Assembly: GCF_000004825.1 (NCBI RefSeq)
Contig: NW_008805066.1
Location: 1,116,001-1,180,000 of the forward strand
Length of the DNA: 64,000 nucleotides
Direction: 5' to 3'
From: Heterostelium album PN500
Taxonomy: Eukaryota; Evosea; Eumycetozoa; Acytosteliales; Acytosteliaceae
Shown: positions 1-64,000 of the stretch, one piece after another
How positions within the stretch are numbered: position 1 is the first letter of the stretch
Layout of the letters: each line of letters begins with the position of its first letter
Translations under genes and position numbers: made by a program
Notes under the pieces: generated by a model
Database searches by the model: none
What the model was told of the DNA's origin: nothing
Seen by the model: only the letters and a program-made list of their open reading frames with translations

Positions 1-275
1 ATGGAAATTTCTTCATGTTAGGTACACGATTCATCAAATACAATGTTGAAACCAAACAAACAATCAATCTCAATGCTGTTCCTCTGACAAATGCACAGTT
101 TCCATTTGTAAAGTATCATCGAGAATCACCAACATCAAGTTATATCTATTCATTTGGTATAGATAATGATGATAATTTCAAATATTCAATTGAATCCAAC
201 CAATGTGAACCATTCTTTAGAGATATTATTAATCACAATAGAGCGTGGTGTGCATCTACTTCAATTTCATTATGA
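1..275 (+). CDS. B-box/beta-propeller family protein, C-terminal part (cut by window edge)
   Basis: Only the last 91 or so codons are in the window; the reading frame is open from base 3 to the TGA at 273-275, so the gene starts to the left. The translation (RFIKYNVETKQTINLN, then SPTSSYIYSFG and ending CASTSISL) matches the end of the copies at 4872-6603, 19544-21316 and 22881-24626. In those copies this is the last blades of a kelch/propeller-like region that follows a B-box zinc finger and a coiled coil. A short stretch (bases 15-30, reading MLGTR) differs from the paralogues, which have a FDRKNKR-like sequence there, so a small local change has occurred but the frame is kept. Whether the missing part is intact cannot be seen. 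Function unknown; B-box plus propeller proteins are usually protein-binding scaffolds. Confidence 0.7.
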   Translation, partial: GNFFMLGTRFIKYNVETKQTINLNAVPLTNAQFPFVKYHRESPTSSYIYSFGIDNDDNFKYSIESNQCEPFFRDIINHNRAWCASTSISL

Positions 276-1376
276 TATTTTGACTACAATCCACAAATAA
301 ACATATCAATTCTCATCACTCTTCAGAAAAAATTAGATAAAATAAAGATTAATGATATCTATTTTACATTCAATCTCTAATTATATAATTATACATATAT
401 ATGTTTTATTAGTAGTTTTTTTGTACTAATTAAAAATTCAAACTTAAATTAAATAAAAGTTTAAGTGTTAATTACTTGTGATAATATATATATATATTTT
501 ATTTCATCAATACCTTTTATTTAATATTAAATTAAAAATTATTGAAGAGATATTTTTTAGTTGACATGAGTAAATATTGTGCTAATAGCTACCTACGAAT
601 ATTTTTTGACCTATGTAACGATCCTGGCCTACATTGGAGTCGAAAGGAAGTTGTATTAACTGAAGTCAATGTAATTTTTGATAATTTTAATGTCTTGTTT
701 ATTAAATTTTTGTGGCAGCGAGAAGTTAATTGGAACTACAAACCAACATAGATATTGAAAAAACATTAATTCAATTTTAAATCTTCTGTTCTTTTTCAAT
801 ATCTTTAATTAGATAATTATAATAGATCTTTATAGAAGATTATTCAATCTGTTCGAGTTGTATATAAATAAAGTGTATCTACCTTATATTGGTGTATAGA
901 GAGTAGTACAATACCTTCTTAATAGGTTGAGATTTATCAGTAAATAGATGACAGATATGACTTTATTTAAAATTGTACAGAAGACAAATGTTAGATTTGA
1001 ATAAGTAGAACCAACCTAAGATTAGATCGTTCTCGTCGAAGAGAGGGAAGATCAGAGAATAATTGAAGGAGCTTGGTGATGTCATAAAGTCGAGGAGTAG
1101 CTACCTCTTACAGAATTGACCTTTGAAATACAAGAGTTTAACTAGACAGTAGAAAGTTGATCAGGTATGATATCTTTGATCAAACATTCGATTTCATACA
1201 CAAACAGATTAGAGAGATTGGATTAATTGTTTGGTACCTCTAAATATATCAAATGACCAGTTCTGACTCAATTATCTCATACTTATGCTGTTTGTGTTGT
1301 CATAAGTACAAAGCAAGTAAAAACAAAATAAAAACAGAAAACAAAACAACTGGTGCTGATGCTTGTTAAATCGAAT
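276..1376. other. AT-rich intergenic stretch with a decayed relic
   Basis: Mostly A+T-rich spacer between two convergent genes. An open frame at 542-751 has no ATG at its start and no recognisable motif. The more GC-rich part at about 985-1240 is listed separately as a relic. Confidence 0.6.
985..1240 (+). pseudogene. Decayed copy of the 3590-4430 relic
   Basis: The stretch resembles bases of about 4050-4290 in the same order: a block reading ttacagaatt, then a purine-rich block, then tttgatcaaacattcgat, which at 4240 reads tttggtcaaacattcgat. Base composition is richer in G+C than the surrounding spacer, as expected of former coding sequence. No frame stays open. The parent protein is not recognised. 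The alignment was made by eye. Confidence 0.4.
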
Positions 1377-2895
1377 TTATTTATCAATAAACTTTGATAT
1401 TATTTTAAATTGATCAATATTAATATTGGATTGCTGATCCAAATGAATGAGCTTTAAGATTTCATTAAACTTGTTGGTTGTGTGAGTGGTAAGATTGTGT
1501 TGTTTGATTTGGTCTTCATGAAATTGTGATTTAAAAGATACATCGAATCCGTGACAAAACAGAATACCAAGTGAGTAGAGGAAATGTAGAACTTCATCAT
1601 GTCTTTTCTTTATCGATGCAACTACGATCGCTTTTGGAAGTGTTGGTTTGATCATACTTAGGATGTTGGCATTGCCAGAGATCTCAAGGAATACATAGTC
1701 TTGGAATCTATCTTTGATGTCACGTGCAATCGATTGCAACGCTGCCTCTACCTCCACTGGTTTTCTCATGTTGTGGTAGATGTACTTGGCATCGATTGGT
1801 CGGTCATAGCGATCGCCCGACACCGTCGAGTACCACGGTATCTTGGCGGCGACCGATTCCATCTCCAATCCCGCCAGAGAATCGAGTACTTTGTGTTTAA
1901 CCAATTTCTGAGCTCGCGAATGTACAGTACCGACGATAGCCAAGAAGAAACACTCCACACCATCACGCTCAAACTCCAACATGAGTGGAGTGAATAGATG
2001 ATCGTGTTGACCGGCCAACACTGTTATACCCGATGCTTTGGTTGCAATATCCAACTCTGGATAACGGCTAGCATACTTTTCCAGATAGGTATGGTAGTTG
2101 ATGCGGACGTTTAACATCTTACCGCCGTAGGTAGTCAACGCTTCGTTTTGATAGATCGATCGATAATAGAGAATCTTTACGGCCGTCTCCAGAGTGACCG
2201 ATCCAGACAAATAGAAAAGTGCAATCTCACCCAAACTCAGCCCGAAAACCATGTCTGGTTCAATACCAAAGTGTCTGAAAAGATGAATCATTCCAATTTG
2301 AAAAATAAAAAGCAGGGGATTGACGAGAAGCTGGCTGTAACCCTCTTTAGAGTCTGGTGGAAGTTGGCACAGTTCCAATATCTTTTCCATTACATTGAAA
2401 CCAGAGATTGTTAGGTAGAGTTGATTTACATGATCTACTGTATCTCTATATACAGGAAATTGATCGTAGAGTTGCAATCCAAGTTGCAGGAATATACCAC
2501 TCTGACCACAAACAATCATGATTATCTTCTTTTTCAAGACATTCTTTTCTTGTTCATCATCAGTACCATCAGTGGCGATTGAAGGTAACTCTGATTGAAC
2601 TTGATAATTAGGTTGGTATAGATCTGTCCAATCTCTAGCAACAATAACTCTACGATAGTTGTACTTTCTATTTATTTGTTCAGAAGTAGTCGATTGAAAG
2701 AGTGAAAGATCTTCAATTGATTTTAATTGTTGATCCTTTTTTAATAGTTCTAAATATTCATCAAATGCAGATTCTGAATTCGATGTAAATGGAATGATAT
2801 ATCTAAGATTTCAAATTAATAAACATTTTTATATTGGTATTCAATAAAATTAAATCTTTACAATATATATACCTTTGATTATTTATTGGTAACAT
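1377..2895 (-). CDS. Discrete polyketide-synthase-type acyltransferase (AT) domain protein
   Basis: Two exons: 2895-2873 (MLPINNQ) and 2802-1377, with a 70-nt GT-AG intron; joined frame 1,449 nt, 482 residues. Residues from about 97 on form a type I PKS/FAS acyltransferase (malonyl-CoA:ACP transacylase) fold: oxyanion-type CGQSGIF, nucleophile motif GLSLGEIA with the Ser kept but Leu in place of the usual His of GHSxG, the Arg-containing YYRSIY, GKML, and the active-site His in GTVHSRAQ. The usual GPHP near the end is replaced by SGNAN. The post-AT linker (LYSLGILFCHGFDVSF) is also PKS-like, then the protein stops. No ketosynthase, reductase or carrier domain is present on either side; typical dictyostelid PKSs are single chains of 2,000 residues or more. 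So this is either a stand-alone trans-acting AT or a truncated PKS remnant that has kept an open frame and a spliced start. Substrate cannot be told. Confidence 0.7.
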
Positions 2896-4871
2896 TATAA
2901 TGTTATTTTTTTATTTATTATCAAATTCTAGAATGATATAATATTGATTGTTGATTGTTATATATTTAAATTATTAAAAATACACATAATTATTATAATT
3001 GTTCTATTTGATGGTTCCATGGAAGTATTCGACATTGTTGATTTGAATTGTTTGCATCGCAAAACAACTGATGTAACCACTTCAATTGATCAGGAGAAAG
3101 AAAGTCTGAAAACAAATGAAATTTTATTCAACACTCTTTAAAAATATCTAAAAATAGTGATCATTATATGTCTGAAAAATCATTTTAAATATTTAAAAAA
3201 GATAATTTATAATAAATTTTTGAACAAACAACAAAGATTTAATTCGAATTAAATATATTTCAATAGCTTCAAATAGATAGATAGTGATAAATTGTCAAAT
3301 CTATATGATAGTAAAAATTTGGTGACAATATTAGTCTACTAGCAAATAAGAGAGTTGTAAATAAATAATGTATGTAACTTCAACATCTTATTAACATATC
3401 ATGTTTTAACACCATACAGTTAATTGTCAACCAAGTACTATTATAAAACAGATAGATCGATTGATAGCATCATATTGATCATATACATCAGCCATACATA
3501 CAGAGTAGTGAAACATTTACAGTTTAAATATGGGTGGTAGATTGTTAGTCGAGATAGTCTAAGCTCTCTAACTAAGTACTTCCAGTCGGCGCAAACTAAC
3601 TAAAGGTCGATGATAGAGAAGAGAGACACTTGTGTTGGACAACACTCACACCTTGTAAACCGTAGTCAAAGAGGTTCTGGCCACTTTGTTCCAAATTGAA
3701 GCAATGATCTCTCCGATCCCACCATGGCTGCGAACCAAGATCGAGAAGGTTATCGATAATCTTCTTAATGACAACTATTTCAGCATCGCCAAGGTGACTC
3801 AAGATACCGGAGCAGATGATAAAATGACTTGGCTCTGAGTAACAGCGAATCGCGTTTGAACAGTAGAGGCCAGTTTAGAGACATGATATGACTACCGCTA
3901 TTGAACAGCACGCCGACCTACCACCGCTCAGTAACAGTAGAGACAGACAAGGAAGGTCGATCTAGCAGTAGTGTCGATAACTCGAAGAGGAATATCAGTA
4001 CATTTGGTCGGATTGATCTCAGCAGACGTCGATCGACGAGGCCGATTTAAACAAACCGTACCAACCGAGGACGACTAGATCCAGCTCATCTCGAAGTACG
4101 GTGGTGCACCACCCGCTGTCATCAGCGAACAACTGAAGAAACTTGGTGAAGCGTAACTACCTTGTTACAGAATTAACCATTGACAAGAGATGGACCAGAC
4201 AGTCGACCTTTGATCAATTTGTAAGCCAACAATGGCTTTGGTCAAACATTCGATTACCATCAGAGATGGAGAGATTGCATGGATGAGTATGGATCCTTTA
4301 AATCAGCACTTCGACAGTCCTGACGGTAAACAGCATCAAGGCGTAAAGCGTTGTCGGCATATGAAGATACTCATTTTACCTTCTATGAGATGTAGTGTCT
4401 GTTTCTTCACTAGAATAAATTCTTGAGTATGAAATAAAAATTAATTTAATTTTGGATTTTCAGCACATCTTCAAATTTGTATTGCAAATTAAATGCAAGG
4501 AACTTAAAAGTTTAATTTGATTTTTTTCATTTTTTTTTTTTATTTTTAGACCTATCAAACGATGATGAAGAAAAATATGACAACAGAATCAGAGACAGTA
4601 ATCAAAACGAAGAAGATGAAGACCAATGACAAATTAATTGAATAAAATTATTTATATTTGTTAAATGTTAACTAAAAACTCTTTGTCTTGTTTATGTTTA
4701 TTTTTTGAGAATGTTTTAAAATTTATAAATTTAAGTTAAAATTGAATTTTTGATTTTTTATTTTAATTTTTAATTTTATATTTTAATTTAGTGTGTGATC
4801 ATTCTAAATTAAATTTTTTCATTATTTATTTAATTACATCGATTATAATATTCAACTAGTAAAAGCTAATA
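2896..4871. other. Intergenic stretch, upstream side of the AT gene, with a decayed relic
   Basis: 2896-3590 is A+T-rich spacer and probably holds the promoter of the leftward AT gene. 3590-4430 is GC-richer decayed coding sequence (separate entry). 4440-4871 is again A+T-rich with T-runs and precedes the B-box pseudogene. I see no RNA gene. Confidence 0.55.
3590..4430 (+). pseudogene. Decayed protein-coding relic, parent unknown
   Basis: Several patches read as protein on the plus strand but in different frames and with stops between: about 3650-3835 (VKEVLATLFQIEAM, then IPPWLRTKIEKVIDNLLNDN) and 4088-4157 (LISKYGGAPPAVISEQLKKL). Codons in these patches are much less A+T-rich than the flanks, as in real exons here. 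A second decayed copy of the last third lies at 985-1240. I do not recognise the family. Confidence 0.45.
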
Positions 4872-6603
4872 ATGACAATGAAGTGTTTAAATCATCAGAA
4901 ATCACACAAATTCATTTGTTATCAATGTAATTGTTTGATGTGTTCAAAATGTATAATCAACCATATCAAAGATCATCCTGATCATGCCCATAAAATAGAA
5001 GATATCGATGAAATCAAACATTCATTGAGTACATTAAAATTAGATGATATTATTGACACCACCACAACGAATAAATGATAGTACTGGTAGAAATATACAT
5101 AATTTTCATTCACAAATCAACAATTAACTTAAATCTTTTTGGGAATCATTAAGATCATCGACATCCAGATATCAAAGATTATCAACAACAGAGAATGATA
5201 TCAAACAACACTTTGAACAATTACATCAATATCTAATCATTGAAGAACATAAACTACAAAGAGATATTATCAATGATAAACATACAATCACAAATCAAAT
5301 CGATAATAATATCAAGAATTTAAAATATTTAATAAATATTATCAATATATTTAATAAATTAAATAATAATTGTTGTAATAATAATAGTAATCAATCAATT
5401 ATATCAGATACAACAACATTATATTCAACAACAACAATAATGGAATCAATAACAACAAGTTCATCATTACAATCTTTCATCAATCATCATAATCAAACAT
5501 TGTTCAATGAATATAATATTTATTTCAATATTGATGAACTTCTCAAACAACATTCCAACGATTCATCATCATTATTATTAGATATCATTCATAAATACAA
5601 CAATCGATTCAATGAATCAACAACAAACACAGACAATAATAACTTAAGATTATCATCATATAAATTATCAATCAAACAACCTGATTTCAATCAATTGAAT
5701 TCAATCATTGAACAATCAATCAAACTTGATAACATTGAATCAACTGAATCACCAATAAATACAACAACAACAAAAAACAACAATGATAATAAACAATCTT
5801 ATATTTTCACAACACACAAATCAAATGGAGCAACACTGATCAACACATCAAACAACAATTCAATTGAAGAATTACAGTTTGATTATCAATTTAATTTTAC
5901 ATACTCCTCGATTGTTTCAATTGGTGAATATATCTATATATTCGGTGGACATACCAATGAAAACAAATGGATTAAAATATCAATGAAATCGAAATCAGTT
6001 GAACATATTGGTGATATGAGAGGAATCAAAGGTGATTCTAATATATCAGTTTGTTATGATGGTCAAGATCATATCTATTTAGTTAATGGTGTTAATATAA
6101 AGAATAGAATTGATCGATTCAACATCAAGACAATGAAATTTGAATCATATTATCAATTACCTGATGGATATGATCGTCAAGTATCATCAATGATCTTCAA
6201 AGGTTCATTATATTCATTATCATGGGATCAAAATAAGCTTTTTCAATTCGATTTAACAAATAAAAAGATAACCGATTATCAAATTGACATTATACCATAC
6301 TCAGGATGTCATGATAACAATGGAAATTTCTTCATATTTGATAGAAAAAACAAACGATTCATCAAATACAATGTTGAAACCAAACAAACAATCAATCTCA
6401 ATGCTGATCATCTCGCAAACGCACAGTATCCATTTGTAAAGTATCATCGAGAATCACCAACATCAAGTTATATCTATTCATTTGGTAATAATAATGATGA
6501 TAATTTCAAATATTCAATTGAATCCAATCAATGTGAACCATTCTTTAGAGATATTAATGATCTAAATAGATCATGGTGTGCATCCACATCAATTTCATTA
6601 TAA
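4872..6603 (+). pseudogene. B-box/beta-propeller family gene, broken copy
   Basis: The start (MTMKCLNHQKSHKFICYQCN) is the same B-box zinc finger as in the intact copy at 21316-19544. The first frame (4872-5078) ends at TTTTNK; homology continues in another frame from about 5080 (one-base shift near 5070), meets one further in-frame TAA near 5125 (where the paralogue has NNKLKS), and then stays open to the TAA at 6603. The 3' open frame from 5440 alone would give 387 residues with all propeller repeats. It may be a recent pseudogene, since the rest is well kept. A sequencing error could explain one break, less easily both. Confidence 0.75.
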
Positions 6604-6712
6604 TAAATAAAGAAAAATCTATTACATTTATTACCTTCCTCTGACATTAAAATTTGTACCTCATTATTAGTTTTATATACATATACATTAACCACATTAT
6701 TGTTTAATAAGT

Positions 6713-6790
6713 AGTATATTTCTGCAATTTGGATTGCAACTCTATGATCAATTCCCTGTTTATCGAGATACAGTAGATCAAATCTCAAAT
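6713..6790 (+). pseudogene. Stray fragment of the acyltransferase gene
   Basis: Read on the plus strand this gives FLQFGLQLYDQFPVYRDTVD, almost identical to FLQLGLQLYDQFPVYRDTVD of the AT gene (bases about 2430-2500, minus strand). Similarity stops sharply on both sides, and there is no other AT sequence near it. It begins about 110 bases after the stop of the B-box pseudogene, so a piece of the AT gene was copied here in the opposite orientation. Confidence 0.8.
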
Positions 6791-7204
6791 ATGATATTTC
6801 TATTCGTGATGTACTATTGATAAACCACATGAGATTGCAACTCTTTTGTGTTATTAATGATCTATGCTACTAATGGAGCTATAACGATTAAATCTCATTA
6901 TCATTGCTAAATATTAATGGTTTAGAGTAAAATAAATTCGTTTTATAGTTTTTAATTTGCTTTTTAAAAAAAAAATATTCTCTTAAATACCCAATGCACA
7001 AGAAGATCTAATATGATTTGAGAAAAATAACTGATAAGATAAGTAACTCGTTCATTTTATAAGGTCTATCTTGTCGTTAACGAATTATAAAGAGTTATTT
7101 CATTAAACAAAGTTGTAACATTACGACTAAAGTTTATTTGTGATTTAGTTTAATATAACATAGGTGATGATATTGTTTTTATTTATTTATTTTTTGTTTG
7201 TTTT
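6791..7204. other. Intergenic spacer
   Basis: A+T-rich spacer between the AT fragment and the 3' end of the export-adaptor gene; nothing recognisable seen. Confidence 0.5.
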
Positions 7205-8588
7205 TTACTTTCTTGAGAAACGATCATTCAAAGTGAGTGTTCTTGTGGTTGTATTGTTTCTACGTCCACCACCAGTGGCTCTGCTTGTGAAAGAGGTTGT
7301 TTTTTGTGATTTCTGTTTAATTCATTTTAATGTGATTAGATTAGTAAATTGATCAATTGATTGGTAATCTGAAGATTTTGTTTGATAAACTTACAACTAC
7401 TTCTACAACTCTGGAAGCTTTCTTGGTGACTGCACTCTTTGGTGAGGCAGTGTTGCTTAGAGTTCTCTTTGGTGCGCTTCTAAATGATGGAGCACTTGCA
7501 GTTCTGGTTGTGCTATTGCTAAAAAAAGTTATTTAATAAAGTTAGTATTCAATGATGCTATTATAAACATGCTACATACTTTGAAATTTGAATCTTGATC
7601 TTGTCTGGACTGATCAGTGTATCCTTCTTGGCTGGTTGCTTTGGTGCAGTTCTGGCGACCTTCATTGACTTTACAGCTCCTCCTCCTCTTGGCTTGTTAG
7701 ACGACGATGACGATGATCCTATTCTTTTGGCAGAGTTGGTAGCAGCTCTACTCTTTGGCTTTGAGTTTGATTTTTTATTCTATAGAGGTATGCAAAAAAG
7801 TATCAGAAGTAAATTAGTAATTTGCAATTTGTTAAATAAAGATGATTATAATAAATTTTAAAACTTACACCTTTCTTAGCATCTTTGATAATTTGGTCTT
7901 TAATGGTAAAAATTTGGGAAAAGAATAGAGAATATTAATATTGTTATTGTTATTATTATTATGATTATTATGATTATTGTTATTATTATTATTTATTTTA
8001 TTATTAAGACGGAGGAGAGAAAAAAGAAAGGAATAGCAGAGTAGATTAGGTTAGAGCAAAAAAGAAAGAAATAGAGAGGTTGTTAGAGTTTGTGATATCT
8101 TTAATTAAGAGCACTGCCTGTACTATAATCAAATAGTTTGATTATATTTAAATTCTATCTTTTTTTTTAAATACAACAACTGTTGTTTGAATTGTCGGTA
8201 CTTCAAAATCAACATTGTTGTTTACCTTATTTACACTGTTTTGTTTAGATTGTAGCAACAATCTTCTCTCTTCCATACAAAAAGTGTAGTTATAAAGTGA
8301 AATGTTACCACCAAAAAAATATTAATAACAAGTTGATAGACTGTAGAGTTGCTGTGCTCTACGTGGCCATGAATGCTCTTAATCGCAATATTCGATGGTA
8401 ATATGCTCAATCACATTGTTTTTTTTTTGTTTTCAAAATAACCCAACATTTGAATGAGATGGTTACATGTATTGATGGAAATGAGAAGTTGTTGTTATCA
8501 TTATTATTATTATTATTATTGTTGCTGTATTAGTTGTAGTTGTTGTTGATGATTAAGTACCTAATGTTTGATTCAAATGAGTAGACAT
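7205..8588 (-). CDS. Probable mRNA-export adaptor with UAP56-binding motif (spliced, basic protein)
   Basis: Model of five exons, all with GT-AG edges and matching phase: 8588-8561, 7897-7869, 7779-7580, 7518-7395, 7312-7205; 489 nt, 162 residues. The N-terminus reads MSTHLNQTLDQIIKDAKKG, close to the UAP56/DDX39-binding motif of ALYREF and UIF (SLDDIIK in animals). The rest is rich in Lys, Arg, Ser, Thr and Gly (SAKRIGSSSSSSNKPRGGG, later SRATGGGRR) and ends LTLNDRFSRK, which recalls the LNERF motif of CHTOP-type adaptors. No RRM domain is present, so ALYREF itself is excluded. Family knowledge: such adaptors load the export receptor onto nuclear mRNA through the helicase UAP56. The weakest point is exon 1, which leaves a 663-nt first intron, long for this genome; exons 3-5 are well supported. 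Confidence 0.55.
7935..7992. repeat. Imperfect (ATT/GTT)n microsatellite
   Basis: A run of attatt, gttatt and gattatt units inside the putative first intron of the export-adaptor gene. Confidence 0.7.
8148..8276 (-). CDS. Small open frame (42 residues) inside the adaptor gene's first intron
   Basis: ATG to TAA frame on the same strand as the flanking gene, starting MEERRLLLQSKQNSVNK and with VPTIQTTVVVFKKKD near the end. Its alternating hydrophobic/charged character is more protein-like than most chance frames here. It could be an alternative first exon, a tiny gene, or chance. It does not join to exon 2 in phase by any GT I can see. Confidence 0.2.
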   Translation of the reverse strand: MEERRLLLQSKQNSVNKVNNNVDFEVPTIQTTVVVFKKKDRI

Positions 8589-9932
8589 CTTTATATATTG
8601 TTTTGGTTTGGTTAAGTTTATAGATAAAAGTTTTAAAGAAAAAATTAAAAATTTTTGAAAATTAATTATAATAATAGTAATTGATTATAAATAAATAATA
8701 AAATATTTGATATATATTTTTTAGAGAAATATTAATATTTATATATATTTCTTAAATAATAGTGAGAGAGAATTAGATTTACAAATGATTATATGTTTAA
8801 ATGTACACTATAATATAAATATTTGTTGTGTGGTTTAAATTTGAATTTATATTAAAAAAAGGTTAAGGTTATAATTAAAATAACAAAATAAAGAAAGAAA
8901 TATTAAGTGGAGGAGGTGACTGTTGAAAAAAAAAAAAAAAAAAAAGTGGTTAAAAAAAAAGCAGTTTTAAAAAAAAATTTTTTTATTTCTCAAAAATTAA
9001 ATTTTTAATTTTTTTTTTGAAATTGTTTTTTTGATTGATTAATTAATCTTTTAAGTATAAGTATGGTTGTTCTGTTTTGTTGAGTTGAGAATCATCGGTT
9101 ATTTATTTATGTTAATTTGATAAGGTTAGCATTCAATTCTACCCGATGCAAAACCCTACCTATTACCTATTCTATAAAAGATGTTCGTTTTGATTGGTTG
9201 GATCAGTACTGTTTAAGAACTTCCCATTTTGGTTTATCAATCTTAATCAATAGGGAAATGAAATTCCATTTGAAATTTACATTTATTTAAATAAAAATAA
9301 ATTAACCTTTTTTTTTAAAAAAAAAAAAAAATAAAAATATATAAAGTAACGAAATCTAATATGCAAATCTAAATAAATGGATAATTAATGTACCTAAAAA
9401 CCTTTTAATAAGATAGTAAACTTTATTTATATTGTTAATTAAAAATAAAACTATTTCAAAACTTTTTTTTCCCTTTTTTTATTTTTTATTTTTTTGATTT
9501 ATTTAAATTTTGGCGGCAAAAACTGTTTTGAACATTACTGTTAATTTGATTTGTGAAAATTTGTTGATTTCGTTTATTATTAATAATCACAAATACAAAT
9601 TTAAAGGATTCTATATTTTTCAACATCAATTCTCCTTTTTCATTAAACTTTGTTTTGTTTAGTTTTTGTTTGTTTGTTTATTATTATTATTAATATTAAT
9701 ATTTTTGTAATCTCTATTATCAAATCAATCATTTAATTATATTGATTTGATTTTTGATTTTATTTGTATAGAAGAATATATTTATTTAAATAGTTGTTTG
9801 TTCTATTCTTTGTTATAAAGTAGCAATAATAATAGAATAGTAGTAGTGGTAGTAGTAGAATAGAGTATCTTGTTTGTTTTGTTGTTTGTTTGTTAAATAA
9901 AAGTAAAGTCTCAAAAGAAAAAGAAGTGAAAA
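8589..9932. other. Divergent promoter region between the adaptor gene and cdk1
   Basis: Very A+T-rich, with long A and T runs (for example 8927-8945 and 9308-9332). It lies between two divergent starts and must hold both promoters. No specific site recognised. Confidence 0.5.
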
Positions 9933-11184
9933 ATGGAAGTACCAGATGGAGGATTGTCAAGATATCAAAAGTTAGAGAAACTTGGTGAAGGTACCTACGG
10001 TAAGGTATACAAAGCCAAAGAGAAGAGTACCGGTAAGACCGTTGCACTCAAAAAGATACGTTTAGAGGATGACGGTGTACCAAGTACTGCCTTACGTGAG
10101 ATCTCATTGCTCAAGGAACTTCAACACCCAAATGTTGTTTGGTAAGTTGTATTTCTTTACTTTTCATATCTAAAAAAACATTTACTAACTTTTTATTATA
10201 TAACTATAGTTTGTATGATGTATTACATTGTGCCAATAGATTATATTTAGTGTTTGAATTCCTCGACCAAGATTTAAAGAAGTATATGGATTCAGTTCAA
10301 GCAATGAACCCACAACTTATAAAGGTAAGTAACCAACCAACCAAACAACCAACTTAACTATCTCTATCTTATTAGTATTCTTTATTAACTAAATCTCTCT
10401 TAATATGACAACAGTCATATCTCTACCAAATTCTGAAAGGATTGGCTTTTTCACATAGTCAAAGAATTTTACATCGTGATTTGAAGCCACAGAATCTTTT
10501 GATTGATCGTATGGGTTCCATCAAATTGGCCGATTTCGGTTTGGCACGTGCAATCAGTATTCCAGTTCGTATTTATACTCATGAGGTATGTACACAACAT
10601 CAAATAATTTGAAATCAATCTTGGTTATATTATATATTGTTAACAATATTAACTATTTTGTTATGTGCTATTTAGATTGTTACACTTTGGTATCGTGCAC
10701 CAGAGGTACTTCTTGGATCAAAGACCTACTCGGTGCCAATCGATATCTGGTCGGTTGGATGTATTTTTGGAGAGATGTTAAATAAGAAACCATTGTTCTC
10801 TGGTGATTGTGAGATCGACCAAATCTATAGAATATTCAGAATCCTCGGTACACCAACCGAAGAGATCTGGCCAGGTGTCACCAGTTTACCCGATTTCCTC
10901 AGTACCTTCCCGAATTGGCCTGGACAACCACTCAACAAGACATTCCCAAATGTAGAACCAAATGCAATTGATCTTTTGAACGTAAGTTATCAATCACCAA
11001 TATTACTTAATAATAATAATAATGATTAGTTCAAAATCTAATAACAAAAACTCTTTTCTTTTTTTATTTTATTTATTTAATATTAAAACAGAGAATGCTT
11101 CAATATGAACCATCAAAGAGAATCTCTGCAAAGGCAGCACTTCTCCATCCATATTTCAGTGATTTAGATGTCAGTTCATTCTAA
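9933..11184 (+). CDS. cdk1: Cyclin-dependent kinase 1 (cdc2)
   Basis: Five exons: 9933-10141, 10210-10324, 10415-10585, 10676-10981, 11092-11184; 297 residues, the same length as human CDK1. Ser/Thr kinase that drives the cell cycle with a cyclin partner. All key parts are present: Gly-rich loop GEGTYGKV (18-25) with the inhibitory Thr21/Tyr22 pair, catalytic Lys40 in VALKKI, helix C PSTALRE (50-56; PSTAIRE in animals and yeast), HRDLKPQN (Asp130), DFGLAR (148-153), activation-loop Thr163 in IYTHE, and the WYRAPE motif. The end [12 protein letters not shown] is typical. Exon 1 ends within a codon (TG|T), giving Cys at residue 70. The start is the first ATG of the frame and matches the family N-terminus except for a short MEVPDGG lead. 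A CDK5-type kinase is less likely, given the length and the DLDVSSF tail. Confidence 0.93.
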
Positions 11185-11508
11185 GAAATGTAACAACATC
11201 TCAGTGTGTCCTCATTTTATTTTTAAAAAAACATAAATAAATGTTTCTTGTTATTCTTTATAAATCAACTTTGTCTGTTGTTGGGATGCCATTCTATTTC
11301 TCCATAATTGATAGTACTGATAAATTACTTAAAAAGTCTGTTGTTTTTCAAAGAATCTGATTATAACACTTCATTAATCATATTGCACATTTTCAAAAAA
11401 AAAAAAAAAAAAAGAAAAGAAATTGCTGATCATTGGATCTAAATAACCTTGTCTTGTATTAATACTTATCAGAATTTGTAAAAGAAAGAATATATTTTAA
11501 AAAAAAAA
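11185..11508. other. Intergenic spacer 3' of cdk1
   Basis: A+T-rich, with an A-run at about 11396-11413. Contains the 3' UTR of cdk1 and the promoter of the small gene that follows; nothing specific seen. Confidence 0.5.
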
Positions 11509-11790
11509 ATGTCAAATATAACAGTAGAGTTTATAGAGAAAGGAGGAGCTTCTTGGTTTAGCATCAGTGGTGTTGGTGTTGTCGAACAAACATCAGAATA
11601 TCCTTCAAGATACACAATCGATTTTAAAACAGTGGATGATAGTGAGATTCCTTCAAGTTGGAGTTACAGTCAGAAAAAATTAGATAAAGTAAATGTTATT
11701 GGTGATCAAAATATGGAGTTACCCCCATCTCTAATGACCGTTATGAACGAGGACATGACTTATTTCCACCTCGTTGAACTGGGTTATTAA
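11509..11790 (+). CDS. Small protein of unknown function, copy 1 of tandem unit
   Basis: Intact 93-residue frame from the ATG at 11509 to the TAA at 11790. No signal peptide, membrane segment or cysteine. The sequence (FSISGVGVVEQTSEYPSRY, DDSEIPSSWSYSQKKLDKV, ending FHLVELGY) suggests a small beta-rich soluble domain. A second copy lies 3.2 kb downstream with its 5' end damaged. Both copies sit about 860 bases upstream of a BP74-like gene in the same orientation, so the pair was duplicated together. I do not recognise the family. Confidence 0.6.
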   Translation: MSNITVEFIEKGGASWFSISGVGVVEQTSEYPSRYTIDFKTVDDSEIPSSWSYSQKKLDKVNVIGDQNMELPPSLMTVMNEDMTYFHLVELGY

Positions 11791-12654
11791 AGTTTAAACT
11801 CGAAATGCAAACAAAAACTCTTAAATAAAAAATCTTATTTGTAATTCTATTTTTGTTTTACTAGTGAATATAACTCTTTAATACTCTTGTTTTCATCAAA
11901 AAATATGTTGTAAAAGGATAATCATTTGCACTGTGTTTATGATTGGTCAAATCAAAAAAAAGTGTTGCAGTGGTTATAAATCAAATTTTTTGTTGTAAAC
12001 ATTGAAAAGATATCAAGAGTCAGAAAACAACCACTTTTTTAATTATTGGGCAACCATCATACACGACGAAATTTGATTCAAATGAAAAAAAGATATTTTT
12101 ATTTTTCCAAAGTTTTCTACGGCTTTCGCCCGAAGTGAATGTTGTGGTGCATCGAGGTGATAATAAACCTGTTTGATGTTGATGTGGGAATTGTGTTTGC
12201 ATTCAACAAGTATTCATGTAACCCAAAACAAGGGGTTGATTCAGATTCGTCGAGACTTTGATTGGTTTTATTAAATTTCAAAAATATTTTAAAGAATATT
12301 AAGAAATTTAGAAAATTGTAAATTAACTATAATATGATAAACATATATATTTTTATAGAATTTTTCTATATTACCTTTTTTTTTTTTTTTTTTTTTTTGA
12401 AAACCTAATTGATTGAACATCTTGGGATTCAATCTTTTTCCAAAGTAGGACGAGTTATAACTCGGGTATCTTCAAATTATTAGGTTATATCAGATTATTA
12501 TATTATAAAATTAAATAATTTTTGAAAATCAAATGAAAAGTAAGAATTTACAAAAAGTATAAATAGAAATGAAAAATAGAACTTTAAATCATCAAATCAA
12601 CTTCAAATAAATATTCAAATATATAAATATATTATAAATATAAATATCAATAAA
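11791..12654 (+). promoter_or_regulatory. Conserved spacer/promoter of BP74-like gene 1
   Basis: The whole spacer is conserved in unit 2 (14952-15797). It contains a T-run at 12378-12399, a short stem-loop (gattgaa ... ttcaatc at about 12411-12434) and the palindrome listed separately. A TATA-like A+T stretch lies at about 12605-12650 before the ATG. Assignment as promoter is by position. Confidence 0.45.
12451..12464. promoter_or_regulatory. 14-bp perfect palindrome upstream of BP74-like gene 1
   Basis: CGAGTTATAACTCG is its own reverse complement and lies 204 bases before the ATG. The same palindrome stands 206 bases before the ATG of copy 2. It is the most G+C-rich block in an A+T-rich spacer. 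It could bind a dimeric regulator; this is inferred from symmetry and position only. Confidence 0.4.
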
Positions 12655-13044
12655 ATGAAATCAATTCAAATCCTTTCAATTATGCTTTTGGCTATGCTCG
12701 CAGTTGCCTCTGCCTCCGGAAGCGCCTACTTCTTGTTCACTGATGAACATGACGAATTTGTTATCAAACTCTCAGATCCAGTCAGAATTGCTGAAGCTCG
12801 TGATATTATCGCCACCGGTTCGACCAAAGGTGTCATGGGTATCATCGTCAAACAAAGAGTCTGGTACAATTTCGAATGGAAATACTATTTGGATCCATCG
12901 ACCATTACATTCTTTGACTTTGCAATGGAAGTTTGTGATGCCTCTATTGCTTACACTGAAGAACATCTCGCTGAAGTCGGTGGTGCACTCCTTCCAGGAA
13001 ACAGATGGTGTCCATGGCACTCACGTTTAGTTAGAGAACTCTAA
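12655..13044 (+). CDS. Secreted BP74-like domain protein, copy 1
   Basis: 129 residues, single exon. Residues 1-21 ([20 protein letters not shown]) are a clear signal peptide. The remaining 108 residues resemble the N-terminal domain of the Dictyostelium protein BP74: [19 protein letters not shown] near the start, a central [25 protein letters not shown], and the terminal [17 protein letters not shown]. Two cysteines (in EVCD and RWCPW) could pair. Family knowledge: related small proteins occur in dictyostelids, fungi and bacteria; their role is poorly known. Likely exported. Twin gene at 15798-16187. Confidence 0.75.
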
Positions 13045-14681
13045 ATCAAACAACAACAATTTTCAAAAATCTATCCATTTTAATAAACTTTAAAATATAA
13101 TTTCATATTTTCAAAATTAATAAATACTATTTTAAAAAACCATAATATCTTTTGTATTTACAAGTTCAATGAAAGAATATAATGATATATATATCACTTA
13201 TTAAAATATTATTATTAAATTTCAAAAATTATTTAAAACAATTTAATATTACTAAATAAAACAAAAATTATTCATGGATAATCTCTATACTAGTCTATTC
13301 TAATTGTATATATTCGAATAGGGAAATCCTTAAATTATTTGCAGATTTCGTATACAAATACCAAGATTAATTAAAAGAATTATTTTTTTATTTTTTTATA
13401 CTGTTTTTTTATTTCTTTCTAACTCTAATATAAATGTTAAGAGAACGATTATCTCTATTAAATTTATATGATTTAGAAATAATATAACAAATAAATGATT
13501 GTGTTCATTTTATGAATATTTGGAATAATTAATAGCTTCTATAGTATGCAGCCAAATAATAGTTTGTAGTATAGATGTATGAGAGAATGTCAGAGGAAGG
13601 TAATAAATGAAACAGATTTTATTTATTTATTTTATGTTTAACAATTAATAATCTTTTGAAATGGTTGTAGGGTTTTATTTAACATAATAGTTTTGGATCT
13701 AGTTCTATTAATTTGGTATATGATTTAATAATAGAACAAGATCTTCCATTTCTGTGACTCTGGTGATATCTTTATGTGACGTACATGTCTAAGGACTTAT
13801 TGTTGTCTAAACCTAGGATGTTATAGCGAGTTAGTATGTTGTTTTATAAACATAATAAAAATTGTATTTTGAATGATTAATTAAAATTTTATAATACTCT
13901 AGAGTATATTATTTATTTAATTTGTTAGATAAGTGTGCCAATGGCGATTCAATCATTTGTTTCAGTTAGCTGTTGACACTCTGATCTGCACCGTCTAGAC
14001 TACTGTCTGTGTATTGTTGAAGTGCAGATCCAATGATACGCTTTTAAACATCCTGCTTTTGGTTCAGTTGTTACCGACACCCACCGAGGAAAGCTACTAT
14101 AAGAACTTGTATGCACGATTCGAGTGTGATGCTACTTTTTGTAATTACTCTGATGGTGTTTTGCTAAGAGGTACTTCCAAGTCAGTGCTGGTCAGTGTAC
14201 ATGATTCTTGGATGACAAATCGATCAAAGCTTTCTATTGTCTTGTTTCTCTTCTTGTCAATGGTCAATCATCTAACACACTGGATGTAGTAGAGATGTTA
14301 TCATTAAATTCTATAAATTCACTACCAATCAACCACATTTGAGTATTCTGTAATGATTTATGATAAAAATTTGGTTAGAAATAATCAAATTCTCTTCCTC
14401 TTTGCTAAATATTGTGGTTATAGCTTACAATGGAGCTACATTGGTTAATCTTTTGGTTTACTATGATACTTTTGTTGTTTTATATTCAATAAAATAGATA
14501 GTAATATTATTTTTATCTATTATAGTTATTTTAAATAAAAATTCACACTTCAATTTTAACAATCTTTACTTTAATCTTAATTTAATAAAAAAAAATTAAA
14601 AAAAGTGATCAAAAAAGAAAATGATAGCTGGTCATGATCACTATAAAAAAACTTTTATAACAAACATAAATATTTCTGTTT
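13045..14681. other. Spacer between the two tandem units
   Basis: Mostly A+T-rich with no supported gene. The 3' flank of BP74-like gene 1 ends near 13115. A GC-richer patch at about 13930-14290 carries an open frame (14014-14289) without an ATG; it reads VQLLPTPTEESYYKNLYARF in part and may be a relic of an unknown gene. Confidence 0.5.
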
Positions 14682-14951
14682 CAAATATAACAGAAGAGTT
14701 TATAGAGAAACGAGGAGTTAATGTTTAGCATCAGTGGTGTTGTAGAACAAACATCAGAATATCCTTCAAGATACACAATCGATTTCGAAACAGTGGATGA
14801 TAGTGAGATTCCTTCAAGTTGGAGTTACATTCAGAAAAAATTAGATAAAATAAATGTTATTTCTGATCAAAATATGGAGTTACCCCCATCTCTAATGTCC
14901 GTTATTAACGAGGACATGACTTATTTCCACCTCGTTGAACTGGGTTATTAA
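14682..14951 (+). pseudogene. Small unknown gene, copy 2 of tandem unit, 5' end damaged
   Basis: Compared with the copy at 11509-11790, the original ATG is lost (gtttcaaat in place of atgtcaaat) and the bases coding for GGASWFSIS are altered with a net two-base loss, so the old frame runs into a stop. An internal ATG at 14721 gives a 76-residue frame (MFSISGVVEQTSEYPSRY to FHLVELGY) that is intact and could still be translated. The VG of GVGVVEQ is also missing. Either a pseudogene or a shortened gene. Confidence 0.65.
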
Positions 14952-15797
14952 ATAGTTCGTAAATGCAAACAATCAACAACTTAATAGTAAAAAAAAAAAA
15001 AAAAAATCACTAATTCTATTTTTAATTTACTAATGTATATAACTCTTGTTTTCATCAAAAAAATATGTTGTAAAAGGATAATCATTTGCACTGTGTTTAT
15101 GATTGGTCAAATCAAAAAAAAGTGTTGCAGTGGTTATAAATCAAATTTTTTGTTGTAAACATTGAAAAGATATGAAAAAAAACAACATTTTTATTATTGG
15201 GCAACCATCATACACGACGAAATTTGATTCAAATGAAAAAAGATATTTTTATTTTTCCAAAGATTACTCTGGTTTTCACCCGAAGTGAATAATGTGGTGC
15301 ATCGAGGTGATAATAAACCTGTTTGATGTTGATGTGGGAATTGTGTTTGCATTCAACAAGTATTCATGTAACCCAAAACAAGGGGTTGATTCAGATTCGT
15401 CGAGACTTTGATTGGTTTTATTAAATTTCAAAAATATTTTAAAGAATATTAAGAAATTTAGAAAATTGTAAATTAACTATATTAATATGATCAACATATA
15501 TATTTTTATAGAATTTTTCTACTTTACTTTTTTTTTTTTTGAAAACCTAATTGATTGAACATCTTGGGATTCAATCTTTTCCAAAGTAGGACGAGTTATA
15601 ACTCGGGTATCTTCAAATTATTAGGTTATATCAAATTATTATAATTATTATAAAATTAAATAATTTTGAAATCATATGAAATGTAAGAATTTACAAAAAG
15701 TATAAATAGAAATGAAAATTAGAACTTTAAATCATCAAATCAACTTCAAATAAATATTCAAATATATAAATATATTTTAAATATAAATACCATTACA
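14952..15797 (+). promoter_or_regulatory. Conserved spacer/promoter of BP74-like gene 2
   Basis: Nearly the same sequence as 11791-12654, including the stem-loop and the palindrome; differences are mainly in homopolymer lengths. Promoter role is inferred from position and from conservation between copies, which is weak evidence because the copies are young. Confidence 0.4.
15592..15605. promoter_or_regulatory. 14-bp perfect palindrome upstream of BP74-like gene 2
   Basis: Same CGAGTTATAACTCG as at 12451-12464, 206 bases before the ATG. Confidence 0.4.
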
Positions 15798-16187
15798 ATG
15801 AAATCCGTTCAAATCCTTTCAATTATGCTTTTGGCTATGCTCGCAGTTGCCTCTGCCTCTGGAAGCGCCTACTTCTTGTTCACTGATGAACATGACGAAT
15901 TTGTTATCAAACTCTCAGATCCAGTCAGAATTGCTGAAGCTCGTGATATCATCGCCACCGGTTCGACCAAAGGTGTCATGGGTATCATCGTCAAACAAAG
16001 AGTCTGGTACAATTTCGAATGGAAATACTATTTGGATCCATCGACCATTACATTCTTTGACTTTGCCATCGAAGTTTGTGATGCCTCCATTGCTTACACT
16101 GAGGAACATCTTGCTGAAGTCGGTGGTGCACTCCTTCCAGGAAACAGATGGTGTCCATGGCACTCACGTTTAGTTAGAGAACTCTAA
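15798..16187 (+). CDS. Secreted BP74-like domain protein, copy 2
   Basis: 129 residues, intact; differs from copy 1 at two residues by my reading (MKSVQ for MKSIQ, and FAIEVCD for FAMEVCD), with several silent changes. Signal peptide 1-21, BP74-like domain and the terminal [17 protein letters not shown] are all kept. Silent changes clearly outnumber amino-acid changes, so the protein is under constraint or is being converted. Probably secreted. Confidence 0.75.
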
Positions 16188-16448
16188 ATCAAACAACAAC
16201 CATTTTCACAACTCTAACAATTTAAATAAACTTTAAAATATAATTTCATATTTTCAAAATTAAAAACTAAATATCTCTATTATTTTAATTCTATGGAAAA
16301 AAACATATAAATAATTAAAAACCATATTTTTTGATAGAAAATCACTAGACGAGTCTATTGATATCAAAATTATCAATAAAAAATAAGAATAACTTAAATA
16401 AAAATTAAATTAAAATTCCCCAAATGCTAAGTAAAAATAACATTTTAT

Positions 16449-17816
16449 TTATTGTGAAGATGTTGTTGTTGTTGTTGGGAAATAGATTTGTTTAGTTGTT
16501 TCATAAATAGTATTTGCTAGAGTTTCTTTGTTTTCTTTTCTATATCCTGCTATAACTTCCAATACATTTCTATTCGAATTATTATTATTATTAAAAGAAA
16601 GAAAAGAAAAAGAGTGTTAGCTAAACAAAATAATAATAATAATGATGAAAATGTTGATCATTGTGTGTTGGTGGTTCGGGTTTGGTTTGGATAGTTAAGT
16701 TTAGTTTAGGTTACACATACACTATGTAGCAAGGTTCATTTCTTGCTTGAACACATTTGCCTGGTTGATATTTCTCTTTCTTAACACTCTCGAATGTAGT
16801 TGTGATATGCTGATAGCCAGAGTGGGTCTTTCTGATATCGCACCAAGGTGCATCCGTTTCAATCAGTAACTTATCAGAAGGAATGGTTGCCATTGATTTC
16901 AAGTTTTCCTCTGTCTTTAAAGAACATCCATTTATACCAATATGTAAACCTAATTCGATCAATTGTTTCGCTTCTTCTATTGTTCCATCCTATTTTTGTT
17001 TATTTTTAGATAGAATATTCATAATCGAATTAGTATTTGTTTTTTGTTATTCTATTGTATTGTATTATATATATATATATATATACGTACAAATGAATGA
17101 ACAACACCATAGGTGAATGTATGTCTATACTTCTTTATAACCTCTACAAAATCATTAAAAGCAGCTGAACTTCTTAAATGTAAAAACAAAGGTAACTTGG
17201 TTGCTTCGACCAATTTGAACTGTAATTCGAAATATCTTTATGATTTAGAGATAGATATGATATTAATACTTAATAGTGAGTATGTTTGTTTGTTTGTTTG
17301 ATTATTTGACTGTTTGATTGTAATTACTTACTTTAGTTGTGTTTCTTTTGGACAAAACTCTAATCTATCATAATCTAAACCAAACTCACCGATTGCCACT
17401 ATTTTATCTTTGTTCTGAGTGTATAGTTCCAATAGAGTATCGATATACTCTTGTTCTCTGTCGATAAACTCTGAGCAACGAGTAGGATGTACACCGATCG
17501 TGGTGAATAGACGATTCGATTTATTATCGTATTGCTCGATGATCGATAGTGATTGCTTTACTTCTTCGATGCGACCAGAGGTAATCATTATCTTTTCGAG
17601 ACCATTGTTCCACGCGCGCTCTAAGACTATCTGTAGATCTGCTTGATGTTTAGCTTTGCCATGGTAGATACCTTGGTACATATCATCTATGAAAGTAAAT
17701 AAAGAGATAAAGATAGGATTATCATAATGAATATATTATAAAAGTAATAAGATATTTTATATATATAGATGAGATGATATACCAGTTAAATTTACACCAA
17801 TATCAATGAACTTCAT
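16449..17816 (-). CDS. TatD-family metal-dependent nuclease (TATDN1 type)
   Basis: Five exons: 17816-17783, 17686-17332, 17235-17091, 16989-16721, 16569-16449; 307 residues, close to human TATDN1 (297). The TIM-barrel motifs are present: MKFIDIGVNLTD start, TIGVHPTRC (His78), VAIGEFGLD (metal-binding Glu112; Phe replaces the usual Cys), FLHLRS (His149), GVVHSF (His176), INGCSLK and IETDAPWCD (Asp224). Exon 5 (VLEVIAGYRKEN to the Thr-rich end) restores the C-terminal helices that would be lost if translation read on past the exon-4 donor. Family knowledge: TatD enzymes are 3'-5' exo/endo-DNases linked to DNA repair and apoptotic DNA breakdown. Confidence 0.9.
17065..17086. repeat. (AT)n microsatellite in an intron
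   Basis: About ten AT units within the third intron of the TatD gene. Confidence 0.8.
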
Positions 17817-18673
17817 GTTTTATATATCTTAGTATTTTTAAGTCTCCTAATAGTCTAAATTTGTAAAAAACAATAATTTAATAAATTTGTTTTTCGATGA
17901 GATCGATACCAAATAGATGATATGTGGTGACTGTTATGATTATCACTAAATAGCATCTGTGGTGACTGTTTGTTTCAATCTAATAATTTAAATCTACAAA
18001 GTGAGTAGTGGCTGTCTAATGAATGCAATACTAACTCTGAATAGTCTATAGCTATTAGATAGAAGCGATTGCGGTCTTCTAGTACTAAGTCCAGTGAAGA
18101 ACGTATGAAGATTCACAATATGCGATTTGAAATGTCATGCCAAGACACGAATGGAAATCTCAAACATCATTAGATTCTCGCGCTCTTTCCTCGTTAATCA
18201 TCATTCTTACTTCAAAGAATAGAAATTCAGCATGAATTAGAACGTTGCAGTTTTGCCCCATATATATGAGACCTGTTTTCAAAGGAAACAGCGGCCTGGT
18301 CTGCTAACAGGCGTAGCCAATAGTGATCACCAAATGAAGGACCAATATTCAGATATTCAAACATGAGGTATATAGATTCTTGATTTGAAAGTGATCATTT
18401 CTTCAGGGATAAGATACTCTTTAACAATTTTCGCAGTGACTAAAGAAAATTTTGATTCCAAAAGAAAGAATTTAAAATTAAAGAAAACTGGTAAGTTTGC
18501 AACAAAATTAACTTTTTTGTGAGGGATGAGAAAAAAAATAGTGTTTGATTTTCAGAGGGAGTTATGATACTCATTTTACAAAAAAATTTATAAATTGGAA
18601 TTGTTTTATTAATAAAAAACAATACTTATTAAAGTCATTTTAATTTTATCTCTATGTATAATAGTTTTTAAAC
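17817..18673. other. Divergent spacer with a possible relic
   Basis: Lies between two divergent genes. About 17990-18330 is richer in G+C than the rest and reads like decayed coding sequence on the plus strand, with no long frame (for example MKIHNMRFEMSCQDTNGN near 18107). The parent is not recognised. The remainder is A+T-rich promoter-type sequence. Confidence 0.4.
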
Positions 18674-19090
18674 ATGTCAAATTACCCTCCACAAACATAT
18701 CCTCAACAATACCTACAAAATGGATACCCACCACAAGGTTATCCACCACAAGGATACCTACAACAAGGATATCCACCTCAACAATCACAACCGGAACCAC
18801 CAAAACAAATCGCTACTAGAGAATGTTTCCATTGTAGTGGTGATGGCGACAAACAATGTTTCTTTTGTCATGGATCAGGAAGAAGTAAAATCGGTGGATT
18901 GGTAAGTAATATTTAATTATTTTTATTATTTTTTTTTATAAAAAACAAATATTAAAATATTTTATTTAAATTTATTAAATCATAGAGTTGTATTCATTGT
19001 AATGGAAAGGGAAGAGAGAAATGTTTCCACTGTAAAGGTAAAGGATATCAGGAATATGATCCCAATGCTGCTTGTTGCACTATCTTATAA
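18674..19090 (+). CDS. Small CxxCxGxG zinc-ribbon protein with Pro/Gln/Tyr-rich head, copy A
   Basis: Two exons, 18674-18901 and 18986-19090, 110 residues. Residues 1-42 are YPPQG-type repeats (NGYPPQGYPPQGYLQQGYPP). The rest carries four CxxC units in DnaJ-central-domain style: CFHCSGDG, CFFCHGSG, CIHCNGKG and CFHCKGKG; it ends DPNAACCTIL, a double Cys near the end that might be lipid-modified. There is no J domain. Family knowledge: such zinc ribbons bind unfolded protein or act as small scaffolds. The twin is at 25328-24924. The intron falls exactly between the second and third CxxC units in both. Confidence 0.8.
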
Positions 19091-19543
19091 GATAAACAAA
19101 AAAAAAAAAAAACAAAATTATTTTAACTTATTTGTATAATAAAATCATTCCAACCAAATTTTTATATTTTGAATATTATTCAAAAAATGTTTTGCAAAAC
19201 TTGCTGATGAAAAAAAAAAGGTAAAAATTGATCGTTTGATCTTGATTCGCAAACGATTAATTTCATGAACCAAATAGCTAAGAGTTTAAGGAATAGAGAA
19301 AAGCCAAATATTTAACTTCAATAATATCCCTCCATTTACTGTGAAAATAAAATTCTTAACTTTTTACTCTTATGATGTTTTTTCTACTTTTTTTAACCTC
19401 TTAAAAATATTTTTCTTTTTTTCTTCATAAATGACTTGTAATTTATTTAGATTAATAAAAAAATGGATTATTTATTAAATTTTTTTTAAAAAAATGTTAT
19501 TTTTTAGGAAATTTAAATGGGTAAACGTTTTATTAAAACTATT
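19091..19543. other. Convergent 3' spacer
   Basis: A+T-rich stretch between two convergent genes; only 3' UTR-type sequence and A/T runs seen. Confidence 0.5.
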
Positions 19544-21316
19544 TTAAAATGAAATTGATGTAGATGCACTACACGCTCTATTTTTATTAATAATATCTCT
19601 AAAGAATGGTTCACATTGATTGGATTCAATGGAATATTTAAAATTACAACCATTGGAAGAACCAAATGAATAGATATAACTTGATGTTGGTGATTCTCGA
19701 TGATACATCACATATGTATACTGTTCATATGTGATAGGAATAACATTGAGATTGATTGTTTGATTGGCTTCAACATTGTATTTGATGAATCGTTTGTTTT
19801 TCATATCCAATATGAAGAAATTTCCATTGTTATCGTGACATCCTGACCATGGTTTAATGTCAATTTGATGATCTGTTATCGTTTTATTTGTTAAATCGAA
19901 TTGAAATATCAAATTTGGACTGAATGCTACTGAATATAATGAACCTTTGAAGATCATTGATGATACTTGCATACCATATCCATAAGGTAATTGATGATAT
20001 GATTCAAATTTCATTGTCTTGATGTTGAATCGATCAATTCTACGTATATCATAACCATTCACTAAATAGATGTGATCTTGACCATCATAACAAACTGATA
20101 TATAAATATCACCTCTGATTCCTTTGATATCACCAATATGTTCAATTGATTTCGATTTCATTGATATTTTAATCCATTTGTTTTCATTTCCAGTTCCACC
20201 GAATATATAGATATATTCATCAATTGAAACAATCGATGGAGCTGTAGAATCAAATTGATAATCAAACTTTAATTCTTCAATTGAATTGTTGTTTGATGTG
20301 TTGATAAGTGTTGCTCCCATTTCATGGTGAGTTGTGAAAATATAAGATTGTTTATTATCATTGTTGTTTGTTGTTGTATCTATTGATTCAGTTGGTTCAA
20401 TTTTATCAAGTTTGATTGATTGTTTAATGATTGAATTCAATTGATTGAAGTCAGGTTGTTTGATTGATAATTTATATGATGATAATGTTAAGTTATTATT
20501 GTCTGTGTTTGTTGTTGATTCATTGAATTGATTGTTGTATTTATGAATGATATCTAATAATAATGATGTAGATGAGTTGGAGTGTTGTTTGGTAAGTTCA
20601 TCAATATTGAAATTATTATTTTTATCAAAATAAAACAATGTTTGATTATTATGATTGATGAATGATTGTAATGATGAACTTGTTGTTATTGATTCCATTA
20701 TTGTTGTTGTTGAATAGAATGTTGTTGTATCTGTTATAATTGATGTATCCTCATTACTAATATTATTATTATCATTATTATCACTACTATTATTATTATT
20801 ATTATTTAATTTATTTAATATATTGATAGTATTTATTAAATATTTCAAATTCTTAACATTATTATCGATTTGATTTATGATTGTATGTTTATCATTGAAA
20901 ATATCTTTTTGTAGTTTATGTTCTTCAGTGGTTAGATATTGATGTAATTGTTCAAAGTGTTGTTTGATTTCATTCTCTGTTGTTGATAATCTTTGATATC
21001 TGGATGTCGATGATCTTAATGATTCCCAAAGAGATTTAAGTTTATTGTTGATTTGTGATTTGAAATTATTACTATTTTTATTACTATTACTATTATTCGA
21101 ACAATGATTATTGGTTGTTGTTGTGGTGGTGTCAATAATATCATCTAATTTTAATGTACTCAATGAATGTTTGATTTCATCGATATCTTCAATTTGATTA
21201 AAATGATCAGGTTGATCTTTGCTATGATTGAAAATACATTTTGAACACATCAAATGATTACATTGATAACAAATGAATTTGTGTGATTTCTGATGATTTA
21301 AACATTTAATTGTCAT
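19544..21316 (-). CDS. B-box zinc finger/coiled-coil/beta-propeller protein (intact copy)
   Basis: Single exon, 590 residues. Residues 5-38 form a B-box type zinc site (Cys5, His8, Cys16, Cys19, Cys24, Cys27, His31, His38 in CLNHQKSHKFICYQCNHLMC and following). About 75-170 are helical with heptad-like spacing (LWESLRSSTSRYQRLSTTEN, EEHKLQKDIF), broken by Asn runs. From about 330 to the end there are kelch-like blades (IVSIDEYIYIFGG, ISVCYDGQDHIYLVNG, SSMIFKGSLYSV, GCHDNNGNFFILD). The architecture recalls TRIM proteins without a RING, so ubiquitin-ligase activity is not expected; a scaffold role is likely but unproven. Three other copies lie in the first 25 kb; this is the only one seen intact. 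Confidence 0.85.
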   Translation of the reverse strand: MTIKCLNHQKSHKFICYQCNHLMCSKCIFNHSKDQPDHFNQIEDIDEIKHSLSTLKLDDIIDTTTTTTNNHCSNNSNSNKNSNNFKSQINNKLKSLWESLRSSTSRYQRLSTTENEIKQHFEQLHQYLTTEEHKLQKDIFNDKHTIINQIDNNVKNLKYLINTINILNKLNNNNNNSSDNNDNNNISNEDTSIITDTTTFYSTTTIMESITTSSSLQSFINHNNQTLFYFDKNNNFNIDELTKQHSNSSTSLLLDIIHKYNNQFNESTTNTDNNNLTLSSYKLSIKQPDFNQLNSIIKQSIKLDKIEPTESIDTTTNNNDNKQSYIFTTHHEMGATLINTSNNNSIEELKFDYQFDSTAPSIVSIDEYIYIFGGTGNENKWIKISMKSKSIEHIGDIKGIRGDIYISVCYDGQDHIYLVNGYDIRRIDRFNIKTMKFESYHQLPYGYGMQVSSMIFKGSLYSVAFSPNLIFQFDLTNKTITDHQIDIKPWSGCHDNNGNFFILDMKNKRFIKYNVEANQTINLNVIPITYEQYTYVMYHRESPTSSYIYSFGSSNGCNFKYSIESNQCEPFFRDIINKNRACSASTSISF

Positions 21317-22880
21317 AATTAACTTTACTACTTTTAATAATTTATTTTGATTTTAATTCAGTGAAAAAAAAAAAATAAAACAAACAGATTTAAAAAATTA
21401 AATTTTTACATTAATAACGTTATGGAAATTTTCTTCTCTTTTTCAAAGAATAAAACATCTACAGTGAATATTCTATAATTAATCATTTTTTAATAAAATT
21501 AATAATTCAATTAAAATAATAAATTAAGTCAAGATGAAGAGTGGTTAATTTTTTGTTTTAGTTTTATTTTTGTTTAAATAAGTGTAAAAGATAATATTTC
21601 CTATGGAAGGTGTTACTAAAGATATGTTAAGATATAATTAATAGTTATTAATACAAGTTATTTGTTGTGATTTCGAGTTTTGATAAATTAATACTGAACT
21701 TCAGTTTAAATTTCATAATAGATAACATATAAATTATTTCATATGGTGATATTATTGAGCCTTACTCGTAATCCTGTGATCAAATAGTTTGTCATACTAT
21801 GGGTCATTATTGTTAATTTAATATTATTCATTATTATTTATTTAAATAGTTCTTCTACCAGCATAAGTTAACAAAATAGAAACAGATCTCAAATGTAGAG
21901 TAGTTTCTTTTGGTCGTTGTAATAAATTCTATACGATTACTTGGTGATGTGTACAATGATGATAGGTCTTATTTCTGTAAATGCAAATAAAACATATTCA
22001 AAGGTTACAAAAAATATATATAGAGGAATTGTAATTATTCATTATTTGTTGTCAATTACTAATACTATTATTATAATGAAAATAGTTGATTTTAAGTTCT
22101 AAGATTATTTGTATGTGATTGATCTATTAGTACGTTAGGGTTTGTACAAAAGATTGTATGAATTAAACATGATTGATATATTATATGATATATGAGACTG
22201 AAGCTATTCCTATTACTTGCACTTTAACTACTTGTATTACTTGTACTATTAAATATTGTCGTTGCTTAATGTAATTAATAACTGACTAAAAGTAGAGCTA
22301 TAGCTTGCTATTATATAATCTACACCTTCCTAACAAAAGAAACAATTATGATAGAATAACTAATATATAAAACATATGAAAATACATATCTTTACAACTA
22401 CTACATTCTTATATATAACGATAAATAATAAATTTGACGCTCATGAGAGGTAGGAAACGCCGGATAGTCCACCATGTTTATCTATAAGATTTGTATACAT
22501 TTTAGAGTGATAGTTGATTGGAATGATACAAGATGAATGAATTCATTATAATTTAAATAATTGTATATAGACTAGATTATTGGGAGTAGATTAAGTTCCC
22601 TATAATATATGATGATTGAGATAACTATTGATTCTATCTTCATTAATTTCTTCTCCTCATTCTTTAATCTATTATTTTATTTAATTTAATAATTTTGTGT
22701 TTAATATAAAATCAGATCTTGTGAAATTCATTATTTTTAGAATTTCTATTTTTATATTTTTAATATTAATGACATTCATAATCTAGATTCATAGTATCTG
22801 ATTGAAACAATTATATCTAATTTATTTAAAAAAATTTATTTTTTGCTGCTGTTTTAAAAGGTATACCTATTTAAACTATT
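21317..22880. other. Intergenic spacer of 1.6 kb
   Basis: A+T-rich with no frame of note. A short GC-rich patch at about 22437-22475 stands out but folds into no tRNA or other RNA that I can recognise. The 5' end must contain the promoter of the intact B-box gene. Confidence 0.5.
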
Positions 22881-24626
22881 TTAAAATGAAATTGATGTAG
22901 ATGCACAACAAGCTCTATCTTTATTAACAATATCTCTCAGGAATGGTACACATTGATTGGATTCAATTGAATATCTGAAATTACATTGATTAAAAGTTCC
23001 AAATGAATAGATATAACTAGATGTTGGTGATTCTCGATGATACATCACAAATGTAGACCCATTTTTGTGAGGATTTATATCGAGATTGATAGTTTGCTTG
23101 GTTTCAACATTGTATTTGATGAATCTATGGTTTTTTCTATCCAATATGAAGAAATTTCCATTGTTATCATGACATCCTGATAATGGTTTAATGTCAATTC
23201 GATGATCTGTTATCGTTTTATTTGTTAAATCGAATTGAAATATCAAATTTTGGTGGTATGATACTGAATATAATGAACCTTTGAAGATCATTGATGATAC
23301 TTGCATATCATATCGATCAGGTAATTGATGATATGACTCAAATTTCATTGTTTTGATGTTGAATCGATCAATTCTATTCTTTGTATTGGCACCATTCACC
23401 AAATAGATATGATCTTGACCATCATAACAAACTGACACATAGCAATCACCTTTGATTCCTTCGATATCACCAATATGTTCAATCGATTTCGATTTGGCTG
23501 ATATTTGAATCCATTTGTTTTCATTTCCAGAACCACCGAATATATAGATATATTCACCAATTGAAACAATCGATGGGGCTGTATTTACAAATTGATAATC
23601 AAACTGTAATTCTTCAATTGAATAGTTGTTTGATGTGTTGATAAGTGTTACTCCATTTGGTTTGTTTGTTGTGAAAATATAAGATTGTTTATTATCATTG
23701 TTACTTGTTTGTTGTTGTTGTAATATTATCAAGTTTGATTGATTGTTCAATGATTGAATTCAATTGATCGAAATCAGGTTGTTTGATTGATAATTTATAT
23801 GATGATAATGTTAAGTTATTATTGTCTGTGTTTGTTGTTGATTCATTGAATTGATTGTTGTATTTATGAATGATATCTAATAATAATGATGATGAATCTG
23901 AGGAATGTTGTTTGAGAAGTGAATCAATATTAAATACACCAAAATGTTCATTGAACAATGTTTGATTATGATGATTGATGAATGATTGTAATCGAATTCG
24001 TAACTTGTTGTTATTGATTCCATTATTGTTGTTGTTGAATATAATGTTTTTGTATCTTCAATTGTTGGTTGTTCATCAGAACTACTATTAGTATCATTAT
24101 TAATATCGTTATTACTATTTAATTTATTAAATATATTGATAATATTAACTAAATATTTCAAATTCATAACATTATTATCGATTTGATCTGTGATTGTATG
24201 TTTATAATTGACAATATCTCTTTGTAGTTTATGTTCTTCAATGATTAGATATTGATGTAATTGTTCAAAGTGTTGTTTGATTTCATTCTCTGTTGTTGAC
24301 AATGCTTGATAGAGAGTTGTAGATGATCTTAATGATTCCCATAGATATTTAAGTTTATTATTGATTTGTGAAATGTGATTACTGTTATTACTATTATTTT
24401 TAGTACCATCATTATTATTGGTTGTTGTTGTTGTTGGGGTGTCAATAATATCATCTAATTTTAATGTACTCAATGAATGTTTGATATCATCGATATGTTC
24501 CCATTGATCGAAATGATCAGGATGATCTTTGCTATGAATACTGACACATTTTGAACACATCAAACAATTACATTGATAACAAATGAATTTGTGTGATCTT
24601 TGATGATTTAAACATTTAATTGTCAT
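22881..24626 (-). pseudogene. B-box/beta-propeller family gene, broken copy
   Basis: Homologous along its whole length to the intact copy at 21316-19544 and in the same orientation. ATG at 24626 (MTIKCLNHQRSHKFICYQCN). Two frame changes are visible: near 24000, where five bases are gained in the paralogue's TTSSSLQSF segment, and near 23720, where the Thr/Gln-rich linker shifts frame. The three frames are otherwise open and similar, ending CCASTSISF. The 289-residue propeller frame (23750-22881) could still be made on its own. The last shared residues are as close to the other copies as those copies are to one another, so inactivation is recent. Confidence 0.8.
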
Positions 24627-24923
24627 TATTAACTTTCTAAAATAAGTAAAAATACTAATGGATCTTCGATTTATCAAGATCAAAAAAAATAAAAAACAAA
24701 AAAATTTTTAATTTTTATTATTTTTGTTGTCTTATTTCTAAAAAACATCTGCTACTATTACCCTACTTTAATAATTTAAAAAAACAAAATAAAAAAGTTG
24801 TTGGTAGAACATAAAAACATAGTTTTTCTTACTTGAGATTCAAAAAAAATAAAAAATTATTAAGATTTTATTATATACAAAGAATAAATGAAGTTAATTT
24901 AGATGTTTTTTTTTTAAGGACTG

Positions 24924-25328
24924 TTATAAGATAGTGCAACAGGCAGCATTTGGATCATATTCCTGATATCCTTTTCCTTTACAGTGGAAACATTTATCTT
25001 TTCCTTTTCCATTACAATGAATACAGCTCTATGATATTATAAATTAAAATAAAATTAAAATATTACTTACCAATCCACCCATTTTACTTCTTCCTGATCC
25101 ATGGCAAAAGAAACATGGTTTATGACCTTCTCCACTACAGTGGAAACACTCACAAATAGCAATTTGTTTTGGTCGTTCTGGTTGTGATTGTTGTGGATAT
25201 CCTTGTTGTGTTGGATATCCTTGCTGTGTTGGATAACCTTGTTGTGGTGGATATCCTTGTTGTGAAGGGTATCCTTGTTGTGGGAACATATTTAGAGGAA
25301 AAGGTTGTGGTTGTGGGTAATTTGACAT
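24924..25328 (-). CDS. Small CxxCxGxG zinc-ribbon protein with Pro/Gln/Tyr-rich head, copy B
   Basis: Two exons, 25328-25071 and 25028-24924, 120 residues. The head has a longer YPPQQG/YPTQQG repeat tract than copy A. The four CxxCxGxG units (CFHCSGEG, CFFCHGSG, CIHCNGKG, CFHCKGKG) and the tail DPNAACCTIL are the same as in copy A. Intron position and phase are shared. The 24627-24923 spacer separates it from the B-box pseudogene downstream. Confidence 0.8.
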
Positions 25329-25873
25329 TTTTATATAAAATTATTCTTTATAAAAAAGTATTTGGAATATAAATCTATTTCCTTTATTTAATATATTTCG
25401 AAATGGATATCAAAAGTTTCAAAGTCTAGATCCATACTTAAATGAGGGAATCAACTGAAATGGATAAAAAAAGAGGTGATTTAAGTCAAACCGTGAAAAA
25501 TTTTTTGTTAACTTAGAAATCTGAAATTTTTGGTATAAACACTAAATTTTTCTCAAATCATAGCGAAAAACACTTGTAGCTGAGGGAAAAAGTTAATTAT
25601 CATCAAGAAACTATATAGTCATCCCTTTATTGATTTATAATCTATTTCACTTGCAAGACAGTCTCTATTTTTAAGGTATATCATATTAATGGATTTTCGA
25701 TAAACAAGAATTTCTATTTTAAGTAAAAATTAAAATAAAAATAAATTAAGTGGTGATTTACGTTAAATTTGTTCGTTTTTTATTATAAAAATAAAAAATT
25801 TAAAATTTTATTTGTTAATTTTTTTGATAAAAATAATAAATCCGGAAAAAAGGTGTAACTGATTTCAATACTA
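25329..25873. other. Intergenic spacer
   Basis: A+T-rich, upstream of zinc-ribbon copy B and downstream of the SNF2 gene; nothing recognised. Confidence 0.5.
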
Positions 25874-26131
25874 CTACATAATCATTGGAGTAACTGATTG
25901 AGCTTTATGATGCTCTATGAATCTATCAAGATCGTCATAAGTAAGATCAGTTGGTTCAGAGCTGATTGATATTGGTTTTAGATCTCTTAGAAGATTACGA
26001 ATTTTCTTGCCTTGTTCCTCTTTCTTTTCCTCTTTGAATAGGAATTCATCTTTTACAGTTCCTATAACAGAGTCGAATGCAGTTTGTTGGTCAGATGATG
26101 ATGATGATGTTGTTGTTGATGATACTGAAGA

Positions 26132-26162
<31 letters not shown>

Positions 26163-29100
26163 GATTGTTGTTGTTGTTGTTTCTGTTGTTCTGTTCTGTC
26201 ACGATCGACCATCGATGTTATCACCTCATCGACACTGTCAGTGGTAACCAATTTCTCTACGTAGACAGGCTTGGTCTGACCGATACGATGAGCTCTCTTA
26301 ATGGCTTGACGTTCTTTCGCAAGATTCATAATGGGATCTACTATCAGGATGTGTGTTGCCTTGGTAATATTGATACCGTACGCTGCCAAATCGGTATTCA
26401 TAACGATCACTTTGTAGTCTTGATTCGTTTGGAACGTTAGAATGGCATCTGCTCTCTCTTTCTTTGAGATACCGGTATGATATTGAAGGAACCTCAGCTG
26501 TGGCATATCACTCTTAATCATAAATATAATATCGTACAACATTTCATTGAATTGACTAAATATAATGATTTGACCATCTATTTCCTAATATTTAAATAGT
26601 AATAATAACAAATATTAATAAAAAATAACTTAAAATTAAATATAAAAAAGGATACAAACCTCTATTCTCTTCTTAATATAATTTAACTTTGATGATTGGA
26701 TCTCTTGATTCTTATGACTTGAATCTATATTATTTACAATACCCAATACTGTATTATTACTTTTTTGATTATTATTATTGTTGTTGTTATTATTATTATT
26801 ATTATCTTGTATTAGATTCGGTATCTCTTTTACTTGTATATCATCATTAAATCTAACAGATTTCGTTGCTTTTGTGGTTGTTGTAGTTGTTGTATTATTA
26901 GGTATAGATATTGGTTCATGATCCATGTTTGATGGTGTATCATGATTACCATTTTCGTGATTAAAATTGTTTGTTGTTGTTGTAGTATCTTCTTTTGGCT
27001 TATTATTATTGTTTGTTTCATTCTTAAAAAAGATGAATGAATTGATGTTTATCGATTTATCAGCAGCATACTTATCATAGGATACAGCTTCCATATACTT
27101 TAGTATTTCTAAAAGTTTAAGCTTATCGTGTCTTGGAATAATTGTATCGTCTCTTAGAATTGCTGTTGTTGCTGCATCTCTACATATTAATCTTTGTGCC
27201 TAAATAAATATTATTATTATGAAGTAAGTAAAGTAAATAAAGGCTATATAATATTATACTATTCGATTGATTGAATACTATACATACTTCATCTAAACCC
27301 ATTGTAAAGAAACATGCTTTTCTAAGATTTGTAAATACTTCCATTGCGAAACGTTGGTTGTTTGCCGAGAAAAGTGAGTCAGGACCTTCGTATTGTGATG
27401 CTAAAAGATTGGTTTGCACTTGATAAACGATTTCGTTGTATTTGGTCTTCTCTTCGGTGTTTGGTGCGACGTGTACAACATCGATGTGTAGCGGTGGTAG
27501 TTTGACATCCTGCTCTATCAGCTTGAGTGGTGTACGCACCGATATCGAGTTGACCAACTGCGCCAGCCTATCGACCGCTGCCGGAACAAACTTGTTAATC
27601 GGTCGTGAGAATCGCTTCGACCAGAAATCACTTATCGAGTATGGGTAGAACTGCAAGAACTTCATTATCGAACCAAAGTTGGAGAGTTCATTGGAGAGCA
27701 CCGACGAAGAGATCGGTGTACCACTGACTATCCATCGGCGTTCCGATCGAATGATTCTCGGAATCGTACTGAGATTCGTCGAGTTGTTACCGACTACATG
27801 ACCTTCATCTACGATGACACGCAGCCAATAAACACCGAGAATAGGATCACACGATCTATCTGTATTACTTATTTTGCTATGTGATAACAGAATGACATGA
27901 TACTGTACCAATTGTTCTGAACTCAATATCTTTTGATCTTTTGTTATCATTTTATATCTAATTACTTGATGCTAAAAAACAAATAAATAAGTAAGTATAA
28001 TAAAGTATTAGTTAATGCTAATATAATACAATGAGTATATGTTAGATTAATGTTTTTAACATTAACTTTCTACATACTCTATTTAATTCATGTGCCCATT
28101 GATAAAGTATTTGATCGGGTGCAATAATCAATGTAGTTCCAGAGAATATGTAATTCTTAATATGTGGAGCATAGTCATGTCTCAAAGATATTCTTCTCTT
28201 TATAAAATATCCGTATGATAAAGGTATCTTTTCAATGTAATCTATAAACTCTAATGGTAATTCAAGTGATTCATAAGGTATACCTTTCATTCTAATTTGT
28301 CTCTTTAAAATAAATAATAGTTAATTTATAAATCGATATTATAATGTTAACATAGCATAACATAACATAACTTACTGCACAAAGATAGAATAAAGTTTGA
28401 TGTTTTGATGATCCAACATTGAGAATCGCGTTTGCATTCATTGTATCTTGTTCGTTAGTTGTTGTTGTTGCTGTTGTTGTTGTTGTTGTTTGATCTAAAT
28501 CGATTGGTGTTTGTAAGTTTCCATAGTTGTCGTATTGTGTGTAGGCAGGTGGATGTGTAACTACCCATTCGTTGCCATCGTCTAGCGGTGGCTGTGCATG
28601 ACTTCCAAGTGTCGAGAGTATCAGTGCAATACATATGATTGTCTTTCCAGTACCCATCTCCTCACATAGAATACCACCTTTACACGAACTGGTAGTTGGT
28701 GGTTTGTCGGCGGTTCCAGCCAGTATCGTACCATCTAGAATATTCTTATAACCAGTAACTTCACCATCGTCATTCACCACCGGATCATACATAGGATCGC
28801 TCCTCTCCACTTGATTCAACTCGATCTCCAACATCCTATTCAAACTAGATTGCTGATAGCCATACAATTTCATATTTGGATTCATCCCATAAACCTCTGC
28901 AATCTCCACTCTCCTAGGTGTATCAATTGCATTCATAATATATTCAAAACTAAACTTTTCTTTCTATGATTGTTAAAGAAGAAGATTAGTTAGTTAGTTA
29001 GTTGTGGATTACTTTGTTTGAGAATGATTGTTTCTTACATCTTGATCACTTAGTTGATCGAATGGTAGTTTCTTCTTTGCGGTTGATTCCAATTGTTTTT

Positions 29101-29845
29101 GTAGTTTTGCTTTGGCAGCGGCAGACATTACACCGACAACTCTTGGTTTCTTTGATTTCGATGAGTCCGATTGGTTGGGAGGTGAATCAGTCTTTGCTTG
29201 ATTCGATTCCGATACATTGACGGATGTTGCCACCAGTTTCGATACTCTCCTCTTCTTTGAGAATGCCGTTTGTAGGTCGAACAACTCCAGTAGAATCTTC
29301 TGGTTCAGCTTCAACAGCGCTGTTGCAACCATTTCACTGGCACTCTCTGAGAGCTCCTCCGAGCGCTCATCGAATCCGACATCGCCTATCGACAGCAGCA
29401 GATCGTTCTTATAGCCATTGAAATCATTGGAGTAGTGTTTGTTTCTGATTCCATTGAGTATCGATTGTAGAGTTACAGTTCCGACACGATAGATATTGGT
29501 TTCAAAATGTTCGGCGGTTGTCTCTTTCAAGAAGATATCACGTTCCTCGGCAATGCCAACGCCCGCCAACAATTCCTTTGGACAACTCTTTAGTTCCTTC
29601 TTGAAGATCTGATAGGACTGGAAAGTGAATCGTGAGCTTGGCAAATAGGTATTCTCATTGATAAACAGTTGTGCTTCGGCTTCTCTCATCAGCTTGGTAT
29701 GCCATTTCTCTAGTATAGTTAACCAGTATGATCTATCTTGTTTATTATCATCATCATCGTCATTGATGTTTATAGATTCTTCCTGACTTTGTGTATGTGC
29801 TTCTGATTGTGATTGTTCTTTAACATCTTTATTAATAGACAACAT
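25874..29845 (-). CDS. SNF2-family DNA-dependent ATPase (helicase-like)
   Basis: Six exons in phase: 29845-29039, 28963-28376, 28302-28078, 27971-27288, 27199-26660, 26584-25874; about 1,184 residues. Motor lobe 1: Q-type region LYGYQQSSLNRM, Walker A EEMGTGKT (about 370-378), TTLIIAPDQILYQW, Walker B VDEGH (about 594-598; DEAH is usual) and SGTPIS (623-628). Lobe 2: IIIFSQFNEML, MNTDLAAYGINI and motif VI QAIKRAHRIGQ. An Asn/Thr-rich insert of about 120 residues separates the lobes at the place where RAD5/HLTF/SHPRH proteins carry a RING finger; no RING cysteines are seen. The first 270 residues are a family-specific or unknown region. Role: ATP-driven translocation on DNA or nucleosome remodelling, nuclear. 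The start is the first ATG; an extra 5' exon ending at a possible acceptor near 29870 cannot be excluded. Confidence 0.88.
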
Positions 29846-30959
29846 TGTGCGCTTACATATATCTACAATAGGATAATGCAATGATCAAACAAATCATATG
29901 ATCACTTTTTTTTGAACTTTTTTTCATTTAATTAATTTAATGAAATATTTATTTTAAAATTTTTGGGAAATCTTTGATTTTTTTTGGAAGTTCAAAGAAA
30001 TTTCAAAAGTTTGATGATTGTTTTTGATCATTCTGCTATCTAAAGATCATTCAAAAGACGCCACTACTTTTCCATCAAATAATTGTTTTTTTTTTATTTT
30101 TTTATTTTTTTTTGTTTTTTTTTTAATTTGGTGGACCAATAACCATATCTACTCAATCGATCACAAAATAAATAAAAAAAGGAGATATTTGTTTAACTTT
30201 TAGTATTGTTTTATGATAATTCGATCGATTTAATCTTTTTAATCGAAAAAAAAAAAATCGTTAATTTCGCAAAAAAAAAAAATTATTATTTTTACAAATG
30301 AGGCAATTGAAAAAATAAAAAAGATATTTTTGATCCAAAAAAAATAGTGAAAAAAATGATTAAATTGAAAAAAAAAAAAATTTTCATGAATTCGTAGGTA
30401 AAGTTTGCAAAGGAAAACGGAATCTCTCTATCACCCAATCAAATGGATGATCATTGTCCAAAAAATCTACCGTTTCAATAATCTCAATTTGAGATTAGTG
30501 GGTGATCATAGTTTTTTTATTATTGTAATTATTCATGAACACATCAGTGATTGTTTGTCGAGTTGTTTTGTTGTGCTAATATTCAAAATAAATCAACACA
30601 AAACTCTATCTGTTTTTGATTTCATTGGATATCAAAATGTTGATGGTGTAAAGAATTGAAAGATGGCTCACCAACGTCGCCTCTTTAAGGTACCGCTTTT
30701 TTTTCCTTAAAAAGATCAACAACAAACAATTTATTAATAATAATGTTTTATATTCTATTCAACGTGTGCGGTACTCTCTTATGGCGAATCAATAAAATCA
30801 TTTAATAGTCTATTTCAAAATTCATTATTTATTTATATCTATAAAAAGAAAAGAAATAGAATAACTTACTATTTTAATTAATTATTTCTATTCTATTTCT
30901 TTTCATTTACTTATTTATATTATTTATTTTGTTTATTTATAGAAAAAAAATAAATAGAA
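29846..30959. other. Divergent promoter region between SNF2 and receptor genes
   Basis: Very A+T-rich with long T and A runs. A short start-like stretch at 30663-30689 (MAHQRRLF) is followed by a GT, but no matching exon is seen. A 7-bp inverted pair (gtaccgc/gcggtac) lies about 75 bases apart here. An ATG-less frame at 30405-30659 is not supported. Confidence 0.45.
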
Positions 30960-33275
30960 ATGATAGGAATTAAAAATAATATAAATTTATTTGTAATATT
31001 AGTAGTATTAATAATTTTCATTGTTAATTGTGGTGATAATTATTTGGTTGATGCGGCGGTCAATACCAAAACAAAGATAGCTGTCATCACTGGAGGTAGT
31101 TTCGATGATCTCGGTTTCAATGCCGTTATCAACGAAGGAAGAGTAAAGGCACAGAGAGCAACCGAGATATTGCATTTCGATCTCTTTTCGAATGTTCATA
31201 TCGACACGCTGAACGACACCATCCAGTGGTGTGTCGACGAAGGATACACCGGTATCATTTCGCTGGCGGTGGAGGTAGCCACTCAAGTCCGACTGAACGC
31301 TGCCAAATTCCCACTGGTAAAGTTCTTGGCGTTCGGTAGTCTGGCGACCACTCCAAATCTCAGTTGGGCCACCTACAACATTGGAATTATGCAGTACGTC
31401 GTCGGTTATTTCGCCGGGCTGATGACCAAGACCGGAAAGATTGGATACATTGCACCGGGTGAACCACTCGTCAAGAATTACAATGCCAATGCACTGTTTG
31501 TCGGTGCGAGACGATCCAATGAAACCGCTCAGGTTCTCATTTATAATACTGGCGATTGGATTATCCCGGATGTCTCTGTTGGTGCTACCGATCAGCTCAT
31601 TGCCAAAGACATTGATTTCCTCAGTAACAACCAAGACGATCAATCGGCCAACATCCAAATGATCAAAAGAGGTTATTTCGGTTTGGGAACCAACGGATTT
31701 CCACAGAACAGAATCTACGGTGAGCAAATCGCAATGGGTGTCTGTCATAATTGGACTCAGGTTTTCATCGATTTCGCAAATATAGTTATCACCAATTCAT
31801 CGAAATCATTTAAATTCTATGGAGAGTTTTATAATGGTTTTCTATATCTTGATAAATTTGGTTTTTATGTAAGTTATTACTTAACTTTATAATAATATAG
31901 TTATATTAATATTAATTATCTGATATTTATTTAGGTTCCACAAGTTGTACAACAAAAAGTTCAGGATGAAATTAAAAATTTAAGTTCAGTACCAAGAGCT
32001 CAACATCCATACTTTTGTAATAAATACAATAGAGAACTCTACAATTTGAACAATTCAATTTTCGGAGCAGAGTTACCAGCCAACAATTGTCTGACAAACA
32101 GTCAGTTTTTCAGGCTGAACTCTGATTACGATGGTATGCACTGGCAAGGTTTCTATAGTGTTCCTCTTACCAGAGTCGATGTAAAGCATTCGATTCTCTA
32201 TGGATTTACTATCACTTCGGGTGTGCTGATTGCTCTTTCTCTGGTGTTGCTTGCTATGATTGGATGGTTTAGAAATGCTCATTCCATTAGATCGGCAAGT
32301 CCTTTCTTCTCTGCTACAATCATTATCGGTGGAATTATGACTTATATTGGTGCCATTATTTATGCGTTGCCGCCATCCAACGGTTCCTGCGTTGCAAAGT
32401 TCTGGATGTTGGCGATTGGCTATGCGCTTATGGTTGGATCGCTGGTGGTTAAGAACATTAGAATCTGGATGATTTTCGACAACTCTGAGTTGAGAGTAGT
32501 CAAGGTAACCAACTACCAATTGATGCCGTGGGTAGCCGGTATCGTAGCGATTATGGTTGTGCTGCTGGCGTTGATGACCGCGCCGGCTGTTGGCGACATC
32601 AAGATGGTGCAAGTCGACTGGCGATCAGAGGATGCCAACGATCTCAGTAAGTATGAATACGCCAACGTTTGTATCATGGGTAGAACAGCGTCGATCATCC
32701 TCTACGTGCTCTTGGGAGTGTTTGGAGTGCTGATGGCAACCGGTGTATTTGTATCGTGGAAAATCAGAACTGTCGACATTGAGGAGTTCAACGAGAGTAA
32801 ACCCATTGCCAACACACTGTATGCCGGACTGTTTTCGATTTTCGTAATCATCAGTTTGATGATTTCACCGCAGTCGGTCAACAATGAAACCACCATTATT
32901 TGCTCGGCCGTACTGTTTATCACAACCATTTCACTTGGTATTCTATTTTTACCGAAATTCATTAGAATCTATCTCTATGGCGCCAACACATCGAACGTCT
33001 TCAATAGAAGTGGTAAGCAGACGAGAAGTACAGCCACCGGTGGTAAAACCGTCAGTGATGGAAATCTCACACAATTCAACGATGAAGAGGGTGAAAGTCG
33101 TGCGGCACCCGCCACCTCGCATGACACCTCGAGTGGTTCGATAGCAACTCTCGAAAGAACAGACAGTAGGTCAATGGTAAACAGAAGCAACAGTCAAATA
33201 ATAACAAAAGATCAGTTAACCATTAGTGTTTCAAACGAGAAACCAAATGACGATCTTGAAATGGAACAACCTTAA
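30960..33275 (+). CDS. GABA-B-like (class C) G-protein-coupled receptor with periplasmic-binding-type ectodomain (Grl family)
   Basis: Two exons, 30960-31868 and 31935-33275, 749 residues. Residues 1-32 are a signal peptide (LFVILVVLIIFIVNC). About 36-340 resemble the bacterial basic-membrane-protein/PBP1 fold: KIAVITGGSFDDLGFN, YTGIISLAVEVATQVR, TGKIGYIAPGEPLVKNYNA. Seven membrane segments span about 389-650, with class C marks such as ASPFFSATIIIGG, the WMIFDN loop and FLPKFIRIYLYG at the end of TM7. The cytoplasmic tail (about 100 residues) is Ser/Thr-rich. Family knowledge: dictyostelid Grl receptors sense GABA, glutamate and differentiation factors, and the BMP-type ectodomain is typical of them. 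Surface receptor; ligand unknown. Confidence 0.9.
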
Positions 33276-33417
33276 AGGATATCATATTTATATATAGAAA
33301 ATAATAGAACTTTAAAAACTTTTGTTAGAAAATAAAATCAAAAAGTTGAATAATAATAATAAAAAGAAGTCAAGTGCACTTTTACTACACACTTACCACA
33401 CTATTTTATACATATCG

Positions 33418-33671
33418 TGGCAACACGTTCGATCAACTCGATTTTCTTTTCACGCAACAACTCTACGAGCGAAGATGGAGCTTCAGTCTCTGGACCCTTC
33501 TCTCCAAAGATATAAGCTTTCTAGGTCAAAAAATCGCAGACCCCCTCCAAGTTAATCTCCACCAATTGGGATATTGTGTCGTTGAATGATCTTTGAGTGC
33601 TTTTTGATCGAAGATGGAGAGTAGTTGTTGCTGTTGTCATTGGATGATCGAGTTGATCGAACGTGTTGCCA
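33418..33671. repeat. Perfect 25-bp inverted repeat, 204-base loop
   Basis: Arms at 33418-33442 and 33647-33671 are exact reverse complements (left arm begins tggcaacacgttcgatca). Read outward-in on either strand each arm gives GNTFDQLD, so the arms derive from coding sequence copied in inverse. A transcript could fold into a hairpin. A shorter direct repeat, cgaagatggag, lies inside the loop near each arm (33471 and 33609). Confidence 0.8.
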
Positions 33672-34020
33672 ACAGTCCTCAAGTTCACTCGTATTATCAA
33701 ATCAGGACAATGCAACCTCTTAATAAGCTATAAGTGACCCAATGTTGGAAAAGATGTCTTCGAATAGAAGAGCCGTCCGGCACACTTGACAGAGATGGCA
33801 ATGGAGAGTCTACTCCAGATAGATAGAATTCGAGCAATGCCAAGAATGCTCCATAGCATGTCGAATGATATTCTCCATCTTTTGTTTGATAGTATATTAG
33901 ACCAGAATCTAAGAATGATCCAGTGATTCTTGTTGGTGTCCATTCTTTGAGAAGAATCGATAGAGAAATTGATGAAATCTGTGAGAGTCTCCTGCATTGT
34001 CATTGATCATTATTATTGAC
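33521..34020 (-). pseudogene. Decayed protein-coding relic, parent unknown
   Basis: On the minus strand two consecutive open stretches read like protein: about 33990-33718 (GSFLDSGLIYYQTKDGEYH, CYGAFLALLEFYLSGV, ending YSLLRGCIVLI) and about 33715-33521 (VGNTFDQLDHPM, SFNDTISQLVEINLEG). They are in different frames and have no proper start. A third open frame (34003-33728) covers the first stretch, but its translation looks less natural. Family not recognised. Confidence 0.35.
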
Positions 34021-34086
34021 AAGAATTCTTGTGAACAAGACCTTAAAATCACATTCAATTAGCTAATCTCACTATTTATAAAGTTG

Positions 34087-35580
34087 TTAACTATGTAGAT
34101 TGTATTTATTTTTTTGTTTTTCCAAATATTGATAGACTTGATCATCTTCTTCTCCATAACAATAGATTTTGAAATTGCGCAAAAATGAATTGTAATCATT
34201 TTTGTTGATATCCACTTTGTAGTTGTGTTGGACGATTGTTGGGAGAATCTCTTTGAGTGTTGCCAAGAGAACTCCATAATCATCGGTAACCATATCGTTA
34301 TAGTGGATGGTGATTGATTTCAATGTTTTCGAGTGGAGCTTGACCAGTGGCTGAAGGAAGTCGACATCGGCATACTCATCGGTGTCGTCCTTGGTGATGA
34401 AGAGTGAGAAGTGTTCGATACCGTGTTGGGCGTCGTTCAGTGTGTTCTCAATGATGTTGGACAACAGCAGACTGTAGGCATCGTGGTCACCGTAGTAACC
34501 CTTGACAATGATTTGCTTGAGGCACGGCATTGGTGGTGGATACACCAAGTAGTGATCCTCGGAGATCGCCGCCTGATAGACCTCCGGCATCGACGGTCCA
34601 ACGCTTCGCTTGACTTCCTCGCGACGCATTTCGGGCTCGTCCGATTTAATATAGAAGGTTTCGACGCCAGACAACGCCTGGCTGGCAACTTCCACGCCTT
34701 TGTCGGTTGGCACGTAACGGATCGAATTGTAGTCAAAGAATTTTGGTGATTTCAGCAGACAATACTCACTGTTGGCATCGAGATAGTTGTGCCATTCGAA
34801 ATGGAACTTGTTGATGTATTTTGAGAGGACTTTGAGGAAGTGTTTGGAAACCAATGCTAGATTTAACAATTCCTTGGAGTATTCTGTGGAGTTGATAACT
34901 TTGTTGGTGGCCAACGCGTATCTTTTTCTCTGTTTGGAGAAATCGACAGTTTTTGAAATGATCTTCTCCAAGAGGATGTCTGGCAAAGATTTCGCCAACG
35001 ATTCAGTTGACATTTTGTCATCACCTGCATTGTTGCCAACACCTGCAGCACCTGTGTCATTCTGGACTATCTCTTGGAGTTTTTCGAAATTAAAGTTAGT
35101 GTCCGATATATTTGGACAAATATCATACAGAATTTGAATTCTGTGGTGAAGTTGGGCATTGTCTGACACACTCAATGCATTGAACCATGATACAAACTAT
35201 TTGTTATTGAATAACAGTAAGAAAGAATTAGATATACATTAAAATAGAGAAGAAAAAGAAGATATAATTACTCTTTTATCTTTGATTAAACTATCATATA
35301 AATCTTTTGGTAATAAACAGTTTAATTTGGCGAGCTCATTGAACACTGCCAGCGACGAATCAAAGAGTACATCCAATATGAACTTAATGTAACCTCTGTT
35401 ATCGATATAGTGTTTGAATTTAAAGCTGTTGTGATAGTCGACAAAGAACTTTACTGATGCTGATCTCTGTTTTTCATCTGCATCACCATAGAATTGAGCT
35501 ATGATCTTACTAAGGTTTAAAAGTGAATTGAAATTGCTATAATCTACTTTGTTATTGTTATTATTACTATCACAATCCAT
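34087..35580 (-). CDS. F-box-like protein of a dictyostelid-type family
   Basis: Two exons, 35580-35272 and 35196-34087, 472 residues. The first exon ends SLIKDKR and the second opens FVSWFNALSVSDNA, in phase. A central stretch fits a degenerate F-box: SLPDILLEKIISKTVD, a gap, then SKELLNLALVSKHFLKVLSK. The C-terminal half (CLKQIIVKGYYGDHDAY, KTLKSITIHYNDMV) has LRR-like spacing, as in F-box/LRR proteins. If so, it would bring substrates to an SCF ubiquitin ligase; this is inferred. No signal peptide or membrane segment. Confidence 0.6.
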
Positions 35581-35956
35581 TTGTGTATGTGTCGTTAATA
35601 ATATGTGATATGTGTGTTTAGTATCTTTACAACAAATGAATTATGATAACAATAATGATTTCTGTTTTTTGAAATCCAACAAAAAATTGAAATACTAAAT
35701 GAGGGAATAGGCAAAAATAAAACTAAAAAAATAAATCAGATTGAATATAAATTAAAAAAAAGTTGAGAATTTATTTATAAATATTTTGTGAAATGACATT
35801 TGTAATCAAATAACTTAGTTTTATTTTATCATTATGCATAGGGTAGCTAAATAAAGATAACTTAAAATTTTAATTTATAGGCACTCTTTTTTTCGAAAAT
35901 ATCTCTACCAACACAATTTTTTATTTTTGATAATTATTTTTTTGTGTTGAACAACA
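35581..35956. other. Divergent spacer
   Basis: A+T-rich promoter-type sequence between the divergent F-box-like and LRR genes; nothing specific seen. Confidence 0.5.
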
Positions 35957-36991
35957 ATGAGTATAATAGTTCGTATGGTTTGCAAAGGTGATCGTTAAGG
36001 AACAACTTCTAATATTAATGTTTGATCTTCAACAACTACAAAAACAACATTAAAGATTCCAGGTAGATTCGAATTGGTTAATGGTGTCAAACAAGACTAT
36101 GTTTCAAAAGAGGTATTAGAGAATACCAGTGATCTTATAAAGAATGAAAAGGAAAAGTTGATAAACTATCATGTATGTTCTGTTCTATTCTATCTATCTC
36201 TTCTCTTTCTTTCTTTCTTTAAATGTTTGATTTAAAACAAAAGTAAACTAAAGTTTTTGTTATATTATTTATCTACAAATTAATATTAGATTCTAGATTT
36301 ATCAGGTAATTTCATTACCAGAATAGAGAATGATTCTCTATCGTTCTACTTTAAACACATCACAGAGCTATACATGATAAACAATGAACTTAAAGAGATG
36401 CCCGCAGAGTTTAATCAATTGCAATCTCTTGAGAAATTATATCTATCAAAGAATAAGATTCAAAGTGTATATATCGTATCTATATAAACATCAAATCAAC
36501 AATTAAAATTAATTATATTTATATACTTTTGTTATAATAGATTGATAATATCGATAAATTAGTTTGTTTAAAAGTATTAGATCTTAGAGCCAACCGTATA
36601 ACAGATTGTAGTATCTTAAAATATAATAATCAATTACAATAGTATGTTCTCATGTTTAATATGTGTTTTTTTAGTTGTTTACTAACCATGATGATAATAT
36701 TGTTAATAATTACACAGTTTATCATTATCAAATAATTTATTAGCGAATGTAGAGAGTATACCTCAGTTGAATAGTTTAGATTCATTGTTTCTCTTTGCCA
36801 ATCAAATAACGGCGTTGAATGAAACACTCGAACTTCTTGGCAGTAGAACACCCAATCTAACGAAACTACTATTGTCAGCGAATCCAGCAACACCTCTAAA
36901 TCGAAGCACTCAAGAAATACAACAATACCGACAACAAACAAAATCAAAACTTATAAAACTTTCAATATTAGATTGGCAACCTTTTTGTTAA
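35957..36991 (+). CDS. Small leucine-rich-repeat protein
   Basis: Model of five exons: 35957-35977, 36056-36172, 36290-36466, 36541-36641, 36718-36991; 229 residues. At least five LRRs are seen: ILDLSGNFITRIEN, ITELYMINNELKEMP, LEKLYLSKNKIQ, LKVLDLRANRITD, YLSLSNNLLANVE, DSLFLFANQITAL. The end (STQEIQQYRQQTKSKLIKLS, then ILDW) resembles the cap that closes SDS22-like LRR proteins, where the last strand reads LxxLD. Exons 2-5 are solid. Exon 1 (seven codons to a GTTTGC donor) is the least certain; reading straight through from the ATG meets TAA and TGA codons, so an intron is needed here or the 5' end is damaged. Likely a cytoplasmic protein-binding factor. Confidence 0.7.
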
Positions 36992-37090
36992 CAATAATAT
37001 ATCAATCAGAAGAAAGAACAACAAGAGATAACAAGATTAATATAATAATAATAATTAAAAAGTAAAAACTTAATTTAACTTTTGAATATT

Positions 37091-38215
37091 TTATTCTAAT
37101 AATAATTCATCCATTCCTTCGTTGTACGATATTATATTCCTGTAGGAGAGTGTATCTCTTGCTTTTTGATCGCTAACTATGAAATCTGTGGATGAGTAGA
37201 TGAGGCCGGTCTTGGTGAGTAGCGGCAGTCCGCGTAGTCGGAACAGTCGCCACACCACTGACATCGCGGCAACGATGAGCCATGCAAACCAGATCGGCAG
37301 CGACATGTTTAGTTTCCACGGTGAGACGCCACACCTTGTGAATCGCTCGGTGAAGAACTGCCGGAATTGAACGGGTTGGCCGTCGGTCAGATGATAGACC
37401 TGACGATGAGCGCCACGCTCCATCACACATTGAATTCCGAACGCAGCGTTCTCCGAGTGAACGATGGAGATGCGATTAGCGCCACCGCCAATCCAGAACC
37501 ACTGCATCGATTTCGCCATTTTCACCAGTTGGAAAAGCACGTTGTCGCCACGACCCCAAACCAATGGCAATCTTATCACCATTGATTTCATCGGTTTCTT
37601 TCTCGTTCCACCATTACCATCTCCCGCTGTTTCTCCTCTTTCCATTAATACAAATCGTTCTGCCAATACCTTTGATTTGTTATACCATCCCAGATCATCG
37701 AGTGGTGGAATCATCTGATCCTCGTCTGCACCATTGATATTTTTTCCACTCATAATCACACCCATTGTACTAATAAATATAAATGTTTCTACACCTTGTT
37801 TTTCGGCTATCTACAGTGATGATGGTGATGACAGAAATATTGATCAATATTTAACCAATTGCTTAACCATGAGATTTATTACGAACACAACACTTACATT
37901 GTATAATTGTTCAGTTGCTTTTACATTATCTTGAAATAACTCTTCTATGGTGTTGGCGTTGGTTTCTAGTTTAGCGGCACAGTGAATCACAGTTTTACAA
38001 CCTGTAATAGCGTTTTTCATTGAGCGATCGTCAGAGAGTGAACATCTAATAGGTTGCCCACCACATTTTCTTATTGTATCGTCAGATTGATTCGATCTGC
38101 TCATCGCCCTCACCATAGGATATCCATTATCGACCAACCGCTTAATTAGATTACTACCAACGAATCCACTTCCACCTGTTACAAATATTATATTATGATC
38201 ATTATTATAATCCAT
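37091..38215 (-). CDS. 3-beta-hydroxysteroid dehydrogenase/isomerase-type SDR
   Basis: Two exons, 38215-37898 and 37810-37091, 345 residues. Extended short-chain dehydrogenase: NAD(P)-binding TGGSGFVGSN at 13-22, VIHCAAKLE, IFISTMGV, catalytic YNKSK (Tyr149, Lys153), VIRLPLVWGRGD and ISIVHSENAAFGI. A hydrophobic C-terminal segment (LPIWFAWLIVAAMSVVW) suggests membrane attachment, as in sterol-modifying 3-beta-HSD enzymes. Family knowledge: these oxidise 3-hydroxysteroids or 4-carboxysterols, or reduce related substrates; the substrate cannot be told. Convergent with the LRR gene (99 bases between stops). Confidence 0.85.
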
Positions 38216-38950
38216 TTATTTATCTATCTTTAATATATATCTCTGTTTGTTTAATATTTAAAAAGTATTAAGTAATATAACTTTTCTTTTAAAATGATCA
38301 ATCCATCACAATCATGATTTTAATCAAAAAATTTTGCACAAAAAAATTAAAAGTGTGTGGCATTCATAAAAACTGTTGATCAAAAAATTAAAGGTCTTTT
38401 AAAATCACTTTAAAATTTGTAGAGATTACTAATACTACTATAAATAGTTTATATATAATATAAAAACATGAAACAATATATACAGATTCAATAGTATTTA
38501 AATATATTTTTTAGGATTAACAAAAAAATTATTCTTTAAAAATTTTTACTTTGAAATCTCATTCTATCATTTCATCTCTCCATAAACTTTGACAAAGTAT
38601 CTATATAAGTTTATTTTTATCAAATATATCCCCAATTTTCTATAAAGGCACCTTTATACAGGATCAAAAGATAAAGTGTATAAAAATAAAAGTAGAATAT
38701 AGAAATTGAAAATAGTTTTGAATTTAATATCATTAAACTGTCTTTTAAATCATTTCTTTATTATTTTAGGTATTAACAACAAAAAAAGATAATTGTCAAC
38801 AATTTCAAGATGCTATATTTTCAGAATAGAAAAATCAGTCAACAGTCTATGGTTTTATATTAGTTGATATGATGAGTATAAATACTGAAGATTAAATGAA
38901 TATTTTCAAATCATCAAATACATTTATTATTCAAATAAAATAAAAAAGAA
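38216..38950. other. Divergent promoter region
   Basis: A+T-rich spacer between the divergent SDR and HssA/B-like genes; no site recognised. Confidence 0.5.
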
Positions 38951-39307
38951 ATGACTCTTATTAGTATGTTTTGTATTTTTTTATTATATTTATATATATT
39001 TATATTTGTTAACAAGAAACTAACATTTAAAAAAAAATTTTCTTTCTTTCATTAATAATTAGAATCTATTTCAATGATTGGTGGTGGTAATTCATTAGAG
39101 AGTGTCTCAAACTCTATGATAAATGGATCCAATGGTAGATCATCGATTGATTCAGACAATCAAGACCAATGTTTTGGATGGGGTAGAAGAAGAAGAACAA
39201 CCAACATTATCTTTGGTGATGTCAATGTATTCGGAGGTGGTTGCGGATTCGGATGTGGTTGTGGTTGTGGATGTGGATGTGGATGTGGTGGTTTCGGAGG
39301 TTGTTAA
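38951..39307 (+). CDS. HssA/B (2C/7E)-like Gly/Cys-rich small protein
   Basis: Two exons, 38951-38963 (MTLI plus one base) and 39063-39307, 85 residues. The start MTLIKSIS, the Ser/Asn/Gly-rich middle and the Gly-Cys repeat tail (GFGCGCGCGCGC type, ending GGFGGC) match the large dictyostelid family of short, developmentally expressed proteins called HssA/B, 2C or 7E. The tiny first exon is supported by phase, the GTATGT donor and the MTLI start usual in the family. Function unknown. Confidence 0.75.
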
Positions 39308-39715
39308 TTATATCTGTGATAACAAATAATCTAGAATCTTTAGACAACAAATAACAAAAATAACAAAATAATAATGTAATAAAAAAAAAATAATGATCTA
39401 TTAATGATTTGGGTGTTTCTTCAATTGATGTTGGAATTCCAGCTATCTTAAGAAAGAAGAAGGTTGCTTTAATGTATTTGGCTATTTAATTGAAAGTTGA
39501 TTCTGAATATTATCTATGTTTATCTTCTGAAAGATCCATGACTTTATGTAATGTAATTCGTAACACATTTTTTATTGTAATTTTAGATTTTTTTTTGGTT
39601 TTTTTTTTTTAATCATTCGATCAAAGTTACAATCAACAACATCATTATCATCATTAGTTATATTATATATTAATTGACATAGTTAATTTGGGCATTATTT
39701 AAATAAAGAGAAGAG
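39308..39715. other. Intergenic spacer
   Basis: A+T-rich 3' flank of the HssA/B-like gene and 5' flank of the next gene; T-run at about 39590-39610. Nothing else seen. Confidence 0.5.
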
Positions 39716-40887
39716 ATGTCGGATGAACCAATCAATTCAAAGACGACTGCTAGGTCGCTACACAAGTCGTCGAGACATCTCGATAAGAATACATCGAAAG
39801 GCAAATATAAGAAACAAGAAGCTGCTGAATATAGAAAGAAGAAACAGTTAGAGAATGAGCGTGAACAAGACCCAGAGTATCAGGCACAACAGTTGGAAAA
39901 GGAGGAATCAGATGGTTCTAATACAACAACCAGTTCTAGTGCTGGGGGTAGATCGAAATACAGTAAGCGATTACTAGTTAAACAATCAACACAATCAATA
40001 GATGATCTTAATGATCTCTATGATAAATCGAATAACTATTTAGATATGCAAGAGTTATTAGATTCAACATGTATGTATAAACATAATCAATCAATCTATT
40101 ATTATTAAAAATCAAATATGTTAACTAACAATTATATCATATTGTCTATTCATTATTTATTCTTGTTAAAAAACAGTTGACTTTATACCAAAAAATGATG
40201 ATGATGATTCATTAGATGTAAATAACAATAATACTATCGATAAGAAACAAAGACAATTACAACAACAAATTCAACAACAGAGTGAGATCAACCTAACAGA
40301 GATTGAAAGATTGTTACTCTCTTTCTCAATACCAGAACGATTAAATATTGATAGTAAATATTTTGTAAGTATTTTGATTTGATTAGAATTGAATTGACCA
40401 ATCAATCAGTCAATCAATCAATCAATCAATCATTCTTATTCATTCTACACGGTATCGAATGTTAAATATTAATCGATTTCATTTTATATTTATTTAGAAT
40501 GATGTAAATATAGATAAACCATCGAATCCAATTGTATCATTATCAAGGAAATCGAATAGACACTTAAAACAACAACAACAGCAAAACACTAAAAATAACA
40601 CAGACAATGAAAATGACAACGAAATTAATAATAATAATAATAATGATGATGTTACTATCTCCATTTTAAAGTCTACAAAACCATTATCATCGTCGGAACC
40701 TACAGTAGTAAAACAAGAGGGTAAAGAAGATGAAGCAGAACAAGAACAAGACGAAACCAATGGAGATAATGAGGAGAACGAAACAGATCAATCAAATAAT
40801 GAAAATGTATTAAAATCAAATCAACAACAACAGCAACAAACCAATCAAAATCAATCATTAGAAGACTGGTTAGATACTATAATATAA
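39716..40887 (+). CDS. Aven-like protein (apoptosis/checkpoint regulator homologue, tentative)
   Basis: Three exons, 39716-40070, 40177-40364, 40498-40887, 310 residues. Three short motifs agree in order with animal Aven: KYSKRLLVK (Aven NYSKRKIVS), IERLLLSFSIPERLNID (a Leu-rich helix that ends in RLN, as in Aven LCLRLNV) and the extreme C-terminus SLEDWLDTII (Aven ELEDWLDSMI). The rest is low-complexity Lys/Glu/Gln/Asn-rich, including QQQ and NNN runs, and a coiled-coil-like KKQEAAEYRKKKQLENERE near the N-terminus. Family knowledge: Aven binds apoptosis factors and activates ATM in animals. The match rests on short motifs, so it is tentative; the gene itself is secure. Confidence 0.55.
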
Positions 40888-41566
40888 TCTTGAAAATAAA
40901 TAATAATCTTTTAAAAGAAAAAAAAAAAAAAGACTTTTGCTTTGTGTGACCAAACAGTCAAATTTAGTTTCTGTTAACCTTTTTCAAACTTTTTTTGTCA
41001 ATCAAATCAAAAAAAAACCCTAAAAATAAAACAAGCTTGATGACTTGATGACATCGTATTAATAATAAAAAATGAATGACTAAAAAGATAATTTTAAAAT
41101 TTAATTTACTCAGTTTTTCAAGGGGTTGAAAGTGGGGTTTGTTGTTTTGTTTTTTGTTTTTTTTTATTGTTTTATTAAATTAATAATAATAGAGCAGGTG
41201 TATTCAATTTAATACTATATTTGTTTTTTATTAAATCTTTTTATATAAAAGTGTATTAAATTACAGTGAGTGGACCAAAAAGTATTTATAATATAATAGT
41301 AATAGAGTAATTAGATGATATTATTAAATTAAATATCTCTTTTTTTCGAGCAACGACATTTGTTTTATTTTGTTTTTTTTTACAAACTTAACAAAATAGA
41401 AATATATATTATTAGATTATAGATAGAGAAGATATTCATATATATATAAAGAAATAGAATAGAGAAAATAAAATAGAAAGAAATTTAGAAATTTAGCAAT
41501 CTTTTTTTTTGTTGTTGTGGTTTAAATTAAATTTACATTTTTTTTTTTGTTGTAATCAATCAATCA
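40888..41566. other. Upstream region of the deubiquitinase gene
   Basis: A+T-rich spacer with many T-runs and A-runs; a caatcaatcaatc tract directly precedes the ATG. No defined site. Confidence 0.5.
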
Positions 41567-44500
41567 ATGGATACAAATACACCACCTTCAATAAAAGTAT
41601 TTAATATAGATAATAATGGTAATAGTAATAATAACATAAATAGTAATAGTAATAATAATGATAGTAGTAATAGTAATAGTAATGAATGTGTAGATGTATC
41701 TCCTGTGTTGTCATCGTCTTCATCAACATCGTCATTGATGAATGAGCTTCATATTAGTTCAGCTGTAAATCTATTACAAGAACAACAGCATCAGCAACAA
41801 CAACAGTTAACATCAACTTCACCTACACCACCCTCAATATTAACACCACCATTACCTTCAACGACAACGACAACAGATACAAATGCATCAGTTGTAGCTA
41901 CTTCCACACTTAGTGTTAATACGAACAACAATAACAATAATAGTAGTAGTAGTAATTCATCATCTGCACCACCATCACCAAATATAACATCAACATCATC
42001 ATCGCTTCCAATGGATGGTAGCAATGTAAATAATAATAATAATAGTAATAGTAAAACGAGCTCATCACCATCTACAACTACAGCAACATCTTCATCATCT
42101 TCATCATCATCATCATCAACAGGATCATTAGCATCGATTGACTATGGTAGATTCCTAAGAGATATAGAGTCAATGGCAATTAGAAACGATAATGCACCAT
42201 TGCGTGCCTTACAAACTTTGGTCGAGCATCTGTCAGCGATCAACACCAATCACGTATCCATAGAGTCTTCTCAGCAATTCTTAGTTTGGATACCAAGATA
42301 TATATATGCTGCATTCAATTTAAAGATGTAAGAGATTGAGAGATAGAAAAATTAGTGAAAACAGTGTTTGCTAATAACATTTTATTTATTATATTATATT
42401 ATAGATTCACACCAGAACTCAAACAACATGTAATTATTTTCTTTCAACAATGTATTCATACTATAGTTCAATCGATTCAAATGGATCTACCGGATCTCTG
42501 GATTGGATTTGCACGACTGTTTAATCCATCACATACATTCTATTCTTCAATCAAATTCGAACTTGATCAATCTACATTGATCACAAAAGAGTCAATCTAT
42601 TTCAAGGTAAATATTAATAACTGACTGACTGATAAGATCTTAGAATAATTATCAATTATTAATATTTCCTCCATATGTTTCTAGAAACAAGATTCATTGA
42701 CATCTGTATTTTATTATCAAAACCTTATGATTTTGGAAAAGGTTAACTTCTTTCAGGTGTTTCTCGATCACCTGATGAGCAAGTCATTCTCAGTGTTGAA
42801 ACTAAAGTCGATTCTCAAGAGTTTTATCTATTTGAAGGAGTATCTCAATCCCGGTTTCTATAGCCAGTACATTCCAAAGCTGAAAGAGGTGGTGTTGGCA
42901 CATCTCCTCGATATCTACTTTGACGACCTGTCCGGCACCGACAAAGATGCCTTCAAAGATATCTGTACTTCCATTCAGAGTTTGCTTGGTCTATTGCTGC
43001 CATTCCCAGAGATTGCCAGAATCTTTCAGGAGTTTGATCTCAACCGATCGCTACGCTACTTCCAGAGTCCAAACTTGGAGCGCAAACTTCGTGGACTTCG
43101 CTTCATAAAGAAGTCGGCCAAGTACATCAACAACGAGCAATTGAAAGCAGCTGGATTCAGTGGATTCGGTGGATTCCTAAAGAATAAGCAGAAACCAAAG
43201 ACAAAGGATTCTTCTAGTTCGAATGGTGGTGGAAGTGGCGGTAGTGGAGTTGGAAGTGGATCGTCCAATGGTGCAGCCAGTAGCAATATTAATAATCCAT
43301 ATATAAACGGTGGTGGTGGAGTTGGTAATGGATCGTCCAATTCCAATGGTGGTAATCACAGTTCCAATAGTAGTGGAAGTGGTTCCAGCAGTAGCAGCAA
43401 CAATTCGAGCAATGGATCCAATAGCAATACAAGTGGATCAAACAGTGGCATTGGTAGTGGTTCATCGAGTAACGGAAATAACAGCGGTAACAGCAACAAC
43501 AATGGTCCTGCAATCGATCAACAATTACTCTTGAATTGGATATTGAAACATGAGATTGTCGAAACATTCTGTAAGATATCCGATCAACCCGACATCATTA
43601 GACATGGTCTACCAGTAATGATCTTTCTCTGCCAATTTGGTAAACTTGAAAATCATCAGTTAGAATTACTTTGGAATTCTTCAATTGTAAGTTAAAACAA
43701 CAAAAGAAAAAATTGATCATATGACTAATTTTATTTATGGATGATGATTAGGGTAAACATGAATCAGTTAGAAGTACAATTTACAATGCATTGTTAGAGT
43801 TGTTTGGGTATTTGCATTTGGAACAGTTGGACTATTTCTATGAGTATTTCAACAAATCGATTGTAGGATTCAAGTCGGTAGAGTTTGACAATGATCTATT
43901 GCAGTTTATCTATAATCTATCGATGATTGCTATCCAACATCCAGAGAATGTAGGTTCCTCAAAGAAATCGTATGGTCTCGATTTGTTTTGGAAGTTGTTA
44001 CAGGATCGCGACCAGAATATTACATTTGGTCACGGTGACAATGTTGCGCAATCGCTGATCAATAGATCCAAGACATTCTTGGTGTCGCTGCTACGACTCC
44101 AAGAGTGTGCAGCACTGCGAATGACTTATATTGAGCTGGCCATTGAGAATATCAAGACATTCCAGTCGGTCTATCAGTCACTCTCACTGATTGTCAACAT
44201 CGTCGAGTTGTTTGTCAAGAAACAACGTGCCACCATAGAGTCGCTGGAAAACAAGTACAAGCTATTCGACTTGTTCTTCAAGGAGATTGCCAACTTTAAG
44301 AAAGTGATTGCACAGCGTTCATCGACACTGTCGTTCTCCTCGTTGGAAGGCGTCAACTATAACATCCTCTATGGTAGTTTCCAGCATCTACCTCAGATTC
44401 AAGCGAGATTCGAATTTCTCGAGTACATACTCTCACAGTCGTCGATCATGTTGAACATTGCACAGCTCGATATCCTCTGGGAAGCGTTTGTCACCGGTGC

Positions 44501-47500
44501 TATCACTCCCGAGGAGAAAGAAGCATGCTTCATCTGGTTGAAGAATACAAAGATACAGGGAAAGGAGAGAATTGCATTCCCCGAGCAGGTCGTTCGTTAC
44601 CTCTTCTTGGACAAGATGGCCAATCTCGATTGGTCGATAATGGGACTGAGTTCGTACTCGGTGTTTGAACGTTATTTCCTCTATGTGAATGAGCGATCCG
44701 GTAAGATAAAGAAGATTGCCAATTCCATTTTCACAGGTGATCTGTTCTCCAATCAGCTGGGTTTGCCAAGTAATAAACCGAAAGCACTACAACTACAAGG
44801 ACAACAGCAATCGACAAACTCAAATCAGCTGCAACCAGGACAACAAGGACAGCAATCTTCATCACAATCGATGCAACCTCCACACTCACCTTCACTCTCA
44901 CCCACTACTTCACCTTCGTTCCACTCTGCCAATGGATATCCCTACCAGAACTGTGGCGACAGCACTCAGCCATCGGACTACTACTTGGTTTCACTGGATC
45001 TTCTGGGAATCCAACAGCTCTGGTCGGCAGCACTGGGATCACTCAATCTCGATGTAAGTGACCAGGCTATCAACACTCTGAATACACTGTATCAAAGTGG
45101 CAACGACAAGGGAAGCAGCAAGTTCAAGGATGAATACCTTCGTGTCTGTATGGATCACATTGTAAAGTCACTGAACGCCAAGAACAACCAACAAACAGTA
45201 TCACACACCTCTATCAACCGTATTTGTCGTGCACTCTTTATGATAAAGACATTTGCAAACACAGAGAGTAACAAACAATCGAAAGACGATGCCGCTGCCA
45301 AGCTATCGAATTGCACACCTGCCAACGCCGACAAGCAATATCCATATCTTGTCAAGTTGGATCGTGGTGATTCCTATGCCATCACCGACATCACCGGTAC
45401 CGACACACTGAGAATGTTCAAACGAAAGGTTGCAGCGATCTACGGTAATCCCAGACCCGCCGTAAGATCACTCAGAATATTTTTGGGTGACAAAGAGTTG
45501 AAAGACGATGATAAATGTATGGATGAACTAAAGATATTCGATTCCAATGGTGCTCAACAATATACATTATTAGTTAAAAGAAATAGTTCATCAAATATTA
45601 GCAGCAACAATAATAATAGTAATACAACTACCACCACTACTACCAACAATAGTAATAACAATGGAAAAGAGGATACCAACAACAAGAAAGATAAAAAATC
45701 AAAGAAAGACAAGAGTGACAAAGGAAAGTCAGGTGATTCATCAAAAGACAGTGAGTATGTTGATGATGATGACGATGACTATGTAGAGGTACTCGATGAT
45801 ACTCCAATTGTTTCGATGGTATTGGAATCTATTCAACACCAACTCGGTGGACTTGGTCTTACTGGTGATCTTCAACTTCGAAAGGTACAAGAAACCAAAT
45901 CAAAGGTGGTTGCCGGTCGTGGTAAAATCGAGAACTCTCTTGCTATTCTCATTTCGAAACCACAGTATTTCGATCAAATATTCAACCTATTGGATTTCGA
46001 CAATGAGATTGCAGAGGGTGCTTGGAATGTAGTATCAGAACTTCCAATGAATACCAAAGTTGTAAATGAAATTAAAAATTTCAAAGGTATGTTTTTGTTT
46101 ATTATTATTTATATTTTCAATTGTTATTGACAATCAACGATCGTTATTATTATTATTATTAGAAACTTTAATTCCAAATAATTCAATTTATAAATCTATT
46201 TATTATTTGAAAGCATTGGATTCAATATTAGATGGTTCATTTGAAAGTGGTCAATCAAATGCAAACGGTACTTCAAATAAATCACCAACCGGATCCGATC
46301 CAAATGGTGTGCTTGAAGAGCTAAAGAATAATTTCATTAAAAAAGGTGCAGTTATCTACTTGACTCAGATGCTCAAGGATATAACTATCGTTCCAGATCG
46401 TGGTCATTTGAAACTATTCAATTTGTTATTAAAGAATCTATTTACATTGTCATTAAGTAAGTTGTTATTATTATGTAAATATTTATAGATAATTAATATT
46501 AATCCACTTTGTTTATTTTTTGAAAACAGTTAATACAAATGAATTATCATTGGTACCAATGTATATTTTCAAGAGAGAAGCTGTTCCAATGTTTGAATCT
46601 CCACAGTTCATTACGAAATTGTTTCAATTGCTATCGTCGGCTGCAGATTTACAGGTGTTGTTGAATGGCAATGCAAACGAGTCGACTTTCAATGATTTTA
46701 ATTCGATGTATTACTATGGTATGGAGATTCTTCAGTTGATTCTAAAGAATGATCCTCGAGGAGAGTTTGAGATGATACAATCGAATAAGAGTACAGAGTG
46801 GACTGTCTGGTTAAAGTCGTTGTTACTAGAGTGTCGTGACCATACCATTCAGCTGAAAGCTACTCGTCTGGTGCTCTCTCTAGCTACACTCGATCAGACT
46901 CTTGAGGTACGAATTGAACGTTCTCTGTTCTTCCTCTCACGTCTCTTGTCGTTCCTCCCCGATATCAATCAATACTATCAGACAGCGGAACAATTCTTTT
47001 GTCTACTCTCTGAACTCGTCAATATCGGTTATCCAACAAGTAACTCACCTGCACCGTCACCCAAGCAGAATCATGAGAATATATTGTTGGACGACAAAGG
47101 ACAACTTCAAATTGTTAGCGGTCAACAGAAGAATCAACAACAACAACAACAACAGCAACAAAATCAACAACTACATCCCAATGACAATCTAGAGTCACAA
47201 GACTTTGTAAAGACGTTGTTGAGCAATTTGATAAAGGAATTAATGAATATGCCTATCAGGGAGATCAGCAGTAATCAAACAAAGGATCATATATTGGTTG
47301 GTATTTTGAATATCATTCGTAATCTAGTGAGAAGACGTCCACACTTGAAGATCATTTGCAAGGAGATGGATCTGTTGCTCTTCCTTTTCAAACAGTGTCT
47401 TTTCAAAACGCCAACTGCCAACGACCATGGCTTGGAGTTACCACCTCTCTGCAAGACCAAAGAGTCACGACTCTCTTGTTATCGTCTGATGAAAGAGTTT

Positions 47501-50500
47501 GCCAAGAACGATCACAACAATTTCTTCTTGATCGAGCGATTGATCAATGAGGAAATGGACAGAGTCGATCCAACGTCCGATTGGAACTACTCACCGATCG
47601 ATCGTGAGAAATCAATCTACAACTATGTTGGACTAAAGAACCAGGGTACAACATGTTATATGAATTCACTCCTACAGCAACTCTATCATTCAACATCACT
47701 CAAATATAGTTTACTAAATATTAAAGTACCAACATTCAATGAATTAATACTTAGAATTCAACAACAGCAACAGCAACAATCTACAGAAGGATCTTCACCA
47801 CAACCACAACAACAACAACAAACATCATCACCACCTCAACAAAATTCACCAAGTCAATCAGTACATCCTCCACATGTCCAACCATCACCAGAACAAATTC
47901 AACAAACCAATTTGTTGAATCAGGTTCAATATCTATTTATCTATCTACAAGAGAGTTCAAAGAGATATTATGATTCCATTAATTTCTGTAAATCGATTAC
48001 CAACTACGATGGTTCACCTATAAATCTTGGTGTACAGATGGATGCCTACGAATTCTTCCATCTTTTCCTCGACAAAATGGAAGTGGCACTCAAGAACATC
48101 TCACCGGAACACAAAGGTATATTGAATGAGGCGTTTGGTGGTGTCTTCACCAACCAGTTCATTCCAAGAGAGTGTTCACATAGATCACATTGTGAAGAGC
48201 CGTTCTTTTCGATCTCTCTGGAAGTGAAAAACAAACGGTCTGTTTTGGAATCTCTAGACCTCTTTGTACAAGAGGAAAGTCTAAAAGATTACAAATGTGA
48301 TTCGTGTAACTCAAAGATTGAAATCTCCAAACGTTGTCTCATCGATAAACTACCAAATACACTTATCCTACATTTAAAGAGATTTGAATTCGATGTAAGT
48401 TAAAAATTATTTTATTGATTATTAGTTTGAACCACTGTTTATTAATTATTATTATTATTTCTTAATGTAGTTGGAAAATATGAGAAATATTAAATTGAAT
48501 GACTATTGTGAGTTCCCACAACAAATTAATATGGCACCGTATACAAAGGAATCGGTTGAACAATCTAGTGATGGTGGACCTGCTAATGGTGTGACAAAGA
48601 AATCATCGGTTATCAATCATCTCTACGAGTTGAATGGTATTGTTTTGCATCAGGGTACCGCTGATTCCGGTCATTATATCACATTGGTGAAGGATGCCAC
48701 CGGAAATTGGTTCGAGTTGAACGATACATTCGTTCTGCCGTATGACTTCCGTCGGTTGGAACAAGATTGCTTCGGTGGTTTCGATGATGTCAAAGAGTTT
48801 GACAAGGTACAACAGAAACAAGTGATGGTGCGTAGACCCAAGACTGGCAATGCATATATGTTGTTCTACAAGCGATCCGATAACTCGAATGACCATCATT
48901 CCCAATGCAAACCGATCGCTCCAGCCGCCAAAGAAGCAAAGATACCAAAAGAAGTACTTGAAACCGTGTGGAACGAGAATAGATCATTCCTCTTGGAGAA
49001 ATATCTATTCGATAGTGACTTTAGTACTTTCATATGGGATATCGTTAATTTGAATCACGATCCAACATTCGATCCAGTTATTCCAACCAAATCGACAACC
49101 GTACATTCATCTGCTAATCAATGTATGTTAAAGTGAAAATGATTATTATAATTATTTGTTACTAATTATTTTCTTATTCCTATAGTGACTATATTGTCAA
49201 GTATTAAATTAACAACTAGATATATTATCGATATCTATTCACATTCCAAAGAAAGAAATCTGTTGGATGTGTGGGCTTATCATTTGAAGCGTTTGATGAG
49301 GGAGAGTATTCAAGGTGCCGAGTGGTTCATTCGTTACTTAATCGATAAGAATCTTTTGAAAGGATTACTTCTTGGTTGTTTCTTTGAAAAGACAAGACAA
49401 ACCTTTGTAGATATAATAACATTTGCCATTTTATTAAGAAAGAATACTTTGGCAGAACAGCAGCAACAACAACAATCTACAACACCTCCCAAAGATATGA
49501 TGTCCACTACAATGGTTAGTTTCTATAATACTCTTATATCGTTGACCAAGAGTATTCGTGACTATCCGAAACGAACTATTCAACAGCTGTTCTCTCTCCT
49601 GTTGAATGTCATCACTATCAACGAAAAGGAGAAAGAATATATCCTACAGCGTGGTATGATCAGCAAGCTCATACAAAACTATATAGGTACCTACATGCCA
49701 AATTCTATTGGTGGTTCCACCGGTATTATTAGTAACTCTTCTAATTACCAACCGGCAATGTATGGACAATCAAGTGGCACTTCTTCGCACTTGGGAGGAC
49801 ACCCGAGTGCACCGTCATTCCACAATGCAATCTATGAGAGTAACAAGATGATTGAGTTCCTATGCTATCTGATTCGTTGCTGTCAGCTGCTTCCGAATAC
49901 CACGATTCTGCCTTCGCAAATCAACAACTATCCCACCGAGCAAGATAGAACACGTCCTCGTATTCATGTCTATGTAGACTTGGAGACACCTCAGTCCAAT
50001 ACAACCTACCGTATTCAACCGCCAGCTGGTTCACCTCGCCATTCACTTGTACTCTCTGAAACCACTTTGGTTGCAATTCTCTCCAAGAGTTTCCTACTAA
50101 AGTTGATAAAAGAAAATGGTTGGTGTGAGAGTGTCCGACAACTCATAGGTCATCTCTCATGGAACAATCGATCGATTTCCACACACTTTTTCAATATCAT
50201 CAAAGAAATACTGCTTAAATCCAGTCCTAACATCTATCAATATGTATATCCATCGCTGACCAGTCTACTGGAGATCAAAGATCCACAAACAGAGTGGAGA
50301 ATCGATACAATAATGCAATCATTACTTAAAGTAAGTATAAATATTTCTTAAAATCACTATTTTATCTAAATATACTAATTTATTTATTTACCAATTATTA
50401 TAATAGCTTCCTGAAAGCATGATTTACAGTCCAGAAGGTCATGATCACTTTGTAAGATATCTTTCCTCAATTGCAGTGTCTAATCCTAAACAGCCAAGTT

Positions 50501-50586
50501 TAATTGTGTCTGAAGAATTCAATGCTTGGCGAATCAAACACAAAGATGCAATATCGAAACTCATTAAAGATGGCTATTATAAATAG
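41567..50586 (+). CDS. Giant ubiquitin-specific protease, USP9X/USP24/USP34 class
   Basis: Nine exons, all in phase: 41567-42327, 42405-42606, 42685-43686, 43752-46086, 46163-46456, 46530-48394, 48471-49122, 49186-50330, 50407-50586; about 2,811 residues. Order: low-complexity Asn/Ser head; helical HEAT/ARM-like N-terminal half (with a Gly/Ser-rich insert near 480-590); a ubiquitin-like domain at about 1185-1266 (YLVKLDRGDSYAITDI to QQYTLLVKR); and the USP catalytic core with Cys box GLKNQGTTCYMNSLLQQLYH (Cys about 1907), DAYEFFHLFLD, a zinc-finger-type CDSC pair (KDYKCDSCNSKIEI) and His box GTADSGHYITLV (His about 2221) with NWFELNDT. A long helical tail follows. Cysteine protease that removes ubiquitin from proteins. 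Size and order fit the USP9X/24/34 group rather than smaller USPs. The last exon's 3' end has been copied to 54788 (see repeats). Confidence 0.9.
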
Positions 50587-51668
50587 TTAGTTTTTTTCGA
50601 ACAAATTAATATATTTATCGACTTATTGAATATATTTATTTATTTTTTTTCGAATTTTTCCATTACAACTTCTAATTGAAGTTTGATCTTTGATTTGTTC
50701 TTCTTGAGGTAGAATGCACCAATAACAATCAATCCTAATAATACAGAACCAACAACACAAACAACTGTGATGATGATCCATGTTTTACTCTTTTCTTCAC
50801 ATTTATCTTTGACTGCAACCAACAATGAGAAATCTGGATCGATAAAACATCTCTGACATTGACTCAGATTGATTCCAATCGAAATATCATTTGGGTTGGT
50901 GTTATTAACAACTTCAACAAATGAATATGTTGGTTGTCCATCGGAAAGTGAAACATCATAAAATTTACCATAAAATGATATTCCATTCTTGACAATCTTC
51001 AAATAATTGATTGAATTATCGATTTGATTGTTTCCAATTGAATTCTTTTCGAATGAACAATCATTTTGTTCATCGAATTGTGTCGAAAATACAACTCTTA
51101 AAGTGTTGAGGAGTGATTCATAAGTCCATCCATCAATCGATATCGAAAGTTTGATTGAGTTTGGTGGAAGTACATATGATAATCCTGCAAATTCAACATT
51201 CATTGGTTCCGATGAATATTGAATTGTAGCTTCGATGAATTCCGATGATGTATGATTCAATTGATATCTTGTTACTGTTTTTGTTGAATTCTTTGTTGTG
51301 TTGAAATTCCAATTATTTGTTGGTATTGATTTGATAACATTTCTTGATGAATCTAATTCTTCAATCGATATCATATTGAATGAAAATTCTTCACCATTGA
51401 CTATGAAAGTTGGTGATGGTTTTGTTGTATTTTCACCAATTACACCTCCATCAAATATTTCTATGAAATAAAATAAAAAATAGTCAAAAAAATAGTCAAC
51501 AAAAATAAATAAAAAAAAAGAATAAATAAAGAATGATAATTACTATTTTCACAATAATATCCATTGAATCCAGAATAACATTGACAATATCCAGCTGCTA
51601 AACAATCTCCATTTCCATTGCACAATGGTTTTGTATTTCCACAATCTATGATAATCTGTGCTGGATCT
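50541..51668. repeat. Duplicated/converted tract, copy 1
   Basis: Matches 54788-55915 at a constant offset of 4,247 bases with very few differences, including one whole intron and the last 46 bases of the deubiquitinase coding region. Only about 60 bases (50660-50715, the receptor's cytoplasmic tail codons) are clearly diverged. Confidence 0.92.
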
Positions 51669-54517
51669 GTTGAATGAAATAGTTAAAGTTAAAAAATGTT
51701 GAATTATTCTCTTATTTTCTACAAATTATACTTACCAACCATCATTTGAGTTGAAAAAGTATAACCATCAGATTTTATATACAATGGAGCAACTCCAACT
51801 GGTACTCTTCCTACTATACATATTAAAAGTCTATCCGTTTTTGAAGTTGGAGCACAAACAACATTGTTTATCAAAATGTAAGGAAGAGGTTGAGATCCAA
51901 ACCTTCCATATAGTGTGACAGCACCACCGTTAGTTGTTAAATTTGATGCTGCTCCTATAAATGGATAATCTAAAAAATGAAAATGTTAATCAATATTTTT
52001 AAATATTGTTAAAATTTAAGCATTTACTTTTTCTATAACCAAATTGCATTGTTTCTGGTCCAGTTGGTGGTATAAATACAAAAGTACAAGTTTTATCAAT
52101 ATCAAAAACCTGATTAAATGTAAAATTAACTATATTTGCAGTAACAACTACGTCATCATTCTTAAATCCATCTAGAGTTGCATTGAGTATTGATGATACG
52201 TTGAAAACTCCGTCTAATATTATTTTCATAGCATTTGGAATCTGAAGATATCGAAGACCATTTACAGTATTTCCTAATTTTTCAAAAGTTAAAATTTAGT
52301 ATAATTAATTAAAATAATATTGTAAAAAAATTTACCAGAATCAACTATGATAGTGATATTTTGAGCTCCTTGGTCAGGTAAAAAAGTTAAATTATGAGCA
52401 CCAGGTTTTGGTGGTACGAATCTAATAAATTTATTTAATTAGTAAAATTGAAAATATTGTTGAAAGTAAATTTTACTTACAAAATAACTTCGTTAGGGAT
52501 CAAAATTTTAAATTGGTCTGATAGAGGTGGAGCAAAACCTAAATTCTTTCCTCTTTTGCAAAATAATATTAATAAAAGTAAAAAAAATAATTAATATTGA
52601 GTACTTACCTAATTGTAATTGCTGAATTTCCTTGGTATTTATAGATTTTAGAGTCTAAGCTTATATCTTTTATAAAAAAATTAGAAATAATATAAAAATT
52701 TAATTCATTTATTATTAACAACATACTACATTGAAAATCAACTGGAGGAGCAGTAATTGTTTCTGGCATTCCTGATTTTACTTTACTCCAATAACATTTA
52801 AAACAATCGGGAACAGATGTTATATTTGTATTTGTTAATGTTATTGAATATATTCTACAATAATTATCGGGGACGGCACCAGAAATTGAAGGGTAGTCAT
52901 TTATTTTCAAATATGAGATTAAAACATTGTTGGTATAGGATGGCAAACTTCCAGCTATATTACCACCTTGAAAATCTAAAAAACTTTTAATAAAGAATTT
53001 AATATTTGATTAGAAATATTCTACAGAAAGTTTTCGTGATCAATTTACATTGATGTTGTAGTGCTAAATGTTGATTCACTTGGGAATGGTCCATTATAAT
53101 TATATCGACTAGTTAATTTGAATAAATAAGTAAGAAAGGTATTTAAAATAAAATGTGAAAATTAAATTACCTTAATGTTGATATGCCACTGAGTTTAAAA
53201 TCTTGTTGGTTGTTTAGAGATTTGAAAGTTCTTATCGAATAGGAAGTTAAGTCTGTTGGATATATTGTTTGGTTTTTAAACTCTCTTTTAAAATATTAGT
53301 ATTGTTTGTTTTATTTAAAATAATAATTGTAAATCTTACAAATTTGTAATATTTGTTGAACCTGTTATTGTTATATTTGCTGGAACAGTATCAGTTATTA
53401 ATCTAATTATTAAAAATATTAAATTAGTTCCAATAATCTAATAAACATAATTAAATAATAAATACAGTGTCTTAATGGATTTTGATTGAACATATAAATT
53501 CATATCTTTTTTAATATAACCAAAATTTCTATAATTTTTTAAAAGAGAAAAGTTAATATTCAATACAATATAATAATAAGATTTAAAATATTACATTTCA
53601 GTTAAACTTGGAAAATCACTTTGTGAAAAGTTATATGAATCATAATTTACAAAATCGATATTAATAGAACTGAGTGTGGAATAATTCTGGGTTAATGGTA
53701 ATTGAACGATAACAGGTGGAGTTTTACTAACAAGTCTAATATTTTTCATTGGTTTTGCTAACAGATTGGCAGATGTTGAACCTGATATAATTCCATAGTC
53801 TATATATCTATGATTTTAAAAAAAGTGAGTACTCATCACATGCGAAGCAATACAGTATAGCCTACAAATCTGTCAAAGGAATATACACTGGAAAGTTAAG
53901 TGGGATTCCAATATCGATTGTATTGATCCTATAGATAAGATAGATATAATGAGAAAAAGATGATATTTAAAAAATTTTAAAAAAGTTACTTTATCATCCA
54001 AAGGTTGGTATTTTGATCATTATCCAAAAGTGCTAGTAAATTGGCGGATGGTATTTGAATACCTCGAGGGAATGCTATAACAAAAGTTTTTAACTTTGAC
54101 ATCTTTAGAGGGGTTGTATTTGATGGTGCGAGCTGATCTGTTTTTACATAGTTTGAAGGAATAGAGCTTGAAAAGCTATTAATACAAAAAAAAACAAACA
54201 CTTATTTGAGCAAAACACATACATTTCGGTCACATATTGATTGTTCGAAGTGTCATTAACACAAGTGAGTAGTGCAAGACTTGATTGCTGGATACTAACA
54301 CAATCTGTATTTAATAAACTCCAATCTATATAAAACTGTTAGAAAATATATCGTCAGTTAACAAAAATTAAGTAAAAATGGTATAGTAAAATATAAATAC
54401 TTGTTGAGCTAACCAACGAACAGCAGTCAAATCATCACCATTCAAAATAAGAGCTTGACCATTGATTATTGAAATACAAGATATGCACAAGATAAATGTT
54501 AACAAAGATTTATTCAT
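50640..54517 (-). CDS. ComC-like EGF/LRR surface receptor 1
   Basis: Starts at the ATG 54517 with a signal peptide (MNKSLLTFILCISCISIING), then an LRR-cap-like stretch (DDLTAVRWLAQQ) and many short exons of 60-240 bases that mostly carry one LRR each. Next come beta-rich IPT/TIG-like domains (for example ILINNVVCAPTSKTDRLL, GYTFSTQ), an EGF-like domain on the exon 51667-51543 (CNGNGDCLAAGYCQCYSGF), then on the last exon (51460-50640) a domain like the ComC supersandwich (SYVLPPNSIKLSISIDGW), one membrane segment (IIITVVCVVGSVLLGLIVIG) and a short basic tail ending EKFEKK. I saw over a dozen small introns and have not fixed all their edges, so the total length is not given. Family knowledge: ComC-like receptors act in cell-cell signalling in dictyostelid development. 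Tail faces the cytosol. Confidence 0.8.
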
Positions 54518-54787
54518 TTTACATTTAATTGTAAAGATCAAAAAAAAAAAATAATGTTGAAGAAAAAAAAAAAGAAATATTTTGTTAAAATCAGAATCTA
54601 AAAAAAAAAAAACCGATTTTGAAGATAAGTGTTATTAAATTTTACATTTAGGTTTTTTTTTTACAAAATAAAATAAGACAGGGTACATCATGACTTAACT
54701 CCCTTATATTGACTAGTAGATGTGAAGGTCGATCTACATGTATAGATTGTTACTTGGTTGCAGTGAAAATCAAAGAATTGACATCCA
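54518..54787. other. Short spacer between receptor genes
   Basis: Promoter side of receptor 1; A-runs and T-runs only. Confidence 0.5.
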
Positions 54788-55915
54788 CAAAGATGCAACA
54801 TCGAAACTCATTAAAGATGGCTATTATATATAGTCAGTTTTTTTCGAACAAATTAATATATTTATCGACTTATTGAATATATTTATTTATTTTTTTTCGA
54901 ATTTTTCAAGCACAATCTCAAATTTTAGTTTGAGATTAGCTCTATTCTTTCTGAGGTAGAATGCACCAATAACAATCAATCCTAATAATACAGAACCAAC
55001 AACACAAACAACTGTGATGATGATCCATGTTTTACTCTTTTCTTCACATTTATCTTTGACTGCAACCAACAATGAGAAATCTGGATCGATAAAACATCTC
55101 TGACATTGACTCAGATTGATTCCAATCGAAATATCATTTGGGTTGGTGTTATTAACAACTTCAACAAATGAATATGTTGGTTGTCCATCGGAAAGTGAAA
55201 CATCATAAAATTTACCATAAAATGATATTCCATTCTTGACAATCTTCAAATAATTGATTGAATTATCGATTTGATTGTTTCCAATTGAATTCTTTTCGAA
55301 TGAACAATCATTTTGTTCATCGAATTGTGTCGAAAATACAACTCTTAAAGTGTTGAGGAGTGATTCATAAGTCCATCCATCAATCGATATCGAAAGTTTG
55401 ATTGAGTTTGGTGGAAGTACATATGATAATCCTGCAAATTCAACATTCATTGGTTCCGATGAATATTGAATTGTAGCTTCGATGAATTCCGATGATGTAT
55501 GATTCAATTGATATCTTGTTACTGTTTTTGTTGAATTCTTTGTTGTGTTAAAATTCCAATTGTTTGTTGGTATTGATTTGATAACATTTCTTGATGAATC
55601 TAATTCTTCAATCGATATCATATTGAATGAAAATTCTTCACCATTGGCTTTGAAAGTTGGTGATGGTTTTGTTGTATTTTCACCAATTACACCTCCATCA
55701 AATATTTCTATGAAATAAAATAAAAAATAGTCAAAAAAATAGTCAACAAAAATAAATAAAAAAAAAGAATAAATAAAGAATGATAATTACTATTTTCACA
55801 ATAATATCCATTGAATCCAGAATAACATTGACAATATCCAGCTGCTAAACAATCTCCATTTCCATTGCACAATGGTTTTGTATTTCCACAATCTATGATA
55901 ATCTGTGCTGGATCT
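54788..55915. repeat. Duplicated/converted tract, copy 2
   Basis: See copy 1 at 50541-51668. Its first 50 or so bases are a stray copy of the last codons of the deubiquitinase gene (KDATSKLIKDGYY-type reading), which have no role here. The right edge of similarity falls at ggatct in the receptor genes' EGF exon. Confidence 0.92.
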
Positions 55916-58747
55916 ATTTCATAGTATTTTATAAGAAAAAAGATGATAGAGTGGTTCTAAAAATTAAATATTTACCTATTTTTAATTTCGTTGAAAATGT
56001 ATATCCATCAACTGTGAGGAGCAATGGTACGACACCATAGGATAGTTTATCAGCATTACAAACTATTGAAGAGTTTGATCTTGATACAGGTACACATATA
56101 CTGGTTTGGTTTATCAAAATATTTAAACCAGATTGACTATAGTCACCAAAATTTCCATTTAGAGTTATTAGTCCTCCATCACTAGTAACATTTGAAATCC
56201 AACTTATATACGGATAGACTATTAAAAATAAATTAATTAATTTGAGTTATTTTTTAATGAAATATAGATTTTACCTTTTTTATATTTATAGTCTATTGGG
56301 TTTGTTTTTGAATTTGATTGAATTTGAATTTTTAATATCTTTTCATCATCAAATACATGATTAAATGTCACATACATAGTATCAAGTAATACCAATATAT
56401 CTGTATTTGTTATACCATCCATTATTATTTTCACATCATCATATATATTAAAGGATCCAAAAAGTGTAAGATTCAATCCATAGGGAACTTGAACACCTTT
56501 AACCAAGTTAACACTATTGGCTAAAAAGAACAATTAGTTAAATGATTTTTAAAATAAAAATTCTTTTACATACTATCCCCACTCCACATGATTGTTAGAT
56601 TCTTAACACCAGAATAAGTATTAAAGGAAAACTCTTGAGTCCCTGAAGTTCTCACTCCTGGATAAAATCTTGAAAAAAAAATTAATTTTTTGATATAGAA
56701 TGTCGAGAAATACAATAAGATTCTTACATCATTTGAGTGTTTGGAATTTTGATTTCCAATAGAATTCCAGGTGGAACAACATATCCAAGGTTATCACCAC
56801 TAAAATAATAAAATTTATATAAATATTTTATATTAAATAATAAATAATTGTAAAATTTACTTAATTGTAATTGCACTTGAATATTGATATCTATATTTTT
56901 CAAAAAGAAACAACTGAAACAAAAAAAAAAGATTGTTAATATTTTAATATATTAAATTAGAATCTAAAAGTACTTACCACAATCAAAAGATAGTGTAGGT
57001 GGAGTGATTGTAGATGGAAGAGTCAAATAAACCAAGTCCCAATAACAATAAAGACAATCAGAAGCTTTTGATAAATTGGTATTGGTTAAAACAAGATTGT
57101 ATCTTTGGAGAGTGCATAAGGAAGAAGGAATTGATCCTGTTAATCCAGGATAACCCGTTACAGAAAATTGTGCAAAACGTATTGAATTATATAAAGGTAG
57201 AGTAGAAACAGTTTCTCCATTTCCAAGATACAAAGATACACCTGAAGATGTATTAGGGCTAAACATTGATTCATCTGGGAAAGGGATATTTCTAGCTACA
57301 TCATATTTACTATTGATATCAATTTAATTAGTATTCCAATAAATAAAGACTAACAATTATAAAAATACCTTAAATTAATTAAGTTTTTGAATTTGAAATT
57401 TTGACTATTATTATAGCTAACAAAATTATTTATTGGGAATAGTCCTAAATTCTCTGGAGATACTGATTGGTTACCGATTTGTCTATTTAAACAAATTAAA
57501 TTAGTATTTATAAAGATATTTCTAATTCTTTATTTATATTTACAAAGTTGTTAAAGATGAACCTCTAGAAATCCTTATAACACCAGATGATTTTTTATCT
57601 AGAATAATTAAACTTTGCAATATATCTGAGTCTATAATTAAAGATATATCTGGTCTTAACCGATTAAGTTGTCTATAAATAAAGTTAATAAAAGATTAAT
57701 AATAAATTCGTAATCTACTTACAAAAATTTCAATCGTGGGAAGAATCCTTCACTAAATGAATAGTTATTATAGGTTGTGAAATCTATTCTCCTACAAGTA
57801 GTTTATACAAATTGGTTAATTAATGTTTGAAAAAAAGTAAAGTAATTTTAAAAAAAATATTTACAAAGTGGTTAGAGTATTATATATTTCATTCTCTGGT
57901 AAATCAACTATTACTGGAGGGTTGGTTGCTATTACTGAAACCTCTTGCATTGGTGATTTAAACATATTCCTATTTATCATAGATGAAACATTTACATTAT
58001 ATGCAAATCTTTTTAAGAAAAAATTAGATATTTCTAGCAAAATTATTTAAAAAATAAAATATTGTACCTACAATGAAAGTAAAGGTATATGGACTGGAAA
58101 ATCAGTAGGAAAAAAAACTCCAACATTATAAATTCTAATAATTTTTTGTTAATTGTTTATAAATAAATAAAAGTACTAACTATTTAGATAATTACTCTAT
58201 TTTAACTAATTTAGTATTCGATTGAACATCCAACATAGACAAAATGTTTATATTTTGCTTTTCTACAACACCTGCTGCTTTGGTCAGGTAGAAAGTTGTC
58301 AAGTTTGCAAATTTTAATTCTGTAATGTTTGATGGATATTCTTGGGTTTTTGGTAAATATTGATTTATTTTACTAATTCATAGTGATGTATTTTAAAATT
58401 AATATTAAATCATATTTCGGGCTAAAAAAAGTTTGGATTCTTACATTTGACTAACAGATTGATAACCAGTAGCTGTATCAACATCACAAATCAAAGTAGC
58501 TTGACTCTGATTGGTTATAGAGTCACAGTCTCTGCCCAATACACTCCAATCTATAGAATACTTAAGAAAAAATAAAATAAACAATTTTGAAATAAATCTA
58601 TCTAGTAAATAATCAATGAATTACCTGTTCGGCCAACCAAATAATTCCTCGCAAATCATCATCATGTAAGGCCAAAGGTTGTTGAGAACTACAAAATGTT
58701 ATGCAATATACAATTAATAAAAGTACAAAAGATATCCTAATCATCAT
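54887..58747 (-). CDS. ComC-like EGF/LRR surface receptor 2
   Basis: Paralogue of receptor 1 with the same plan: ATG at 58747, signal peptide (MMIRISFVLLLIVYCITFCS), DDDLRGIIWLAEQ cap, LRR exons, IPT/TIG-like exons (for example WTITPPTLSFDCG region and the 57266-56964 exon), EGF exon, ComC-type domain, membrane segment and tail. The upstream two thirds are clearly diverged from receptor 1, whereas the last two exons and the intron between them are almost identical. The cytoplasmic tails differ (YLRKNRANLKLKFEIVLEKFEKK-type here against a KNKSKIKLQLEVVMEKFEKK-type in receptor 1). Exon edges in the middle were not all fixed. Confidence 0.8.
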
Positions 58748-59188
58748 ATTTATTTATTTGAAAAATATTTGCAAAAATTTGTAAACTTTAATGCTTAAAC
58801 AATATTTTTTAGGATCAATCACCTTCTCCAAACAGATAAATAAAATCAGAAAAAAAAAATATCCCAAAAAAAAAATCAAAGTTCGTTGAAAAAACAAGAT
58901 CTTTATCCTATCAAATTGGAACCACCATTTTCTTATTATAGATATTTGGAAATTAATCTCTTTGTTTTTTCAACGAACTTTGATTTTTTTTGTTTTACTT
59001 AAAATATTGGGCTATCCATCTTTTAAATAAGATCAATAAAATTGTACAGTAAAAGTAAAAAGATTCAGTTATTTGTGTGAGATCAATTAAAAGAATAATA
59101 GAAAGATGGAATAACTGAAACTCACCAAATAAAAATAGATTACAACGAATCTATAGACGTTGTTATTGTTGATGTTTTAATAAAATGA
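58748..59188. other. Spacer with a long hairpin
   Basis: Promoter side of receptor 2 and 3' side of the PH gene. Contains the inverted repeat at 58868-58991. Confidence 0.55.
58868..58991. repeat. Perfect 30-bp inverted repeat with 64-base loop
   Basis: Arms at 58868-58897 and 58962-58991 are exact reverse complements (core caaagttcgttgaaaaaacaa). The stem has A/T-rich ends and a mixed core. It could be a MITE-like element end, a hairpin RNA source or a 3' processing signal. It lies about 120 bases upstream of the start of receptor 2. No target-site duplication is obvious. Confidence 0.85.
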
Positions 59189-62100
59189 TTAAGATTTTAT
59201 AATTAGTTTATTTGGATGAACCATTTTAGATTTGATGATTCTTTGTATTGCAGGTTTGATGATTAGATCAACCGGTTTAAGTAGAGTGGTAGTTGTGAAT
59301 TTGAAATCAATCTTTGGTTCCTCTTGGAATGACAGCCAATGGGGTTTGGCCGATCCCTGATGGAAACCCAGTATTACAATGCCGTGTATCGATGGATCAC
59401 TTATTGTCGCTTCACCAGAGAGTCCTTTATACTCGATTTGTATACGAATCTTTAGATCCTTTGGTGTAAGTTCAACGGCAAAGTGTGCCTGGAATCCATA
59501 GAGAATAGCTTGGAGCTGAATGATTGATTGGCGGTTCGTAAAGAGATCGGGGAACGAATCTGGCACTGAGATCTCTTTGATGGTGATCTTTGTGCTTTTC
59601 AGTGTTGTGTTTTGTACAGAGTGTAACAACGAATTCAGCGTGTACATCAGTGAGGTGATTGGCGAGTTGGATGTGAGCGGACCTGAACTGCTGGATTCTG
59701 GTCGGACGGCAACACGCTTCTTCTTGGTGTGTGGCTCGGTCAACTGGTAGATGAGCATGGTTGGTTCATCGAGGTTGTTGTCGACTACCATTCCTCCGAG
59801 CTTGCTTATGAGTTCGCTTATCTTGGCGTTGTTGGACATGAGCAATTGCAGGAAGTGTTGTGCTTCCTGTGAGAAATAGGTGGGTGGAGTGGCGCGAGCA
59901 ATCTTGTGAAGCGGTTGAATACACTGTTTCTTTAGAATGATTTCATTGTATCGCTTGTCATCGAGTTCATAGATACGCTTGAGAATGTAGATAATACAAT
60001 GCTTAATCAAGTCACCATCATCGTTTGTCTGTGAGAACTGCTGATCCAACACTTTAAAGTAATACTCTAGGATGTCTTTCATCTTCTTATAGTTCTCTTC
60101 TACACTGCCAAACATAACAGGTATCTTTGTGAGTAGAGTTATTAGCTTTACAATAACCAATAAAGTATATTTCAATACTGCAGGTGGTAATGATTGTATT
60201 GAGAACTTTAATAATACTTCAATTGATATCTTTGTACAGAATTTATCTTTATATAATGTATGTTAATATTAATATTCTAATGATTGTAATAGTGTTATAG
60301 GTATGTATACATACTAAAATTACAAAGGTAATAGATAGTCTTCATTGTATATAAATGTAAAAGTGGATCATTTCTATTCTTAAGATGTGATTGTAAAAGG
60401 TTTGCCATTCGATCCAATCTGAATGATTCACCCATCAATATCTGTTCTGTAATACACGATTGATTTCTATTATGATATCTTAGCGTCTGTACAATAATAA
60501 TATGAAATGAAACTAATAGCTGTTCACTTTCACCGATATTCAAAAGTAAATCTAATATTCTACCATCATAATCTATAAAAAAACCATAGTTAGTAGTGTA
60601 ATATAAACTACTGGTTCGATAATATGATAATCGAACAACTAATAAAATACATACTATATTTAAATCTATTTGATAATTTCTTTAATAGAGATTCTATATA
60701 TTCCCAATTATTGACGTCTGGATTCAAATCATGTGGTAAGAGTGATCGTTCAAACCATGTATCTGTTAACTTGAATCTGAATAAATGATTTCCACCAACC
60801 CATGCACATTCGTTATTATACATTGATATACAATTCATATCTTCACCAAGATCTATTACTTCAAATACACCTTGACCTGACTATTTTGATAATGTAAATG
60901 CAAATCAATCAATTTAAAGTGTTAATAGATAACTAATATCTTACTAAAAAAAACAATAATATGATAATCATTACATTTGGTTCATATACAGATATATGAT
61001 GTCTATTAACTGCCCATACATAACCATTGAATATATTGAATGATGTAATTGGATGTGTACAATCAAAACTTCTTTTCTTTTTCAATGTCTAGACATTCAA
61101 TTACAAAAATCAAATCGGTCAGTTAATAAGTAAGAGGTGTTTGAGTAATATTATTTTACATACATTTAAACTCCATAGAGAAACAACGTTTGGCATTTGT
61201 GGAGCAAAGAAACCTGTTACTGTATTGTCTGGTAATGAACATATCCACAGAGTATTACCAATGACAGACATGCCGGATATCGATTGATAACCAACCTCTA
61301 GAATCTGGCAGATATCACCATCCCATGGACTCCAAACAACAATCTCTGAGTATGTAGTTGCAATCAATATTCTATCGTCATACTTTATAATTTTGTAAAA
61401 CTTTCTTATATCTCTGACTTTCTTCTTTCCTTGTTGTTGTTGTTGTTGATTGACTTGTTGTGATGCATTCTTCTCTGTTTCAATCATTTGGATATAAGAA
61501 TTTAATGGTATATCTTTAGCTGTTTGTGTCTTTATATATATAGCAATTAAACAATTTAGTAAACAATAGTCTATAACACTTATAATGTTTAATTTGATGA
61601 TGATTGATTCTACTTACATTTATATCTAACAATGCAATAGATGTAAAGTTCTCACTGTATCCACAATAAAGTAGTAGTGAATCGTTGATTTCAATCATGC
61701 TGTAGATTGGTACACGTGAATTGTGTGTGAATATCAGGGTGAAGTCGTCTTCGTGCCATGCACATATAGTAGTGTCGGTCGATGCACTGTAGATAGCATT
61801 CTGTGACGGAATGTAAACGAGCGATGTGATAGCGTGTTGATGTTTCTTCCATTGTGAACCCTTTTTTAGCTTGTCAGATGCAGCAGACCATGTAACGATG
61901 TTACCGTTGCTATCACCTGTCCATATCTTCTTTGGCGAGACTGCAACCATCGCAGTGATATATCCAGAACTGAAATTCTTTGCATAATCGATAATTGATG
62001 CACCACACAGACTCATCTTATTATTATTACCGGACTGATCGACAGTACGTGGATTTGAATTGACTGATGTTGTCATTTGGCTATTACTATTATCTGGTGA

Positions 62101-62934
62101 CATATTATTTGGTTGTTGTTGTTGTGTTTTGGCAGGAGCAACAGCATTCACTACTATTTGTGTAATGGTTTGTTTTAATGAATTAATCGGTCCTTGTTGT
62201 TGTTGAGGTGGAGGTTGTTCACCATTATCATTTATCATAACAAATCCAAAATCATTATTGTTGTTGTTATTATTGTTATTGTTTAAATAATTAGTAGTTG
62301 TCGTTGTTGTAGATGTTGTAACTGGCATTGACTTTGACATTGCTTTTGTAGTGATTGAGGTCGAGGTTGTCGATGTTGAGCTAACTACAGGGTTGGATTG
62401 ATTCAACAAAGTTGGAATTGGTGTAGATAATACAGTTGTTTGTCTCTTGTTATTAATCGATTTTGATGAAGAAACTTGGTCACTACTGCTATTGTTGTTG
62501 TTGTTGTTTACAAAGAAACTACCATTTTTATTATTATTGTTGTTTGATGTTATTTTCGATGATTGAACAGAGGTAGAAGTTGTTATAGTAATAAAGCTAG
62601 TAAGATTTAGTGTCCATTGGTTAATGTCTGATTCAGAGTTTGAAGAGAGGTAGTATGTACGATCTTTTGTGTGAATGTCTAGTGTCCAGAGATGTGATGA
62701 TGTAGCGGTTGGCTGATGTTGTTGAATCGCCTGTAAGTCCGACATGGCGATTTTACCGTACAACTTTGCCTCTGGTTTCTCCGATTTTAAATAGCTCAAA
62801 CTCTGATTGTCAAGCACAAAGAATCGTTTCTTCCAAGCCTGTGATCTACCTGGTAGTTTTGACTTGCCATCCTTCTTGAATAGATATCCACTCTGAATAA
62901 CAGTGGTTGTCTTTGAAGATAGAGCAGAAGACAT
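59189..62934 (-). CDS. PH domain + WD40-like propeller + SMP-like lipid-transfer domain protein
   Basis: Six exons in phase: 62934-61618, 61529-61164, 61088-60975, 60880-60655, 60572-60315, 60246-59189; 1,112 residues. PH domain at about 13-125 (SGYLFKKDGKSKLPGRSQAW, WKKRFFVLDNQSLSYLKSE, ending DINQWTLNLTSFI). A low-complexity Asn/Thr/Ser/Gln linker follows. From about 310 to 650 there are WD40-like blades: ITAMVAVSPKKIWTGDSNGN, ITSLVYIPSQNAIYSASTDT, DDRILIATTYSEIVVWSPWD, ISGMSVIGNTLWICSLPDN. Then a helical region to about 950. The last 155 residues fit an SMP (TULIP-type) domain: KITIKEISVPDSFPDL, LKIRIQIEYKGLSGEATI, HWLSFQEEPKIDFKFT and a closing KPVDLIIKPAIQRIIKSKMV then HPNK. Family knowledge: SMP domains carry lipids at membrane contact sites, and PH plus SMP occurs in TEX2-type proteins. 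The propeller between them is the unusual part. Confidence 0.7.
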
Positions 62935-63660
62935 TTTTTTTTTATTGTTTTGTGTACTCTATCCCTTTTTTTCTGTCTCTAATCTCTAACTATCTACTTT
63001 TAACTTTAATTATTGTAAAAAACAAAAAAAAGTGGATAAAAAATTTGTGACAGATAGATTTAATTTAAAAAGGGTGATGACTTTTCATTGAGATTTTTTT
63101 ACCCCTCACCCGAAAGTGTGTTTTTTTTGAATAGATTTAATAAAATGCATACTATATTTAAATCTATTTGATAATTTCTTTAATAGAGATTCTATATTCC
63201 CAATTATTGACGTCTGGATTCAACTATGTGGTAAGAGTGATCGTTAAAACCATGTATCTGCTAACTTGAACCTATCCTATATAAATAATTTCCACACATT
63301 CGTTATTATACATCGATACACAATTCATATCCTCACCAATATCAATTACTTCAAATAGATCTTGACCTGACTATTAATATCAATCAAGAAGTATTCTATT
63401 TTCTAATGTGTCTTTTAATTCATTTATTGTTGTTTTCTTAATTTTTAAAACTAACATATTTCTTCTTTTTAGAATGTCTTTTAGACCTTTAAATTTGAAA
63501 GAAATTATATTGATATTTTTCTAAATTTTGGATTTTTTTGGACTATTCTTCAGTCACTATAACATAGAATACATTTTATATAATAAATATTATATTTACA
63601 TCTTTATTAAGTTTATTGATTTATGGTTATTTGTTTTGTCTCGAGAAAAAACTATATATT
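62935..63660. other. Spacer upstream of the PH gene, with a relic exon
   Basis: A+T-rich promoter region of the leftward PH gene, carrying the relic at 63139-63376. 63380-63660 is plain A+T-rich sequence; no other feature. Confidence 0.5.
63139..63376 (-). pseudogene. Stray decayed copy of exon 4 of the PH-propeller-SMP gene
   Basis: Closely similar to 60645-60885, including a few bases of intron on both sides, so it was copied as DNA and not from mRNA. It differs by several point changes and small deletions that break the frame (for example gtctggattcaactatgtgg in place of gtctggattcaaatcatgtgg). It lies 200 bases upstream of the gene's own ATG and in the same orientation. Confidence 0.85.
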
Positions 63661-64000
63661 TCATTCAACAGTGTCAGAGAAATCATCAAGGTCTTCATCG
63701 ATTGATTCTTCATGTACTTCCTCTTCTGAATCATCTTCGTGATGGTCATCCTTGCCGTTCTCTGTTTCGATTTGTTTGCACATGGAATCGAGTAGCTCAG
63801 AGCATGCTTTTAGTATCGATTCATTGATAACGGTGGACTGACGATAGAATCCAGCACCACAATCTGGCATACCTTGGAATCTTATCTTCTTGAGGTGAGC
63901 CAACGAAAGTTTATTGGTGTTGGTTGGCGATTCCATTTGGAAGGAGAACATATGTACCATGATCGATAGACAGGCTTGAATCATCTTTTCGATTTGCGAC
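63661..64000 (-). CDS. Unknown protein, C-terminal part (cut by window edge)
   Basis: The frame is open from the right edge to the TGA at 63663-63661, about 113 codons; the gene starts beyond the window. Readable parts: SQIEKMIQACLSIMVHMFSF, IRFQGMPDCGAGFYRQSTV, LLDSMCKQIETENG, then an acidic tail (EDDSEEEVHEESIDEDLDDF). Codon composition is like that of the conserved genes here. The acidic tail suggests a nuclear or complex-forming protein. I do not recognise the family. Confidence 0.65.
   Translation of the reverse strand, partial: SQIEKMIQACLSIMVHMFSFQMESPTNTNKLSLAHLKKIRFQGMPDCGAGFYRQSTVINESILKACSELLDSMCKQIETENGKDDHHEDDSEEEVHEESIDEDLDDFSDTVE

Follow-up and report, generated by a model that had tools for sequence, protein, structure and literature searches.

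The window analysed here is a 64-kb stretch (64,000 nucleotides) of Heterostelium album DNA with a GC content of 30.7%, in which poly-N and poly-Q runs are present. Its minus strand carries a gene for a protein of 1,112 amino acids (aa), whose features are listed in Table 1. The coding region is assembled from six exons (27 to 40% GC) across five AT-rich GT-AG introns of 68 to 94 nt (18 to 27% GC). This reproduces the single spliced frame of 1,112 residues reported in the first-pass annotation, an observation that also holds as a whole, since the frame, the PH domain, the propeller and the C-terminal marks were all found again. The splice junctions are not unique. The five defined gaps allow 8,400 open GT-AG combinations that encode more than 1,000 aa, and among the six alternative gene models that were printed the differences are confined to the surroundings of the junctions. 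The intron 3 donor at 60974 is a manual choice, absent from all six models, which use 60944. Neighbouring domains have exons in common: exon 1 encodes the PH domain and the first propeller blades, exon 4 the last blade (assigned by eye) and the start of the helices, and exon 6 the helices and the C-terminal domain. This sharing of exons argues for one gene, and the locus is a real and very probably single gene. A search of the exon 6 protein against viral and prokaryotic contigs found no relative, as expected for a eukaryotic protein.

Table 1. Features of the candidate PH-propeller-SMP gene and of its surroundings in the 64-kb window
Feature	Position in the window	Strand	Basis
Complete coding region of 1,112 aa in six exons	59189..62934	(-)	Open spliced frame; intron/exon GC
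Exons 1 to 6	62934-61618, 61529-61164, 61088-60975, 60880-60655, 60572-60315, 60246-59189	(-)	Joined via five GT-AG introns
PH domain, residues 12-114	62593..62901	(-)	PF00169; phmmer; motif scan
Linker, residues 115-313, mostly low-complexity N/S/T/Q	61996..62592	(-)	Composition
Propeller of about seven WD40-like blades, residues 314-655, exons 1-4, approximate boundaries	60713..61995	(-)	Pfam, PDB, eye
Residues 656-930, apparently helical, ARM/HEAT-like as judged by eye	59738..60712	(-)	Weak model; no family
Probable SMP domain, residues 945-1112 (963-1110 aligned)	59192..59695	(-)	hhalign with controls; PDB Mdm12
Decayed duplicate of exon 4 with splice edges, outside the protein	63138..63375	(-)	87% identity to 60640-60885
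Inverted repeat	58868-58991		Near-perfect arms
Two frames with ComC supersandwich domain	50640-51374, 54887-55621	(-)	PF22933
Frame with Bmp-type and class C seven-transmembrane domains	30960-33275		PF02608, PF00003
Three frames alike by eye	5440-6603, 19544-21316, 22881-24683		Eye; Kelch_6 in one

Several other features were noted in the window. Upstream of the gene and in the same orientation is a copy of exon 4 that keeps its splice edges and has stops in all three frames read; it is a decayed duplication at the DNA level. About 200 to 320 nt past the stop codon of the gene, a near-perfect inverted repeat has arms of about 29 bases with about 66 bases between them, and its predicted fold has an energy of -42.2 kcal/mol (z -8.5). 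A 20-base piece of its arm has no other copy in the window at up to three mismatches, and the repeat has no match in Rfam at gathering scores. It may represent a small foldback element or the precursor of a hairpin RNA. The two ComC supersandwich frames are nearly identical, differ near their C-termini and apparently arose by recent duplication. A further frame carries a Bmp-type domain and, after it, a class C seven-transmembrane domain, and it looks like a Grl-type receptor. The families PF02608, PF00003 and PF22933 are all linked to dictyostelids, and their presence beside the poly-N and poly-Q runs is in keeping with DNA from this group. Three more frames look like a local family expansion by eye, and one of them has a Kelch_6 match and cysteines that resemble a B-box, also by eye.

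From the PH domain to the helical region

The N-terminal PH domain of the first-pass annotation is certain. It matches PF00169 with an E value of 8.6e-15 and 55.6 bits in the Pfam scan, above the curated cut-off of 25.1. Its nearest solved chains by phmmer include the PH domains of Myosin X, PLEKHA6 and TAPP1 (E 6.8e-6 to 2.1e-5). A motif scan found a basic K-x(n)-K-x-R-x-F-V motif from residue 20. In PH domains the basic K-x(n)-K-x-R motif is often paired with 3-phosphoinositide binding, and by this motif the domain may be a 3-phosphoinositide binder. Only 11 residues lie ahead of the PH domain, and about 830 residues separate it from the C-terminal domain. The linker that follows it contains 40 N, 32 S, 29 T, 17 Q and 12 P among its 199 residues.

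The propeller was searched as an isolated sequence. Its best Pfam propeller matches have E values of 2.6e-9 and 2.2e-7, with every match below its curated cut-off. The matches lie mostly over residues 322 to 447 (approximately), and two weaker ones extend further, CDC20 (1.7e-5) to about residue 488 and THOC3 (5.7e-5) to about residue 577. PDB matches include designed WD40 propellers at an E value of 5.6e-11, Notchless at 7.7e-7 and Prp19 at 2.5e-6. Seven blades are a count by eye, and the significance comes mainly from the first blades. The WD40-like propeller that had been proposed is thus confirmed by Pfam and PDB for its first blades, while its last blades were placed by eye only.

About 275 residues between the propeller and the C-terminal domain had gone unmentioned in the first-pass annotation. 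PH, propeller and SMP-like domains do occur in the order that it gave, but this large, apparently helical segment intervenes before the last of them. The segment is probably helical and, as judged by eye, probably ARM/HEAT-like. Helices in its exon 6 part appear in a low-confidence AlphaFold model, the sole structural hint. A 227-residue piece of the region gave zero Pfam matches up to E 10, and the PDB returned one chance match (E 0.28). The only Pfam match in exon 6, to Integrator INT1_R3, has an E value of 0.13, which is chance level. A RasGAP-like reading of the region was also considered, by eye.

The most hydrophobic 19-residue stretch of the protein, residues 789 to 807, has a mean hydropathy of 2.03 and passes the usual cut-off. 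It includes two lysines and is located between the PH and SMP domains, so that a single span there would put the two domains on opposite sides of a membrane. We do not regard it as a convincing anchor, and the protein is presumably soluble. According to PMC5507252, nearly all SMP proteins carry a membrane anchor, with Mdm12 and Mdm34 as exceptions.

Comparison of the C-terminus with SMP domains

Both strings that had been quoted as SMP marks are present in exon 6. One reading to be weighed is that the SMP resemblance is a chance match of one short motif on a C-terminus that is not a TULIP domain, in which case the protein would be an ordinary PH-propeller-helical signalling scaffold. The single-sequence searches agree with it. 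The Pfam SMP models PF10296, PF17047 and PF25669 gave no match to the C-terminal 150 residues up to E 10, and the domain alone found nothing in the PDB better than two cruzipain chains (E 0.93 and 0.97). In a yardstick comparison with hand-entered SMP sequences, Pfam also missed those of PDZD8 and Mdm34 up to E 1 and matched TEX2 at E 0.0012 only; the Pfam miss on our domain therefore does not discriminate. An NCBIfam match to Drt4 on the C-terminus is at chance level (E 0.032). Single-sequence AlphaFold models have a pLDDT of 35.6 for exon 6 and 38.6 for the SMP domain alone, too low to serve as fold evidence. Foldseek with the latter model returned 137 matches at E values of up to 10. None of them is at E 0.001 or better, and the 50 that were listed include no SMP or TULIP protein; with a model of such low confidence, this speaks neither for nor against the fold.

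Profile comparison gave a different picture. The profile was built from eight of nine hand-entered SMP sequences; yeast Mdm34 (no Pfam match) was dropped, and PDZD8 was kept despite its missing Pfam match because it was the lead. The C-terminal domain (query) aligned with this profile in hhalign with a score of 41.85 and a probability of 86.7% over 134 colinear columns. None of 100 shuffled queries reached this score (mean 12.7, sd 2.3, maximum 20.3), and the reversed query scored 13.4. The best of 46 decoys scored 15.3 (0/46 at the query score); 38 of these were stop-free 182-residue stretches read from the window in any of its six frames, a set that includes some that are not real proteins, and eight came from this protein. 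When each of the eight SMPs was left out in turn and compared with the rest, the scores ranged from 44 to 140, with Mdm12 at 44.1 and PDZD8 at 50.4. The query itself scored 29.3 to 35.4 against seven of the eight profiles with one SMP removed and 42.6 against the other one.

Smaller profiles were evaluated with the maximum of 100 shuffles and of 46 decoys as controls. With PDZD8 removed, the query scored 29.3 with a probability of 29% (shuffle maximum 16.6, decoy maximum 15.9). Against the six Pfam-verified SMPs it scored 25.1 with a probability of 9% (23.6 and 17.4), and against Mdm12 plus Mmm1 21.9 with a probability of 3% (20.2 for both controls). The E-Syt group is the failing one of the four: the query scored 20.4 with a probability of 2%, above the decoy maximum of 15.6, and at least one shuffle scored higher (21.7), a point for the chance reading. 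Against a chance match, in turn, stand the shuffles and decoys of the eight-member profile, all far lower than the query, and separate, individually weak matching pieces with Mdm12 and the E-Syts.

PDZD8 is the closest single SMP among the eight compared. The PDZD8 SMP sequence, on which the strongest comparison rests, was entered by hand after the query had been seen; its own leave-one-out score speaks for the entered sequence, short of verification. Smith-Waterman alignment of the query with this PDZD8 sequence gave a z score of 6.1, and 0/1,000 shuffles reached the score. By the same Smith-Waterman measure, PDZD8 itself has z scores of 6.8, 5.1, 4.4, 3.7, 1.6 and 1.1 against Mdm12, Mmm1, E-Syt1, TEX2, SYT1 and tricalbin, respectively. 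In the separate pairwise comparison of the query with the other seven SMPs, z ranged from 0.6 (Mmm1) to 3.1 (Mdm12), with TEX2 at 0.9. Blast of the query against PDZD8 found 37.5% identity over 48 columns, a short span that counts in favour of a chance match.

The two sequences were then combined. A two-row profile of query and PDZD8 scored above PDZD8 alone for all seven other SMPs, a gain that speaks against a chance match, and for six of them it also exceeded the highest score reached with 60 shuffled partners. The exception is E-Syt1 (11.8 vs 12.4 for the best shuffled partner), and tricalbin was a narrow pass (3.0 vs 2.7). In the PDB, PDZD8 alone found Mdm12 (5gyk) with 12.2 bits and an E value of 0.96, behind two ribosomal chains. 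The two-row profile placed Mdm12 first (5gyd, 20.4 bits, E 0.0024; 5gyk, E 0.013). Four of its five PDB matches were Mdm12, and the solved E-Syt2 was absent from them. By these profile comparisons the C-terminal domain is a probable SMP domain, and we regard a chance match of one short motif as quite improbable. Of the SMP/TULIP C-terminus that had been claimed, the SMP relationship stands by profile, with support that partly leans on the hand-entered PDZD8.

A TULIP domain of another branch was considered as well. In fungi and amoebae, according to PMC5507252, BPI-like proteins that are intracellular have 500 to 1200 aa, a single TULIP domain near the C-terminus and a helical region before it, and the protein described here fits in length, position of the domain and preceding helical region. 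The comparison covered a hand-entered human BPI, to neither half of which the C-terminus shows similarity (z about -0.1 in each case), and the signal found instead is that of SMP. A BPI-type TULIP was rejected on this lack of likeness to human BPI, and membership of the BPI-like branch is a highly improbable reading.

About 13 residues that follow the EY(K/N)G strand of PDZD8 (EYNG motif) are missing from the query. Taken with the lack of an evident, convincing membrane anchor, this gap could indicate an SMP domain in which lipid transfer is lost or changed. The domain would then act as a dimerisation or tethering module, and the protein would be a phosphoinositide-recruited scaffold. On the other hand, the motifs HW-LSF-EEPKIDF and IIKSK--HPN at the last strand and helix are kept relative to the hand-entered PDZD8, and divergent domains often have shortened loops. 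We consider such a scaffold unlikely, and lipid transfer by the SMP domain is plausible.

A candidate phosphoinositide-recruited lipid carrier

The order of PH domain, propeller, helices and SMP domain is unusual. On balance we favour a soluble, phosphoinositide-recruited protein of the form PH-linker-propeller-helical-SMP, with an SMP domain closest to the one in PDZD8, that would shuttle lipid between two membranes. The PH domain would most likely dock on a phosphoinositide-rich membrane (plasma membrane, macropinosome or endosome). The propeller and the helical region would bind a partner on the opposite membrane, which is most likely that of the ER. The putative SMP tube, probably dimeric, would shuttle phospholipid between both membranes.

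SMP proteins are described in PMC5507252 as four major types, almost all of them membrane-anchored and all at contact sites. If our favoured reading is true, a soluble PH-propeller-helix-SMP protein extends this set. A bolder version, which we offer only tentatively, is that the protein represents a further major SMP type: a soluble carrier recruited through its PH domain by phosphoinositide signalling and held by a propeller/helical scaffold instead of an anchor, so that lipid transfer could be switched on at macropinosomes or, in a crawling amoeba, at the leading edge. Under either reading, laboratory slime moulds would offer a direct way to ask whether phosphoinositide signals recruit lipid transfer. 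The case also suggests that Pfam overlooks divergent SMP domains, and protists may possess more of them than is now estimated. Dictyostelid gene databases may already contain an annotated orthologue.

Relation to known SMP proteins

Titles and abstract openings in the literature searched, a partial coverage of the field, describe no PH-propeller-SMP protein. Among the amoebozoan systems that are described, Dictyostelium discoideum has ERMES, and the single SMP protein of Archamoebae is Nvj2 (PMC10648710).

PDZD8 works at ER contact sites, and the similarity of the query to the hand-entered PDZD8 is of the same order as that of PDZD8 to the ERMES subunits Mdm12 and Mmm1. The SMP domain of PDZD-8 transports phosphoinositides in vitro (PMC8523718). 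The domain arrangements differ: PDZD-8 combines an anchor at its N-terminus with PDZ and C1 domains (PMC8523718) and a split C2 domain (PMC5507252), whereas here the PH domain, propeller and helices are placed ahead of the SMP domain. Neither a PDZ nor a C1 domain was found after the SMP domain in the Pfam scan, and the frame ends at the SMP domain.

The TEX2/Nvj2 domain order combines PH and SMP with an N-terminal anchor, a pattern from which our protein departs with its very short stretch ahead of the PH domain. PH and SMP occur in one protein in TEX-2 (PMC8523718), as here. TEX-2 has the N-terminal anchor (PMC8523718), whereas none is evident in our protein, in which the propeller and the helical region separate PH from SMP. 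The SMP domain is also not close to that of the hand-entered TEX2, as the pairwise score given above indicates.

Mdm12 is a small ERMES subunit that has none of the PH domain, propeller or helical region of our protein. It is an SMP protein without a membrane anchor (PMC5507252), as ours presumably is, and a strand motif ending in EYKG is common to both.
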